From an uncultured Granulosicoccaceae bacterium (GTDB lineage: Bacteria > Pseudomonadota > Gammaproteobacteria > Granulosicoccales > Granulosicoccaceae): a DNA stretch of 57,313 bases. The position numbers and the translations under genes were made by a program. Numbering within the stretch: position 1 is the first letter of the stretch; each line of letters opens with the position of its first letter. Positions 1-57,313 of this stretch are shown one piece after another. The stretch covers positions 1 to 57,313 of the forward strand of contig CALDUO010000061.1 in the NCBI GenBank assembly GCA_937923745.1. The letters run 5' to 3'. The notes below the pieces were generated by a model. The model ran no database searches. It saw only the letters and a program-made list of their open reading frames with translations, and had not been told where the DNA came from.

Positions 1-533
1 GGCGGAATCTGAACGTCTGTGAATCTGATGGCAGTACGTGTATTGCTACCCAATTGAATAGTTGAACTAAGCTCGGTCGTTTGGCCCGATGACAGCGTCT
101 CATAACCGTCGCTGTCATCGCTGTTGACGTTTCGCTGTTCGGTAACAACATCACAATTGTCAGTGCTGCAGACTTGGTCGTCAATATACGCCAATTCGTG
201 CAAAACGGCACCGCCACCGTTGCTTCCGTTAAAGCGCATTAAACCAACATTGACATCCGTTGTGGAGTCCAGCAGTTGTGTCATTGCATCTGACATACGT
301 CTCAGACGGGTGCCGGGTACACCCTGGTCGCCCCAGTTCATGGATCCCGAAGTATCGAGGATGAACATGACATTGGGACGATCAGAATCTCCTACTTCCC
401 CCTGGGAGACAAATATTTCTGAATCATCTGCGAATACCGCAGGTGATAACGCGAGTGTGGTAGCAAGGCACCCGTACGTTGCCGCCTTACAGAAAGTTCT
501 GGATAGTGGTATGAGTGTTTTTATTATTGTCAT
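1..533 (-). CDS. pilY1: PilY1-type pilus tip adhesin, N-terminal part
   Basis: The reading frame is open from the ATG at 533 to the left edge, so only the first 178 codons are present. It starts with a signal peptide ending near residue 36 (AVFA, then DDSE). A von Willebrand A domain follows, with a clear MIDAS motif (FILDTSGSM, about residues 57-65). PilY1 proteins sit at the type IV pilus tip and modulate extension, adhesion and calcium-dependent surface sensing; a vWA domain ahead of a beta-propeller is usual. The propeller would lie outside this window. The start at 533 is preferred over an in-frame ATG at 566 because AGGGG lies 8 nt upstream of it. The gene is the last visible one of the minor pilin operon, directly after pilX, the order found in Pseudomonas-type operons. 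The identification rests on the vWA domain plus context. Confidence 0.8.
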   Translation of the reverse strand, partial: MTIIKTLIPLSRTFCKAATYGCLATTLALSPAVFADDSEIFVSQGEVGDSDRPNVMFILDTSGSMNWGDQGVPGTRLRRMSDAMTQLLDSTTDVNVGLMRFNGSNGGGAVLHELAYIDDQVCSTDNCDVVTEQRNVNSDDSDGYETLSSGQTTELSSTIQLGSNTRTAIRFTDVQIP

Positions 534-620
534 TGTTGACGCCCCTGTGTACTTCGTACATCGCATATCGTTTGGCTCTGTCGAGCGAGCCTGAACTCTT
601 AATTTTTTCGGTGTTTTCAT

Positions 621-1100
621 CTATTGCAGAGAGGGTGCTATGAGATAACCGCCCTGGACTACCTGAGCTCTTGCGTTGACTGCCGGTAGTTCAGCCTCTC
701 CGATAACTTCAAAACGTAGTGCCGTAAATCCAGACCCCAAACCAATTGAATTGCCGGTTGCACCACCTTCACCCAAATAACGGACAGAATTTGATGTGAT
801 TGGTTTTTTGGGATCCGTTGTCTGGGTGGTGTTTTTGATAATAGAAGTTCCGTTTAACGTGTAAGCATTGGAGAAAACAGTCTGATCGTTGACGCGTTCC
901 TCAGTAGCAGTCTCTGCCGCCTGAAATGCATAAGCTGTCTGAACTGAATTTGCGGCCATTCGTTTTTCAAGTGTCGCCGATCGCATGGTTGAAACACCGA
1001 TGAGTGACATCACAAAAATCAACAGCAACGAAAGCATCAGTGCACTTCCGCGCTCTTTATTTAACTGTAACGCTGTCATGGAACTCGTCAACATAGTCAT
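621..1100 (-). CDS. pilX: Minor pilin assembly protein PilX
   Basis: A 159-residue protein. Its N-terminal half has the PilX signature: a short basic leader (NKERGSALML), a hydrophobic helix (about residues 20-41) and then the EKRMAANS...AFQAAETA pattern typical of PilX N-terminal domains. PilX is a pilin-like component of the type IV pilus priming complex with PilV, PilW and PilY1. Unlike classic pilins it lacks the glutamate at position +5 of the mature helix, which is normal for PilX/GspK-type members. It starts 5 nt after the pilW stop codon. In-frame ATGs at residues 2-8 make the exact start uncertain by a few codons. Confidence 0.8.
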   Translation of the reverse strand: MTMLTSSMTALQLNKERGSALMLSLLLIFVMSLIGVSTMRSATLEKRMAANSVQTAYAFQAAETATEERVNDQTVFSNAYTLNGTSIIKNTTQTTDPKKPITSNSVRYLGEGGATGNSIGLGSGFTALRFEVIGEAELPAVNARAQVVQGGYLIAPSLQ

Positions 1101-1105
1101 CTTAT

Positions 1106-2224
1106 TTAGAGCTGATCCGGCCTGTTTCTGATTTTTATGGTGGTGTTAAAGGCCAAGCGATATCGCCGGTCTGCCGGATGCGTTAAACCTGATGCAGATG
1201 CAGACGACGATGCGCTGATGGCTTGTCCAGCGAGCATATAGGTTCTGTCATCATCGGCAGATGCAACGCGGTCCCGCGAATTAAATAACATGCCTACGTG
1301 GATGCTGCGAATGCGGGCGGGGTTCAGGCCAGCGTCACCAGCTTCAAAATACCGGATCGAGTTTCCCTGTTCGGCCGCGAACCTGATGCGCATATTCTCT
1401 ACGCCGTCCACAATCATCACTGGCGGATCGGTGTACGGTAAAGACTGTCGATACAGTGCCGTGATTGGATCGCCTGATTCGTTGGTCAGGCCCGTGTCGC
1501 CAATAAAATACAGATTGGAGTGAAACTTCATAGCGACAGCTTTTGACAGTGTCTCGTTGCCATAGGCAGCGCTCAACGCTCCTGAGCCTTGGTTATCCGC
1601 GGCAAGATGCGCTATCCCGAGGCTACCACCACCGCTGAATCGGTAGGACACTCTTAGAATATCAGCGCTATCGCAGTTGGAAACGATCATAAGATCATCC
1701 CGTAAAATGCCGGCAGCCTGGTGATCAAAACGCACAACATCTGCCGGTGAAGTCATTGGCGCCGTTAACGGCGTCGTGGTTGAATCACCAAATTGCAGCA
1801 ACAACGCATGAGTACCCGCAACCGGCGCACCTGCACCGGTCGGGATGTTAAACGTTGATGGTGGCGAGGGTGTCCAGTTAGATGATGTGGTCACCTCAAA
1901 CGCTGTGGCAGCTGTGTTTAAATAATTGTTAGTTGGTGCGTCAGTTGCGGTAATGTTCGCAGAGTCACGCAAAATACTGACGCAGCCCTGGTAGCCCGAG
2001 GCACGTGCGTCTTTCGCGACTAAATTCATCACAGCGCGCGCATTCTCCTGAATCACATTCATGGCGTCGGCAAGATCAGCTGTCTGGCGGTTGCCTTGAA
2101 ATACAGTGACAAGCCCTGACATCAATACCAAACCAATTGCTGACGCAATCAGTAGTTCGACTAATGAAAAACCCTGTTGACGGCAGGGACTCGTTGCTAC
2201 GTTACAGGCTCTTGGTCCGCTCAC
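1106..2224 (-). CDS. pilW: Minor pilin PilW
   Basis: A 372-residue protein with a prepilin cleavage/methylation site (QQGFSLVELLIA, glycine then F with E at +5) and a hydrophobic N-terminal helix. The GNRQTADLADAM...ENARAVM stretch is characteristic of PilW. PilW is a minor pilin that helps prime type IV pilus assembly. The start codon is GTG at 2224 and overlaps the pilV stop codon in a GTGA arrangement, which suggests translational coupling. Four cysteines are spread through the globular part. Confidence 0.82.
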   Translation of the reverse strand: MSGPRACNVATSPCRQQGFSLVELLIASAIGLVLMSGLVTVFQGNRQTADLADAMNVIQENARAVMNLVAKDARASGYQGCVSILRDSANITATDAPTNNYLNTAATAFEVTTSSNWTPSPPSTFNIPTGAGAPVAGTHALLLQFGDSTTTPLTAPMTSPADVVRFDHQAAGILRDDLMIVSNCDSADILRVSYRFSGGGSLGIAHLAADNQGSGALSAAYGNETLSKAVAMKFHSNLYFIGDTGLTNESGDPITALYRQSLPYTDPPVMIVDGVENMRIRFAAEQGNSIRYFEAGDAGLNPARIRSIHVGMLFNSRDRVASADDDRTYMLAGQAISASSSASASGLTHPADRRYRLAFNTTIKIRNRPDQL

Positions 2225-2787
2225 GGTACAAACTCCATGTTACGAGACTCGTCCATATAATCACTACCCACAAGTTCTGCCCAAGTAATGGTTATCGTAT
2301 AGCTACCTGACGCACCTGGTGTAATGCTACCCGACGCATTCGTTGTGTCACTGCTTCCCAGCGCAGGAATAAAATGGGTGCTGCCTTCAAGGTTATACAG
2401 GTTAGCGCTCCAGTCGTAGAGATCCTGCTGTGCCTGTTCGGATGTCGAACATGCTTTGGTCATACAGTTAGGATTGGCCGCATTCGCAGATGTTGTCTTG
2501 TTCGAATAATCGCCGTCCTCGACACCATCAGGATTAGCTCTCATGCGTTCGACCATATTGCTCATCATGAAATACGCTTGTGATTCAAAGTAGGCGCTTT
2601 GGTTGTACCGAAGCCCTTGAACTTGCATTTGCGCAGCTGCCAGAAAACCAATCGACAAAATAACAATTGAAATGAGTATTTCAATCATGCCGACACCACA
2701 CTGCTTATTAATAACGTTGTTATTAATAGGTTTCATCATTCCATCGATTGTCTGGCGTCTGCGCGCAGTTAATCGGGTTAAGCACAT
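2221..2787 (-). CDS. pilV: Minor pilin PilV
   Basis: A PilV-family minor pilin. The prepilin motif is CGVGMIEILIS, cleaved after the glycine with E at +5, followed by the helix ISIVILSIGFLAAAQ. The downstream SQAYFMMSNMVERMRANP is the typical PilV region. The longest frame starts at ATG 2787 and overlaps fimT by 10 nt. That would give an unusually long leader of about 32 residues. In-frame ATGs at 2739 and 2736 would give shorter, more typical leaders and are at least as likely. The gene ends in the GTGA overlap with pilW. Confidence 0.8.
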   Translation of the reverse strand: MCLTRLTARRRQTIDGMMKPINNNVINKQCGVGMIEILISIVILSIGFLAAAQMQVQGLRYNQSAYFESQAYFMMSNMVERMRANPDGVEDGDYSNKTTSANAANPNCMTKACSTSEQAQQDLYDWSANLYNLEGSTHFIPALGSSDTTNASGSITPGASGSYTITITWAELVGSDYMDESRNMEFVP

Positions 2788-3383
2788 GTAATGGGACGTC
2801 CTCGAAAATCAATGGGCACAGTATCATTGCCGTTAGGATGGGCTTTTCTGATGCTGCCGGTGATATTGACGTTTAGTGCTTTTGCGTGTTCCTTACCCCT
2901 GCTATCACAAAATTCTGCGGTCGCACCTTGCCAGTTGCTCTCTCCAGAGGGCGAATAATAGATGTAGGATCGTTTTAGATACCAACGGCGGTTAAAGTTA
3001 TGTGATCTCAGAACAATGTGACTGTCCTCTCCTCTCTCATCAACGACTCTCAGAAGCTCGTCGTCTGTGCGCGTTCCGTTGTAGCTAAAGGAGGTGTCTG
3101 GCTGAACAAATACCAACCAGCCATTGGACCATCGATTTCGGCCAGTGGCACAACGATTATCGTTGCGGCGAGCACAAACCCATACGTTTTTGCCACGCTT
3201 TATTGCTTCAGAGCGTGCGAAATTCATGGCACTGGCAAGCTCACGGTAATCAGCGCTGAGGCGATTGTTTTGTACTGCTGTCAGAAAGCTGGGTATTCCG
3301 ACGCCAAGCAGGATGCCCGCAATGGCCATCGTGGTGACCAGCTCAATCAGCGTGAAGCCTTTTTGTGAGCGACCCTTAGGCAT
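2778..3383 (-). CDS. fimT: GspH/FimT-family pseudopilin
   Basis: A 201-residue protein starting MPKGRSQKGFTLIEL, a short basic leader and a canonical prepilin site. ARSEAIKRGKNVWVC is the hallmark of the GspH/FimT family. FimT/FimU-type pilins are minor pilins of type IV pili; some FimT proteins bind DNA during natural transformation, and whether this one does cannot be told by eye. The start at 3383 is chosen because it gives a seven-residue leader and lies 2 nt after the pilE stop. An upstream ATG at 3461 would run into pilE. Confidence 0.8.
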   Translation of the reverse strand: MPKGRSQKGFTLIELVTTMAIAGILLGVGIPSFLTAVQNNRLSADYRELASAMNFARSEAIKRGKNVWVCARRNDNRCATGRNRWSNGWLVFVQPDTSFSYNGTRTDDELLRVVDERGEDSHIVLRSHNFNRRWYLKRSYIYYSPSGESNWQGATAEFCDSRGKEHAKALNVNITGSIRKAHPNGNDTVPIDFRGRPITCA

Positions 3384-3385
3384 GA

Positions 3386-3814
3386 TTATTTGTTCCAACA
3401 ATCTGAGCCACCGCCGGTCGAATCCTGCTGGCCGCGATGGTTGTAGGTGAGTGTTGCGCACTCGGAGTCGTCAGCCTGTATACCTTTGGCTGTTGCTGTA
3501 ATCGTGAAGGACCCGTTCGCTGAAGTCAGCGTCAGGTCGTAATAGTTCTCTGGTGACGTCGACGAGGTCAGCGTGCACGATGCGTAGGTAAAAGACTGCG
3601 AGCGACAGCGCTCCATCTCCTGCGAGGCGGTCAAAAGTGCAAGATGCGCATCTGCACGTCGTGTTTTGTACACGTAGTCGCGATATGCGGGGTAGGCAAC
3701 GGCCATTAAAATGCCGACAATTGCAACCACGATAAGTAGCTCTATCATCGTAAAGCCACGGTCTTTCGCGTAAGTGGCCAGACGGGTATTTGGTTCAGCG
3801 ATTAGTGTATTCAA
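3386..3814 (-). CDS. pilE: Type IV pilin, PilE-like
   Basis: A 142-residue pilin with the motif [18 protein letters not shown], which combines the prepilin site, E at +5 and the hydrophobic helix, then [15 protein letters not shown] as in PilE minor pilins. A C-terminal cysteine pair (about residues 119 and 140) could form the D-loop disulfide. It is the first gene of the pilus operon here. The only usable start in frame is TTG at 3814, because a stop codon lies four codons upstream and no ATG is present. No strong ribosome binding site is visible. The low-efficiency start could keep its level below that of a major pilin. Confidence 0.78.
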
Positions 3815-3943
3815 GGCTTCGGTCTACTGTTAAGACGAACATGTCCACACGGTAGTAGCGGCAGGTTAAGGTCGTAAACTGAGGCTTGGATATCAAGTTC
3901 GGGCCTATACAGGCCGCAACCGTGCACTAAGATTAAAATTACC

Positions 3944-4007
3944 GGAGGTACTTCACAGTATGGAACTGGCAAACTGCCACGTTATGCTGCCCGGTAGAGC
4001 AGAATGA
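3944..4007 (+). other. Possible leader mini-ORF with strong ribosome binding site
   Basis: GGAGGT at 3944-3949 is followed after 10 nt by ATG at 3960. The frame runs 15 codons (MELANCHVMLPGRAE) to TGA at 4005-4007. The stretch upstream is A/T-rich. It is one of the best Shine-Dalgarno matches in the window yet drives no long frame. It could be a leader peptide for the gene at 4234, or a remnant of a lost gene. Low confidence that it is translated. Confidence 0.25.
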
Positions 4008-4136
4008 GAGCCGGATCACCGATTGCACCTGTGACGCTAATGATCGGCCCCGGTTTGGCTTGCGTTGACCGGAGTGACCCTATCGTTTGGTGCGACCGGG
4101 TGGCATTGGAAGGGCGTTCGGGGACTTGGGCGTCCT

Positions 4137-4196
4137 GTTGGACAGCCGGTTGGACAGCCCGCTAGACGGCTCGGTGGACATCCCGATGGAGACCAG
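4137..4196. repeat. Degenerate 12-bp tandem array, 5 units
   Basis: Five consecutive 12-mers: GTTGGACAGCCG, GTTGGACAGCCC, GCTAGACGGCTC, GGTGGACATCCC and GATGGAGACCAG. The shared core is G-TGGACA-CC. The first two differ by one base; later copies are more diverged. It lies 38 bp upstream of the hydantoinase start. Confidence 0.7.
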
Positions 4197-4233
4197 TGAG
4201 GCGCTCCGGTAAACAAGACACCTATTAAATTGA

Positions 4234-6252
4234 ATGACAGATATGAGTTATAAACTGGGACTCGACACTGGCGGTACCTATACCGATGCGGTGGTGATCA
4301 ACGAGTCGGCCGACATTTTGGCGACCACCAAATCCCTGACGACGCACCATGATCTCAGTGTCGGTCTGCAGCGCAGCGTCCAACAGGTGTTTGACGGCAT
4401 GGACAATCGTGCTCGCGAAAACGTGACGTTGGTCTCTCTGTCGACAACCTTAGCGACGAATGCGCTGGTTGAAGGTAAAGGTCGGAGCGTGGCGTTGATA
4501 CTTATCGGCTACACCGAGAAGCAGTTCGCTCGTGCACGATTAAACGAAGCGCTGGATGGTGATCCGCTTATATATGTGATCGGGGGACATGATGCTGGTG
4601 GTGCCGAGGCCACACCGCTCGATGAAGCCGCCTTGTTGAAATTTGTTGCCGACACGAAAGAGCGCGTTGACGCGTTTGCTGTGTCGTCGATGTTTGCCGT
4701 CAGAAACCCCGCACACGAACTCAGAGCCCGCCACTTGATTCAAACCGCCTGTGATCTGCCTGTTACCTGTGGCCACGAACTCAGCGCCGGACTCGATGCA
4801 CCACGGCGTGCGCTGACTGCTGTGCTCAATGGTCGGCTCATACCGCTGATCAAAGGGCTAATAACCGCATCGCGTCGCATACTGGCTGATGCAGGCATCA
4901 ATGCGCCGCTCATGGTAGTCAAAGGCGATGGATCGCTGGTCACCGCAGAATTTGCCGAAAACACTCCGGTTGAAACCATTTTGTCGGGGCCTGCGGCGAG
5001 CATTGTCGGAGCGCGTTTTCTGGCGCGTGGCGAGGCTAATCTGCTGGTCTCCGACATGGGTGGTACCACCACAGATATAGCGTTGTTACGCGACGGTCAG
5101 CCGCAGCTTGACCCCAACGGCGCGACGGTAGGCGGGTGGCGAACCATGGTTCAGGCGGTGATGATCAATACCTACGGGCTGGGCGGCGACAGTGCGATAG
5201 AGTTTGATCGGGTAGCACGTGATTTTACCGTTGGACCTCGGCGCATCCGTCCATTGAGCCTGCTGATTCATGAACACCCGCACCTGATGACAGTGTTGGA
5301 GCAACAGTTGGAGCATTGGTACACAGGTACTTATGCAGCGCAATTTGTGGTGGCCAACGCCACGCTGGAAGACACCACCGGGTTTAGCGCCACACAAAAA
5401 GAATTATGGGAGCGCATAAAAAAGGGCCCGATAGCGTTACAACAGTTATTCGAAGATCAATCGCTGGAGCGAGCGCTAAATCGCCTGATCAGTCGAGGTT
5501 ACGTCATCATTAGCGGTTTTACGCCATCAGATGCCAGCCATGTGTTGGGCTCTTTGACCGCCTGGAGTCGTGATGCAGCAATGGCCGGTGCTGCGTTGTT
5601 AATGCGCTACAGCCAATACAATCTGGGCCCCGAATTTGAAGACGAACTGGCGTTTGCGAGTTACTGTCGTCACAAGGTTGCCAGACTCACCGCTATTGCC
5701 CTATTGGAAACGAGTCTTGCAGAGCACAACAAATTGCCCGGATTCACATTGCCACCGGGCGAGGCTGCGTTTATACACAAAGCCTTTGCGACTCATGATG
5801 CGTCGCCGGTCGGTCTCGATGTGCAACTCAAAATACCTGTAGCCGGTATCGGTGCGCCGGCGCCGGTCTATTACCCGGAGGCAGGGCAGTTGCTCAATAC
5901 CAAAGTGTTGTTGCCTGAGCATGGTGATGTTGCCAATGCATTGGGTGCAGTGGTTGGCAGTGTGCGCCAAGCTCGGTCACTGACTATCACTCCGGCAGGG
6001 GGACATCGAGTCAAAGTGCACGCCCACGACGGTCCGTTGGAGTTTGATGATTTGGAATTGGCTGCTGCGTGGAGTATTGAACACCTAACCGAGCTGGTTG
6101 CAGCTCAGGCGTCGTCGGCAGGCGCTGTTGATTGCGAATTCCATACACAGCGCGATGACAATGTGGTCGACAACAATGGCGAGCGTGTATTTTTTGAATC
6201 AACAATAACCGTGCAGGCAACTGGACGTCCTTCAACTACAGTACAAGGTTAG
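4234..6252 (+). CDS. Hydantoinase/oxoprolinase family protein (HyuA-like)
   Basis: A 672-residue protein of the HyuA/N-methylhydantoinase A and 5-oxoprolinase family. Two ASKHA-type phosphate-binding motifs are visible: LGLDTGGTYTDAVV at residues 8-21 and DMGGTTTDIALL around 275. Family members hydrolyse cyclic amides such as hydantoins or 5-oxoproline with ATP, usually together with a HyuB partner. No HyuB is adjacent, so the substrate is unknown and it could act alone or with an unlinked partner. The C-terminal 150 residues do not match anything I recognise. The next gene on the same strand, a DUF3461 protein, begins 50 nt downstream. The ATG at 4234 lacks a clear Shine-Dalgarno; ATG at 4243 is an alternative. 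Confidence 0.8.
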   Translation: MTDMSYKLGLDTGGTYTDAVVINESADILATTKSLTTHHDLSVGLQRSVQQVFDGMDNRARENVTLVSLSTTLATNALVEGKGRSVALILIGYTEKQFARARLNEALDGDPLIYVIGGHDAGGAEATPLDEAALLKFVADTKERVDAFAVSSMFAVRNPAHELRARHLIQTACDLPVTCGHELSAGLDAPRRALTAVLNGRLIPLIKGLITASRRILADAGINAPLMVVKGDGSLVTAEFAENTPVETILSGPAASIVGARFLARGEANLLVSDMGGTTTDIALLRDGQPQLDPNGATVGGWRTMVQAVMINTYGLGGDSAIEFDRVARDFTVGPRRIRPLSLLIHEHPHLMTVLEQQLEHWYTGTYAAQFVVANATLEDTTGFSATQKELWERIKKGPIALQQLFEDQSLERALNRLISRGYVIISGFTPSDASHVLGSLTAWSRDAAMAGAALLMRYSQYNLGPEFEDELAFASYCRHKVARLTAIALLETSLAEHNKLPGFTLPPGEAAFIHKAFATHDASPVGLDVQLKIPVAGIGAPAPVYYPEAGQLLNTKVLLPEHGDVANALGAVVGSVRQARSLTITPAGGHRVKVHAHDGPLEFDDLELAAAWSIEHLTELVAAQASSAGAVDCEFHTQRDDNVVDNNGERVFFESTITVQATGRPSTTVQG

Positions 6253-6302
6253 GCCACACAAGACTGCTGCCAAACGTCAGCTGACAATCATGGGAGAGCC
6301 TC

Positions 6303-6692
6303 ATGTCACAGAACGCCGCGTTAACCGAAATGGGTATTACCCGATTTAAGGAGATATCACACTATACACTGCGCCAGGAAGGTGCCACGTTGGATGTCCT
6401 CAAAATATATTACGACCGCGCCAAGGGGTCGTTTTTGCCGACCAGTCGCAAATACAAATTTGGACGTGCGACCAAAACCGTGCGTGTCGATAGTGGCACC
6501 AACGGCACGAGTGAAGTGCATGAGATTTCGCCATATTTGCAACGCGCGTTATCCGAACTCGATTCTCTTGTCGAGCGACGTCGCCATACAGGCGATGATA
6601 AGGCTGCATTGCTTGAAGACATCAATCATCTTGAGCAAGTGATGCAGGCGAAAATCCGGGAGATACGTGAGCGGGTAGAGCAGCTTAAATAA
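6303..6692 (+). CDS. DUF3461 family protein
   Basis: A 129-residue protein resembling the DUF3461 family of Pseudomonas and relatives. Recognisable pieces are the N-terminal MGI..FKEISHYTLRQEG, the DVLKIYYDRAKGSF strand region with a basic patch after it, and VDSGTNGTSEVHEI. The C-terminus (about 85-129) is a charged, probably helical tail. Function is unknown. GGGAG lies at a good distance upstream of the ATG. Confidence 0.75.
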   Translation: MSQNAALTEMGITRFKEISHYTLRQEGATLDVLKIYYDRAKGSFLPTSRKYKFGRATKTVRVDSGTNGTSEVHEISPYLQRALSELDSLVERRRHTGDDKAALLEDINHLEQVMQAKIREIRERVEQLK

Positions 6693-6696
6693 CGCT

Positions 6697-6731
6697 TGCC
6701 CTACCGTTTAACCTACCGGTGCGGCAGGGCA
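6697..6731. terminator. Stem-loop between convergent genes
   Basis: TGCCCTACCG (6697-6706) pairs with CGGCAGGGCA (6722-6731), nine of ten positions, around a 15-nt loop. It sits between the convergent ends of the DUF3461 gene and lpdA. Neither side has a real T-run, so it is at best a weak or Rho-assisted bidirectional terminator. Confidence 0.4.
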
Positions 6732-6754
6732 GGTTGGGTGCGAGTAAAAACAGG

Positions 6755-8611
6755 CTAGTGCTTGGGTGCCTTTTTGGGTGCGTACAGATCTGTTACCGTA
6801 CCTTCTGCGACCTCGCAGGCAAAGTTCAGCGTCTCTGACAACGTTGGATGAGGGTGAACGGTGAGGGCTATGTCCTGAATATCTGCGCCCATCTCTAACG
6901 CAAGCACGGCCTCGGCAATCAATTCACCAGCGTTGGTTCCGGTGATTCCGGCACCCAACAAACGACCGGTTTCGGCGTCATACAACACTTTGGTTACGCC
7001 CTCGTTGCGGCCGTTGGCGAGACTTCTGCCACTGGCTGCCCATGGAAAGACGCCTTTCTCATAGGCGATGCCCTGTGTTTTGGCATCTGTTTCGGTCAAA
7101 CCCATCCATGCGACTTCGGGGTCGGTGTAGGCCACAGATGGGATGGTTTTGGCATCAAACCATGACTTCATGCCAGCGGCGACTTCGGCAGCCGTTTTGC
7201 CCTCATGTGTCGCTTTGTGCGCCAGCATCGGCTGCCCTACAATGTCGCCGATGGCGAAAATGTGCGGCACGTTGGTTCTTTGTTGGCCATCAACAGAAAT
7301 AAAGCCACGCTCACTGACCTTAACGCCTGCTTTACCGGCTTCGATATTCAATCCGTTTGGTGTTCGACCCACCGACAAAAGCACGCGATCAAAGGTGTCA
7401 GAGGAGGGCGCACTGCCGCCTTCGAAGGTGACTTTCAGGCCTGCATCTGTCGCATCAATGGCGGTGACTTTAGAGGACAGAAAAATTGATTCGAAACGTT
7501 TTTTCAGTCGTTTTTCGAGCGGTCTGACCAAATCTCTGTCTGCACCGGGCATTAAACCATCTGACAATTCAACGACGGTCACAGCTGTTCCCAGCGCATC
7601 GTAAACACAACCCATTTCCAGCCCGATAATGCCGCCACCGATCACCAATAATCGTTTGGGGATGTCGGCCAACGCGAGCGCACCGGTTGAGTCCATTAAG
7701 CGCTCGTCGTCATATGGGAGTCCCGGAATTTTGACGCTCTGAGAGCCAGCAGCAATAATCGCCTGCTTAAACCCAATAGTTTGTGTGTTTTTGTTGTCAT
7801 CGGTGACGGAGACGGTGTTGGCCGAGGCGAATACGCCATGGCCGTGCACGACGGTGACCTTTCGCTGCTTGGCCAAACCTTTCAGACCTGAGGTCAGCTG
7901 GGTGATGACTTTTTCTTTAAAGCTGCGAAGCTTGTCGATATCGATTTCGGGTTTATTAAAGACGACACCGTGATCGGCAAGATCAGCGGCCTCGTTGATA
8001 ATTTGTCCGGTGTGTAGCAACGCTTTGGACGGAATGCAGCCTACATTCAAACAGACACCACCGAGATCGGGATACCGTTCAATCAACACCACCGATAACC
8101 CCAAATCTGCAGCACGGAATGCAGCTGTATAACCACCGGGTCCTGCACCCAGTACCACCAGGTCAGCACTGAAGTCTGCATTGTCGATGGCTGATTGATC
8201 CACGACACTGGCGTTCGTATGTGCGTGACCGGGGGCGTGCGCATCAGAGGACTGATCGGTAGACTTCGACTCAACGTTGTCAGGCGCAGACGCTGGTGCG
8301 CTGCTGTTGTTTGTGTCGGTTTGTCCGTCTGAAGCTGCGTTGGTGGTTGGTTCTGCCGCCACGGCTTCTGTGGTGGCCTCGACGACCATCAGGTCAGCAC
8401 CTTCGCCAACTTCACTGCCAACCTTTATCAACAGACGCGAGATGGTGCCCGCCACCGGAGACGGTATCTCCATACTGGCTTTGTCACTTTCGACTGTAAT
8501 TAAAGAGTCTTCAACGGCGACGACATCACCTTCAGCCACCAACACCTCGATAACCTCAACGGTACTGATGTCGCCTATATCAGGAAGTTTGATCGTAACG
8601 AGATCGCTCAT
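6755..8611 (-). CDS. lpdA: Dihydrolipoyl dehydrogenase (E3) with N-terminal lipoyl domain
   Basis: The E3 subunit of the pyruvate dehydrogenase complex: an FAD enzyme that reoxidises dihydrolipoamide and makes NADH. Residues 1-80 are a lipoyl domain, with Lys44 in ESDKAS as the expected lipoylation site. A Ser/Ala/Thr-rich flexible linker follows (about 90-145), then the flavoenzyme. The FAD motif is VVLGAGPGGYTAA, the redox disulfide is in GGVCLNVGCIPSKALL, the NAD motif is VIGGGIIGLEMG, and the C-terminal catalytic His-Glu pair is in HPHPTLSE. At 618 residues it is longer than free-standing E3 (about 475) because of the fused lipoyl domain. It is the third gene of aceE-aceF-lpdA. Confidence 0.95.
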   Translation of the reverse strand: MSDLVTIKLPDIGDISTVEVIEVLVAEGDVVAVEDSLITVESDKASMEIPSPVAGTISRLLIKVGSEVGEGADLMVVEATTEAVAAEPTTNAASDGQTDTNNSSAPASAPDNVESKSTDQSSDAHAPGHAHTNASVVDQSAIDNADFSADLVVLGAGPGGYTAAFRAADLGLSVVLIERYPDLGGVCLNVGCIPSKALLHTGQIINEAADLADHGVVFNKPEIDIDKLRSFKEKVITQLTSGLKGLAKQRKVTVVHGHGVFASANTVSVTDDNKNTQTIGFKQAIIAAGSQSVKIPGLPYDDERLMDSTGALALADIPKRLLVIGGGIIGLEMGCVYDALGTAVTVVELSDGLMPGADRDLVRPLEKRLKKRFESIFLSSKVTAIDATDAGLKVTFEGGSAPSSDTFDRVLLSVGRTPNGLNIEAGKAGVKVSERGFISVDGQQRTNVPHIFAIGDIVGQPMLAHKATHEGKTAAEVAAGMKSWFDAKTIPSVAYTDPEVAWMGLTETDAKTQGIAYEKGVFPWAASGRSLANGRNEGVTKVLYDAETGRLLGAGITGTNAGELIAEAVLALEMGADIQDIALTVHPHPTLSETLNFACEVAEGTVTDLYAPKKAPKH

Positions 8612-8651
8612 AAACGAGTGGGTTCCGGAGTTGTATTAGTGAGGTGTGCGT

Positions 8652-10031
8652 TTAGAGTAACAGGCGTCGAATGTCGCCGACGGTCTTGCAATAATGCGCG
8701 GTAAATCGCGCCGCATCGGCACCATCCACTACGCGATGATCATAGCTGACATCAATAGGACACATCAGCCGTGGCATAAATTCGGTACCGTTCCAAACGG
8801 GTTGCATTTTCGCCCGTGTGATACCGAGTATTGCCACTTCTGGTGGATTGACAATTGGCGTAAACGCCGTGCCACCAATACCGCCCAAGCTCGAAATAGT
8901 CATGCTTGCACCCTGCATCTCGTCAGGCTTTAGTTTTTTCTGCCGCGCGCGTTGGCTGACGTCTGCCATTTCGGTTGCCAGCGTGGTGATAGATTTTTGA
9001 TCTACGTCGCGAAAAACCGGCACGACCAGTCCGTTATCGGTATCTACCGCTATACCTATATGGAAGTATTTTTTGTAGATGATGGCAGTGCCATCAGGAG
9101 ACAGGGATGCGTTCAGCTTTGGAAAAGCTTTTAATGATTGCACTAATGCTTTCATATGAAATGCAAGGCCGGTTATCTTGGCATCACCTTCTTTTGCGGA
9201 TTTTTTCAGTTCTTGCCGAAATGCTTCCATTTCGGTGATATCGGCCTCATCGTGATGAGTAACCATGGGCACGTTGAGCCAAGCGCGGTGCAGGTTGCTT
9301 GCCGAAATCTTGTTGATACGACTGAGCTCTACTCGCTCGATATCGCCAAACCGGGTGAAGTCGACTTCTGGTATCGCCGGTATACCGGTTTGTGCCTGAC
9401 CGATGCCACTGCCGTAATTTGATCCGGCACTCTCCAACGATTGTTTGATAAAGAGGCGTACGTCGTCTTTCAGAATGCGTTCTTTTTTACCGGTGCCCGA
9501 GACCAAGTGTAGTGCCACACCATGCTCGCGCGCGTAACGTCTGACCGCCGGGCTGGCGTACGCTGCCTTGAGCTTGGCATCGTCGATGTGCGCAGTGGGT
9601 GACGTTGCCGGGCCGGCAGCCCTGGGTGCAGCGGGAGGTGTGGGTTTGCTCTTTACCTCTGGTGGCGGTGGCTCGGCAGCGGTTGGTGTGTCCGGTGACG
9701 TGCTGGCCGCTGTATCACTGGTCTCTGTTTCTGACGACGCTCCGGCGGTGTCTGGTTCGTCTTGCTTTGGTGCGGCTTCGGCAGAGGCAGAGACCACGTC
9801 GAGTGTACCCACCAGGTCACCAGCGGCAACGGTGGCGCCAACCTCAATCGCCAGCGACTTGATAACACCCGCAGTCTCTGCGGGTATCTCCATGCTGGCC
9901 TTGTCGCTCTCGAGTGTTAGCAGTGAGTCGTCGATGGCCACACTGTCGCCGACGCTGACGAGTATTTCAATTACCTCGACACTGTCAACATCACCAATGT
10001 CCGGGACGCGAATTTCAACTGTTTCAGTCAT
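8652..10031 (-). CDS. aceF: Pyruvate dehydrogenase E2, dihydrolipoyl acetyltransferase
   Basis: A 459-residue E2 core enzyme that transfers acetyl groups from lipoamide to CoA. Residues 1-76 form a single lipoyl domain (Lys44 in ESDKAS). Next come a long Ala/Pro/Thr/Ser linker, an E3/E1-binding domain around 155-190 (YASPAVRRYAREHG) and the catalytic domain with the SYDHRVVDGADAAR active-site motif near the C-terminus. E. coli AceF has three lipoyl domains; here there is one, with another on E3. The start at 10031 is preferred because translation there begins directly with the lipoyl domain. A longer frame from 10109 would overlap aceE by 65 nt. Confidence 0.94.
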   Translation of the reverse strand: MTETVEIRVPDIGDVDSVEVIEILVSVGDSVAIDDSLLTLESDKASMEIPAETAGVIKSLAIEVGATVAAGDLVGTLDVVSASAEAAPKQDEPDTAGASSETETSDTAASTSPDTPTAAEPPPPEVKSKPTPPAAPRAAGPATSPTAHIDDAKLKAAYASPAVRRYAREHGVALHLVSGTGKKERILKDDVRLFIKQSLESAGSNYGSGIGQAQTGIPAIPEVDFTRFGDIERVELSRINKISASNLHRAWLNVPMVTHHDEADITEMEAFRQELKKSAKEGDAKITGLAFHMKALVQSLKAFPKLNASLSPDGTAIIYKKYFHIGIAVDTDNGLVVPVFRDVDQKSITTLATEMADVSQRARQKKLKPDEMQGASMTISSLGGIGGTAFTPIVNPPEVAILGITRAKMQPVWNGTEFMPRLMCPIDVSYDHRVVDGADAARFTAHYCKTVGDIRRLLL

Positions 10032-10044
10032 CTTGGCCCCAGCG

Positions 10045-12723
10045 TTAGATAGTGACAGGATCGACCTTGTCAGGGTCGATACCGTATTTTTTGATCGCGT
10101 CCTGAGCAACAGTGCTTGGCAGTTTGTTGTTTAGCGCGAGTCCGTGCAGTGCTGCGACCGTGACATAGTAACGATCAACTTCAAAAAACGACCGTAACTT
10201 TTCACGGGTGTCCGAGCGGCCAAAGCCGTCGGTCCCGAGGGTGACAAACGTAGCCGGTACGTATTGGCGCACCTGATCTGCATAAACTTTCATGTAATCA
10301 GTGGAGCTGATGACGGGTTCATCACTATCACCAAGCTGTTCTGCAATGTAGGGTTTGCGAGGCGTATCGGCCGGATGCATCATATTCCAACGCTCGCAAG
10401 AAAGACCATCACGGGCAAGCTCGTTATAACTGGTGACACTCCAGATGTCAGAGCTGACGCCCCAGTCTTCCCGCAACAGATCTGCGGCCGCGATAACCTC
10501 GCGCAAGATCGTACCTGAGCCAAGCAGCCTGACATGTTTTTCAAGTTTGTCGGTCGTTTTTTGCAGCGGGTAAATACCTTTGATGATGCCTTCCTCGGCA
10601 CCTTCAGGCATTGCGGGGTGTTGATAGTTTTCATTCATCGCGGTGATGTAGTAGAACACGCTCTCTTTATCCTGCAGCATGCGTTTCATACCGGCGTGAA
10701 TGATGACGGCCATCTCGTAACTGAAACACGGGTCATAGGAGATACAGTTCGGAATAGTGTTGCACAAGACCAGGCTGTGTCCGTCTTCGTGCTGGAGGCC
10801 TTCACCGTTGAGTGTGGTGCGTCCGGCGGTGCCGCCAATCAGGAAGCCGCAGGCACGCATGTCACCAGCGAGCCAAGCAAGATCGCCGATGCGTTGAAAG
10901 CCGAACATGGAGTAATAGATGTAGAACGGCAACATGTTAACGCCATGCGTGCTGTAAGCTGTGGCGGCCGCGAGCCAAGACGAAAACGCGCCAGCTTCGG
11001 TAATACCCTCTTCGAGGATCTGACCCGATTTGTCTTCTTTGTAGTACATGATCTGGTCACGATCCTGCGGCTCATAAAGCTGACCCACAGAAGAGTAGAT
11101 GCCGAGCTGTCGGAACATGCCTTCCATACCAAAGGTTCTGGCTTCGTCGGGTACGATGGGCACCACATTCTTACCGATCTTCTTGTCTCGGGTCAGAATG
11201 GTCAACATGCGCACAAATGCCATGGTGGTCGACAATTCGCGGTCGCCGGAGCTTTCCAGTAATGACTTGAAGTCAGACAACGGCGGCACTTCCAGCGGCT
11301 TCGCAAATTTTTGTCGCTGCGGCAAATAACCACCCAATGCTTTGCGTCGCTCCTGCATGTACGTGATTTCAGGACTTTCGTTGTCCGGATGCACGTACTC
11401 GAGGTTTTTGACCTGCTCGTCTGTGAGCGGGATATTGAAGCGGTCGCGCATCTCCAGTAACGAGTCAATATCCATTTTCTTTTGCTGGTGAGTCGCGTTG
11501 GTGCCTTCACCGGACTCGCCCATGCCATACCCTTTTACGGTTTTAGCGAGAATGATGGTAGGTTGGCCTTTATGATTGACAGCGCTGTGATACGCAGCAA
11601 ACAGTTTATGCGGATCATGCCCACCCCGATTGAGTCGCCAGATGTCTTCATCAGACAGCGTTGCAACCATGGCTTTGGTGTCAGGATCTTTGCCAAAGAA
11701 GTGTTCACGCGTGTATGCGCCGCCTCTGGCCTTAAAGTTCTGATACTCACCATCGACGGTGTTCATCATCAGTTGTTTCAGTTTGCCGTTTACATCTTTC
11801 GCCAACAGAGGGTCCCAATAAGATCCCCAAACAACTTTAATCACGTTCCAGCCAGCGCCGCGAAACAATGCTTCGAGTTCTTGAATGATTTTGCTGTTGC
11901 CACGTACCGGTCCGTCAAGGCGCTGCAAATTGCAGTTGACTACAAAAATAAGGTTGTCGAGCTTTTCGCGACCGGCCAACGAGATAGCGCCGAGTGACTC
12001 CGGCTCGTCCATTTCACCGTCGCCCATGAACGCCCACACCTTACGGTTGTCGGTCTTGGCAAGACCGCGGTGCTGCAGATATTTCAGAAACTTTGCCTGA
12101 TAGATCGATGTGATGGAGGTGAAACCCATCGAGACGGTCGGAAATTGCCAGTAGTCAGGCATCAGCCAGGGGTGCGGATAAGATGAAAGACCCTTACCGT
12201 CAACTTCCCGTCTGAATCCGTCGAGATCTTCGGCGCTAAGGCGACCTTCCATAAAAGAGCGAGCGTAGATGCCCGGTGCCGAATGACCCTGAAACATCAC
12301 CAGATCACCACCGTGATCGGGGGTGGGTGCGTGAAAGAAGTGATTGAAGCCAACGTCGTACAGCGTGGCGGCTGACGCGAAACTGGCAATGTGACCGCCT
12401 AATCCGGAGTTGTTTCGATTGGCTCTGAGTACCATGGCGGTGGCATTCCAGCGAATCATAGACCGGAGTCTATGCTCAATCTCGGCATCTCCGGGACTTC
12501 TGGCTTCGAGATGAGGCGGAATGGTGTTGACGTAGGCGGTGCTGGCATCGTACGGCAGGTTAGTACCTGATCGCCGCGACTTATCAATAAGTTGTTCGAG
12601 GAGAAAGTGAGCCCGTTCAGGGCCTTCTCGTTCAATGACTGCTTCGAGGGCTTCTAGCCATTCCAGCGTTTCTTCCGGATCGACGTCAGTATCGGTGTTA
12701 CCGGACATTGGGTTTCCGGACAT
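10045..12723 (-). CDS. aceE: Pyruvate dehydrogenase E1, homodimeric type
   Basis: An 892-residue thiamine-diphosphate-dependent E1 that decarboxylates pyruvate and acetylates lipoyl groups on E2. The length and the ThDP/Mg motif (GDGEMDEPES, then NCNLQ about 30 residues on) match the gammaproteobacterial AceE type rather than the alpha/beta heterodimer. AGGAG at 12729-12733 lies 5 nt upstream of the ATG at 12723, fixing the start. The first ten codons are an imperfect 15-bp tandem duplication (MSGNP-MSGNT), so a second ATG at 12708 is a duplicate of the first. aceF follows 13 nt after the stop. No PdhR-type regulator is next to the operon. Confidence 0.96.
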   Translation of the reverse strand: MSGNPMSGNTDTDVDPEETLEWLEALEAVIEREGPERAHFLLEQLIDKSRRSGTNLPYDASTAYVNTIPPHLEARSPGDAEIEHRLRSMIRWNATAMVLRANRNNSGLGGHIASFASAATLYDVGFNHFFHAPTPDHGGDLVMFQGHSAPGIYARSFMEGRLSAEDLDGFRREVDGKGLSSYPHPWLMPDYWQFPTVSMGFTSITSIYQAKFLKYLQHRGLAKTDNRKVWAFMGDGEMDEPESLGAISLAGREKLDNLIFVVNCNLQRLDGPVRGNSKIIQELEALFRGAGWNVIKVVWGSYWDPLLAKDVNGKLKQLMMNTVDGEYQNFKARGGAYTREHFFGKDPDTKAMVATLSDEDIWRLNRGGHDPHKLFAAYHSAVNHKGQPTIILAKTVKGYGMGESGEGTNATHQQKKMDIDSLLEMRDRFNIPLTDEQVKNLEYVHPDNESPEITYMQERRKALGGYLPQRQKFAKPLEVPPLSDFKSLLESSGDRELSTTMAFVRMLTILTRDKKIGKNVVPIVPDEARTFGMEGMFRQLGIYSSVGQLYEPQDRDQIMYYKEDKSGQILEEGITEAGAFSSWLAAATAYSTHGVNMLPFYIYYSMFGFQRIGDLAWLAGDMRACGFLIGGTAGRTTLNGEGLQHEDGHSLVLCNTIPNCISYDPCFSYEMAVIIHAGMKRMLQDKESVFYYITAMNENYQHPAMPEGAEEGIIKGIYPLQKTTDKLEKHVRLLGSGTILREVIAAADLLREDWGVSSDIWSVTSYNELARDGLSCERWNMMHPADTPRKPYIAEQLGDSDEPVISSTDYMKVYADQVRQYVPATFVTLGTDGFGRSDTREKLRSFFEVDRYYVTVAALHGLALNNKLPSTVAQDAIKKYGIDPDKVDPVTI

Positions 12724-12728
12724 TGTGT

Positions 12729-12775
12729 CTCCTGCTGTTCGCGGGTTCAGCGCCGAAGCGCGCCGTTGTATTATA
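12729..12775 (-). promoter_or_regulatory. Ribosome binding site and probable -10 box of the aceE operon
   Basis: On the minus strand AGGAG (12729-12733) is a strong ribosome binding site for aceE. A perfect TATAAT lies at 12770-12775 in the 79-bp gap behind mtaB. No good -35 hexamer is found at 16-18 bp, so the promoter may need an activator. This is a visual match only. Confidence 0.45.
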
Positions 12776-12802
12776 CGGTCATTCTGTTAATCAGCTGTTC
12801 TT

Positions 12803-14284
12803 TCAATTCACAGGCGTTATTTGAAACACTTTGTTTTTTGTGTGCGTGTTCACAGCGTTGATCAGGTCATCAGCACTAAAACGGGTCTGTGCCGTGCGCC
12901 ATTGCTGAGCAGTGACTGGTTTTTGTGCCAAACGTTCAATAATTGTGTCAACCCCCAGCAGGCTCTCGTCTGCTGTGAACGACCCAAGCTTGACGCGAGT
13001 GATCAGGTTGTCGAGTGGGTCGCCAGCTGGCTGATCAGCTTGTACTCGCAAATAGTTGGCCGTGTAGCCGAAATGTCTGATCCCTGACTCGGTGACTCGA
13101 CCCGTTTCCCACAGAATAGTCGCCTCCTGCCCAACATTTTGTAGCAGGGTTGCCTGTTTGCTGCGCGCTGCCAACCGGTGCAGCGCCTGACTGCGCGCCT
13201 TTTTAACGGCTCCGTGGATCTGTCGTGGAAAAGCCGCCGCGTGCGTACCCTCGCGGCCGGAGAAACTGAAGATGTGGATGTGCGAGAACTGCATATCTTC
13301 AATAAAAGCCATGGAATCTGCCCACTCTGCGTCGGTCTCGCCGGGAAAGCCCACGATGACATCTGTGGTCACGCCAAAGTTGGGCATCAACGACCGTATG
13401 TGGTTGACCAGCGCAGCGAAGTCTTGGGTTTTACAGCGTCGCGCCATGCGTTTGAGCACCGTATCGCTGCCGCTCTGCAGTGGCAGGTGCATGTGCTGCA
13501 TCAGGCGGTCGTTTTCAAAGAGCTCGAAAAAGTGGGGTGGCAGATCCCAGGGTTCAACGGATGCGAACCGAATACGGGGAATGGCGGTCTCGCACAAAAT
13601 TGCCTTGACCAACGAATGAAGATCACTGTTGATGTCACTGCCATAACCGCCAACATGAACGCCTGTCAGCACGACCTCCTGTACGCCGCTGTCATATAAC
13701 CGATTGATTTCATCGACGATGTCGGTAACGCTGCGGCTACGTTCCTCTCCCCGAGCCAGAGTCACCACGCAATAAGTGCATTTGTAGCGGCATCCGTCCT
13801 GTATTTTGATAAACGAGCGTTGGCGATTTCGCTCAAACAAGGCTGCCGAGCCGGGGCGGGTTGCGTGTGTTTGAGCCAAGCCGTCACCCATGCCAGTATC
13901 GCTGGCAGACACTGGCTTGGATGCATGGGCTTCGAGGTGTTCAAGCGTCAGCTCGGGCAGCTTGTCTTTGACGGCATTGGTGACGACCAGATCGACACCC
14001 ATCGCCATCAACTCGTTATTGACCTGTTGCGCATCACCGGGCAGTGACGGATAACAGCCGCTGACGATGAGGCTGGCCGCCGGATTTTGTCTTACCACTC
14101 TCTGAATGAGCTGACGAGACTTTCGCACCGCTTGTGAGGTCACTGCGCAGGTGTTGAGCACCACCGCATCGGCATCGTCGAGGCTGTTGGTTAACCCGTG
14201 GCCTGCTGTCTGAAAAACATGCGACCAGGTTTCGAGCTCTGCCTCGTTGAGTCGGCAACCGAGCGATGCAAGGTGTATCTGCAC
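12803..14284 (-). CDS. mtaB: tRNA ms2t6A methylthiotransferase MtaB
   Basis: A 493-residue radical-SAM methylthiotransferase. MtaB converts t6A37 to ms2t6A in tRNAs reading ANN codons. The N-terminal UPF0004 domain starts at once (LASLGCRLNEAELE, Cys10) with further cluster cysteines in LNTCAVTS and VSGCYPS. The radical SAM CxxxCxxC motif is DGCRYKCTYC around residue 168. The C-terminal region fits a TRAM-like RNA-binding domain. SLGCRLNEAE separates MtaB from MiaB and RimO. The start is GTG at 14284, supported by how closely the domain begins to it. It lies upstream of aceE on the same strand. A second methylthiotransferase, RimO, is at 43734. Confidence 0.85.
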   Translation of the reverse strand: MQIHLASLGCRLNEAELETWSHVFQTAGHGLTNSLDDADAVVLNTCAVTSQAVRKSRQLIQRVVRQNPAASLIVSGCYPSLPGDAQQVNNELMAMGVDLVVTNAVKDKLPELTLEHLEAHASKPVSASDTGMGDGLAQTHATRPGSAALFERNRQRSFIKIQDGCRYKCTYCVVTLARGEERSRSVTDIVDEINRLYDSGVQEVVLTGVHVGGYGSDINSDLHSLVKAILCETAIPRIRFASVEPWDLPPHFFELFENDRLMQHMHLPLQSGSDTVLKRMARRCKTQDFAALVNHIRSLMPNFGVTTDVIVGFPGETDAEWADSMAFIEDMQFSHIHIFSFSGREGTHAAAFPRQIHGAVKKARSQALHRLAARSKQATLLQNVGQEATILWETGRVTESGIRHFGYTANYLRVQADQPAGDPLDNLITRVKLGSFTADESLLGVDTIIERLAQKPVTAQQWRTAQTRFSADDLINAVNTHTKNKVFQITPVN

Positions 14285-14697
14285 AGTCTGTATGGATCCG
14301 GGAGTTGGAAGAATATCGTGCGTTATGGTAACCGATTCGATGCTGTATCGCGCAGTTTCCGTCTCTGGTACGCGGGCAATTTTTGCAATAGGTCGACTGG
14401 TGCCTCTGCCCGGTCAATGTATTTTGGTTGAGACACACAACGGATTGATCAAGCCGAGTGTCTGCCACGCACCAGTCACGGACGACTCACGGACGACTCA
14501 CGGACGAGTCACCTCTGATAACGACTTGGCACCACCCTAACAGGTTACCTGCGTGTGATCTTATCGCTGTCGTGTAATTGTCACCAAGTATAAATTTTTA
14601 TCGCTTTAATCCCGGTAACGCGTTGTGAGTACAACGCCTTTTCGTTAGGATAAGGGTACTAATATCCACGCACACACCAAGCAAAGGATCGAAGCTT
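14285..14697. other. Gene-free divergent spacer between mtaB and the OmpA-family gene
   Basis: 413 bp. Contains an 11-bp tandem array (14477-14509). A 7-bp hairpin lies at 14620-14637 (GCGTTGT, loop GAGT, ACAACGC) followed by CTTTTCG, which could be a weak attenuator in the leader of the plus-strand gene. An AT-rich stretch near 14578-14610 may hold that gene's promoter, but spacing is poor. Confidence 0.5.
14477..14509. repeat. 11-bp tandem array, 3 units
   Basis: CACGGACGACT occurs twice in a row and a third time as CACGGACGAGT. The partial unit CACCAGT precedes them. It is in the spacer upstream of mtaB. Confidence 0.85.
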
Positions 14698-17600
14698 ATG
14701 TCCAGTAATTTTCTCAACACGCCGAGTCGCACCTCGTATCTGCTCAAGCTCGCGCTAGCAGCGCTAACATTGCTTGCGCTGATCGTTGCGTGGTACGCGA
14801 AGTCTGGCGTTTCCAGTCGATACACCGAGCTGGAAACATCGCATCAGTCACTGACCGCAGAGTACGCCTCTCTCGAGACGTCACAGAGCGAGCTGTCAAA
14901 CTCGTTGAGCGCGATGGGTACGCAACTGGCTGATACCGAAACGCAACTCGCCGATACCCGGCTTGACCTGGAGGCCAAATTAGCGGCTGCCAGCACGGGC
15001 GTCGAGGAGTCTGAAGCACAACTGGCACAACTGAACACTGAGCTTGCGGACGCTCAAACCACCGTAGCATCGCTGGAACAGGCGGTGGGTGAACGAGACG
15101 CCGCCATTGAGGCCGCCAAAGCACAACTGGCCGAGCGCGATGCCGAGCTCGACACACTGAACACGCAACTGGCTGAGCGTGATGCGAGTTTGCAACAGAG
15201 CGAGCAGTTGTTGCTGGAGAAAGACGCAGCCATCGAACAAGGCAGTCTGGCGCTGGCAGACATGGAATCGAAAATGGAGACGGCGACGGCAGAGGTACAG
15301 TCGCTGTTTTCAAGGCAGCAAGAAGAGGCAGGCGGTGAAATCGAGAGTCTCCGGGCACAGGTCGAGACGTTAACCGCAGACCTGACCGCACGAGACGAGA
15401 CCATTGCCGAGATGCAGGCCGCCACGTCCGACTCCGAGTCAGCTGTGGGTACCCTCAACGCTGATCTTGAAGCTGCAAATGCGCAGGTTGCCGAGCAACA
15501 GGCCAACGTGGCCTCTGTAACAGAAGAGCTGGGGCAAGTTACAGCCGAGCTGGAACAAACCAAAGCCGAGCTGGAGCAGGCCAAAGTCGAATTGAGCGAC
15601 TCGACCGCAGCGATTGCGGCCAATGAACAACAACTGATTGACCGCGACTCAGCACTCGAGCAAATGAATCAACTCCTGCTCGATGCAGAGGGTCAAGTCG
15701 CTGAACGGGATTCAAACCTCGAGGTCATGCAGGCAGAAGTACAGGGCTTCATGGGTTCCAAAGATGAGCTGTCAGGTCAACTTGAGAGTGCAGCCGCTGC
15801 CAACGCCGAATTGCAAGCGACGCTTGACGCCGAAACTGCAGCGCTGAACGAACAAATTGGCACGCTTGAGCAAGCAAAAGCCACACTCGAAGAGCAAGTG
15901 GCAACACTTGAGGGTGAGGTAACCGGACTCCAGGAGTCGTTAACTGCCGCAGAAACATCGTTGGCTGATGTCGAAGCTGCCGTCGCAACGAAAGACACTG
16001 CGCTGGCCGACATTGACTCGCAATTAGCGGCAATGACAGCAGAACTCGAGAGTGCGAAAAGTGAAGCCTCTGCAGCGGTTGCGTCTACGGAAGCAGCCTC
16101 ATCAGAAGCGGCAGATCTGGCTGCACGGCATTCAACCGAGACAGTACAACTGAATGACGAAATTGCGCATCTTCGTGGCTTGAATCGTGATTTGCGCGCA
16201 GAGATCACCTCACTGAACGCGGATTCAGAGGCTGCCAAAGCCGAGTTTGACCAAGTCAGGCTAGCACTGGACAGAGCTCGCGAAAAAGAACAACAGCTGA
16301 TCGATCTGACTGCTGTCGCGGCAACGTTGAGGAGCTCTGTCGATGAACTCGAAGAATCAAACACCGTGAATGCCAATGGTTTGCTGGCAGCACAAGGCGA
16401 GGCAGACCAGGTCAAGGCATCACTGGAAGCGCTGCAGGGTCAGTATGACACCGACATCGCTTCACTCAATGATCAGGTTGCTGAGCTGTTGACCGAACGA
16501 TCAGCGTTACAACAGCAGGTCGCTGACCTCCAAGCGGACATTGACGCCTCTGGTGTTGCGTTAGCGGAAGCTCAGGCTTCAGCTGCTGAATCTGTGTCGG
16601 TTGCCAGTCAGCTCAAAACTGACCTCGAAGCGATGTCTTCGCAAAGCGCTGACGCAGGTGAGTTACAGGTGCAGATTGACGCGCTACGCACCGCACGCGA
16701 TTCACTGGTTGAAGAAAACAGTGCACTGCTTGCCGATGCCGAGAGCAACGCTGATGAAACGCTTAAATTGCAGAACTCTGCGGAGGAGCTGCGTAATGCC
16801 AATGCCCAACTGATTGAGCAAATTGCTCAGTTGCAGAACGCCAGCACCGAACAGGGCGATGTGGCTGCGGCTAACGCTGAACTCACGACTGAAGTAGAAG
16901 AACTGTCAGCGGAGGTAGAAGAACTGACTACGACCAATGCGACGCTTGCCGGTGAAATCGAAACACTAACCGCCAGTGTCGGCACATTGGAGGCCGACGG
17001 CACCAAGCAACTCTCGACGATTGAAAACCTAACCGCACAATTAGAAGGCATCGGCGGTGAGAAGGGCGAGCTCATGGCTCAAGTCACCGATGCTCAAGCA
17101 GCGACCGTCGATCTTCAGGCCAAGCTGGATGAGGCAGAGAGTGTGAATGGTGAGTTAAGTGCACGTGTGCTCGAACTCGAAAACAGCGGAGCATCGCTGC
17201 AGGCAGAACTGGAGGCTAACGCCGGTAGTCTTGAGGCGACTGGTGCTGAACTCGAAGCGCTGCAAGCAACCAACAGTGACATGATGGCGCGGGTCGAAGA
17301 GTTGGAGACGGTTAACACTGCTGCTATGGAAGAGAAGGCCCTGCTTGAGGCCGAGCTTGAATCGTTAACAGCAAACGTCGAGGCAATGACCGCCGAGAAC
17401 GGACAGCTGAAAACAGAAGTTGATGGTTTTATGGCTATTAAGCCAGACCTCGAAATGGCTGTCAGTGACCGAGAGGCGTTAGCAACCGAACTGACCGCAG
17501 CGCAGAGCGCAAACACTGAACTGATGGCGCGTCTCGATGAGATGGCAGCAGCGGCCAGTGAGAGTCAAGCAGCTAACGAGCAACTCGCAGCGCAGCTGGA

Positions 17601-18660
17601 GTCTGCTGGTGGCAGTAAGCAGGAGCTCGCCGCTGAAATTGATGGTCTGAAGACAGCAAATGCAGACCTGCAGGCCAAGCTGGACGCACAGATGGCGGCG
17701 GCAGATGAAGCACAGGCGGGCACCGAGGCGTCAATGGCTGAATTGCAGGCCAAGTTAAGCGAGACCGAGGCAGGCCTGTCTGACACTGAAGCACAACTGG
17801 CCAACGCTGAAGCGCAACTGGCCGAAATGAACGCACTGCAAGAGGCGCAAGCGGCTGCGGAAGCTCAAATAGCTGACCTCAATGCATCGCTGGAACAGGC
17901 GCGTGCACAGGCTGATCAAACCGCAGAGGCGCAAGCGTCTCTGGATACTCAGTTAAACGAGATGACTGTGGCCAATCAGGAACTCGCTGGTATGATCGCA
18001 GCGCTGGAAGCCAAAGAAGCCGAGTTAATGAGTAACGTTGATGCGGCTAACCAGAGTGCCTCAGACGAGGTAGCTGCGCTTCAGGCTCAATTGGAAGCCA
18101 GCGAACAGGCTGCACGCGAGCAAGAGGCCTTGGCCGCCAGATTGGCCGAGCAATTGGCAGCAGCTCAGAACGCTGATGCAGCGATGGCGGCCGATGCCGA
18201 GACATTACGTGCACAGGTCGAGCAAAGCCTAAGCGATGCTGGCGTGGCCGGCGCTGAGGTTTCGGTACGACCCGATGGCGCAGTGGGTATCAACCTGTTG
18301 AGTGAACAACTCTTTGGTTCTGGCCGCGCCCGATTGAGCGGTGAAGGTCAAGTCCTGATGGATCAAGTGGCAGCTTCGTTAGAAGACTTCCGTGAGAACC
18401 CGATCCGGATAGAAGGTCACACTGACTCCATCCCGGTCACCGGGCAGTTGCAAGCGATATTCCCGAGCAACTGGGAGCTGTCTGTCGCCCGTGCTGCGAA
18501 TGCCGTTAACTATCTGCAAAACAACAGTGGTTTCTCTCCGGAGAATTTGTCGGCAAGCGGCTTCGGCGAATTTCAACCGGTGGCGCCAAACAATACCCGT
18601 GAAGGTAGAGCACGTAACCGACGTATTGAACTGGTCATTAGCCCGCAGACTGCGCAGTAG
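14698..18660 (+). CDS. Giant inner-membrane coiled-coil protein with C-terminal OmpA domain
   Basis: 1320 residues. Residues 1-12 are cytoplasmic, and one hydrophobic helix spans about 13-34 with no cleavage site, so it is probably an inner-membrane anchor. From about 38 to 1170 the sequence is almost entirely Ala/Glu/Gln/Leu-rich heptad-like coiled coil with local repeats (for example ETQLADT twice in tandem, then variants of AQLAERDA). The last 135 residues are an OmpA/MotB peptidoglycan-binding domain (IRIEGHTDSIPVTG, FPSNWELSVARA, NRRIELVIS). The design is MotB-like: anchored in the membrane, gripping the cell wall. A fully extended coiled coil of this size would be about 165 nm, much longer than the periplasm is wide, so it must fold back or run parallel to the wall. 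AAGGA lies 9 nt before the ATG. No motA-like neighbour is present. Exact function unknown. Confidence 0.8.
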   Translation: MSSNFLNTPSRTSYLLKLALAALTLLALIVAWYAKSGVSSRYTELETSHQSLTAEYASLETSQSELSNSLSAMGTQLADTETQLADTRLDLEAKLAAASTGVEESEAQLAQLNTELADAQTTVASLEQAVGERDAAIEAAKAQLAERDAELDTLNTQLAERDASLQQSEQLLLEKDAAIEQGSLALADMESKMETATAEVQSLFSRQQEEAGGEIESLRAQVETLTADLTARDETIAEMQAATSDSESAVGTLNADLEAANAQVAEQQANVASVTEELGQVTAELEQTKAELEQAKVELSDSTAAIAANEQQLIDRDSALEQMNQLLLDAEGQVAERDSNLEVMQAEVQGFMGSKDELSGQLESAAAANAELQATLDAETAALNEQIGTLEQAKATLEEQVATLEGEVTGLQESLTAAETSLADVEAAVATKDTALADIDSQLAAMTAELESAKSEASAAVASTEAASSEAADLAARHSTETVQLNDEIAHLRGLNRDLRAEITSLNADSEAAKAEFDQVRLALDRAREKEQQLIDLTAVAATLRSSVDELEESNTVNANGLLAAQGEADQVKASLEALQGQYDTDIASLNDQVAELLTERSALQQQVADLQADIDASGVALAEAQASAAESVSVASQLKTDLEAMSSQSADAGELQVQIDALRTARDSLVEENSALLADAESNADETLKLQNSAEELRNANAQLIEQIAQLQNASTEQGDVAAANAELTTEVEELSAEVEELTTTNATLAGEIETLTASVGTLEADGTKQLSTIENLTAQLEGIGGEKGELMAQVTDAQAATVDLQAKLDEAESVNGELSARVLELENSGASLQAELEANAGSLEATGAELEALQATNSDMMARVEELETVNTAAMEEKALLEAELESLTANVEAMTAENGQLKTEVDGFMAIKPDLEMAVSDREALATELTAAQSANTELMARLDEMAAAASESQAANEQLAAQLESAGGSKQELAAEIDGLKTANADLQAKLDAQMAAADEAQAGTEASMAELQAKLSETEAGLSDTEAQLANAEAQLAEMNALQEAQAAAEAQIADLNASLEQARAQADQTAEAQASLDTQLNEMTVANQELAGMIAALEAKEAELMSNVDAANQSASDEVAALQAQLEASEQAAREQEALAARLAEQLAAAQNADAAMAADAETLRAQVEQSLSDAGVAGAEVSVRPDGAVGINLLSEQLFGSGRARLSGEGQVLMDQVAASLEDFRENPIRIEGHTDSIPVTGQLQAIFPSNWELSVARAANAVNYLQNNSGFSPENLSASGFGEFQPVAPNNTREGRARNRRIELVISPQTAQ

Positions 18661-18698
18661 TCAGCGTAACCTCGACGGGCTCACTGTCGTACTATCCT

Positions 18699-18733
18699 GC
18701 CGCGCGGCTCTCGCGCGGCGGGCAATCCTTGCC
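18699..18733 (+). terminator. Double hairpin downstream of the OmpA-family gene
   Basis: An 8-bp GC-only stem (18699-18706 with 18712-18719, loop GCTCT) is followed at once by a second hairpin GGCAA-TCC-TTGCC (18721-18733). No T-run follows. It could stop or stabilise the transcript of the coiled-coil gene, or be a palindromic repeat element. Confidence 0.45.
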
Positions 18734-18790
18734 GGTCCTCCTCTGTAGATTGTGCGCCATTGCAGGCCAACCATTGTTGTGACCTCTATT

Positions 18791-18905
18791 GCCGCCAGGT
18801 CCATTGTTGCCATTTCTGGTGTTGCCATTTCTGGTGTCGCCAGTTCCAATGTTGCCAGTTCCAGTGTTGCCCGCTCCAATTCTGCCAGCTCCAGCGTCCA
18901 GAATA
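18791..18905. repeat. 15-bp tandem array, about 8 units
   Basis: The heptamer GTTGCCA or a variant recurs at 18791, 18806, 18821, 18836, 18851, 18866 and 18881, exactly every 15 bp, with a decayed last copy at 18896. Typical full units are GTTGCCATTTCTGGT and GTTGCCAGTTCCAGT. Neighbouring copies are more alike than distant ones, as expected for stepwise local duplication. Confidence 0.9.
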
Positions 18906-19049
18906 CCTCCCGATCACTCTATGCTCTTTGCACGGTGATTCGCGTCTGATTGCCTGTCGCGGTGCCAGCCCTGTTTTTGTCACTACCTGTTCTGTACCAG
19001 ACTGTTTGCGCGCCTGCACACGTTTTTGACGATTGCTGCTCGATGAATG

Positions 19050-19111
19050 TCGAAGCCGCCATCGGAGCTGCACTTGAAGAGGTGCCCTCGAAGCTGCCCT
19101 CGAAGCTGCTA
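19050..19111. repeat. 12-bp tandem array, 5 units
   Basis: Units TCGAAGCCGCCA, TCGGAGCTGCAC, TTGAAGAGGTGCCC, TCGAAGCTGCCC and TCGAAGCTGCTA. Four are 12 bp and one is 14 bp. The array lies 150 bp after the 15-bp array in the same spacer and is unrelated to it in sequence. Confidence 0.7.
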
Positions 19112-19324
19112 TTGGGGAGGGGCGCTTTGGAGTAGCCACGGGGCCAGCCACGAGGCCGCCGGTAACACCGTCAACGGTGAACCGGTAGCGCCTGCTCTCT
19201 CGTACCGGTTCTGTTAGGGTAGGGTAGGTACAGCAGTCAGGCAGTCGCAATGAAGCATCCGCTCCACGGTTGCTACTGTATTTTAAAAAAACCGGTTGTA
19301 CCCGAAGGATTCCGGGTTACAACC

Positions 19325-19990
19325 ATGACCGACAAGGTAACGTGTGTTGTGGCAGTGATAAAAAAAAATCCAGAGTCATGGGATGGGACGATTACCGTGG
19401 CAATGACCGGTGCATCCGGCATTCAATATGGGCTGCGGCTGGTGGAATGTCTGCTTCAGGCAAACCGGCAGGTCTATCTGTTGATGTCCAAGCCTGCACA
19501 GATTGTGATGGGAATGGATACCGATATACCGGTTCCGACCCGTGCCAGTGATGCACAGCGACAATTTAGTGAGTTGTATAATGCCGCACCGGGTCAGTTA
19601 TTGGCCTTCGGGCAAGAAGAGTGGACAGCGCCGGTGGCGAGCGGCTCGGGGGTGTCTGACGCGATGGTTGTGTGTCCCTGTACCACTGGCACGCTGGCAA
19701 GCCTTGCCGCCGGGTTGTGCACCAATTTGACAGAACGTGCCGCCGATGTTGTGCTCAAGGAAAACCGGCGGCTCATTGTCATGCCGAGAGAGATGCCTTT
19801 TTCGGTAATTCACCTTGAAAATATGCTGAAGCTTGCGCGCATGGGAGCGATCATCATGCCGCCTAATCCGGCTTTTTATAACCGACCGACAACGCTTGAT
19901 GAAATCATAGACTTCATTGTGGCGCGCGTCCTCGATCAACTCGATGTACCACAAACACTCATGCCTCGATGGGGCATTGATCAGGCCTGA
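19325..19990 (+). CDS. ubiX: UbiX-family flavin prenyltransferase
   Basis: UbiX joins dimethylallyl phosphate to FMN, making the prenylated flavin cofactor used by UbiD-type decarboxylases in ubiquinone synthesis. Visible motifs are ITVAMTGASGIQYGLRL (flavin binding), SGSGVSDAMVVCPCTTGTLA, PREMPFSVIHLENML and MPPNPAFYNRPTTLDEI. These make the family assignment firm. The start at 19325 is preferred over an in-frame ATG at 19250, which would add 25 residues with no family counterpart; even so about 25 residues precede the usual UbiX N-terminus. The stop overlaps the next gene by one base (TGATG). A ubiquinone hydroxylase gene lies 5 kb away (25137). Confidence 0.88.
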   Translation: MTDKVTCVVAVIKKNPESWDGTITVAMTGASGIQYGLRLVECLLQANRQVYLLMSKPAQIVMGMDTDIPVPTRASDAQRQFSELYNAAPGQLLAFGQEEWTAPVASGSGVSDAMVVCPCTTGTLASLAAGLCTNLTERAADVVLKENRRLIVMPREMPFSVIHLENMLKLARMGAIIMPPNPAFYNRPTTLDEIIDFIVARVLDQLDVPQTLMPRWGIDQA

Positions 19991-20580
19991 TGTCGAACTT
20001 GAACAAACAAATACCGCTGTTTCCACTGCCCACGATTGTGATGCCCGGCGGTTTGCTGCCACTGAGACTGTTCGAGTTACGTTACATCGATATGGTCAAA
20101 GAGTGCTTCAAACACGGAACCGGTTTCGGTGTTTGTCTTGCCAAGCCGTTCAGTCAGCAGCAGGTAGAAGAGCCATACCCGCATGGCACCGTTGTGTCAT
20201 TGATCGATTTTGATCAGGGGTCGGACGGCCTGCTACACATTGTCGCGGAGGGTACGCAAGAGTTTCAGTTGAATCAGTTTACGGTAGGCGACAAGGGTTT
20301 GGTCACCGGTGAGGTCTCTTATCTGCCACCGCCACCCGCACAGCCATTACCCGAACGCTACCTGTCACTGGGTGTAAAACTCGGTGTCATACTTGATTAT
20401 GTCGAGCAGCACATCAGTTACCCTGACCGTCAATTGGATGATGCCGCCTGGGTCTGCAATCGTTTGCTGGAGCTGTTGCCGCTTGATGCGCAAACCAAGT
20501 TCGATATTCTGAACCTGATCGATCTTGAAGAACGCTTGGCAGCCCTCGAAGCGATTCAGTTCAGTGTCGAGAACGGATAA
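19990..20580 (+). CDS. LON peptidase substrate-binding domain protein
   Basis: A 196-residue stand-alone LON N-terminal (substrate-binding) domain. The family start is clear: IPLFPLPTIVMPGGLLPLRLFELRY, where a proline-rich strand is followed by an arginine-rich turn. There is no AAA+ or protease domain, so it is not Lon itself. Function of such single-domain proteins is not well established. It is coupled to ubiX by a TGATG overlap. Confidence 0.82.
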   Translation: MSNLNKQIPLFPLPTIVMPGGLLPLRLFELRYIDMVKECFKHGTGFGVCLAKPFSQQQVEEPYPHGTVVSLIDFDQGSDGLLHIVAEGTQEFQLNQFTVGDKGLVTGEVSYLPPPPAQPLPERYLSLGVKLGVILDYVEQHISYPDRQLDDAAWVCNRLLELLPLDAQTKFDILNLIDLEERLAALEAIQFSVENG

Positions 20581-20686
20581 CCGAACAGGGTCAGTTATAA
20601 TTACCAATATCGAGTTTGGCTGGCAGCGCTGATACGTCGGCGGTAAGCGGGCTCGGTTGTAGGGTGTTTGTGTCCGAACGTTTGGG

Positions 20687-22042
20687 TTATATGCTTTCCC
20701 AACACCCTTTACCAACAACCTTTACCAACAACCTGGAGTTGCGTTGACGGTTCACCGAACTCAATCGCGTGGCTGGCAAGTCATTCAGTTCTGCTGGCTT
20801 GTATCCTTGCTCCAAAAACCAATGATTGGTCCTTGTCGTCAACACATAGAGAGTGCTGATACCCTGTTTTTGTGCATGGCTCTCAAGCTCGGCCAACAGG
20901 CTTCTGGCACGACCGGTGTTTTGGTAATCGGGGTGCGTGACCAGACAGGCGATTTCAGCGCAGCTGTGGTCTGCCGTCGACGAAGCATTGTCATGATCAC
21001 CGATCGGTAACAAAGCGGCGCATGCGAGGATTAAACCCTCTCGCTCAATCACCCGAAAATGTTCGATGTCCAGTTCCAGTTGTTCGGTTGTCCGGTGCAC
21101 CAGGGTACCGTCGTCCTCCAGTGGTTTGATCAACGTGCAAATACTGCCGATATCCGAGATGTTTGCCATGCGACTGTGTTCGTAGTGATCGGCATTGATC
21201 ATGGCGCCACTGCCGTCGCGGGTGAAGAGTTCCTTGAGCAGGGCATCCCGGTCGTTGAGTGACAGAATATGGGTACGGTTAACTCCGGATTTGCACGCAG
21301 TTGCTGCCTTCGACAAAATGAGGCGAGCCGGTGCTTCCGGTGGCATCTTATCCAACAGGGTTTCAACGGTGTCAGGGTCAGCCTCCCGTATAGGTTGATC
21401 GGACGAATCAACCATGGCGTGTTCGCTGATGAAAATCAGTTTGTCTGCCTGCAGGGATATAGCGGCCTGCATGGCTACCTCCTCAGACAGCAGGTTAAAG
21501 ACATCGCCGGTTCTGGAGTATCCCAGTGGCGGCAGAAGCACAAGGTGGCCTTGTTCGATTAATTCTTTTAACGCAGTCGCGTGAACCTGTCTGACTTGCC
21601 CGGTGTATAAAAAATCAACGCCATGATGGATGCCGTGCGGACGTGCGGTGATGAAATTGCCGGATGTCACGCTCAGGTGTGCGCCCGCCATTGGAGTGTT
21701 GGGCAGACCCATCGAGAGCCGCGATTCTATAAAGACACGTGCCTTGCCGACCTCGGCGACGAGTATGTCACGGGTCTGCTCATTGGTGACTCTGAGCCCA
21801 TCGACAACCACAGGCTCGATGTGGTGAGCGCTGAGCGTTGAATCGAGCTGCGCGCGTAATCCATGTACCAGAACCAGGCGTACACCCAAGTGACTCAGAA
21901 GCGTAATATCGTTGATCAGGTCAGAGAAAAACGACGAGGTGAGGGCAGCACCGCTGAAACACAGAACGAAGGTTTTGCCCCGGTGTGAGTTGATGTACGG
22001 CGACGCATGTCTAAACCATTCAATTGTGTGGGTGGATGTCAC
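20687..22042 (-). CDS. argA: N-acetylglutamate synthase ArgA
   Basis: A 451-residue amino-acid N-acetyltransferase, the first step of arginine synthesis (glutamate + acetyl-CoA). The N-terminal two thirds is an amino-acid-kinase-like regulatory domain (TFVLCFSGAAL, RLVLVHGLRAQLD, LLPPLGYSRTGDVFNLL). The C-terminal third is a GNAT domain (EIACLVTHPDYQNTGRARSLL, then TTRTNHWFLEQGY). The C-terminus looks secondarily altered: after SRLLVK, where relatives normally finish, about 10 extra residues come from a 13-bp tandem repeat that overlaps the 3' end and shifts the stop codon. Confidence 0.92.
   Translation of the reverse strand: MTSTHTIEWFRHASPYINSHRGKTFVLCFSGAALTSSFFSDLINDITLLSHLGVRLVLVHGLRAQLDSTLSAHHIEPVVVDGLRVTNEQTRDILVAEVGKARVFIESRLSMGLPNTPMAGAHLSVTSGNFITARPHGIHHGVDFLYTGQVRQVHATALKELIEQGHLVLLPPLGYSRTGDVFNLLSEEVAMQAAISLQADKLIFISEHAMVDSSDQPIREADPDTVETLLDKMPPEAPARLILSKAATACKSGVNRTHILSLNDRDALLKELFTRDGSGAMINADHYEHSRMANISDIGSICTLIKPLEDDGTLVHRTTEQLELDIEHFRVIEREGLILACAALLPIGDHDNASSTADHSCAEIACLVTHPDYQNTGRARSLLAELESHAQKQGISTLYVLTTRTNHWFLEQGYKPAELNDLPATRLSSVNRQRNSRLLVKVVGKGCWESI
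20699..20737. repeat. 13-bp tandem array overlapping the argA 3' end
   Basis: CCAACACCCTTTA, CCAACAACCTTTA and CCAACAACCTGGA occur head to tail on the plus strand. The period is not a multiple of three, so each copy is read in a different frame by argA. One of these frames has a stop (TAA) that the current frame misses. Confidence 0.85.
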
Positions 22043-22150
22043 CTCGGTAACCTACATGTCCAGGAGTCGCGATAGATTATACTGCAGCCTTCAGGCCAGC
22101 CAAGGCCAGAATGACAGATTAGGCAGACTCCGGCGACTGGCTGTGAATTT

Positions 22151-22186
22151 GCACCAGAGTTAGCACCAAAGGCAGCACCGGAATCA
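22151..22186. repeat. 12-bp tandem array, 3 units
   Basis: GCACCAGAGTTA, GCACCAAAGGCA and GCACCGGAATCA share GCACC and are tandem in the 226-bp divergent spacer between argA and the HtrA-like gene. A further 12-bp duplication (GAGCAAACTACC then GAGCAAACTACA, 22304-22327) sits inside that gene's signal peptide region. Confidence 0.7.
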
Positions 22187-22268
22187 ACACATCAAGACAC
22201 CTGCAATCGACAACAGCGTGTGTTCGGTTCTTCGTGTGCGCGGACATGTTAAGGAAATAACCCAAATA

Positions 22269-25115
22269 ATGAGTCAAAGCCCAGCCAACCCGACACGAGG
22301 CACGAGCAAACTACCGAGCAAACTACACTGGCACCTGTTGCTCGTGACTTGCGTCATGCTCGTGAGCGTGTCTGCGCGCGCCCTCGACGATCAATGGGCG
22401 CAAACGCTGTCCAGAGCAGCCAATTCGGTGGTGTCGTTGCAACTGGCTCAATTACGCAACTTTGACGATGCCGAACAGGGCGGCAGCACTGCAACCGGTT
22501 TTGTGGTGGATGCAGAGCGAGGCATTTTGCTGACCAACAGGCATGTGGTTGGCTCCGGCCCGATCAGAATTTCCGCGACTTTCCAGAATCAGGAGCGCGT
22601 CGAGGCTGTGCCACTGTATCGCGATCCAATCCATGACTTTGCGTTCGTGCGATATGATCCGGCTGCACTGCGTTATGCCAACCCCGAGTCGTTGGAGCTT
22701 CGTCCTGACAAAGTCAGCACTGGCCTGAATATTCGCGTGATCGGGAGTGACGGTGGTGAACAGCTCTCCATACTGCCTGGTACCATTGCGCGCACGGACC
22801 GTGAGGCACCCAGTTACGGCCGGTACGGTTACAACGACTTTAACACCTTCTATTTTCAGGCAGCCTCATCGACATCGGGTGGCTCCTCCGGTTCACCGGT
22901 CATCGATTTTGACGGTCATGTTGTGGCGCTTAATGCCGCAGCCAATACGCGCACAGCAAGCAGCTTTTTTCTGCCGCTGCACCGAATCAAGCGAGCGCTC
23001 GAAAATCTGCAGTCAGAGACCGAGAACACCCGGGGCGGTTTCCAGACTGTGTTCAGGCATCAGCCCTTTCGGCTTTTGAGCAAACTCGGGCTGTCGGCTG
23101 AGCTTGAGGAAGAGGTGCGGGCGATGGGTAATGACAATACCGGCATGCTGGTGGTGGGTCAGGTTTTCCCCGGTGGTGTCGCTGAAGATCGGTTTGAGGC
23201 CGGTGATATTTTGGTCCGTGTTAACAGCGAGAAAATCACGAGTTATCTGGCATTGGAAACGCGATTGGATGACGCTATCGGAGAGACGTTACAGGTTGAG
23301 TTGATACGGCAGGGTGAACTGGTGAGCGAGTCGGTAGAAGTTGCCGACCTGCATGCACTGACACCGGATCGGTTTATCGAGCTTGGCGACAGCGTGTTAC
23401 AGAATATGTCTATCCAGCACTCACGGGCAATGAATCTGCCGCAAGCAGGTGTGGTCGTGATGCGTCCCGGTTTTTTGTTCACGCGAGGTAACGTGCCACA
23501 GAGTTCCGTTATTACAGAACTCGATGGGCAAACGGTAGAGACCATCGATGATTTGCTGACCATCATAAAAAACGGTGGCTCGCGTGAACGGCTGACCGTC
23601 CGCTACATCGTGCCGGGTCGTGAGTTCACCACCAGTGTTGGCCAGATCTACATGAACAACAAATGGTTTGGGTTTCGTCAGTGCTCGCGTCGGGACGATG
23701 TCAGGTATTGGCAGTGCGACGCCATCAGTTTGCCACCAGCAGCAGAGACTGCGTTGCCAACCGGGCTTCAGGTGGCAGGCTTTCGTGATCCGTTGTTAAA
23801 TCGGGTTGCACCAGCCATGGTCAAAGTAGAATTCCATATTCCACACACCACCGATAACGTCTATGCACGACATTTCAGTGGCGTGGGTTTGGTGATTGAT
23901 CGCGAAGCGGGACTGGTCGCGGTCGACAGAAACACCGTACCGATTGCGTTGGGCGATGCCGAGATCACTTTCTTTGGTTCGTACGTCACCCGTGCGGAGG
24001 TTGTCTTTTTGCACCCGGTGCATAACATCGCACTCCTGAAATACAACACCGAAGGTCTGGAGACTTTGCCTTTCGAGGCGTTAAAGCTTGCAGCCGCTAA
24101 CGAGGCACTGCCGGAAGAGCTGACGATGATCGGGCTGCGTGCCGACGGCACCTTTCGCAGGCATGCCATTGACGATATGAGTCGTGTGACTATCGGTTTT
24201 AAAGCCCCATCGTTAGCCAGGTTTCAGCAGTCAGCAGCTGACGTGTACGGTGTACCCAATATACCGCCGTCATTGGGCGGTCCTTTGGTGGATGACAATG
24301 GCGATGTCCACGCTATTTGGATGAGTTTCGCGTACCAGAGTGGTCAGGAGATCACGCAAAAAGAGTGGGCTCTGCCTGCCGCAATTTTAAAAGAGGCGCA
24401 TCGACTTTATCGGTCGGGTCAATCGTTTCGATCATTGGATGCAGACCTTGACTACCGGTCTATCGCCCAGGCGCGCAAGCTCGGACTCCCCGACAATTGG
24501 CTGTCGCGGTACCTTTCGCTCGACGCAGAACTGCGCAAGGTGTTGTATGTATCCCAATTGGTACCACTGACCGATGCCGCAAAAAAACTGGCGGTCGGTG
24601 ATGTGCTTCTGGCTATTGACGGTGAGCTGGTCAGCGACCTCTTTGCAGCTGAGCGTCTTGCGCAAAAGCCACTCGTGACACTCACCGTGTTACGTCGGGG
24701 TGACGTGCTGAGCATTGAGCTGACGCCGTCGGCGTTATCGGGCCTCGGTACGCAGCGCATCGTGAGTTGGGCCGGAGCCACTTTTCAGGAGCCGCATCGT
24801 GAAATTGCCAGATTCAAAGGGGTAAGGCCGCAAGGCGTCTATATTGCCGCAACCCAAGATGGTTCACCAGCTATGTGGGACAAGGTATATCGCAACCGGT
24901 TCGTTACCGCCGTCGACGGTGTGCCGGTGACTAACCTTGAAGAGTTTCTCGCTCAAGTGAGTACACGGGCTCAGGACGAAATAACCCGGCTGTCGCTGGT
25001 CAATATCAATGGCCGGGAAAGTATAGTGAGTGTTCAACCCGAGTATAATTTTTGGCCTACGTTCGAAATAGTGCGTGACGCAGAGGGCTGGCGTCGTATC
25101 AATTACGTCAACTGA
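22269..25115 (+). CDS. Tandem HtrA/Nma111-like serine protease with PDZ domains
   Basis: 948 residues from ATG 22269. A signal peptide ends near ...SVSARA. The first trypsin-like domain has an intact triad: His in LTNRHVV, Asp in IHDFAFVRYD, Ser in GGSSGSPV. PDZ-like regions follow (LVVGQVFPGGVAEDRF..GDILVRVN, then another around SVITELDGQTVETIDD). The second half repeats the fold, but its triad is lost: VDRNTV in place of the His motif, VHNIALLKY in place of the Asp motif, PSLGGPLVD in place of GNSGGP. More PDZ-like sequence ends the protein. One active plus one dead protease unit with PDZ modules is the layout of eukaryotic Nma111/Ynm3 and of some bacterial homologues. It is probably a periplasmic quality-control protease. 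A GTG at 22218 would add 17 residues ahead of the signal peptide and is unlikely. Confidence 0.82.
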   Translation: MSQSPANPTRGTSKLPSKLHWHLLLVTCVMLVSVSARALDDQWAQTLSRAANSVVSLQLAQLRNFDDAEQGGSTATGFVVDAERGILLTNRHVVGSGPIRISATFQNQERVEAVPLYRDPIHDFAFVRYDPAALRYANPESLELRPDKVSTGLNIRVIGSDGGEQLSILPGTIARTDREAPSYGRYGYNDFNTFYFQAASSTSGGSSGSPVIDFDGHVVALNAAANTRTASSFFLPLHRIKRALENLQSETENTRGGFQTVFRHQPFRLLSKLGLSAELEEEVRAMGNDNTGMLVVGQVFPGGVAEDRFEAGDILVRVNSEKITSYLALETRLDDAIGETLQVELIRQGELVSESVEVADLHALTPDRFIELGDSVLQNMSIQHSRAMNLPQAGVVVMRPGFLFTRGNVPQSSVITELDGQTVETIDDLLTIIKNGGSRERLTVRYIVPGREFTTSVGQIYMNNKWFGFRQCSRRDDVRYWQCDAISLPPAAETALPTGLQVAGFRDPLLNRVAPAMVKVEFHIPHTTDNVYARHFSGVGLVIDREAGLVAVDRNTVPIALGDAEITFFGSYVTRAEVVFLHPVHNIALLKYNTEGLETLPFEALKLAAANEALPEELTMIGLRADGTFRRHAIDDMSRVTIGFKAPSLARFQQSAADVYGVPNIPPSLGGPLVDDNGDVHAIWMSFAYQSGQEITQKEWALPAAILKEAHRLYRSGQSFRSLDADLDYRSIAQARKLGLPDNWLSRYLSLDAELRKVLYVSQLVPLTDAAKKLAVGDVLLAIDGELVSDLFAAERLAQKPLVTLTVLRRGDVLSIELTPSALSGLGTQRIVSWAGATFQEPHREIARFKGVRPQGVYIAATQDGSPAMWDKVYRNRFVTAVDGVPVTNLEEFLAQVSTRAQDEITRLSLVNINGRESIVSVQPEYNFWPTFEIVRDAEGWRRINYVN

Positions 25116-25136
25116 GTTTTTATAGGTACCGCTGCC

Positions 25137-26351
25137 ATGCAAGGGCAAACAGAATATGACGTGGTCATCGTAGGTGGTGGCATGGTGGGCGCGATGCTCG
25201 CGGCCGCGCTTGGTCATTCTCGTCTTGCCGTTGCTGTCATTGAGTCGCAGGAGCCTCAGCCCTATCATGTCAGTGACCCGATGGACTTGCGAGTCTCGGC
25301 GTTAAGCCTTGCGACTGAGACAATGTTGAGCGCGACCGGCGCTTGGGATGGTGTCCAGACCCGACGATCCTGCCCGTTCAGACACCTGTGGGTGACCGAT
25401 GGTGAGCAGGGCCAGGATACCCGGTTTTTTTCGGGTGATCTTGGGACAACCCACTTGGGCACGATCGTCGAGAACCGAATATTACAGTTGGCGCTGGTTG
25501 ACAGGCTCAAGTCGCTCAGTAACGTCACTTGGCTGTGCCCGGCTGAACTTCACTCCTTCGACATCAGCGATACAGCGGTAAACGTGACGTTGTCTAATAA
25601 TGACCGGCTAACAGCAAAATTGATTGTGGGTGCCGACGGTGCGCGGTCAAAGGTGCGGGATATCGCGGGTATACAGACCGCTAAATCCAGTTACCCTCAG
25701 CATGCGCTGGTGGCATCGGTGACAACATCATTTGAACAGCAGGCAACAACGTGGCAGCGATTTACGCCCACCGGACCTCAGGCGTTTTTGCCGATGCCGG
25801 GTCGTAACGCATCGATGGTGTGGTATCACACCGAAGAGGAAGTGGCGAGGTTAACGGGGTTATCCGACGACGCATTCCTTGCCGAGATGACCGAGACGTT
25901 TCCGGCCATGCCCGGAACACTTGAATCGGTGCAAGCACGAGCCAGTTTCCCGTTGAGCTGCTCGCACGCAAAACACTATGTAAAACCGCGCGTCGCTCTT
26001 ATCGGTGATGCCGCCCATACCGTGCACCCGCTGGCAGGGCAAGGGGTGAATCTGGGGATGCTTGATGCGGCAGCATTAGCTGAAAACCTGATTGAAACTG
26101 CCGCAGGCCAGCATGATGTTGGCGCCTATCGTCGTCTTCGTCGGTACGAACGCTGGCGTCGTTTCGATAACAGTGTAATGATTACTGCATTAGACGGCTT
26201 TTATCATGCCTTTAAGCCACAACCCAAACCTGTCCGGGTGGCAAGAGCATTGGCCATGAAGCTTGCCAACGATATAACACCGCTCAACAAAGTCATCACG
26301 CGTTATGCAATGGGCACGATGGGCGATTTACCGAAACTGGCGCAACCCTGA
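25137..26351 (+). CDS. FAD-dependent UbiH/UbiF/COQ6-family hydroxylase
   Basis: A 404-residue class A flavin monooxygenase that hydroxylates the ubiquinone ring precursor. The FAD-binding motif is VVIVGGGMVGAMLAAAL at the N-terminus, the mid motif is VGADGARSKVR, and the second FAD motif is RVALIGDAAHTVHPLAGQG. Which ring position it modifies (UbiH, UbiF or UbiI type) cannot be decided by eye. It starts 21 nt after the protease gene. The PilY1-PilE and Pdh regions share no operon with it; ubiX is 5 kb upstream on the same strand. Confidence 0.88.
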   Translation: MQGQTEYDVVIVGGGMVGAMLAAALGHSRLAVAVIESQEPQPYHVSDPMDLRVSALSLATETMLSATGAWDGVQTRRSCPFRHLWVTDGEQGQDTRFFSGDLGTTHLGTIVENRILQLALVDRLKSLSNVTWLCPAELHSFDISDTAVNVTLSNNDRLTAKLIVGADGARSKVRDIAGIQTAKSSYPQHALVASVTTSFEQQATTWQRFTPTGPQAFLPMPGRNASMVWYHTEEEVARLTGLSDDAFLAEMTETFPAMPGTLESVQARASFPLSCSHAKHYVKPRVALIGDAAHTVHPLAGQGVNLGMLDAAALAENLIETAAGQHDVGAYRRLRRYERWRRFDNSVMITALDGFYHAFKPQPKPVRVARALAMKLANDITPLNKVITRYAMGTMGDLPKLAQP

Positions 26352-26387
26352 AGTCACTCGAAACCTCCAGCAAACGACTAACCTGAC

Positions 26388-26879
26388 ATGTCAGCAACAG
26401 CAGATCTCCAGCGAGCGTGTAATGACCTATTGTCGCAGGCGCAAACGGTTCAGCTCGCAACCACGAATGCAGACGGTAAACCGCTGGCGAGTTACGCGCC
26501 CTTTTATCGGGATGACGCCGGCGACCTGTATGTCTACACCAGTCAACTCTCTGCACATACCCCTAATCTGCTAACCGGATCCAATATTTCGGCTATGGTG
26601 ATTGTCGATGAGCAATCAGTTGAGCAGATATTTGCGCGCACGAGGCTCACATTGGATTGTGAGGTGACGCCTATCCGTCCGGACAGTGAACTGCACGGGC
26701 AAAAGCTCGATGCCTATCAACAGCGCCACGGCAAAACGGTGGAACTGCTGAGATCACTCCCCGATTTTATTTTATTCAGGTTGCGGCCGGTGACCGGCAT
26801 GGTGGTCTTGGGTTTTGGGCAGGCCTATCGCATTCGTGATGCCCGCCTTGATACGTTTGAGCATGTGAAATCTGCGTGA
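26388..26879 (+). CDS. HugZ-like pyridoxamine 5'-phosphate oxidase fold protein
   Basis: A 163-residue split-barrel flavin/heme-binding type protein. The start is typical (LSQAQTVQLATTNADGKPLASYAPFY) and the C-terminal FILFRLRPVTGMVVLGFGQAYRI matches HugZ/HutZ-type heme-utilisation proteins. HugZ proteins degrade or handle heme; no other heme-uptake gene is visible here, so the role is tentative. It begins 36 nt after the hydroxylase. Confidence 0.78.
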   Translation: MSATADLQRACNDLLSQAQTVQLATTNADGKPLASYAPFYRDDAGDLYVYTSQLSAHTPNLLTGSNISAMVIVDEQSVEQIFARTRLTLDCEVTPIRPDSELHGQKLDAYQQRHGKTVELLRSLPDFILFRLRPVTGMVVLGFGQAYRIRDARLDTFEHVKSA

Positions 26880-26898
26880 GAGTATGCAGGTGGCGTTA

Positions 26899-26926
26899 GT
26901 TGTCCAGCGTCGGTTGCCCAGCGTTG
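26899..26926. repeat. 14-bp tandem duplication
   Basis: GTTGTCCAGCGTCG and GTTGCCCAGCGTTG are adjacent, with a third partial GTTGTTATG. It lies just after the HugZ-like gene. Confidence 0.7.
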
Positions 26927-26966
26927 GTTGTTATGATTGTGGGTGCGTGAAAAACCAAATAAAAAC

Positions 26967-27110
26967 AACGGTTGCGGCAACACCGTTCGCAACTAAACGG
27001 TGCGATAGCACTCTAAATAAAAGAGTACTTACGCACCGGGCAGGAAATGAAGTTAACGGCATGTTAACCGGTTTCCGGTTCATCCGTCTCAAACGACAGT
27101 GGCGTTTGAG
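26967..27110 (+). promoter_or_regulatory. Cluster of four stem-loops upstream of the PDZ gene
   Basis: Four hairpins occur in 144 bp. (1) AACGGT 26967-26972 with ACCGTT 26982-26987. (2) GGTGCG 26999-27004 with CGCACC 27032-27037, continuing inward through AG/CT and ACTCT/AGAGT to a 7-nt A-rich loop at 27015-27021, 13 pairs in all. (3) GTTAAC 27052-27057 with GTTAAC 27063-27068. (4) CTCAAACG 27088-27095 with CGTTTGAG 27103-27110. None has a T-run. The block ends 51 bp before the ATG at 27162, so it may be a structured mRNA leader, an RNA gene or a set of protein-binding palindromes. No known riboswitch class is recognised. Confidence 0.5.
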
Positions 27111-27161
27111 TTAGCAGACCCTTTCAAGTCTCAACACACCGAGAGAGAAGTATCGATCAAC

Positions 27162-28160
27162 ATGAATAGTAGGGTTGTCATTGGACTGGCGGCATTGATG
27201 CTGGCGGGGTTTGTCGCAACGGCCGCAGCGCTGATGAAAGCACATGAGCTGAGTCATGAGAATACAGCGACGAACGCTGACCTGGTCGGGAGTGCAGCAG
27301 AGACTCTTGCTGATCCATTGGACCCGAATTCCGGGGACTCGCGGTTAGTGACCACAGGACTTTCGAATTCCACGGACACCACATTGAACGGCGAAGGAGA
27401 CCCGCCAGGTAGCTCTGATCAAAAAAGCCTCTCTGAAGAAATTGAAATGTTACGGCAGAGCCTCGCCCAACAGCAACAGACGATCCTTGATTTATCCAGA
27501 GAGATTGCGTCTCTAAAAGAAGCACCACCGACAATCAGCACCGCCGACACTGCCGCAGATGTGATTGCAGCGGTCGCATCAGAGGAGTCAGTTGACAGTC
27601 CGACCACGGCTAATTCTGGCAGTGCTCAGCCCCGACGAGGTAACGCGTCTCCGCCACGCGAAGCCCTTGTGCTATCAGGTGTCGATCCCGGCATTGCAGA
27701 CGACATCAAGCAGCGATTGGATGCCAGAGCATTGGCCGACCTGCAGATTCGCGATCAAGCGGCACGTGAGGGGTGGTTGGACGCACCTGATTTTCGGGAG
27801 CGGCGCGATGCGTTGTTACCGGAGCGTGTGTCGGTGCGGGATGAATTGGGCACCGATACCTTCGACCGGTACCTGTATAATAGGGGAAGAAACAACCGAG
27901 TGGTCGTCTCTAGCGTGATGTCAGGGTCGGCAGCGCAGATAGCAGGCTTCCTGCCGGGTGATATGATCTACAGTTATGCGGGGAGTCAGGTATTTTCGAT
28001 GCGTGAACTGACACGGGCTACCAGAGCAGGTGAGGCTGGCGCACCGACAGAGGTTCAGGTGATTCGCGATGGCAGCTCTTTTATTCTCGATGTGCCACGC
28101 GGACCCTTGGGTGTCACAATGGCAGCGACCCGGGTAGATCCCGAAACGACAATCGAGTAG
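27162..28160 (+). CDS. Membrane-anchored PDZ-domain protein
   Basis: 333 residues from ATG 27162. A hydrophobic N-terminal helix (about 4-25, VVIGLAALMLAGFVATAAAL) is a signal anchor or signal peptide. A disordered acidic region follows, then a short coiled coil (LSEEIEMLRQSLAQQQQ.., about 85-115), another disordered stretch and a C-terminal PDZ domain (VVVSSVMSGSAAQIAGFLPGD..SYAGSQVFSMRELTRA). It is probably periplasmic. No protease domain is present. It could serve as an adaptor, perhaps for the HtrA-like protease 2 kb upstream, but that is inference. An upstream start at 27099 would add 21 residues and interrupt the hairpin 4 region. Confidence 0.72.
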   Translation: MNSRVVIGLAALMLAGFVATAAALMKAHELSHENTATNADLVGSAAETLADPLDPNSGDSRLVTTGLSNSTDTTLNGEGDPPGSSDQKSLSEEIEMLRQSLAQQQQTILDLSREIASLKEAPPTISTADTAADVIAAVASEESVDSPTTANSGSAQPRRGNASPPREALVLSGVDPGIADDIKQRLDARALADLQIRDQAAREGWLDAPDFRERRDALLPERVSVRDELGTDTFDRYLYNRGRNNRVVVSSVMSGSAAQIAGFLPGDMIYSYAGSQVFSMRELTRATRAGEAGAPTEVQVIRDGSSFILDVPRGPLGVTMAATRVDPETTIE

Positions 28161-28287
28161 CACTGCGCGATAAATTGTCGGTGTAGTGGCGCCACGAAAA
28201 ATAGTCCTACCCTAACGTGTGCAGAGCTTTGCAACACGCAACAAACCAATAATCAACCCGCGAATCACAGTGGACACGGTAAACAGC

Positions 28288-29007
28288 ATGACTCATACCT
28301 CCAATAACCGAAACACACACTCAGTGTCTGTCGGCTTCCTGAAGCTGTTGGCGTTTTGCGTCGGCGTGTTGGTCATCGCCCCCGTGCTTGCGCAATCTAC
28401 AGCGCCCTCGTTGGGTAACGATGGCGCTGGTGGCGGCACACTCGACTTGGGTCCGGCCTCGGATGACAGTCCGGCCCAACCCGCACCGCAGCCAACGACC
28501 CGGCCCGCAACCCAGCCCGCGAACTCGGCGAGCGCCACTGACCTGACCGGCGATGGCCCCGATCTCTCGAACGCCGAGTTGGAAAGAACACGATACGGCA
28601 GCTGGGAGGTAGCGTGTGCCAAAGGCGGTGGCCCTTGTGTGATGGCGCAGATTGGCAGTGACAGCTCAGGTACTCCTATCCTCGAAATGGTGTTAAGAAA
28701 GCTTCCCGAAGCGCAGGAGGTGCAAGGTGTGCCAGTGGTTGCAGTAACCGATGTGATAACGCCCTTGGGGGTTGTACTGACCTCTGGTCTGACCATGAAA
28801 ATTGATACGGCAGAAGAGCAACGTGCGCCTTTTCAAATTTGCACGGAGCAAGGTTGCCTTGTTCGAGAGCCACTGACAGAGGCAGCGGTCGACAGATTCA
28901 AGAAAGGCAATGTCGCGAAAATCACGGTGGTGGCTGCACAGCAGGGACCGGTATCGACGTCTATTTCTCTCAGCGGCTTTACCAAGGCGTATAATTCACT
29001 GAAATAA
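28288..29007 (+). CDS. Invasion-associated locus B (IalB) family protein
   Basis: 239 residues from ATG 28288: a signal peptide (VGFLKLLAFCVGVLVIAPVLAQ) followed by a Pro/Ala/Thr linker and an IalB-type domain. Signs of the family are YGSWEVACA.., the cysteine spacing and FQICTEQGCLVREPL in the second half. IalB proteins are periplasmic or secreted and widespread in proteobacteria; outside Bartonella their role is unknown. It starts 127 bp after the PDZ gene, so the two may be co-transcribed. Confidence 0.8.
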   Translation: MTHTSNNRNTHSVSVGFLKLLAFCVGVLVIAPVLAQSTAPSLGNDGAGGGTLDLGPASDDSPAQPAPQPTTRPATQPANSASATDLTGDGPDLSNAELERTRYGSWEVACAKGGGPCVMAQIGSDSSGTPILEMVLRKLPEAQEVQGVPVVAVTDVITPLGVVLTSGLTMKIDTAEEQRAPFQICTEQGCLVREPLTEAAVDRFKKGNVAKITVVAAQQGPVSTSISLSGFTKAYNSLK

Positions 29008-29025
29008 CACGACTGGATTCCGCGA

Positions 29026-29982
29026 GTGACTGCACCAACGCCACCGTTGCCGGCAGGGCCTGTACCTGCATTAAAGGCGATAGAGAAGAAGTTACGCCAC
29101 CTCACCGGGAAAGCGGTGGTGGAATACGGCATGATCCAGGACGGCGATCGCATAATGGTGTGTTTGTCAGGAGGCAAGGACTCCTACACCATGCTCGACA
29201 TGTTGTTGCATTTGCAACGCACGGCACCGGTGTCGTTTGAACTGTGCGCCGTCAACCTCGATCAGAAGCAGCCCGGGTTTCCGGAAACAGTATTACCGGC
29301 TTACCTCGACAAGGTCGGTGTTGATTACCATGTGATTGAGCGGGACACCTATTCGGTGGTCAAGCGAGTTATTCCGGAAGGTAATACGACGTGTGGCCTC
29401 TGCTCCAGACTACGGCGAGGCACGCTCTACGGATATGCAGAAGAACATGGCTTTAACCGAATTGCCTTGGGTCATCACAGGGATGATGTCATCGAAACTT
29501 TGTTTCTGAATCTGTTTAATGGTGGCAGGTTGCAGGCAATGCCACCCAAATTGCGCTCTGATGATACCCACAATATGGTGATCAGGCCGCTATACCATTG
29601 TCGGGAAGCTGATATCGCGGCCTATGCCGCTATTCGTAACTATCCGATCATTCCGTGCAATCTGTGTGGCGCTCAGGCCAATTTGCAGCGGCAATCGGTA
29701 AAACACATGTTAGGTGAGTGGGACAAGCTATACCCGGGACGTATAGAGTCGATATTCTCCGCGATACAAAATGTTAGCCCATCACAATTGGCTGACAAAT
29801 CCCTGTTTGATTTTGAGTCACTGTCGCTCTCGCGTGATCCCGCTTCAACCCCATCGACGATGCCATCAACGAAGGGTAAAGCCGTTGATCAAACGACCAT
29901 AGAGTCTGACGATACCAATTTGCAGAGCGGATTAACGGTGGTCAATGCACCGCTGATCAATATGACAGGTAGTATCAACTGA
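29026..29982 (+). CDS. ttcA: tRNA 2-thiocytidine synthetase TtcA
   Basis: A 318-residue iron-sulfur enzyme that thiolates C32 in a subset of tRNAs. The PP-loop [10 protein letters not shown] binds ATP. The cluster cysteines are in [12 protein letters not shown] and [26 protein letters not shown] is diagnostic. The start is GTG at 29026, 18 nt after the ialB-like gene. The last 45 residues are a low-complexity Ser/Thr/Pro tail beyond the usual TtcA end. Confidence 0.93.
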
Positions 29983-30044
29983 GTACTGCGGCTCACTGGC
30001 ACAAGACAGAACGCCCGTAATTAAAAAATTCACGGTATCAAAGA

Positions 30045-30147
30045 GTAAAACGGCAAAGCGTAAAACGGCAAGGCCTGCGGCAAAGAGCTTTAGCTAAAAG
30101 TGCCTGGTAATGTGCCTGATAATGTGCGTGAGAGTGTCGCTGAGATT
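30045..30147. repeat. Two adjacent tandem arrays (15 bp and 12 bp)
   Basis: GTAAAACGGCAAAGC and GTAAAACGGCAAGGC are head to tail at 30045-30074, with a partial third. Four 12-mers follow at 30100-30147: GTGCCTGGTAAT, GTGCCTGATAAT, GTGCGTGAGAGT and GTCGCTGAGATT. Confidence 0.8.
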
Positions 30148-30329
30148 ATGGCTTAGCAGGTCAGTGCAGGAATAATCAGGCTTTGGACAGTTGAGTTCCG
30201 GTTGACAGAACTCGAGAGTGATAAAGATCTGAACAATACAGGCGTGGTCTGTATGTTGGCTTGTAGATTGGTCTCTACAGTAGGTGTATATAAAGGGGTT
30301 ACATCACTGACTACGTGTTACAAAAGACC

Positions 30330-30416
30330 GGCTGGCGTGAGTCTCCTCACTAACCAGCCCAACTCCTCATGTTTGATGGTTGGCATCCTGCCAGCTCAAA
30401 CCGCCATTCTTTTTTT
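30330..30416 (+). ncRNA. Possible small RNA 3' end: two hairpins and a T-run
   Basis: Hairpin A: GGCTGG (30330-30335) with CCAGCC (30354-30359), enclosing GTGAG/CTCAC around a TCTC loop. Hairpin B: TTTGA (30372-30376) with TCAAA (30396-30400), enclosing TGGCA/TGCCA around TCC. A run rich in T (about 30408-30416) lies 8 nt after B, so the element points to the plus strand. No plus-strand gene stops close by; ttcA ends 350 bp earlier. It could be a distant ttcA terminator or the end of a small RNA. A TATATAA at about 30287 is a candidate -10 box. Confidence 0.3.
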
Positions 30417-30689
30417 GTCCCTGCGATGGCTTGAAATCTCTAACGGCTTGGTGAATTATTCCTGTAACAGTTGTTTACAGAGATCCACCTGGGTCACACC
30501 ACTTATGAGAGACTGTCGAGTGCTTTGACAACAGCGTGAAACACTTCCGTTACACGAATTAAAGCGAATGTCTTGCAGGCAACGTGGTCATGTATGCTGA
30601 GCGGCGATTGACTCTGTCAAACACGGTAACGCGCTGGTTTGTGAGGTCGGTTTATCTTTTCGTGGCTCATTGGTTTTCAGCAGTTTCGT

Positions 30690-31718
30690 TTAAGGGTCTG
30701 CTGTCACAAAATGATCGTCATAGAGCCCGAATTTAATGTGATCAAGCACCGGTTGTACGGGGAAGTTCCAATGAACGGGTTTGATGCCGGCGACGGGCAG
30801 TGGCATGCTCGCGATCGCGTCGCCAAGCAAACAGCCGAAAAAGGCAGTCTTCAGCGACTGGCCGCCAAACGCGACATTGGAAACACTTTTGAGTGCGTCC
30901 GATTTCACGTTATCGAGATGCTCACGATCCATTGCATGATTGATCCACGCATCTTCCACCCAGGCCAGATGCTCAGGGTCGCAGTCCTCCAGCAGCAGGG
31001 TGACGCTGCCGTCCGGTGCAACGCGCAGCAGTCGGTTGCTGACAATGCTGGCAACCAGTATGTGTCCCTCTGCGTCCATCGCCATCCCATCAGGGTAGTT
31101 GCCCGGCCCAAAGCGTGCGTGCACCCGATAGCCCGATAACGACCCGTCAGCGGCCAAATCATAAACGGCCATGCGCCGCGCGAAAGTTTCGTTGACGTAC
31201 AGCTTGTGATGGACCTCGTCGACAAGGCACTCGTTCGCATAACCGAGACCCGTGGCCACGGTCCGGACCGACCCCGTGTGCCGATCACCCATGACGATAA
31301 ACCCTGTCGACGCTGTCGAGCGGTAGTCGAGGCTGCGGGGGCGGACGGTTGTGCTGGTGGTGAGCCATATCCGATGCCGTTGATCGAGGCAGATAAAGTT
31401 GGATGGTGGCAACGGTTCGCCGTCAAAGTGTGACAGAACCGTCTCTGTTGACCCGTCCGGAAAGAGTCGAAACACACCACCGGTCTGATCGCCAAGGTGA
31501 GCGAGCAAAAAGCTACCCTCAGGTTCCATCGCTATGCCATTGGGACGAAGCTGTAGGGGCCCTTGAGACTCTATCAGTGCTGATTCGCCAGCGGGAGATG
31601 TGACCGAGATGCCGCCGTTTCCTCGCCAATCGGGCGCAAACAGGAGTCCTGAGCTGTGAGTCAGCACGCATTCAGGTCGTTTGAGACCTGCGCCAATGAA
31701 TGTCAGGTTGGATTGCAT
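30690..31718 (-). CDS. SMP-30/gluconolactonase-like beta-propeller protein
   Basis: A 342-residue protein with repeated six-bladed propeller motifs: RPNGIAMEPEGSFLLAHLG, YANECLVDEVHHKLYVNET and YPDGMAMDAEGHILVAS. These match the SMP-30/gluconolactonase/LRE-like family, whose members are metal-dependent lactonases for sugar acids. No signal peptide, so it is cytoplasmic. It diverges from the taurine-pyruvate aminotransferase gene. The substrate is unknown. Confidence 0.85.
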   Translation of the reverse strand: MQSNLTFIGAGLKRPECVLTHSSGLLFAPDWRGNGGISVTSPAGESALIESQGPLQLRPNGIAMEPEGSFLLAHLGDQTGGVFRLFPDGSTETVLSHFDGEPLPPSNFICLDQRHRIWLTTSTTVRPRSLDYRSTASTGFIVMGDRHTGSVRTVATGLGYANECLVDEVHHKLYVNETFARRMAVYDLAADGSLSGYRVHARFGPGNYPDGMAMDAEGHILVASIVSNRLLRVAPDGSVTLLLEDCDPEHLAWVEDAWINHAMDREHLDNVKSDALKSVSNVAFGGQSLKTAFFGCLLGDAIASMPLPVAGIKPVHWNFPVQPVLDHIKFGLYDDHFVTADP

Positions 31719-31826
31719 CAGGGGCAGTTATCTAATTTAAACAACACAAAGTACCACTCTAGTATGTCAGATTTACGTATTATCGGGTAAAACCAGTCGC
31801 ATTGCTGGCATCAAAAACGGGGAAAT

Positions 31827-31846
31827 AGTGGCGCTATCGCGCCACT
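31827..31846. promoter_or_regulatory. Perfect 8-bp inverted repeat in divergent spacer
   Basis: AGTGGCGC (31827-31834), loop TATC, GCGCCACT (31839-31846). It is in the 224-bp spacer between the SMP-30-like gene and the aminotransferase gene. It may be an operator or a leader hairpin. Confidence 0.4.
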
Positions 31847-31870
31847 GAACTTAAGCACATTATCACCCGA

Positions 31871-31885
31871 TATACTCTGCAGAGT
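31871..31885 (+). promoter_or_regulatory. Palindromic operator overlapping a -10 box
   Basis: TATACT (31871-31876) resembles a -10 box and overlaps the perfect 12-bp palindrome ACTCTGCAGAGT (31874-31885), 58 bp upstream of the aminotransferase start. A repressor bound here would block transcription. No -35 box is obvious and no regulator gene is adjacent. Confidence 0.4.
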
Positions 31886-31942
31886 GATGACGCTGTCAAA
31901 TGGGCAACGGCACAAGCCAGACGGGCAACCACGAGGACCAAC

Positions 31943-33334
31943 ATGAATAAAGCAGTAGATACCGATGACTTCAATCTCTCCGAGTGCATTGCCGCTGATC
32001 GCGAGCATGTCTGGCACCACCTGAGTCAACACAAGGCCTATGAGCAAACAGACCCGCTCATGATCGTCAAAGGTGACGGCATGCGTGTTTGGAATGCTGC
32101 CGGCAAAGAGCACCTTGATGGTGTTTCAGGTGGCGTCTGGACTGTCAATGTCGGTTATGGTCGCGAAAGTATCGCCAATGCGGTCAGAGACCAACTGATC
32201 AAACTAAACTACTTCGCGGGCTCTGCCGGAAATTTGCCGGGTGCTGCTTTTGCATCGCGTCTTATTGAGAAAATGCCGGGTATGTCACGGGTGTATTATT
32301 CAAACTCCGGCTCTGAGGCGAATGAAAAAGGCTACAAGATTGTCCGGCAGATTGCGCACAACTATCACGGTGGCAAGAAACACAAGATCTTGTTCCGCGA
32401 GCGTGACTATCACGGCACCACCATCACAGCATTGAGCTCCTCTGGTCAGGATCAGCGCAAAGACCAGTACGGGCCATTCACGCCCGGATTTGTCCAGATC
32501 CCGCATTGTTTGCAGTATCGTTGCCAATACGATGACGAGACCAATTACGGCGTAAAAGCCGCGCTGGAGATGGAGAAAGTCATTCTTGCAGAAGGTCCTG
32601 ATACTGTCGGCTCTGTTGTGCTGGAACCGATCACCGCAGGGGGTGGTGTGATTACACCGCCGGAGGGTTATTGGGAAACTATTCAGGAAATCTGCAAAAA
32701 ATATGATGTGTTATTGCACATTGATGAGGTTGTGTGTGGGCTGGGTCGCACCGGCACCTGGTTTGGCTATCAACATTACGGCATCAAACCCGATATTGTC
32801 ACGATGGCAAAAGGCGTCGCCAGTGGGTACGCCGCGATCAGCTGCACAGTGACAACCGAAGAGGTCTTTGATCGGTTTAAGGCTGACCCCGATGATCCCA
32901 TGAGTTACTTCCGCGATATCAGCACCTTTGGCGGTTGCACCTCCGGGCCTGCGGCAGCGCTGGAGAATATGCGTATTATTGAAGATGAAAACCTGCTCGA
33001 CAACACCACGGCCATGGGTGACTATCTGATGGAAAAGTTACGTGGGTTACAAAACAAGTACGAAGTGATTGGCGAGGTCAGGGGTAAAGGTTTGTTCGCC
33101 GGATTCGAAATGGTCACTGATCGCAAAACCAAAGAGCCGGCACCCGAGGGCATGCTCGCTAACGTCGCTGCAGACTGTATGCAGCAGGGTGTGATCATTG
33201 GTCGCACCAACCGATGCCTCGACGGACTCAACAATACGGTGACGTTAAGTCCCGCGTTGATCGCGACTACCGATGATATTGATGAGTTGGTGGGTGCGAT
33301 CGATAACGCGATGGATAAACATGCCAGGATTTAA
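31943..33334 (+). CDS. tpa: Taurine-pyruvate aminotransferase (class III)
   Basis: A 463-residue PLP-dependent class III aminotransferase. The N-terminus (REHVWHHLSQHKAYEQTDPL) and the blocks VSGGVWTVNVGYGRESIANAV and YYSNSGSEANEKGYKIVRQI match taurine-pyruvate aminotransferases closely. Tpa moves the amino group of taurine to pyruvate, giving sulfoacetaldehyde and alanine. The PLP lysine is in VTMAKGVASGY and the cofactor aspartate in LLHIDEVVCGLGRTG. Xsc, which normally consumes sulfoacetaldehyde, is not in this window, nor are taurine transporters, so another amine substrate remains possible. GAGGA precedes the ATG. Confidence 0.85.
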   Translation: MNKAVDTDDFNLSECIAADREHVWHHLSQHKAYEQTDPLMIVKGDGMRVWNAAGKEHLDGVSGGVWTVNVGYGRESIANAVRDQLIKLNYFAGSAGNLPGAAFASRLIEKMPGMSRVYYSNSGSEANEKGYKIVRQIAHNYHGGKKHKILFRERDYHGTTITALSSSGQDQRKDQYGPFTPGFVQIPHCLQYRCQYDDETNYGVKAALEMEKVILAEGPDTVGSVVLEPITAGGGVITPPEGYWETIQEICKKYDVLLHIDEVVCGLGRTGTWFGYQHYGIKPDIVTMAKGVASGYAAISCTVTTEEVFDRFKADPDDPMSYFRDISTFGGCTSGPAAALENMRIIEDENLLDNTTAMGDYLMEKLRGLQNKYEVIGEVRGKGLFAGFEMVTDRKTKEPAPEGMLANVAADCMQQGVIIGRTNRCLDGLNNTVTLSPALIATTDDIDELVGAIDNAMDKHARI

Positions 33335-33374
33335 CGCCTGGCGTTTTACAGTGTTTGTGTCATTGTTTTAGGGT

Positions 33375-33419
33375 CAAAAAAGGCTATGGCAAAGGACAGT
33401 GTGTCCCAGCCATAGCCTT
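33375..33419 (-). terminator. Strong intrinsic terminator, mainly for the DUF937 gene
   Basis: An 11-bp perfect stem (AAGGCTATGGC 33380-33390 with GCCATAGCCTT 33409-33419) with an extra GGAC/GTCC pairing inside. Read on the minus strand it is followed by a run of six T, so it terminates the gene ending at 33473. It lies 46 bp after the plus-strand tpa stop and could act on both. Confidence 0.85.
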
Positions 33420-33472
33420 GTCTTAAGTTGCACCTTAGCGGTGCAACTCTTTGGTGATCACCGATTTATATT

Positions 33473-34786
33473 TTAACCGGCAAAACCTTGCAGTTTTTCC
33501 AGAATGGGCGTCATGATCGGGTCGACCACAGTGCCAACGCCCGGAATACCGCGGACCGTTTCGAGCAACGGTTCAAGTGCTGCAACACCGGTTGAGACAA
33601 TAGAACCCAGCGGGCCACGTGCCGCCTCTGGCAGCTTGTCCATCATGCCGGTCAAACCTTCTACTTTATCACCCATTTCAGTCAGTTGCGGCAGCGCAGC
33701 TTTTGCGGACTCAACATCAGTAATACCGCCAAGGCTCTCTTTGGCAGTGTCAAACACGCCTGTCAGTTCGGAACTGATGCCGTCTACGTCCAGCGCACCT
33801 GCGGCTGATTCAACCGCATTACTCGCTGAATCTGCTGCAGAGGCAGCGGCATTCGTTGCCGTGTCGGCAGCACTGGTTGCAGCAGCTGTTGCACTATCGG
33901 CAGCGCCCTGTACACCGTCTGCGACGTCATCACCTGAACCGCCAAAGAATTTAAGACCCAACCAGCCCAGCAGAATCAAGCCGATGATCGGCAGTAATTT
34001 CTTGATCAGAGATGAACCGCCAGAGGCAGCATCGCCGACGGTATCAGTCACTGACCCAGCTGCGCTGCTTACCGTGTTGGCCGCTGAATTGGCAGCGGAA
34101 CTTGCGGCGGAACTTGCGGCGTTGGTAGCAGAGTCAACTGCATTACCGGCTGCGGTGGTGACATTGCCCACTGCGTCGCCAGCTGCATCACGGATGCCAC
34201 TGACAGCGCCGCTCGCGGCATCGGTACCAAAGCTGCTGATGCTGCCCAGGAACCCAGAGGTTGCCAGTTGATCAGACAGCCCTGCAGGCATCGCAGCGTT
34301 TATGTTGCTGCTTTGACCTTTCAGCATATCGACCAGACCGCTCGCGCCCATGCCGTCGCCCATGACCTTTCGCTTGAGTACGCCAAAGATGATGGGACCT
34401 AACAGGCCAAGCAGTGAGCTCGTATTACCTTTGCTTAAACCGGATACCGATGAGACAACGGTGCCGAGTGTGCCGAGAGCACCATTGCCCATGAGGCCAG
34501 ACAGCAGTCCTGAGCCAGATTCCATCAGTTTGCTGGCATTGGTGCCGCTTAGCATACTGCCCATGTTATCGAGCAGACCATCGTCCTGGTCTTTGACAGC
34601 GTTGAATAGACTTTCAGCACCACCGGGTGCTGTTGCTCTTGCAGTAACACCCTGCAAGAGTGCGGGTACGGCAGCTGATATACCGGCGCTGGCATGACTG
34701 CCCTGGTCACCGAGTAGCGTACCTACTTGACTCGTTACCTGATCGCCGATGTGATCTTTGACCATATCCATAATATTGAACGACAT
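33473..34786 (-). CDS. DUF937-domain protein with Ala/Ser-rich region and membrane segment
   Basis: 437 residues. The N-terminal 165 residues carry DUF937-type sequence (AAVPALLQGVTARATAPGGAESLF, LLGPIIFGVLKR). Residues about 200-245 are Ala/Ser/Asn repeats. One membrane helix lies near 258-278 (LLPIIGLILLGWLGLKFF). A second Ala/Ser/Thr repeat tract (about 285-330) precedes a helical C-terminal domain. The repeats look like amphipathic 11-mers (AAxSAAxxAAN type) seen in LEA-like and phasin-like proteins. Function is unknown. GAGGA lies well placed before the ATG. Confidence 0.7.
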   Translation of the reverse strand: MSFNIMDMVKDHIGDQVTSQVGTLLGDQGSHASAGISAAVPALLQGVTARATAPGGAESLFNAVKDQDDGLLDNMGSMLSGTNASKLMESGSGLLSGLMGNGALGTLGTVVSSVSGLSKGNTSSLLGLLGPIIFGVLKRKVMGDGMGASGLVDMLKGQSSNINAAMPAGLSDQLATSGFLGSISSFGTDAASGAVSGIRDAAGDAVGNVTTAAGNAVDSATNAASSAASSAANSAANTVSSAAGSVTDTVGDAASGGSSLIKKLLPIIGLILLGWLGLKFFGGSGDDVADGVQGAADSATAAATSAADTATNAAASAADSASNAVESAAGALDVDGISSELTGVFDTAKESLGGITDVESAKAALPQLTEMGDKVEGLTGMMDKLPEAARGPLGSIVSTGVAALEPLLETVRGIPGVGTVVDPIMTPILEKLQGFAG

Positions 34787-35150
34787 AAACTAATCCTCTA
34801 CGTGTGAAGAAAACCGGATTGGTTAACCCCTCCTATATTACACCGAATCGGTCACAAATTAGTCTGCAGGCAACAAAGCGTGCTCGAGTCAGGGCGTTGC
34901 CAGGTTGAATTAAACGCGGGTTATTTTTCGTTAAAAAAACGGGAAACCGCATAGGACCGTGATTTGATGGTAGATATAAGTGTGATAAAAACCACGTCGA
35001 TCACTGTTGTTGATGTGTGTGAAAAAATGTAAACGCAACTGTGACACTCAGCGATAACGCAGCCCATAGGTGGTTTCTTATCACTATAGCCGTCGTCATT
35101 TAACCGGCATCAGGCACTATTTAAAATGTCAATTTATGCATCGCTGTGGC

Positions 35151-35183
35151 GATGCCGGGCCGATGCCGGGCCGATGCTGGGCC
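35151..35183. repeat. 11-bp tandem array, 3 units
   Basis: GATGCCGGGCC twice, then GATGCTGGGCC, head to tail. Confidence 0.85.
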
Positions 35184-35207
35184 AAACATCTAAGGGATGG
35201 GTTAATT

Positions 35208-35230
35208 GGGGTGACGCAGATGGTCACCCC
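35208..35230. terminator. Perfect 8-bp hairpin downstream of the malectin-domain gene
   Basis: GGGGTGAC (35208-35215), 7-nt loop, GTCACCCC (35223-35230). It lies 55 bp beyond the stop of the minus-strand gene at 35285. No T-run follows on either strand. Confidence 0.4.
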
Positions 35231-35243
35231 AGACTTATTATTC

Positions 35244-35272
35244 AGTACCGATGGGTGGTATCGGTACTTTTT
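35244..35272 (+). terminator. Orphan plus-strand intrinsic terminator
   Basis: AGTACCGAT (35244-35252), 7-nt loop, ATCGGTACT (35260-35268), then TTTT. The T-run is on the plus-strand side, while the flanking genes are both on the minus strand and the last plus-strand gene (tpa) ends 1.9 kb upstream behind another terminator. It implies a plus-strand transcript starting in 34787-35240. Confidence 0.6.
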
Positions 35273-35284
35273 GCAGGCGTTGTA

Positions 35285-38200
35285 TCAGTTTGGCAGTGGA
35301 ATAATTTCAATGCCTTTGATAGCCGGGTTTTCAGTGACATGAATAAACTCAATGGTCAACTCATCATCTGCCTGAACGATGACCTCTCTGACCATGGCGG
35401 TCAGTGAACCTACTTCAGCGAATACATCAATGGATTGCAGCAGTTCGTTCTCAACTTTGACGTCAAATACCCGGTGGCCCGGTTTAAAGGCACCGGGGTA
35501 GATCTCGGCGAAGTAGAGACGGACAGCGTACTGCCCTGGATCAACAGGCACTGTGTACTGAAGAGCCGGTGACGAGGACTTGTCCCAGCGCTCTGTTTGA
35601 AACAGTGACTGCGGAACATCAAACGGTAGCGCCGAGATATCAATGTCTGCGCCGGTGCTGTAAGTGCGTCCGGTGTTCACCGAATAGACGCCGTCATTTT
35701 TGGCAGACCAAACGTGTGACGCGTTAAGCGTTGGTCCGCCGGCATTAATGCGAATAGTCGCTCGCTGTGTTGAATCGGTAGGCTCTTGGCTATTGTCCGA
35801 TCCGATGTCTTGACTACTCTGCGAGTCACTCTCCGGGTTGTTGTCTGAGCTATCGGAGGAGGTATCGGTCGTATCCGTTGGATTGGATGTGTCCGGGTTC
35901 TCGGTGCTCTCGTCTGTGTTCGTATTCTCAACCGGTCCACTGGTGTCAACAGACACATCCAACTCGATGTTACTGACTCGGATAATTTCAATACCATTGA
36001 TGGCAGGCTTTCGTTTTATACCTTCAAAGTTAATAGACAACAGACTATCGGCGTCTACAACAACTTTTCGCATGAACGCGTTTTCATAACCTGCCTCTTG
36101 ATACATATCGATAGTCGGTAGGCTGGTGCCTTCAACGATGACATCAAATACCCGCTGATTGGGGCCCGAGACAAACGTGGACGTCTCCACAAAGTACAAC
36201 CGCACTTCGTAACGACCCGGAGTGACCGGAAACGTATATTCCAGCGCAGGACTTCGGATGGGATCAAAACGCTCATGTGCGAAGATTTGTGCGGGTATAT
36301 CACCTGTCAGCTGTGTCAGGTCGACGCTGTTGTCATTGGTGCTTGAGCGTCCGGTGTTAATGTATTGAAGATCGGTATCCCAGCTTATTCCATCACTGAC
36401 GAAGGCGGGGCCACCGGCATTGATGCGATAGACAGTTTCTGCATTGTTGTCGTTATTCGCAGTGGTAGCCGGATCATCCATGGAAACATTACCGGACTCC
36501 TCAGAGGCGGTGTTATCTGCATTATTGCCCGAGTCACTATCCGAGTCATTGTCCGAGTCATTGTCCGAGTCGCCATTGGAGTCAGTGGTGTTGTCATCAG
36601 TGGCATCGTTGCCGGTGTCGTCCTCTAATGCAGGCAACACATCGATAACTCGTGTATCGGATGCAATCAGATCACCGTCATCGGCGATCAGTTCAAGGAC
36701 GTAACGACCGGTGCTCGGGAAGGTAGCCTGTGTGTTCAGTTGCGTGATGTCATCAATCTGTACTGTCCCGGGTCCTGCATTCAGTGTCCATAGCGTATCC
36801 AATTGACCGGTAGGTAAGCCATCATCCGAGACAGTGCCACTGAGGTTTATTTGTGCTGGCAGCCGCAGTGTCATGGCATCACCTGCATCAACCTTCGGCG
36901 GTTGGTTGGACATCGGGCTGTCGGCATTGCTGCCATCTGACTCCCCCTCTGCAGAGTCGTTGCCGCTGGTAGTATCGTCAACGATGTCAGCTGTCACAGT
37001 CCCGCTAGAGACAGCGATGTAGTCCCACGTACCGGCAAACGTATCTGCTTTAAACGAGGTCGAGATAATGCCAATCGCGAGACCGGTTGATGCTGTGAGC
37101 CAACTTTTGGGAAATGCTACCGGTTCCGCAAAGCTCGTGATTAAGCCCGACTGACCGGCATGATTAATACGGTAACTACCCGTGATTTGCTGGTTTTTGG
37201 GGTCTACCGACAGGTAGACATCAATGGAGTCAGCGCCAAACACTTGGTCTGTGACGCTTTGGTCCGACGCCTTTGCATTGTTGATTTCCTGAAACAGCTG
37301 AAAACCACCAGTGCCGCCTGTGGCTTTAATTACCAATTTGACGTAGTCGTCTTGTGTACCGGTGCCCACGAAAATGCCGAGTGACTGGAACAGCTTGGGA
37401 CTGAAACCGGAAAATGGTGCAATAATTTTTGTATGTGCAGTGAAGGGTGCTGTAGCGGGAGTCGCGTCAACGCCGAACTGAAAGGCGTTTTCCTGGCCGT
37501 TACCTTTAAATGCATCACCACCGCTGATGGCGTCGATGGTCAGTACACCTGCAGCTCCGCTGACGGTCATAGCATCCGGGTTAAACAGAGTATTCCAGCT
37601 GTCTTTGCCATTGGTCATCAGTCCGGTAAAACCGAGATTGGCTATACCACCGGCTGGTTGCGAATCGTTTTCCCAGTCATAGAACTGCGGTATAGGTGTC
37701 TTGCGACCGTTAAAGCTATCGAGTGCAAACGGATCATCAACATCGTCCAGTCCGTCATTATCGTCATCCAGGTCCAGCAGGTCAGAGACCGAATCGCCAT
37801 CGTAGTCGGCAGGTGAGTCACCAGCAGAACAGGGGTCGGTGCCGTTGGCTGTTTCGTCCGCGTTCGAGAAACCATCATTGTCTTCGTCAAGGTTGGCGGT
37901 GATACCGCTGCAACTCTGCGAGGATTGCCCGTTAAAGTCGGAAGGTTCAAATACGATGACCGCATTTTTGGCAAAATCAGCAACCCAAATGGTACCTGGA
38001 TAAATGCCCTGATCATTTAAGGTGGTGACATCCAACGGCCTTGAGCCGATATTCGAGAACAGGGTTGAAGACTGAACAACACTGTCTCCTTTGCCATTCA
38101 ATGTCATTGAGAACAATTTGTTATTCCAGCCTGTGGCCAGTAAATTGCCCTGCATGGCACCGCCGAAATTACTCGCGGTATATTCTGTCAGCCCATTGGT

Positions 38201-39853
38201 TGAGGTGTTGAATGTCAACAGTGCTTTGTTCGCGCTGCCCGGCGCGCGATAGTCGCATTCGATTGCATTACCCTCGTTTGCATAACCTTGGGACACAGGC
38301 GACTGCGGATTGCTTTTGTTAAAGGTATTTTTTTTATTACCGCGTGTTGGGTTGGGGTGACCTCCGTAGTAACCCTTGCCGGTGATGTAATGCAGCGAGT
38401 CCGGGTGGCTGTCGCCAGGTTCCTGTATCGCGTTGGTGCAATTACCAGCCATGCCTTCTTTTTCCGGTACATCACCCCAGCCTGCATTGGGGCCATTGTC
38501 GATGCTGTAGAGCTTGCCTTGGGTCGTTAATACAACATCGTAGGGGTTACGAAATCCTGGTGCGTATACCTGTACCGGTCCGTTTTTGGTGAGAATCGCT
38601 TGGTTTTTTCCCTGGTTACCGCCAAAAGGATCATTTTTATCATTGGTGCCTTTACGGTCTTCGTCGTCTAGCGTGGGCAAGTCATAAGTTGAATTGCCAA
38701 TAGCGCCGAGATCAACCGAGAGGATAGCGGCACTTAACGCGAATTCAGGTAATTTCGCGAAATTGGCTGACGTCGCGCCTGCATTGGTGTGACCTCCTGC
38801 AGCGATATACAGCGTCTTACCGTCGGCGGATAATGTCAGTCCGTTCGGAATATGATTCTCCTCAGACCGTGGTAGCCCTCTGACCAAATCTGTTTTAACC
38901 CAGTTGGATCCTGTCCAGTTGAGTCGTGACAAAATACCTGAATTGGTGTCGAGTCCTGTATCGGTTTGTGATTTTCCTGCACCAATTCTGGGGTCGCTGG
39001 AATTTACATAGATCACAGGTTTGTTGGCAGTGCCGGTCACCAACAGGCCAGTGACAAGACGTCCCTTGATGCCTTTATTAACGTCGCCGTCATCATCGTG
39101 ATTCACCATGGAATAGATGTGATTAAGAGTCTCGGTTGCGATCACCGAATAGTCATTGGCAGCAGAGCGTGTCAGTGTATAAATCTTTATTTTTCCGAAC
39201 AAATCAGACACGTAAAGCCTGCCGTCCGGTCCAAACTGCAGTGAAGTCGGGTTATCACTGCCAGTGCCATCCACGGTGCTTTTTCCAAAGCCGACTTTGG
39301 TGGTTGCTCGCAGTCCTTGTGGTTGAGCCATCGGTTCTGACGACAGTGTGGCACCGGTCATACCAATGACATTGCCGGTTTTTGTGCCCTCAGAAGAGAC
39401 AAAAAGATGGCCATCAGTTCTACTGTTGTTCGGTCCCTCCGGTGCTGTGAAATAGACAACTATGTCCGTAGTTTCACCCGGGTACAGTGTTCTTGGCTCT
39501 TCAAAGTTATCTGTAAAAAAAAGACTGTCCAGTTCGTCGATAGCCGTGTTCAGTACGGTGATTGGGGTGTCTTGTGTCACGCCGGTGTGCGTGATAGTCA
39601 GGATACGCGACACGGTGTTTCCTGCCATGACATGGCCAAAGTCCAGTGAGGCGGGAGAGACCGCCAGGTCAGTGGACACAACAGAATCGGTAAAGGGTGA
39701 AATGCTTTCAAGCGTCTGTGATGGCGCGTCCGGTAGCGTTTGAAGTGTCAGTGTTTCGGTTTGTCCTAACAGTGTATAGGGTGTGCACAACGTCACCAAA
39801 ACGGTCATTACACGAAAGAGCCGGGTGGTGTGAATGGAGGATGTGATACGCAT
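35285..39853 (-). CDS. Large secreted beta-propeller and malectin-domain protein
   Basis: 1522 residues from ATG 39853 (GGAG 9 nt upstream). A signal peptide (LFRVMTVLVTLCTPYTLLGQ) is followed by a choice-of-anchor-type Ig fold (LDFGHVMAGNTVSRILTI). Next is a glucose/sorbosone-dehydrogenase-like propeller, about residues 180-640 (LQFGPDGRLYVSDLFGKI, GFRNPYDVVLTTQGKLYSIDNG). An Asp-rich thrombospondin-3-like calcium region follows (DEDNDGFSNADE, DLDDDNDGLDDVDDPF), then a beta-sandwich, then a PKD-like domain. Two malectin domains close the protein (YRINAGGPAFVSDG.. and RINAGGPTLNASHV..), split by acidic Asp/Ser/Asn/Thr linkers. Malectin binds glucosides, so cell-surface carbohydrate binding or oxidation is plausible. 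No LPXTG, PEP-CTERM or autotransporter end is visible. An upstream ATG at 39973 would add 40 residues before the signal peptide. Confidence 0.8.
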   Translation of the reverse strand: MRITSSIHTTRLFRVMTVLVTLCTPYTLLGQTETLTLQTLPDAPSQTLESISPFTDSVVSTDLAVSPASLDFGHVMAGNTVSRILTITHTGVTQDTPITVLNTAIDELDSLFFTDNFEEPRTLYPGETTDIVVYFTAPEGPNNSRTDGHLFVSSEGTKTGNVIGMTGATLSSEPMAQPQGLRATTKVGFGKSTVDGTGSDNPTSLQFGPDGRLYVSDLFGKIKIYTLTRSAANDYSVIATETLNHIYSMVNHDDDGDVNKGIKGRLVTGLLVTGTANKPVIYVNSSDPRIGAGKSQTDTGLDTNSGILSRLNWTGSNWVKTDLVRGLPRSEENHIPNGLTLSADGKTLYIAAGGHTNAGATSANFAKLPEFALSAAILSVDLGAIGNSTYDLPTLDDEDRKGTNDKNDPFGGNQGKNQAILTKNGPVQVYAPGFRNPYDVVLTTQGKLYSIDNGPNAGWGDVPEKEGMAGNCTNAIQEPGDSHPDSLHYITGKGYYGGHPNPTRGNKKNTFNKSNPQSPVSQGYANEGNAIECDYRAPGSANKALLTFNTSTNGLTEYTASNFGGAMQGNLLATGWNNKLFSMTLNGKGDSVVQSSTLFSNIGSRPLDVTTLNDQGIYPGTIWVADFAKNAVIVFEPSDFNGQSSQSCSGITANLDEDNDGFSNADETANGTDPCSAGDSPADYDGDSVSDLLDLDDDNDGLDDVDDPFALDSFNGRKTPIPQFYDWENDSQPAGGIANLGFTGLMTNGKDSWNTLFNPDAMTVSGAAGVLTIDAISGGDAFKGNGQENAFQFGVDATPATAPFTAHTKIIAPFSGFSPKLFQSLGIFVGTGTQDDYVKLVIKATGGTGGFQLFQEINNAKASDQSVTDQVFGADSIDVYLSVDPKNQQITGSYRINHAGQSGLITSFAEPVAFPKSWLTASTGLAIGIISTSFKADTFAGTWDYIAVSSGTVTADIVDDTTSGNDSAEGESDGSNADSPMSNQPPKVDAGDAMTLRLPAQINLSGTVSDDGLPTGQLDTLWTLNAGPGTVQIDDITQLNTQATFPSTGRYVLELIADDGDLIASDTRVIDVLPALEDDTGNDATDDNTTDSNGDSDNDSDNDSDSDSGNNADNTASEESGNVSMDDPATTANNDNNAETVYRINAGGPAFVSDGISWDTDLQYINTGRSSTNDNSVDLTQLTGDIPAQIFAHERFDPIRSPALEYTFPVTPGRYEVRLYFVETSTFVSGPNQRVFDVIVEGTSLPTIDMYQEAGYENAFMRKVVVDADSLLSINFEGIKRKPAINGIEIIRVSNIELDVSVDTSGPVENTNTDESTENPDTSNPTDTTDTSSDSSDNNPESDSQSSQDIGSDNSQEPTDSTQRATIRINAGGPTLNASHVWSAKNDGVYSVNTGRTYSTGADIDISALPFDVPQSLFQTERWDKSSSPALQYTVPVDPGQYAVRLYFAEIYPGAFKPGHRVFDVKVENELLQSIDVFAEVGSLTAMVREVIVQADDELTIEFIHVTENPAIKGIEIIPLPN
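36527..36574. repeat. 12-bp tandem repeat in an acidic linker
   Basis: GCCCGAGTCACT, ATCCGAGTCATT, GTCCGAGTCATT and GTCCGAGTCGCC on the plus strand encode the DSDNDSDNDSDSDS linker of the malectin-domain gene on the minus strand. Here the period is a multiple of three, so the frame is kept. Confidence 0.8.
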
Positions 39854-40188
39854 GTGCACTCCGCACGTTACTACTGGATGCGGTAGTCCAACCTGATGGG
39901 CGATTCTCTGCAATGCGATAACCCCGGAACTGGGGATTGCCTCACCAAGTACCTTGGCGTATTGGTAACTCAAGCACGTTTTAGCGAGAGACAGAACAAC
40001 GTGACGCTGTCACCCAGCGGCGCAAACGCTAGTCAATCAGTCACAAATACGCCTGCAAATCCTCCCTGCAAATCCCGGTAAAAGTCTCCCTGCAAATCTC
40101 CGTAAAAATCCTCTTGATAAGTCCATCGCAAACCACGCGGAAAACCCCAGTGCCAACAAACGGCAAAGTCGATCGGCTTCCGGACGCG

Positions 40189-40224
40189 ACACCAAGCGCA
40201 ACACCAATCGCAGCACCAATCGCA
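40189..40224. repeat. 12-bp tandem array, 3 units
   Basis: ACACCAAGCGCA, ACACCAATCGCA and GCACCAATCGCA, followed by a partial ACAGG. Confidence 0.8.
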
Positions 40225-40499
40225 ACAGGGAGTAATACTCCAAACTTGTCAGTCAGGACCTGCAAGCCAGACAGTGCCACTCATTGGCATCTGTACTGAC
40301 GGAGCGTGCAGCTGACGAATCGGAGGGGAGTCTCTGGTACGCAATCGTGAAAGAGGCCAGGTGGTATTGCAGCAGGTTGTGGAGGCGTGGCACGTTGGTG
40401 GAAGGCATGGCAGGACAAGCTGTGACGCGAAGGGGAGAGCGAGGATATGACCTGTGACTGCGACACAGTGTTTTCGCGACAGGGTTTGGCTTCGGGGAT

Positions 40500-40567
40500 T
40501 TGCTACAGGGCATTGCTACAGTGCATTGCTACTGGGTCTTTGCTTCTGGGTCTTTGGTTCGGGGTGT
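40500..40567. repeat. 13/14-bp tandem array, 5 units
   Basis: TTGCTACAGGGCA, TTGCTACAGTGCA, TTGCTACTGGGTCT, TTGCTTCTGGGTCT and TTGGTTCGGGGTGT. The first two are 13 bp and the rest 14 bp, so unit length changed within the array. Confidence 0.8.
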
Positions 40568-40629
40568 CGAGACACTGTGTTGCTAAAGAGCGTCGATAAA
40601 GAGGCTTCGGCGAGGCCGGTTGACGGCAT

Positions 40630-40671
40630 TAAAGATGCGTAATATTATATAGACATATAAACATATCTTTA
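40630..40671 (+). promoter_or_regulatory. AT-rich operator/promoter region of the ArsR-type regulator
   Basis: An imperfect palindrome at 40651-40668 (6 of 9 pairs) reads AGACATATAAACATATCT. It is embedded in a wider TAAAGAT (40630-40636) ... ATCTTTA (40665-40671) inverted pair. It ends 7 bp before the ATG at 40679, and no Shine-Dalgarno is visible, so binding here would block expression of the regulator itself. AT-rich palindromes of this kind are typical of ArsR-family operators. Confidence 0.45.
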
Positions 40672-40678
40672 TTTAATT

Positions 40679-41614
40679 ATGGATTTGCTGCTAAATGGCC
40701 TTAGGGCCGCAGGAGAGCCCACCCGACTCAGGCTGCTCGCCTTGTGTGCACATGGCGAGCTCAGTGTGACAGAGCTTACCCAAATACTGGGGCAAAGCCA
40801 GCCGCGCGTTTCCCGTCATTTGAAATTATTGGTCGAGGCTGGTTTGTTGAGCCGCTTTCGTGAGGGCGCACTGGTTTATTACCGGCTCGCTGACGGCACC
40901 GATGAAGCCCATTTGGCCCGCACCTTGGTTGATTTGCTGCCAGAGCAGGACGTTGCTTTGAATCGTGATCTGAGCAGGCTGGATCAAATCCGGTTAAAAC
41001 GCGCTGAACTGGCAACGGCCTACTTTAATGAGAACGCGGCGAGCTGGCGTGAAATTCGGGCAATGCATGTGGCCGAGGAGGAACTCGAAGCCGAATTCCT
41101 CAAAGTTATCGGTGATGAGCCCTTGTCGAGTTTTCTGGACATCGGTACCGGCACCGGCCGCATTTTGGAGCTGCTGTCGGGGCAGGCAGAGCGCGGCGTT
41201 GGCATTGATCTTAGCCATGAAATGCTGACGCTCGCACGTGCGCAAATCGAACGGGCAAAGCTGCGCAATGTGCACGTTCGCAAGGGTGATATGTATAGCG
41301 TTCCCATCGAAGACGCTAGCTTCGACCTGACCACGCTGCATTTGGTGTTGCACTACAGCATGGAACCGGGACTGGTGGTAGAGGAAGCCAGTCGTGTGCT
41401 CAAGCCCGGCGGCAGATTGGTGATTGTTGATTTTGCGCCACATGATCAGGATCACCTGCGCACAGAACATAAACATGTGCGTTTGGGTTTTGCCGAACAG
41501 GAAGTTGCGCGTCTCATGATGCAGGCAGGGCTTAAAGTAGGTGATACCCATGTGATGAAAGGTGACCCATTGACCGTCAACATTTGGCAGGGCACCAAAC
41601 CCATGACGCATTAA
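40679..41614 (+). CDS. ArsR-family regulator fused to a SAM-dependent methyltransferase domain
   Basis: 311 residues. Residues 1-90 are an ArsR winged helix (LRLLALCAHGELSVTELTQIL, QPRVSRHLKLLVEAGLLSRFREG). Residues about 110-300 are a class I methyltransferase fold with SAM motif I (FLDIGTGTGRILELL) and later motifs (VRKGDMYSVPIEDASFDL, LKPGGRLVIVDFAPHD). No metal-binding cysteine pair is seen in the ArsR part. The fusion, directly upstream of metF (49 bp), resembles SahR-type regulators that sense S-adenosylhomocysteine and control the methionine cycle. In that case the methyltransferase domain is probably a SAH sensor. This functional link is inferred from architecture and context. Confidence 0.85.
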   Translation: MDLLLNGLRAAGEPTRLRLLALCAHGELSVTELTQILGQSQPRVSRHLKLLVEAGLLSRFREGALVYYRLADGTDEAHLARTLVDLLPEQDVALNRDLSRLDQIRLKRAELATAYFNENAASWREIRAMHVAEEELEAEFLKVIGDEPLSSFLDIGTGTGRILELLSGQAERGVGIDLSHEMLTLARAQIERAKLRNVHVRKGDMYSVPIEDASFDLTTLHLVLHYSMEPGLVVEEASRVLKPGGRLVIVDFAPHDQDHLRTEHKHVRLGFAEQEVARLMMQAGLKVGDTHVMKGDPLTVNIWQGTKPMTH

Positions 41615-41663
41615 AGCACTGTGGTTGTGTTTTCTCAGTCGATTTTAACAGTGAGGTAACAGC

Positions 41664-42554
41664 ATGAATCAGCACACGGAAGAAGACGGTGGCTATGCGC
41701 TGTCATTCGAATTTTTTCCCGCCACTACACCCGAAGCGCAAGCGCGTTTCTGGCGAACGGTAGGTTGCCTGGAAACACTGTCTCCCGCGTTTTTCTCAAT
41801 GACTTGTGGTGCGATGGGCAGCACACGCGACAACAGCTTCGACATGCTGGGGCAGCTTGCGCTCGCGTCGGACGTGCCGGTCGCGGCGCATTTAACCTGT
41901 GGAAACAGATCCACTGAGGCTGTGCGCACAGACCTGGCGCACTTGCGTGCCCACGGCGTTGATCGTCTGGTGGCACTGCGTGGTGATTTGCCGGAAACCG
42001 CTACTGCTGACGCGCAAGATAATGTGTCGGTATGCCGATATGCTTCCGACCTGGTTGAGCTTGCCTGCGCCGAGCGATGGACTGATATCAGTGTTGCCGC
42101 GTATCCGGAGGTGCATCCGGACGCGATGAATGCGACTGCCGATTTACAGGCATTGAAGTACAAGCTGGATGCCGGCGGAACCCGAGCGATTACGCAGTTT
42201 TTTTATGATCCTGACGTCTTGCTACGATTTCGGGACCAGATGCAATCGGTCGGTATCACGCAACCGTTAGTACCCGGTGTTTTGCCTATTCACGATATTG
42301 AAAAAGTCATCACATTTAGCCAGCGATGCGGTGCTGAAATCCCAATCAATCTTGTGGACGAATTTCGGGTGTGGGCGGATGACTCCGCTGCAAGCCATGA
42401 GCTTGCCGTAGCGCAAAGCCTCTCACTGTGTGAAACACTCAAACGAGAGGGGTTTGATCATTTTCATTTTTATACACTGAATCGCTCAGACCTATCCTAT
42501 GAAGTGGCCAATTTGCTGGTTGGGGAACAGGCGACAGGGTTGGCTGCGGCCTGA
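41664..42554 (+). CDS. metF: Methylenetetrahydrofolate reductase
   Basis: A 296-residue MetF. It reduces 5,10-methylene-THF to 5-methyl-THF, the methyl donor for methionine synthesis. Family motifs are SFEFFPA (start of the TIM barrel), VAAHLTCGN, LVALRGDLP, ISVAAYPEVHPDA and ALKYKLDAGGTRAITQFFYD. GAGG lies 8 nt upstream of the ATG. It is probably regulated by the ArsR-methyltransferase protein encoded just upstream. Confidence 0.93.
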   Translation: MNQHTEEDGGYALSFEFFPATTPEAQARFWRTVGCLETLSPAFFSMTCGAMGSTRDNSFDMLGQLALASDVPVAAHLTCGNRSTEAVRTDLAHLRAHGVDRLVALRGDLPETATADAQDNVSVCRYASDLVELACAERWTDISVAAYPEVHPDAMNATADLQALKYKLDAGGTRAITQFFYDPDVLLRFRDQMQSVGITQPLVPGVLPIHDIEKVITFSQRCGAEIPINLVDEFRVWADDSAASHELAVAQSLSLCETLKREGFDHFHFYTLNRSDLSYEVANLLVGEQATGLAAA

Positions 42555-42756
42555 CCGTATGCATACTTGATGATCAACTCGGTATGCTGTGAACCCAAAC
42601 CGGGTAACCTCAGTGGCATACCCGGCGTCACAAAAGCATTGCTACAAAAGAGGCTGTGTTCGGTCTTGATGCCCCTGCTTGATAGGGATGTCACTGAGTC
42701 GTAAAACCTGCTAGGCTTCGCGGCGTTTGAAGCCACGAAGTCGAGTGCGGTAGTAG

Positions 42757-43671
42757 ATGTCTGATAGTCCCGGTAAATCCAGCCACATCGTTGCGCGGGA
42801 AATGGCAGCGCTGCTGGCCCGCTACGTGGAACCCGTTGTCAGCCATGCAGGTGTCAGCGACGATGCCCCAAAGACGCGACCACACGACAAACCAGAGGCC
42901 ACACCAGAAACATCCTTACACGTACAAACAGATGCGATGTCGGAACCGGTCGCAATTCCGCTGGCCAATCCAGTGGCCAAGCAAGAGACATACGACGTGG
43001 CAAATCAAGTCGTCGGTCTGGGTAAAGAGACGTCAACCATGGGCATGACACAAGAACACGAGTTATGGTCTGCAGCGAGGGGCGCTCACGGAGAATTGCT
43101 GTTCTTGCTGAAAATGGGCGATCTTACCGATAAGGGTTATACGTCTAAGGTACACCCGGATTCAGTGCCGATATGGGATGTGGGTGCGGCGATCGGATTG
43201 TCGGAGATTGAAGCTGAATCCATCGCCAGCGATCTGCAGGAACAGGCGTTGATCGCCTACAGCTCACTGGCGGGTGATATCGCACTGACTGAGCTCGGGC
43301 GTTCGGAGCTTGCGCTGTTGTATGCAAGGCCCGATACGCCGACCCAACGTTTTCCGGCATTAACAGCGTTGCTTCGGACGCTACCGGTTCATGTCATACC
43401 GGCTGAGCCGGTGCCCGATGCCGACGGGCAGGTCACCCTTGCAACCGCGACCTGCGATAACCCGCAACCCCCGGCACAGCTAAATGAACCGCTGGCTGAT
43501 TTTGTCGGTCAGCTCGAAGCCTGTTGCGGGGATTTACACATCGGGCAAACTGATGAGGAACCACCGGAAATACCGCTCGACAAGCTGCAACTGGCATTGG
43601 ATCAACAAACGTCGACAGACAGTGAAGAGCTGATTGACGAGCTGCATGAAGTTGCGTCGTCACTGTCATAG
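42757..43671 (+). CDS. Uncharacterised protein with possible winged-helix domain
   Basis: 304 residues with no family I recognise. Residues 1-95 are low complexity (Pro/Ala/Glu/Thr/Val), probably disordered. Residues about 100-190 look like a small globular domain. The stretch [37 protein letters not shown] resembles a winged helix, in which a helix-turn-helix is followed by a beta wing ending in LT..G. The C-terminal 80 residues are acidic. No signal peptide or membrane helix. It lies between metF and rimO on the same strand. The ATG lacks a Shine-Dalgarno; an in-frame ATG at 42802 is an alternative. Confidence 0.6.
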
Positions 43672-43733
43672 CAACACGAGAGTCGTGTAGTATTCGTGCT
43701 CTGCCCGAGCTACCCCGAGCGAACTCAAACTTC

Positions 43734-45053
43734 ATGTCAGAATCTCCCAAAGTCGGTTTTGTGAGCCTTGGCTGTCCCAAGGCACTCGTAGACTCCGAAC
43801 GTATCTTGACCCAGCTGCGCACCGACGGCTACGAAATCTCCCCGACCTATGAAGATGCCGGGCTGGTTGTCGTCAATACCTGCGGGTTTATCGACAGCGC
43901 GGTGGCCGAGTCTCTCGATGCAATTGGCGAGGCGATGGACGCCAACGGCAAGGTCATTGTGACCGGGTGTCTCGGTGTGAAAGCAGAGGAAATTCAGGCG
44001 GAATTCCCGGCGGTGCTGGCAGTCACCGGCCCTCAGGCCTACGAGGAAGTTGTCGGCGCCGTTCATCAGCATTTGCCAAACCAACAAGCGCACAACCCGT
44101 TCCTTGAGTTGGTGCCACCGCAGGGAATCAAGCTAACCCCGCGTCATTATGCTTACCTTAAAATTTCAGAGGGCTGCAATCATCGCTGTAGCTTTTGCAT
44201 CATTCCATCTATGCGCGGAAATCTGGTCAGCAGACCCGTCGGTGATGTACTCGAAGAGGCAGAGCGCCTTGTCGCCGCTGGTGTCAGAGAACTCTTGGTT
44301 ATTTCGCAGGACACCAGCGCTTATGGTGTTGATGTGAAATACCGCACCGGCTTCTGGAAAGGACGACCGGTCAAAACCCGAATGCAGGCGCTGTGCGAAG
44401 CACTCGGTTCCCTCGGCGTGTGGGTGCGCTTGCACTATGTTTACCCGTATCCGCACGTGGATCATATTATCCCGCTGATGAGCGAAGGCAACATAGTCCC
44501 GTACCTGGATATTCCGTTTCAGCATGCCAGCCTGCCGGTGTTAAAGCGTATGAAGCGCCCGGCAGCAACAGAAAATACGTTAAAACGTATTGCTCATTGG
44601 CGAGAGCAGTGCCCCGAGTTGACCATCAGAAGCACTTTTATAGTCGGCTTCCCCGGAGAGACCGATGCCGAGTTTCAGGAGCTGCTCGATTTTCTCGATG
44701 AGGCGCAACTTGATCGGGTGGGCTGTTTTGAATACTCTGAAGTTGAAGGGGCCGCGGCCAATGCGCTGCCTGACCCGGTACCCGATGAAGTCAAACACGA
44801 ACGCTTTCACGCGTTTATGGAAAAACAGGCGGCGATCAGTCAACAACGCCTTGCGCAGAAAGTTGGCAAGACTCTACAAGTGTTGGTTGATGCGATCGAC
44901 GACGGTGAGGCTATCGCCCGAAGTCAGGCGGATGCGCCTGAAATAGACGGGTTGGTGTATATCGAAGACGGCGGCTCACTGCCGGTCGGTGAATTCGTTA
45001 ATGTTCGAATCACTGAAGCACTCGAACACGATTTGGTGGCCGTCACCCTATAG
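43734..45053 (+). CDS. rimO: Ribosomal protein S12 methylthiotransferase RimO
   Basis: A 439-residue radical-SAM enzyme that methylthiolates the conserved aspartate of ribosomal protein S12. The RimO signature [16 protein letters not shown] opens the protein (Cys14). Other cluster cysteines are in [11 protein letters not shown] and [11 protein letters not shown], and the radical SAM motif is [15 protein letters not shown]-terminal TRAM domain ends the protein. Its 3' end overlaps the convergent 4-TM gene by 11 nt. Confidence 0.95.
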
Positions 45054-45447
45054 CAATATCGCGCTTCGCTGTAGATATCGTGACCGTAAACCCCATAACC
45101 ACGTCCATCAGTGATGCGACCGTGATGATCAGGAATGTCGTGTTGCCGACTTGGGGTACCACCAAAAACTCGATCAGAAACACCACAAAGACCAGCAGTG
45201 ACAGTGCATGGTCAATGATGGACAGCACTGAGGTACGGGTTGCTTTGAAGGTTTCGATGTAGAGGAAAACCACCGAGGTGACAATCAGCAGATCGCTGAC
45301 GGTGAACACGATAGTCGCCGTCGATGGCATGCTGAACTCGCCGAGGATGATATTGAGCACCGGTGCACTCGGGCTACCAAACAGCATCACCATATTGGCG
45401 ATGATCAACAGGTACAAAAAAAGCGGGATCGATATAAACAGTCTCAT
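45043..45447 (-). CDS. Small four-helix membrane protein
   Basis: 134 residues with four predicted membrane helices (about 2-24, 44-62, 79-97 and 102-125). Conserved-looking acidic residues (DLL, IDHAL, IEFL, LMDVV) lie in or near the helices. No family recognised. It is the third gene of a tight minus-strand run after the vWA and J-domain genes, 13 nt behind the latter, so it is probably co-transcribed. Its end overlaps rimO. Confidence 0.65.
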
Positions 45448-45460
45448 GGACTGAGTATAG

Positions 45461-46228
45461 TCATGCCACGTGTTTTAATAGCACCTCTTTTGCCGCGTTA
45501 ATTTTGGCAGCCAAATAATTGCTGCCGCCCTTGTCCGGGTGCATTTTGATCATGAGGCGCCGGTGGGCGTCGACGACATCCTGCCGGGACGCACTGTCAT
45601 CAAGGCCAAGAATGTCTCTTGCCTCGGTAATCGACGGTGTCGCGTTCGACGCACCGCCACCACCTGTGTTGCCCCCGGCGCTACCACCAGCCGCTTCTCG
45701 CCACTGATCGTTACTGTGTTCTTCGTCGGAATAGGTGCGCGCGACCCATGCCTGCAGCAGTCGCGCAGACTCTGGATCATTGGCGGTACATTCGTCGAAC
45801 AGTTGGCGAAGTTCGTCGGGAGACAGCGAATCGAGTTGTCGGCCCGCATGTTGTCCGCTGAGCACGTGACCCGACATCTGACCGGAGTCATGATCCAGTG
45901 TCATATCGAGATAGGCCGTCTGGACCTTTGACTGTTGTCCTTGTCCCGGGTTGTTGACACGGTGCTTGTTAAACAGTTGCGCTAACGATGGCGCAAAGCG
46001 TAATACAAGCGGCAGGAAGCGCATCACCATCGTCATAGCAGCACCGATGAGCGCAAAAATAAAGTGAGCTTTACCCGTGACGGCTGCCACCATGAACACC
46101 AGCCCCAGCGCAATCAGGCCCAGCTTGATCATGCCGGGTTTACCCTGCGCTTTGAGCTTTTTGTAATACAGTTTGTAGATCAGCCAACCGGCGACGCCAA
46201 TGGCGATAATAAAAATAAGACGAGGCAT
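45461..46228 (-). CDS. Membrane-anchored J-domain (DnaJ-like) protein
   Basis: 255 residues. Two or three N-terminal membrane helices (about 3-20, 34-52 and 54-75) are followed by a soluble part. The last 60 residues are a J domain (ARDILGLDDSASRQDVVDAHRRLMIKMHPDKGG) with the HPD tripeptide intact. A Gly/Ser linker (GGNTGGGGASN) precedes it. The C-terminal J domain and N-terminal membrane part recall Tim14/Pam18-like proteins and DjlA-type co-chaperones, which recruit DnaK to the membrane. It starts 8 nt after the vWA gene. Confidence 0.82.
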   Translation of the reverse strand: MPRLIFIIAIGVAGWLIYKLYYKKLKAQGKPGMIKLGLIALGLVFMVAAVTGKAHFIFALIGAAMTMVMRFLPLVLRFAPSLAQLFNKHRVNNPGQGQQSKVQTAYLDMTLDHDSGQMSGHVLSGQHAGRQLDSLSPDELRQLFDECTANDPESARLLQAWVARTYSDEEHSNDQWREAAGGSAGGNTGGGGASNATPSITEARDILGLDDSASRQDVVDAHRRLMIKMHPDKGGSNYLAAKINAAKEVLLKHVA

Positions 46229-46236
46229 ACAGTGGG

Positions 46237-46950
46237 TTAGTCTATTTGTTGCAGCAATTTCTCGGTTCCCGGTGAACGGGCGCTCAGTTGTTTTAACGCC
46301 GATTTCCCACCGGCCGCATATACAGCGACGGCATTGAGCAGTCGTCCAAGCTCGTCTGCTGATGCCTGATTAAACTGGCAATGCGCGCCGCCTGAGAGTT
46401 TTGCCAACTGCGCAAACGCCAGTGCCGCAGTTCTGTCGTTACCCTCCTGAAAGAAAAAAACGGGGACACCCAGCAATTTGAGTTGTCCGGCGAGGTTACC
46501 AAGGGCATCAATGTTTTCTTCCATGCAATCGCCAATAAAGACTGCGGCCGAGACCTGTCGGGAGCGGGCCTGGGTTGCGGTGTGTTTCAGGATTCTGCCA
46601 ATCTGTGTCTGACCGGCCAAACAGGTGACTTTGGCCATGGCAGCGACCATGCTGTCAGCATTGTCTACCCAGCCGCTGGCTTTACATTCACCATAACCGC
46701 GGTAGAACACGAGCTGCATATCGAGTTCGGACAGACCTTTGGTGTGTGTGAACATGTCCTGAACCAGCCGCGAAGACTGCGTCCAGACTGCCTGACGACT
46801 GGCGGTGGCGTCCAGCGAGAAGATAAGCCCCGGTCGACGGTTGTCCTGCGTGGCCAGCGCGTCGCGCTGATCGAGTTCCGCCAGAAAGCTGTCTACTGTG
46901 GACTTGTCGGTGCGGGCGACGGGTTTGCCGGTTTTTGAGGTCAAACGCAT
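46237..46950 (-). CDS. Cytoplasmic vWA-domain protein
   Basis: 237 residues, most of it one von Willebrand A domain. The MIDAS-like motif is FSLDATASR (DxTxS instead of DxSxS), with the later metal-site threonine region near GQTQIGRIL and an acidic residue in IGDCMEE. No signal peptide. It is the first gene of the trio with the membrane J-domain protein and the 4-TM protein. Such vWA proteins often act as assembly or chaperone partners; a role with the J protein is inferred from the 8-nt spacing only. Confidence 0.75.
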   Translation of the reverse strand: MRLTSKTGKPVARTDKSTVDSFLAELDQRDALATQDNRRPGLIFSLDATASRQAVWTQSSRLVQDMFTHTKGLSELDMQLVFYRGYGECKASGWVDNADSMVAAMAKVTCLAGQTQIGRILKHTATQARSRQVSAAVFIGDCMEENIDALGNLAGQLKLLGVPVFFFQEGNDRTAALAFAQLAKLSGGAHCQFNQASADELGRLLNAVAVYAAGGKSALKQLSARSPGTEKLLQQID

Positions 46951-47124
46951 TAAATTTCTGATAATCCTGCCGGGTAGCCAGCATGTTGGTGTTGTCCTTT
47001 ATATAATACTGCCCGTAGTAGCCGAAGGGGAAGTTGATTCGGCAACAATGAGGAAAGGTAGTCTCGCATCGGGTAGGCTGGCGTCGTCTGAGCCAACCGG
47101 CGATGCTTCGGTCCAAATCGATGT

Positions 47125-48117
47125 TTGGCAAGACGTGAGAAACGATCATTTGTGGGTATCAGGAATCATCATTTGGGTCAGGCACTGCTGCACTACAGCA
47201 ACTGGCACCGGCAGGGGGCCAAACCCAATATTTTTATCTTCTCGACACCCCGAAGTGGCTCTACCTGGATAAAAGAGCTCATTGGCTCTCAAGCAGGCAT
47301 CAGATTCTGCAATGAGCCTTTTAACCTTCGCATTCCACATGTCAAAGACTACTTCGCCGTTAACGACTGGTCCGGCCTGTATTCAGACCCCATCAACCCG
47401 CGTGTGTTTGACTACATAGATTCGCTGTATGCCGGAGGTCGGGATACGGCTTTTTTTAATCCGTTTCCGTTCCGCAAACACTATCGGCTGAAAACTGACC
47501 GTATTGTGTTTAAGGTGTTGCATGCACTTGAAGACAGGATGGGCGAGATCGAGGACCGCTATCACGCTACGATGGTGTTGTTGCTCAGGCATCCACTGGC
47601 GGTCAGTACGTCCCGAAAATCGTGCCCGCGACTGCAGGTATTTCTCTCGTCTCCTTATGCCCGTCACTTCACCAGCGAACAGCTGAGTCTTGCCAGCGCG
47701 ATTGTGAAGACCGGGTCGCCGTTGGAGAAACTGGTGCTGAGCTGGTGTTTACAAAATGCAGTGATGCTCAGGCATCAACGCAAACACTGGTTAGTCATGA
47801 CCTATGAGCAGCTGACGCTTGACTCTGACACGATGGTAGACCATGTCTGTGAGCAACTCGATTTGAGTCACCGTGATCTCATCAAACAAAGACTGGGCCG
47901 TGCGTCCGGTTCCACTAATCAGTCTGACATGGCAACCCGTGATGCTTTGTCGGCGGAGCGTTCGGCCGACAGTGCTCAGTTTTTGGTAGAGAAATGGCGT
48001 CAAAAAGTGTCGGTTGAACAAGAGCAACACCTAATGGCGATGTTGCCCGAATTTGGTATCGATGCTTACACGGCAGGACGTTTTTTGCCCGCGCCGCACT
48101 TCTGGATACAGTCATAA
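47125..48117 (+). CDS. Sulfotransferase family protein
   Basis: 330 residues. The PAPS 5'-phosphosulfate-binding loop is FSTPRSGSTWIKELI (about 39-53), and the 3'-phosphate region is VLLLRHPLAVSTSRK (about 150-165). These identify a carbohydrate-type sulfotransferase. Its position at the head of a glycosyltransferase cluster suggests it sulfates a surface polysaccharide or glycolipid. Start uncertain: the frame opens with TTG at 47125, and GTG at 47152 is an alternative. Neither has a good ribosome binding site. It diverges from the vWA-J-domain trio. Confidence 0.82.
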   Translation: MARREKRSFVGIRNHHLGQALLHYSNWHRQGAKPNIFIFSTPRSGSTWIKELIGSQAGIRFCNEPFNLRIPHVKDYFAVNDWSGLYSDPINPRVFDYIDSLYAGGRDTAFFNPFPFRKHYRLKTDRIVFKVLHALEDRMGEIEDRYHATMVLLLRHPLAVSTSRKSCPRLQVFLSSPYARHFTSEQLSLASAIVKTGSPLEKLVLSWCLQNAVMLRHQRKHWLVMTYEQLTLDSDTMVDHVCEQLDLSHRDLIKQRLGRASGSTNQSDMATRDALSAERSADSAQFLVEKWRQKVSVEQEQHLMAMLPEFGIDAYTAGRFLPAPHFWIQS

Positions 48118-48246
48118 CGTGATCTTTATTATGAGCCTCCCGATCTGTCTATCGCGATTCGCACGCCGACCTGTGGTGCTGAGGGTCATCCTGCTCATCT
48201 CGTGGCCACAACCGCTGCAGTCACAGCTTACGAGCAGGAGCTACTC

Positions 48247-50166
48247 ATGTGTGGTATAGCCGGGTTCTGGAGTTCGTCAGCGGTTGATCAAGGTAGCCGG
48301 ATCATGACGCGGATGAATGATGCCATTCGGCATCGTGGTCCTGATGGTGGTGATTGCTTTGCCGATGATGACAAGCACTTTTATTTAGGGCATCGCCGGT
48401 TGTCCATCGTAGAGCTGTCTGATGCCGGTCGGCAACCGATGCACTCTGCTTGCGGACGTTACAACATGGTGTTTAACGGCGAAATCTATAATCATCTGGC
48501 ACTGCGTGAACAGCTGACAGCAGAGCAGGCAAGTATCAGTTGGCGAGGGGGTTCCGATTCCGAGACGCTGCTTGCTGCTGTCAGTCACTGGGGTATGGAA
48601 AAAGCGCTCACATTGATCAATGGCATGTTTGTTATCGTGATACGCGATAAAGCATCCAATACGCTGCATATGGCGCGCGACAGATTGGGCGAAAAGCCGT
48701 TGTATTATGGCTTTACGCGAACCAGTGTCGTCTTTGGGTCAGAGCTAAAAGCATTACGGGCGCATCCGGAATGGGAGGGCGAACTGGACCGCGAATCATT
48801 GGATGCCTACTTACGTTGGTCCAGCGTACCGTCACCACGCACCATTTATCGTAACGTGTTTATGTTACCGGCAGGTCAGTGGGTCACGTTGCACTCACCC
48901 CATGATACCGAATCAACACCGGTGCCGTTTTGGGATGTGTTATCACTCTACCGCAATAACGATCACTCAGCCCTTGAGTCAGCATCTGATGATGATCTGT
49001 TAACAACCCTGGAAGCGCGTCTAAAAGCGTCGGTGAAATCAAGGTTGATGGCAGATGTACCGTTAGGTGCTTTTTTGTCGGGCGGCATTGACTCAAGTTT
49101 GGTGGTGGCGTTGATGCAAGACATCACCAGTCAACCGGTGAAGACGTTCACCATCGGCTTTCACGAAGCCGGGTATGATGAAGCAGTACATGCGCGTGCT
49201 GTGGCCAAACACCTTGGCACTGAACATACCGAACTGTATGTCACTGATGAGGACGCAAGAAATGTCATTCCGGATTTAAGCCAGATGTGGGATGAGCCTT
49301 TCGCTGACTCGTCTCAAATACCGACTTTCCTGGTGTCGAAGCTTGCGCAATCTTCAGTGAAAGTAGCGCTTACCGGCGATGGTGGTGACGAACTTTTCTG
49401 TGGCTATTCACGTTATAAAAAAGCCGCCTCAATCTGGTCACGAATCAAACAGCATCCGACAGCGATACGACAGGTGTTGGGGGCGACAGGCGAGGCGGGC
49501 ACTGCGATGCTGACACCGCTACTCAGTGGTCGCCGTGGCGCTGGTGCTGTGTTCGACGCACAAAAACTGTCCTATCTCTACGGAGCCGGATCAGCCGATG
49601 AATTGTATATGCGTCTGGTCGAGAAAAACGTGCCGGGCGGGGTGTTGGTCAAGGGCGTGAAACGCTCAAAATACGACACGCCGGTCATGGCAAAATTTCC
49701 CGGCAGTTTTGTACAACGTATGATGTTTCGGGACATGTTGCAGTATCTGCCCAATACTGTATTAACCAAAGTCGATAGAGCGAGTATGGCGGTTGGATTA
49801 GAGACCCGGGCGCCGCTGCTGGATCATGAGTTGGTGGAATTTGCGATTGGTTTGCCGATCGACTTTCGTCAGCGCAATGGCAGTGGTAAGTGGCCACTAA
49901 AAAGAATTCTGGGGCATTATGTGCCGCAGTCGATGATTGATCGACCCAAGCAGGGGTTTGGTGTGCCTGTGGACAGTTGGCTGCGTGGCCCGTTAAAAGC
50001 GTGGGCGTCAGACTTGCTGGATCCTGCACGTATTAACAGAGACGGGTATCTTCACGCGGCACCGATCGCCAAAATCTGGGATCAACATTTAAAAGGCCAG
50101 TTTTCTTGGCAGTACCAGCTGTGGAATGTGTTGATGTTTCAGTCGTGGCTTGACCGGCATGGCTAA
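48247..50166 (+). CDS. asnB: Asparagine synthase (glutamine-hydrolysing)
   Basis: 639 residues from ATG 48247, with AGGAG 6 nt upstream. Met is followed by the nucleophile Cys2 (MCGIAGF). The glutaminase domain has RHRGPDGG and VFNGEIYNH. The synthase domain has the PP-loop SGGIDSSLV and LTGDGGDELFCGY. In polysaccharide clusters such AsnB-like proteins often amidate sugar carboxyl groups or related acceptors rather than making free asparagine. Here the flanking sulfotransferase and glycosyltransferase suggest that role, but it is not proven by sequence. Confidence 0.88.
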   Translation: MCGIAGFWSSSAVDQGSRIMTRMNDAIRHRGPDGGDCFADDDKHFYLGHRRLSIVELSDAGRQPMHSACGRYNMVFNGEIYNHLALREQLTAEQASISWRGGSDSETLLAAVSHWGMEKALTLINGMFVIVIRDKASNTLHMARDRLGEKPLYYGFTRTSVVFGSELKALRAHPEWEGELDRESLDAYLRWSSVPSPRTIYRNVFMLPAGQWVTLHSPHDTESTPVPFWDVLSLYRNNDHSALESASDDDLLTTLEARLKASVKSRLMADVPLGAFLSGGIDSSLVVALMQDITSQPVKTFTIGFHEAGYDEAVHARAVAKHLGTEHTELYVTDEDARNVIPDLSQMWDEPFADSSQIPTFLVSKLAQSSVKVALTGDGGDELFCGYSRYKKAASIWSRIKQHPTAIRQVLGATGEAGTAMLTPLLSGRRGAGAVFDAQKLSYLYGAGSADELYMRLVEKNVPGGVLVKGVKRSKYDTPVMAKFPGSFVQRMMFRDMLQYLPNTVLTKVDRASMAVGLETRAPLLDHELVEFAIGLPIDFRQRNGSGKWPLKRILGHYVPQSMIDRPKQGFGVPVDSWLRGPLKAWASDLLDPARINRDGYLHAAPIAKIWDQHLKGQFSWQYQLWNVLMFQSWLDRHG

Positions 50167-51292
50167 AATACTCATCGTAACCAATGATGCCTGGTTTTTT
50201 CATTCACATCGGTTGCCAATAGCAGTTGAAGGAATAGCGCAGGGCCATGATGTCCATGTTGCTGCGCTGGCAGACGATACCGTGCAAAGCATTGAAGCCG
50301 CCGGTTGCACGTTTCACGCGTGGGCGCTAAGCCCGCGGGGTCAATCAATTTCCGGTGAGCTTCGGGCGTTACGCTCATTACGCCGAATCATTCGCGACGT
50401 TCAACCCGATGTCGTGCATCTGATCACAATCAAAGCAGTTATCTACGGTGGCATGCTGACCCGTTGGCTCCGGGTGCCGTCGGTACTCTATGCTATATCG
50501 GGTATTGGTGTCGTTTATTCCTCAAACGCGCTTAAGCCCAGGCTGATGCGGCTCGTGGTTCGACCGTTGCATGCCTTTGCAGTTAAACACCCAAACAGTG
50601 TGGTGCTGTTTCAAAATCCGGATGATCGCGATACGTTGTGCAAGATCCTCGGTATCGATCAGGATCGTGTGGCGATTATTCGCGGGTCGGGCGTTGATAC
50701 TAAACGTTATGTGCCAACCCCTGAGCCCGCTGCGCCACCGTTTACTGTGTTGCTGGCAGCACGTTTATTGCGTGACAAAGGCATCATAGAGCTCGTTGAA
50801 GCAGCGTCACTGTTGGCTAACAAAGGTTATGAAATACGGTGCTTAATCGCCGGTGACTTTCTCGCTACCGGTAATCCGGCTGCACTAACGCAGCATGACA
50901 TCGATGAACTCAGTGCCCGGCACCCGGTGACATTTCTGGGGCAACAAAACGATATCGCGAGCTTAATGGCGAATGCTCATCTGGTTGTGTTGCCATCGTA
51001 TCGCGAGGGTTTGCCCAAAGTTCTGTTGGAAGCTGCGGCGAGCGGACGTGCTGTTATTACCACAGATGTACCGGGCTGCCGTTATGCGATTGATGAAGGA
51101 GTAACCGGTTTATTGGTTGAAGTGCGTGATGCCAACAGCCTTGCTGCAGCGATTGAATCACTGCTGCTCGATGACAATAAGCGCCAGGCAATGGGCGTTG
51201 CAGGACGTGAGTTGGCAGAGAAGGCGTTTGATGTGCGTGCCGTTGTTGCTGATCATTTGGCGTTGTACACACGCCTCATGGGACAACGGTAA
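50159..51292 (+). CDS. Glycosyltransferase family 4 type
   Basis: 377 residues from ATG 50159, overlapping asnB by 8 nt. GT-B fold: the N-terminal half begins KILIVTNDAWFFHSHRLPIA, and the C-terminal donor domain has the EX7E-type motif in YREGLPKVLLEAAASGRAVITTDVPG. It resembles WbpH/PglA-like transferases that add an N-acetylated sugar to a lipid-linked sugar. Tightly coupled to asnB. Confidence 0.85.
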   Translation: MAKILIVTNDAWFFHSHRLPIAVEGIAQGHDVHVAALADDTVQSIEAAGCTFHAWALSPRGQSISGELRALRSLRRIIRDVQPDVVHLITIKAVIYGGMLTRWLRVPSVLYAISGIGVVYSSNALKPRLMRLVVRPLHAFAVKHPNSVVLFQNPDDRDTLCKILGIDQDRVAIIRGSGVDTKRYVPTPEPAAPPFTVLLAARLLRDKGIIELVEAASLLANKGYEIRCLIAGDFLATGNPAALTQHDIDELSARHPVTFLGQQNDIASLMANAHLVVLPSYREGLPKVLLEAAASGRAVITTDVPGCRYAIDEGVTGLLVEVRDANSLAAAIESLLLDDNKRQAMGVAGRELAEKAFDVRAVVADHLALYTRLMGQR

Positions 51293-51301
51293 GGTCAATG
51301 A

Positions 51302-51326
51302 TATCGATAGCCGCAGGCTATCGATA
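51302..51326. terminator. 11-bp hairpin containing a stop codon
   Basis: TATCGATAGCC (51302-51312), loop GCA, GGCTATCGATA (51316-51326). It lies between the convergent glycosyltransferase and multi-TM genes, and the stop codon of the latter (51318-51320) is inside the stem. There is no T-run on either side, so termination, if any, is not classical. Confidence 0.55.
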
Positions 51327-52244
51327 ACTGTGCTGCGATGTTTGCGATACAGGCAAATGGAGCCTCAGATTGTTCGACGCCAGCGCTTCGGAAGACTGGT
51401 GCCAGATCATTGCGCAGTAGTACACGATAAATGCACCAAACAGAACCTCGAACATCTCGTTAAAATTGACGGTGACCACCAACAGTACTGCTGCGTACAA
51501 AAATTGTCCGCTCTGGGGTAACAACAGTTGTAGGTCCTCGGAAATTTTGCTCACCGCTCTGTGCATCCATCCAGTGCTGCCGAGCACCACGACTGTGGCA
51601 ATGATGATCATTGCAATAGGCAGCCAGAACGTCTCGTTGTACAGGTTATGAAAATTGGTTTCCAGCTGATCATTGTGCTCGGCAAAGATGCCGGTGGTCT
51701 CCCAACCAAAAATACGCTGTCCCCAACTGATTTCTTCCATTCCGACAAACAGAATACCAACACCACCCAGAATGCAGAGTGATTTTAGTGCTAATGACCG
51801 TTCTGTTTTTTTCAATCGCCACGCATTGGCCAGCATAAGAAGGCCGCTTGTGATCAGACAGATTGCGGTGAACCACTCAAAGATACCGTCTTCATCGAAA
51901 AAATAAAGCGGCAGGCTGTAAATACCGAGAATATCACTGAAAAACGCGATCAGCGTGATGCCCAGTATTGCATAGAGACCAAACGGTGCCGGTTTGGGAA
52001 GCTCACGCCACGTGGGGAAGTACTGCATGACATGCAGTAAAACAAAGATGAGCCAAATGGCGGTGAGTTCCACCAACACATATTTCTTCCATGGGTCATC
52101 GATTTGTCCGTCGATACTGATTGTGCTGCTCATCAGATTAATCAACCAACCGGAGCTGGTGATACCGATGTGTTCAGTCACGGTAAACAGGAGAATCAGG
52201 CCAAGAGCGCCGAGACCGGCAGTACAGAGGAATTTAAGTTTCAT
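51318..52244 (-). CDS. Multi-spanning membrane protein of unknown function
   Basis: 308 residues from ATG 52244, with about 7-8 membrane helices. A striking hydrophilic stretch in the middle, GMEEISWGQRIFGWETTGIF followed by N-Q-E-x-N-x-H-N-L, has the look of a conserved functional motif in a loop or amphipathic segment. I know similar motifs from uncharacterised membrane proteins but no assigned activity. It sits in the glycan cluster. A longer frame from 52304 would add 20 polar residues. Confidence 0.65.
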   Translation of the reverse strand: MKLKFLCTAGLGALGLILLFTVTEHIGITSSGWLINLMSSTISIDGQIDDPWKKYVLVELTAIWLIFVLLHVMQYFPTWRELPKPAPFGLYAILGITLIAFFSDILGIYSLPLYFFDEDGIFEWFTAICLITSGLLMLANAWRLKKTERSLALKSLCILGGVGILFVGMEEISWGQRIFGWETTGIFAEHNDQLETNFHNLYNETFWLPIAMIIIATVVVLGSTGWMHRAVSKISEDLQLLLPQSGQFLYAAVLLVVTVNFNEMFEVLFGAFIVYYCAMIWHQSSEALASNNLRLHLPVSQTSQHSYR

Positions 52245-52674
52245 GGCGTTATTTCCGTGCAAACGACGCACTTTCGATTTACAAAAGTTTACATTCGCTA
52301 GCATAACCTTGCCAGCTGATGGGTTCTGTGAGCCAATTCAATAAAAGTCGTGAAGTCTTGCAAGGAGAGCTGATTAGCACGGTATTTAACCCGACGGGCA
52401 CGCCAAGGCTCAGCTCCGGCCGTGCAGTCACGCGACGATGGGACACGTATCCAAGACCGCATCAGCGGTTTTAATGTGTTTTTAAGTGATTGAATAACAA
52501 CGGTAAACCGCAGCGATTCTTAAAGTCTCGGGCGTACACGACGGTGACGCAGCTCAAAGGTGCGTGTCATCAGTCATGCCACGGGCGTATGTTGACGGGC
52601 TATAAAAACGGGTGTAATGCAGGATTTAAATGGCGTTTAACTCTACATAACGGTGTGCGTTACCGTTGGGAAAA
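52245..52674. other. Gene-free spacer in the glycan cluster
   Basis: 430 bp. Two small hairpins: ACCGC-ATCA-GCGGT followed by TTT (52456-52472, plus-oriented) and AACGGT/ACCGTT around a 7-nt loop (52649-52667) just beyond the wecA-like stop. A 79-codon frame from a TTG at 52490 has no support. The promoter of the multi-TM gene should be close to 52260-52350. Confidence 0.45.
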
Positions 52675-53748
52675 CTACGGGTCAGTGACACCGCGGGTGG
52701 CCGTCAAGAGGCGCGGTGTCAGAAAATGATGACCGACGACCAATGCCACAAATGCCCAGAAATAAAGAGGTTCAAGGGCTGAATTGAGCACGAGGGAGAA
52801 ACCGATCAGCACCAGTACCAAATGTACCGAACCCATGATAAACAGCGTTTGATTCACGGAAAAACCGCTATCGAGCAACATGTGATGGATGTGATCGCGG
52901 CCCGCGTCAAACGGTGACCGACGTTCTTTCAGCCTTTTGACCATGACTGAAATAGTGTCCGCCAACGGCAGCCCAAAAATCCAGCCAGCGGCAACGGCGG
53001 ACATGGCCGGTGATTCGCCTTGCGTGAGCTTGATAAGGAACCAACACAGCGTGAACCCCATAAACATGCTGCCGGAATCGCCCATAAAAATGCGGGCACT
53101 ATCAACGAATACACGTGAGTTAAAACACAAAAAAGCGACGATAGCACCGACCAGAATAAGCAGTACCTTGGCTGTCAGGCCGTCGCCATGAAACGCTGCA
53201 ATACCACCGAGAGCACTGAAGCTAATAAATAAAATAGTGCCTGCGAGGCCGTCCATACCGTCGATCATGTTGACCGAATTGATCACACCGAGGGTGCACA
53301 CCACCGTAAACACTGTAGCGATAGCCGGGCTAAACGTCGAGGGACCAAAGCCGGTAAGATCGCCGACCGTGTTGATCTGCAGGCCGCCTGCGTGCACCAT
53401 CAGAAGCGCAACAACGGCTTGGATAATCATACGAAAGTATGCGTTTAAATCGAAAACGTCATCGAGGGAGCCCAGTAGCACCAGCGCTAATGCCAACACC
53501 AGCAACACGAGCTGCGACTGGTGTTGCGTCAACATAATACTGACCATCGCAAACGCAAAAAACATCGCCAGACCACCAATGAGCGGAACGTTGCCCTTGT
53601 GCAGTTTTCGGACAGATGGTTTGTCGACAATACCAAGTTTGGGTGCCACCCGATCAAATAGCAGAATCAGACTCACGCAGATCGTGAATGGCATCACGAA
53701 AAAGTGTGCGCGGGCAAGCACCTGTTTGAGTGTGTCAATAAATTCCAT
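52675..53748 (-). CDS. wecA: WecA/MraY-family polyprenyl-phosphate sugar-1-phosphate transferase
   Basis: 357 residues with about ten membrane helices. Family motifs are RKLHKGNVPLIGG, the catalytic aspartates in LLGSLDDVFDL, NMIDGMDGLAG, RIFMGDSGSMF and the sugar-recognition loop RDHIHHMLLD. This enzyme starts glycan synthesis by moving HexNAc-1-phosphate (GlcNAc-1-P in WecA) to undecaprenyl phosphate at the inner membrane. It likely begins the glycan built by the neighbouring glycosyltransferases. The motif set fits WecA better than MraY. Confidence 0.82.
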   Translation of the reverse strand: MEFIDTLKQVLARAHFFVMPFTICVSLILLFDRVAPKLGIVDKPSVRKLHKGNVPLIGGLAMFFAFAMVSIMLTQHQSQLVLLVLALALVLLGSLDDVFDLNAYFRMIIQAVVALLMVHAGGLQINTVGDLTGFGPSTFSPAIATVFTVVCTLGVINSVNMIDGMDGLAGTILFISFSALGGIAAFHGDGLTAKVLLILVGAIVAFLCFNSRVFVDSARIFMGDSGSMFMGFTLCWFLIKLTQGESPAMSAVAAGWIFGLPLADTISVMVKRLKERRSPFDAGRDHIHHMLLDSGFSVNQTLFIMGSVHLVLVLIGFSLVLNSALEPLYFWAFVALVVGHHFLTPRLLTATRGVTDP

Positions 53749-54117
53749 AGTGCCGAGAATGTCGAGAGGATTCGCCGAAAAGAGTCATTTGTTAAAATGA
53801 ATCGCGCGCTGCGGTGCCAGTGCGTAGTGTACCAGTGAGCGTCTGGCTCGCCTGCGCGTAAAAATTATAATTGAGCAATGCATCGCACTGGATCAGCAAA
53901 CCCGGCCCATCAAAGCCGGGCCACTAATTTCGGGCCACCAAATTCGGGCCACTAAATTCGAGCACCTAAATTTGGGCCCCTAAATTTGGGCAATGATCAG
54001 TCGATCACGCAAGCACGAGGCGCTACAACCCAAAGGGCTCTAAATGGGCTTTAAAAATACTGTCCCCAAAACGTGAGTCGCCTACAATGGGCGGGTGCAG
54101 TGAAAGGTGAAGCCAGT
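53749..54117. other. Gene-free divergent spacer with 14-bp array
   Basis: 369 bp between the wecA-like gene and the second glycosyltransferase gene. The main feature is the 14-bp array at 53904-53991. Apart from that only short A/T-rich stretches are visible. Confidence 0.55.
53904..53991. repeat. 14-bp tandem array, about 7 units
   Basis: A GGG (once GAG) core recurs at 53918, 53932, 53946, 53960, 53974 and 53988, exactly every 14 bp, with a decayed copy at 53904. Typical units are GGGCCACTAATTTC, GGGCCACCAAATTC, GGGCCACTAAATTC and GGGCCCCTAAATTT. A period of 14 rules out a coding repeat. Confidence 0.92.
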
Positions 54118-55221
54118 GTGGCGAGTATAACGTTTGTCATTAGTGGACTGTCGGGTGGCGGTGCAGAGCGTGTGTGCAGTAATTTGGCCAATCGGTTTAG
54201 TGCGGATGGCCACCGTTGTCATGTTGTGACGCTGGCTGCCGCCGAGAGTCATGACTATCCCCTTGATGGCGAGGTGACCCGTACAGCGCTGGGATTGCGC
54301 GCTGCCAGCAGTTCTATAGGGCAGTCTTTATTGGCACTCGCGAGACGTGTCAACGCCTTGCGACGAGCACTCAAAGACGCTGACAGCGACACGGTTGTGT
54401 CATTTATGGACAGGACCAATGTATTGGTGCTGTTGGCGACGGCCGGACTTTCCTGCCGCGTGGTTGTCTCCGAGCGCAATTATCCGCCGGCACTGCCACC
54501 GGGTCGTTTTTGGGGAGCGCTTCGGTATGTGCTGTATCGGTTTGCAGATACCGTGGTGGTACAAACCCGGCAGGGAGCTGACTGGATAAAAACACACACG
54601 CTTGCCCGTAAGGTCGCCAGCATTCCCAATTGGGTCGATTGGCCGATAGCGAACCGTCAGCCTGTGGTGCCTATTCCTGATGCGCTGACTGCTAAAACAG
54701 TGTTGTTGGCGGTGGGTCGTGATGCACCTCAAAAAGGGTTTGAGCGACTCCTGCGATCGTTTGCACGGATAGCATCGTCATGCCCGCAATCTCACCTCGT
54801 GATTATCGGACCTGCCGAGAGTTCCGATCTGATCCCGCTCTGCCAACAACTCGGTGTTGAGCAGCGTGTGCTGTTTCCGGGGACGGTGGGCAATATGTCT
54901 GACTGGTACTCGCGGGCCGACATATTCGTATTGTCATCGCGGTTTGAGGGATTTCCGAACGTTTTGCTGGAGGCAATGGCGGCAGGGTGCGCGTGTATTT
55001 CGTTCGATATCAACACCGGGCCCCGAGAAATCATTGCGGACAGCGTTGACGGTTTATTGATTCCGGAAAACGACGAGTCGCTGTTTGAGCGTCAGCTCGC
55101 GGCGCTGATTAACGATGAGTCGCTGCGTCTGTCATTGTCCAGCGCCGCGCCAACGGCGGCGTTACGTTACTCGTCAGATGACATCTACGCGCTGTGGGTA
55201 ACCGAAATACTGCCAGCTTAA
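54118..55221 (+). CDS. Glycosyltransferase family 4 type (GT-B)
   Basis: 367 residues. The start is taken as GTG 54118 because AAGGTGA lies 7 nt upstream and the protein then opens with the expected first strand (ASITFVISGLSGGGAERV). A GTG at 54073 would add 15 residues. The donor domain has LLAVGRDAPQKGFERLL and the EX7E motif SRFEGFPNVLLEAMAAGCACISF with NTGPREII. Similar proteins build N-acetylgalactosamine or glucosamine linkages in polysaccharides. Its stop overlaps the convergent lipoprotein gene by 4 bp. Confidence 0.85.
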   Translation: MASITFVISGLSGGGAERVCSNLANRFSADGHRCHVVTLAAAESHDYPLDGEVTRTALGLRAASSSIGQSLLALARRVNALRRALKDADSDTVVSFMDRTNVLVLLATAGLSCRVVVSERNYPPALPPGRFWGALRYVLYRFADTVVVQTRQGADWIKTHTLARKVASIPNWVDWPIANRQPVVPIPDALTAKTVLLAVGRDAPQKGFERLLRSFARIASSCPQSHLVIIGPAESSDLIPLCQQLGVEQRVLFPGTVGNMSDWYSRADIFVLSSRFEGFPNVLLEAMAAGCACISFDINTGPREIIADSVDGLLIPENDESLFERQLAALINDESLRLSLSSAAPTAALRYSSDDIYALWVTEILPA

Positions 55222-56003
55222 CGGCTGCAGTTGACCGGTTCTCCGCGAATACTGCCCGAGAAAAATTCGCCGGTGTTTTGGCCGTTATTTTGGCCAATGG
55301 GATAATACAACTGGTTAATCACAGTGACGGTATTGAGCGACTGCAGGACAAGGTCATACCGATCATTCAAAAACCACGAGCCATCTTCGTTATCAATGAC
55401 AGCGATACTGTCAGGTAGGAGCGTCAGCTCGAAATCTGCGGCGGTCTGACTCTCGGGAAACTGACACTGCCAGACATCATCGGTGTTTAAGCTGGTTAAG
55501 AGTAATGCAAGGCTGACCCCAGGATCATTTTGTAATTCGTCGCCAGCAGATGATCGACCGGGACCATTCCAGTCACACACAACTTGTGTGCCTACGGGTT
55601 CCGTTGCCGTAAAACGGTTATTGTCGATACCGGTATGTGGCTCGAACTGGATGTTGTTGAATTCGATGTAACCAGTGTCGAACGCAAATACAGCGGTATT
55701 GTCCTTAACAATTTCCCAGCTGATAGCTTGTTCGGCGATAAATCCGGAGCCGTCACGGTTGAGGCGCATACCCACCGTGGTGGTGCCTGCAGTGTCTTGA
55801 ATGTTACACCGCCAGAATGCAGATCCGTCTACCGTGTCGTGTTCGGTAACAAGCAAACCTGCCATCGAATCGCCATCATCAAACTGTGCACTTGCCGGAA
55901 GCTGTGCACCCGCTGGAGCCAAAGATTCCGCCACGGCTGCATCTTCCCCGTTACTGCAGGCTGCCAGTAGCAGCACGCCTAAACCGCACAGTGTCTGTCG
56001 CAT
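55218..56003 (-). CDS. Putative lipoprotein, unknown family
   Basis: 261 residues from ATG 56003. The signal peptide ends in a lipobox, VLLLAACSNG (Cys about 16), so it should be lipidated. The mature part is beta-rich with two similar halves: each has a FWRCNI/VWQCQF-type tryptophan-cysteine motif and an isolated second cysteine (CDWNG, VNCSR). That points to two copies of a small disulfide-bonded domain. The last residues include a 12-bp duplication (GQNNGQNTG). Function unknown. Confidence 0.65.
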   Translation of the reverse strand: MRQTLCGLGVLLLAACSNGEDAAVAESLAPAGAQLPASAQFDDGDSMAGLLVTEHDTVDGSAFWRCNIQDTAGTTTVGMRLNRDGSGFIAEQAISWEIVKDNTAVFAFDTGYIEFNNIQFEPHTGIDNNRFTATEPVGTQVVCDWNGPGRSSAGDELQNDPGVSLALLLTSLNTDDVWQCQFPESQTAADFELTLLPDSIAVIDNEDGSWFLNDRYDLVLQSLNTVTVINQLYYPIGQNNGQNTGEFFSGSIRGEPVNCSR

Positions 56004-56107
56004 ATCAGAAAACCATTCCATTCGAGTACACCTATGTGTCGGTCCTACAGGGCAAACCCTTTAAGGACGGCCGATGAGTAAGCGGTAATCTGTGCTGTTC
56101 ACCGTAA

Positions 56108-56140
56108 ATTATGATTTTATAAATACATAGAAATCATAAT
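56108..56140. promoter_or_regulatory. Perfect 10-bp AT-rich inverted repeat
   Basis: ATTATGATTT (56108-56117) and AAATCATAAT (56131-56140) are separated by 13 bp. They lie in the 286-bp spacer between two divergent lipoprotein genes. The spacing fits an operator for a dimeric regulator acting on either gene, or a weak hairpin. Confidence 0.45.
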
Positions 56141-56289
56141 GATACGGGTTAAACAAAAAGTGAACTATCACTGGAAAGCCGTGTTGTTGGACCCACCGCT
56201 CGGCGGGAAGTCACAGAATTCTGAACTGGGTATACAAGTCGTGCGGAACTGTACCGATACAGGATCATGGGCGACAAACGGTACTTGGC

Positions 56290-57313
56290 ATGACAACACA
56301 TAACTACACGCTGCTGGCGCGTTGTATCGCTACTGCATTATTGACAGCTGGACTGAGCGCCTGCGGAGGTGGTACTTCGGGGGAGCTGGATTCACTATCA
56401 GCGTCCGGTGAGCCTTTGGCTGGCGCTGCGATGGGCGAGACATCTGTTGACTCGCAGCCTGTGAACAGTTTGGTCACTCAGTCTGGGCTTGGTTCAGGGC
56501 TGAGTATTGTTGGCGCACTCGCGGCGAGCGAGTCTGATACAGAGCAGGGTAACTCTACCGCTGGATTAAACGCGACGGTGGGGATCGATAATGTGCAAGC
56601 TGCATCCCCAACTGCCGCGCCGCCCAACGCACTGGCCACCGAAACAGTCGAAACCACTACCCAACCCTTCGTCACCAGCGCTATCGTGCCGACCAACTCT
56701 GCTGCGTCTAATACAGCCATTGCCAATACAGCGATGGCCAATACAGCGATGTCAGGTATCGATACCAATGAAGCAAATATAGCCGCGGCGCAGACTGCAG
56801 AGCCATCAGCGTCGAGATTTGAGACACTCACAGACAGTGCGGTGACGACGTCAAGTGTGCAACCGGATATTCAAACGGCACCTGACATCAACACTGCCAG
56901 TATCAACACTGCCAGTATTGACCAAATGGCTGAGGCTAGCGAGCCTTCAGAACAGCCCGAAAGTGAGGTCGCTCAGGTGAATGCCAGTGTGGAGGCGCGC
57001 CCTCTGGTCTCTGTTTTATCGCTGGTGGACAAAGAGCCAGAACCGACACCCGAGCCTGAACCATCGTCTCAACCGGCACCAGAACCAGAACCACAACCGG
57101 CACCGCAACCTCAGCCAGAACCGGAGCCTGAGCCAGAACCAGAACCGGAGCCAGAGCCTGAGCCAGAACCGAAGCCAGCCAGCAACGCGGCTGTCGAGCA
57201 GGCATCGGCATCCTATCGATACCCGTCTTCCGTGCAGCGTCTGGCATCGAGCCATAAACCGAAGTCGTTGTCGCAGCCAGGATACCGCAAAACGATTTCA
57301 GCGCAGATCTCTG
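56290..57313 (+). CDS. Lipoprotein with Pro-Glu repeat, C-terminus beyond the window
   Basis: The frame is open from ATG 56290 to the right edge (341 complete codons). A signal peptide with a lipobox ([12 protein letters not shown], Cys about 25) is followed by about 225 residues of low-complexity Ala/Ser/Thr/Asn sequence with nested 5-residue repeats ([15 protein letters not shown], and INTAS twice). Then comes a PE/QP repeat at about 254-296 (57049-57177). The last visible stretch is basic. Pro-Glu tracts of this kind are used as rigid spacers across the envelope. The functional domain must lie downstream of the window. Confidence 0.72.
56710..56754. repeat. 15-bp tandem repeat inside the lipoprotein gene
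   Basis: AATACAGCCATTGCC, AATACAGCGATGGCC and AATACAGCGATGTCA are head to tail and in frame. A second in-frame 15-bp duplication (ATCAACACTGCCAGT) starts near 56888. Confidence 0.8.

Follow-up and report, generated by a model that had tools for sequence, protein, structure and literature searches.

The DNA analysed here, referred to as the window, is a 57,313-nucleotide stretch (contig CALDUO010000061.1, assembly GCA_937923745.1) from an uncultured member of the Granulosicoccaceae, a family of marine and seaweed-associated Gammaproteobacteria (PMC9238374); the assembly that holds it is 4.1 Mb in size and 85%-complete. A gene for a 1320-aa protein lies in the window between two markers of conserved gene order, with the following features:

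12803..14284, reverse strand: MiaB/MtaB-like radical-SAM methylthiotransferase gene, upstream neighbour and synteny marker
14683..14688, forward strand: AAAGGA, probable ribosome-binding site read from the sequence, with the ATG 9 nt on
14698..18660, forward strand: gene for the 1320-aa transmembrane / coiled-coil / OmpA protein (exact ORF limits; 32 further full-length syntenic orthologs)
14698..14736, forward strand: short N-terminal cytoplasmic segment, MSSNFLNTPSRTS, which reads MFRDFEKAPSRSSYQLKF or MIDDLLNTPSKNSYLLK in relatives
14737..14796, forward strand: single transmembrane helix, residues 14-33, without Asp and without a lipobox (from the sequence and its orthologs)
14806..18210, forward strand: coiled coil, residues 37-1171 (1135 aa), from heptad analysis
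17881..18237, forward strand: residues 1062-1180, an unbroken 119-residue helix entering the peptidoglycan-binding domain (AlphaFold2 with 19 relatives, pLDDT 91.7)
18310..18621, forward strand: OmpA/MotB-type peptidoglycan-binding domain, residues 1205-1308, Pfam OmpA (PF00691)
18424-18426, forward strand: Asp1243, in the HTD motif of that domain, the DAP-binding Asp of the family (PMC6572160)
18490-18492, forward strand: Arg1265, in its LSVAR motif, the DAP-binding Arg of the family (PMC6572160)
19250..19990, forward strand: UbiX-type flavoprotein gene, downstream neighbour and synteny marker

The genes on either side of the coil gene have housekeeping roles and provide no functional link to it, and an Rfam search of the window returned no match.

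The two ends of the protein were examined separately. The transmembrane helix (LLKLALAALTLLALIVAWYA) contains no Asp, and none was found in this helix of the orthologs either; together with the segment before it, it showed 0% amino-acid change in two close pairs. At the other end, Pfam OmpA (PF00691) matched with an E-value of 3.4e-19 and 69.4 bits against a gathering score of 27.2. Proteins of the OmpA family bind DAP through one Asp and one Arg (PMC6572160), and the HTD and LSVAR motifs that carry these residues are invariant in 15 relatives. The AlphaFold model of the C-terminal part, covering the last 260 residues, was confident, and its nearest solved structures are the MotB-like DVU_2228, MotS and TssL. 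The initial annotation, made from the sequence alone, had called this architecture MotB-like, which holds for the C-terminal domain and fails for the rest, given a transmembrane helix that lacks the Asp and no support for stator kinship beyond the peptidoglycan-binding domain.

Between these ends the coil is rich in Ala (22%), Glu (14%) and Leu (13%), with 3.6% Gly and only one Pro, and its net charge is -171. Its hydrophobic spectrum has one sharp peak at a period of 3.5 residues, and its windowed heptad order is 0.71 compared to 0.35 +/- 0.02 for shuffles. A seven-state cyclic HMM trained on relatives only, which began with no more than a slight hydrophobic bias at two positions, settled on textbook heptads with L31 I15 V14 R8 K7 at a, L51 A15 at d, E/Q at both e and g, and Ala/Glu/Ser at b, c and f. 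The window coil, which was kept out of the training, scored +387 bits against -333 +/- 24 for its own shuffles. It carries 13 register shifts, eight of offset 4 and five of offset 5, and those of offset 4, the majority, are stutters, through which the helix stays continuous. The canonical features of a heptad coil are all present, with hydrophobic a and d, charged e and g, a register that is kept and a conserved core. At 0.1485 nm per residue the contour length is ~168 nm, and the extremes among the long forms are 127 and 233 nm. A coil of roughly 1130 residues with its anchor in the inner membrane and a domain that binds peptidoglycan at the other end, near 165 nm when extended and therefore beyond the periplasm, had been proposed beforehand, and these values bear that out. 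We consider the rod and both of its anchors to be well supported. Judging from the residues at two heptad positions (Leu at d, K/R/N at a), the coil may be a parallel dimer.

Comparison of close relatives revealed strong purifying selection on the coil. Across five close pairs the amino-acid change was 8.0% at a and 7.0% at d, 14.0% at e and 16.2% at g, and 23.5, 24.5 and 26.4% at the outer positions b, c and f, with change at a and d combined below that at the remaining positions (p = 2e-41). Coil dN/dS was 0.054-0.073 in the close pairs with measurable dS. Length changes follow the same periodicity. Among seven close pairs, 26 of 35 coil indels were multiples of 7 compared to 1 of 14 in neighbouring genes of the same genomes (p = 2e-5). 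Over all pairs, 147 of 263 coil indels were multiples of 7, compared to 1 of 47 indels in the neighbouring genes, and a further 43 coil indels fell in the 4-mod-7 class (4, 11, 18 and so on). In both sets the pairs share branches, so that not every count is an independent event. Insertions of 7, 14, 28, 35, 70 and 84 residues separate the coils of close Granulosicoccus species, and some are visible tandem duplications, for example six 14-residue units or two 35-residue units. Internal duplications had also been described for the window itself, where they are weak in the DNA and moderate in the protein (the strongest self-match, at lag 14, scored 624, while none of 40 heptad-preserving shuffles exceeded 523); in several relatives they are obvious, at lags of 35, 49 and 70. 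Growth of the coil by tandem repeat, as first suggested, is thus supported, and the repeats are added in register. It is important to note that multiples of 7 could also be favoured by nothing more than slippage of 21-nt units. The indels by themselves are therefore no proof of selection, which is instead shown by the conservation of the a and d positions. Length shifting in whole coil turns is what one would expect of a real rod for which continuity is important, and the coil offers a clean natural case of protein length evolving by whole heptads.

Orthologs occur at the same locus across the Granulosicoccaceae. Including the window there are 33 full-length orthologs, 32 of them 1039-1754 aa in length and one of 494 aa, from a genome (G005) of genus g6; in another g6 genome (G009) the ortholog was not recovered. 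In genera g1-g4 and g6 the gene is flanked on one side by the MtaB-like gene and on the other by ubiX or, if that is missing, by a LON-domain gene. This synteny extends to independent genomes, including one assembled as a single 7.8-Mb contig (G045), which rules out an assembly chimera. Apparent short forms in six other genomes (G047, G058, G056, G023, G011 and G004) are cut at contig ends. A candidate paralog of 1558 aa elsewhere in the window's own genome (C223) proved to be an Asp/Gly-rich repeat protein with no coil. The initial annotation had named short relatives together with a recent expansion as the observation that would count against it. Within the family, long syntenic orthologs throughout rule out a recent aberrant expansion; a single genus has a short form, as do other families.

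Outside the family, the closest matches in a scan of named genomes were ordinary OmpA proteins of 211-392 aa, with many lipoproteins among them, and a single frame of 623 aa, and a plasmid search returned nothing beyond ordinary MotB/TssL/OmpA matches. A class-wide sample contained one other lineage (f50) that combines a transmembrane helix, a coil of ~1000 residues and an OmpA domain, in proteins of 1166 aa (L179), 1023 aa (L180) and 1219 aa (L181) encoded at a different genomic locus; several other gammaproteobacterial families carry short versions of 376-428 aa. A domain tree places the f50 proteins with those of the Granulosicoccaceae, orthologs and long paralogs alike, with weak support at the deep nodes.

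Unexpectedly, the long form co-occurs with loss of the elongasome. MreC was found in 2 of 48 Granulosicoccaceae genomes, both g6, and genuine MreB (~480 bits) was found in g6 only. A divergent homologue of MreB (130-188 bits) is retained in g3 and g5; for g1, g2 and g4 the top matches of the MreB search reached at most 73 bits, in frames of 413-677 aa that we read, judging from their length, as Hsp70 and FtsA. PBP2 exceeded its cut-off in g6 and was not found in the nine g1-g5 genomes tested or in three f50 genomes, the long-form genomes having FtsI-type PBPs only, below the PBP2 cut-off. The sole elongasome-complete genus of the family, g6, is also the one with the short form. MreB was not found in the three f50 genomes; two of these (G096 and G218) are listed without MreC, and the third (G306) is not among the MreC matches listed. 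MreC was present in 252 of the 276 genomes of the class sample, and all five long-form genomes are among the remaining 24. Five genomes of other families carrying short relatives have PBP2; one of the short-form genomes (G238) has PBP2 and no MreB or MreC match, so its assembly may be incomplete. The association is not reciprocal, as several other MreC-less Gammaproteobacteria are without the long form. Since the long form and elongasome loss coincide in about two independent lineages, this is a lead and not proof, and the loss may be functionally tied to the long coil.

Cells of the Granulosicoccaceae are mostly round. Our preferred explanation, held tentatively and at somewhat less than even odds, is that the protein forms a dimeric rod of ~170 nm from inner membrane to wall that acts as a tangential scaffold, helping cells that lack the MreB/MreC/PBP2 elongasome. 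One end of the rod would be fixed in the inner membrane and the far end would carry the peptidoglycan-binding domain. As ~170 nm exceeds any ordinary periplasm, an extended rod would have to lie along the plane of the membrane, presumably flat between inner membrane and wall, tying its anchor points to laterally distant wall sites. The coil could then serve as a lateral strut or leash, and many rods together may form a load-bearing periplasmic mesh that probably helps to organise or stabilise membrane-wall geometry where the elongasome is gone. A broader proposal, that giant-coil scaffolds of this kind arose at least twice in Gammaproteobacteria without MreB, MreC and PBP2 and assumed the elongasome's spatial or mechanical tasks in round cells, seems to us rather unlikely. 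What holds membrane, wall and cell shape together in Gram-negative bacteria that lack MreB is a question still open, and as cultured Granulosicoccus strains exist, this protein turns it into a one-gene test.

It is possible, if somewhat doubtful, that the protein is instead a passive spacer or tether, a cheap flexible leash that would loosely fasten the inner membrane to the wall, whose precise length is unimportant and drifts by 21-nt slippage, and whose link to elongasome loss is accidental. The spread of lengths in the family (1039-1754 aa) would suit such a leash, repeat-mediated slippage would be expected to produce heptad-block duplications anyway, and only about two independent elongasome losses are at hand. 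A drifting leash fits poorly with strong selection at a and d and a low dN/dS along the whole coil, or with just one short form among 33 full-length orthologs. Small indels are also not raised in the coil, at 1.2 compared to 2.5 per 1000 substitutions in the neighbouring genes, from only 3 and 9 events. Alternatively, the coil could fold back into a compact bundle of several antiparallel hairpins that, with a length of a few tens of nanometres, would cross the periplasm in the normal way. This was the outcome that the initial annotation had set against its own proposal, and we consider it improbable. A single-sequence AlphaFold model of residues 1-1200, with a confidence too low to settle the matter (pLDDT 50), does break the helix at about ten places. 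Of the 28-residue stretches of the window protein 6.3% score below zero as heptads, so flexible joints are possible, and weak heptad stretches lie near residues 155-198, 457-484, 538-581 and 662-711. These weak stretches are unmatched in position in the relatives examined, in which they make up just 0.2-2.3%. Against folding back, the longest uninterrupted register is 200 residues in the window protein and 576 in a relative (141-576 among long orthologs), the shifts are mostly stutters, and the confident C-terminal model is a single straight helix. The coil is probably extended.

Two further roles were considered. As an organiser of the division site or another cell zone, it could mark or span the septum and coordinate septal synthesis, the sole wall synthesis left after PBP2 loss. 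That long-form genomes keep only FtsI-type PBPs is in line with this, as is the highly conserved short cytoplasmic segment, which could bind a cytoplasmic partner; no division gene lies near the coil gene, and we regard the role as quite unlikely. A stator part of the MotB, TssL or TolR type, belonging to a flagellar or other motor and having an overgrown linker, would account for a C-terminal domain whose closest counterparts, by sequence as well as by fold, are MotB, MotS, PomB and TssL. The functionally critical Asp of stator B subunits lies within their single transmembrane helix (PMC9093738) and is missing here, and no homologue of a stator A subunit (MotA/ExbB/TolQ-like) was found among the neighbouring genes. 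FliG was not found in the window's genome or in half of the order's good genomes (14 of 28), yet the peptidoglycan-binding domain has a strong match in 46 of 48 genomes. Genuine MotB proteins with the Asp, 262-292 aa in length, are present separately in relatives (L175, L176 and L178). The helix without Asp and the absence of FliG led us to reject a stator or motor part, which has very little probability left.

We compared the protein with known systems. The stator B subunits MotB, PomB and MotS share with it an N-terminal transmembrane helix and, at the C-terminus, a peptidoglycan-binding domain that belongs to the same subfamily; the window protein differs in having no ion-binding Asp, no A-subunit partner and a coil of ~1135 residues. 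NCBIfam MotD models stayed under their curated cut-offs (PRK09038, 124.1 against 283 bits; PRK09039, 110.2 against 305 bits). A Pal/YiaD-type outer-membrane lipoprotein was ruled out as there is no lipobox Cys near the transmembrane helix, and crescentin and intermediate filaments were rejected on scores of 20.1 against 100 bits (Rod_CreS) and 27.8 against 40 bits (Filament). Such matches, along with those to SMC and autophagy proteins, reflect generic coil likeness and are mostly under cut-off. The short proteins of other families (L182, 428 aa; L183, 414 aa; L184, 376 aa) have the same order of parts and the same C-terminal subfamily, whereas their coils are ~200-250 residues and their hosts mostly keep MreB and PBP2. 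The f50 long forms share the architecture, the length class and the lack of MreB and PBP2 with the window's family, and differ in belonging to another order of Gammaproteobacteria and in their genomic neighbourhood.

Our literature searches found no account of this protein or of a family-conserved inner-membrane-to-wall coil this long; what appears to be new is a coil of such length in this position, as periplasmic coiled-coil spacers are already known. Omp-alpha of Thermotoga (~50 nm) and SlpA of Deinococcus (~28 nm) are examples (PMC5082667, PMC9388160). As the window protein probably does, they combine a long periplasmic coil with a wall-binding domain; unlike it they link the wall with the outer membrane by way of SLH domains, and they are 3-6 times shorter and non-homologous. 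The coiled-coil arms of SMC proteins, whose periodicity constrains changes in length (PMC5344682), are cytoplasmic and antiparallel and carry ATPase heads, and the NCBIfam SMC matches to the window protein are far under cut-off, yet the arms resemble the window coil in their periodicity-constrained length.

Loss of the elongasome, the MreB/MreC/PBP2 rod-shape machinery, is family-wide in Granulosicoccaceae and includes the window's own bacterium (genome G000). MreC was found in only 2 of the 48 Granulosicoccaceae genomes, PBP2 in none of the g1–g5 genomes tested, and the only genuine MreB among the genomes searched belongs to genus g6, one genome of which carries the short-form ortholog of the coil gene; a divergent MreB homologue (130–188 bits) is retained in genera g3 and g5. 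The literature searched held no description of this loss across the family.

Besides the coil gene, the window and the rest of the genome contain the following features.

Window 14476-14512: intergenic tandem array, 11-nt unit, 3.4 copies, upstream of the coil gene
Window 18794-18894: tandem array, 15-nt unit, 6.7 copies, lying between the coil gene and ubiX
Window 53903-53991: intergenic tandem array, 14-nt unit, 5.4 copies, near 53.9 kb
Window 33473-34786 (-): DUF937-domain protein, 437 aa, domain N-terminal (E 6.7e-23)
G000:C70:72711-108836 (-): 36-kb open reading frame of 12,041 aa (loci L139-L141)

The 12,041-aa frame is rich in Thr, Val and Asp and has an OmpA domain at its end, and its product is probably a giant repeat protein of the surface or envelope.

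Two further classes of long-coil protein were observed in relatives. Proteins of a second class (L163, L165, L167, L170, L171 and L172; 973–1692 aa; g3 and g5) are ordered as a DUF937-type N-terminus, a coil and an OmpA domain, with the N-terminus assigned via Pfam for L167 and L171, the two scanned, and from sequence likeness for the other four. Those of a third class, in g3 (L164, L166, L168, L169 and L177), combine 767–1113 aa of coil and OmpA domain with a signal-peptide-like N-terminus, and are apparently wholly periplasmic. The DUF937 domain of the 437-aa window protein is the one joined to coil and OmpA domain in relatives.
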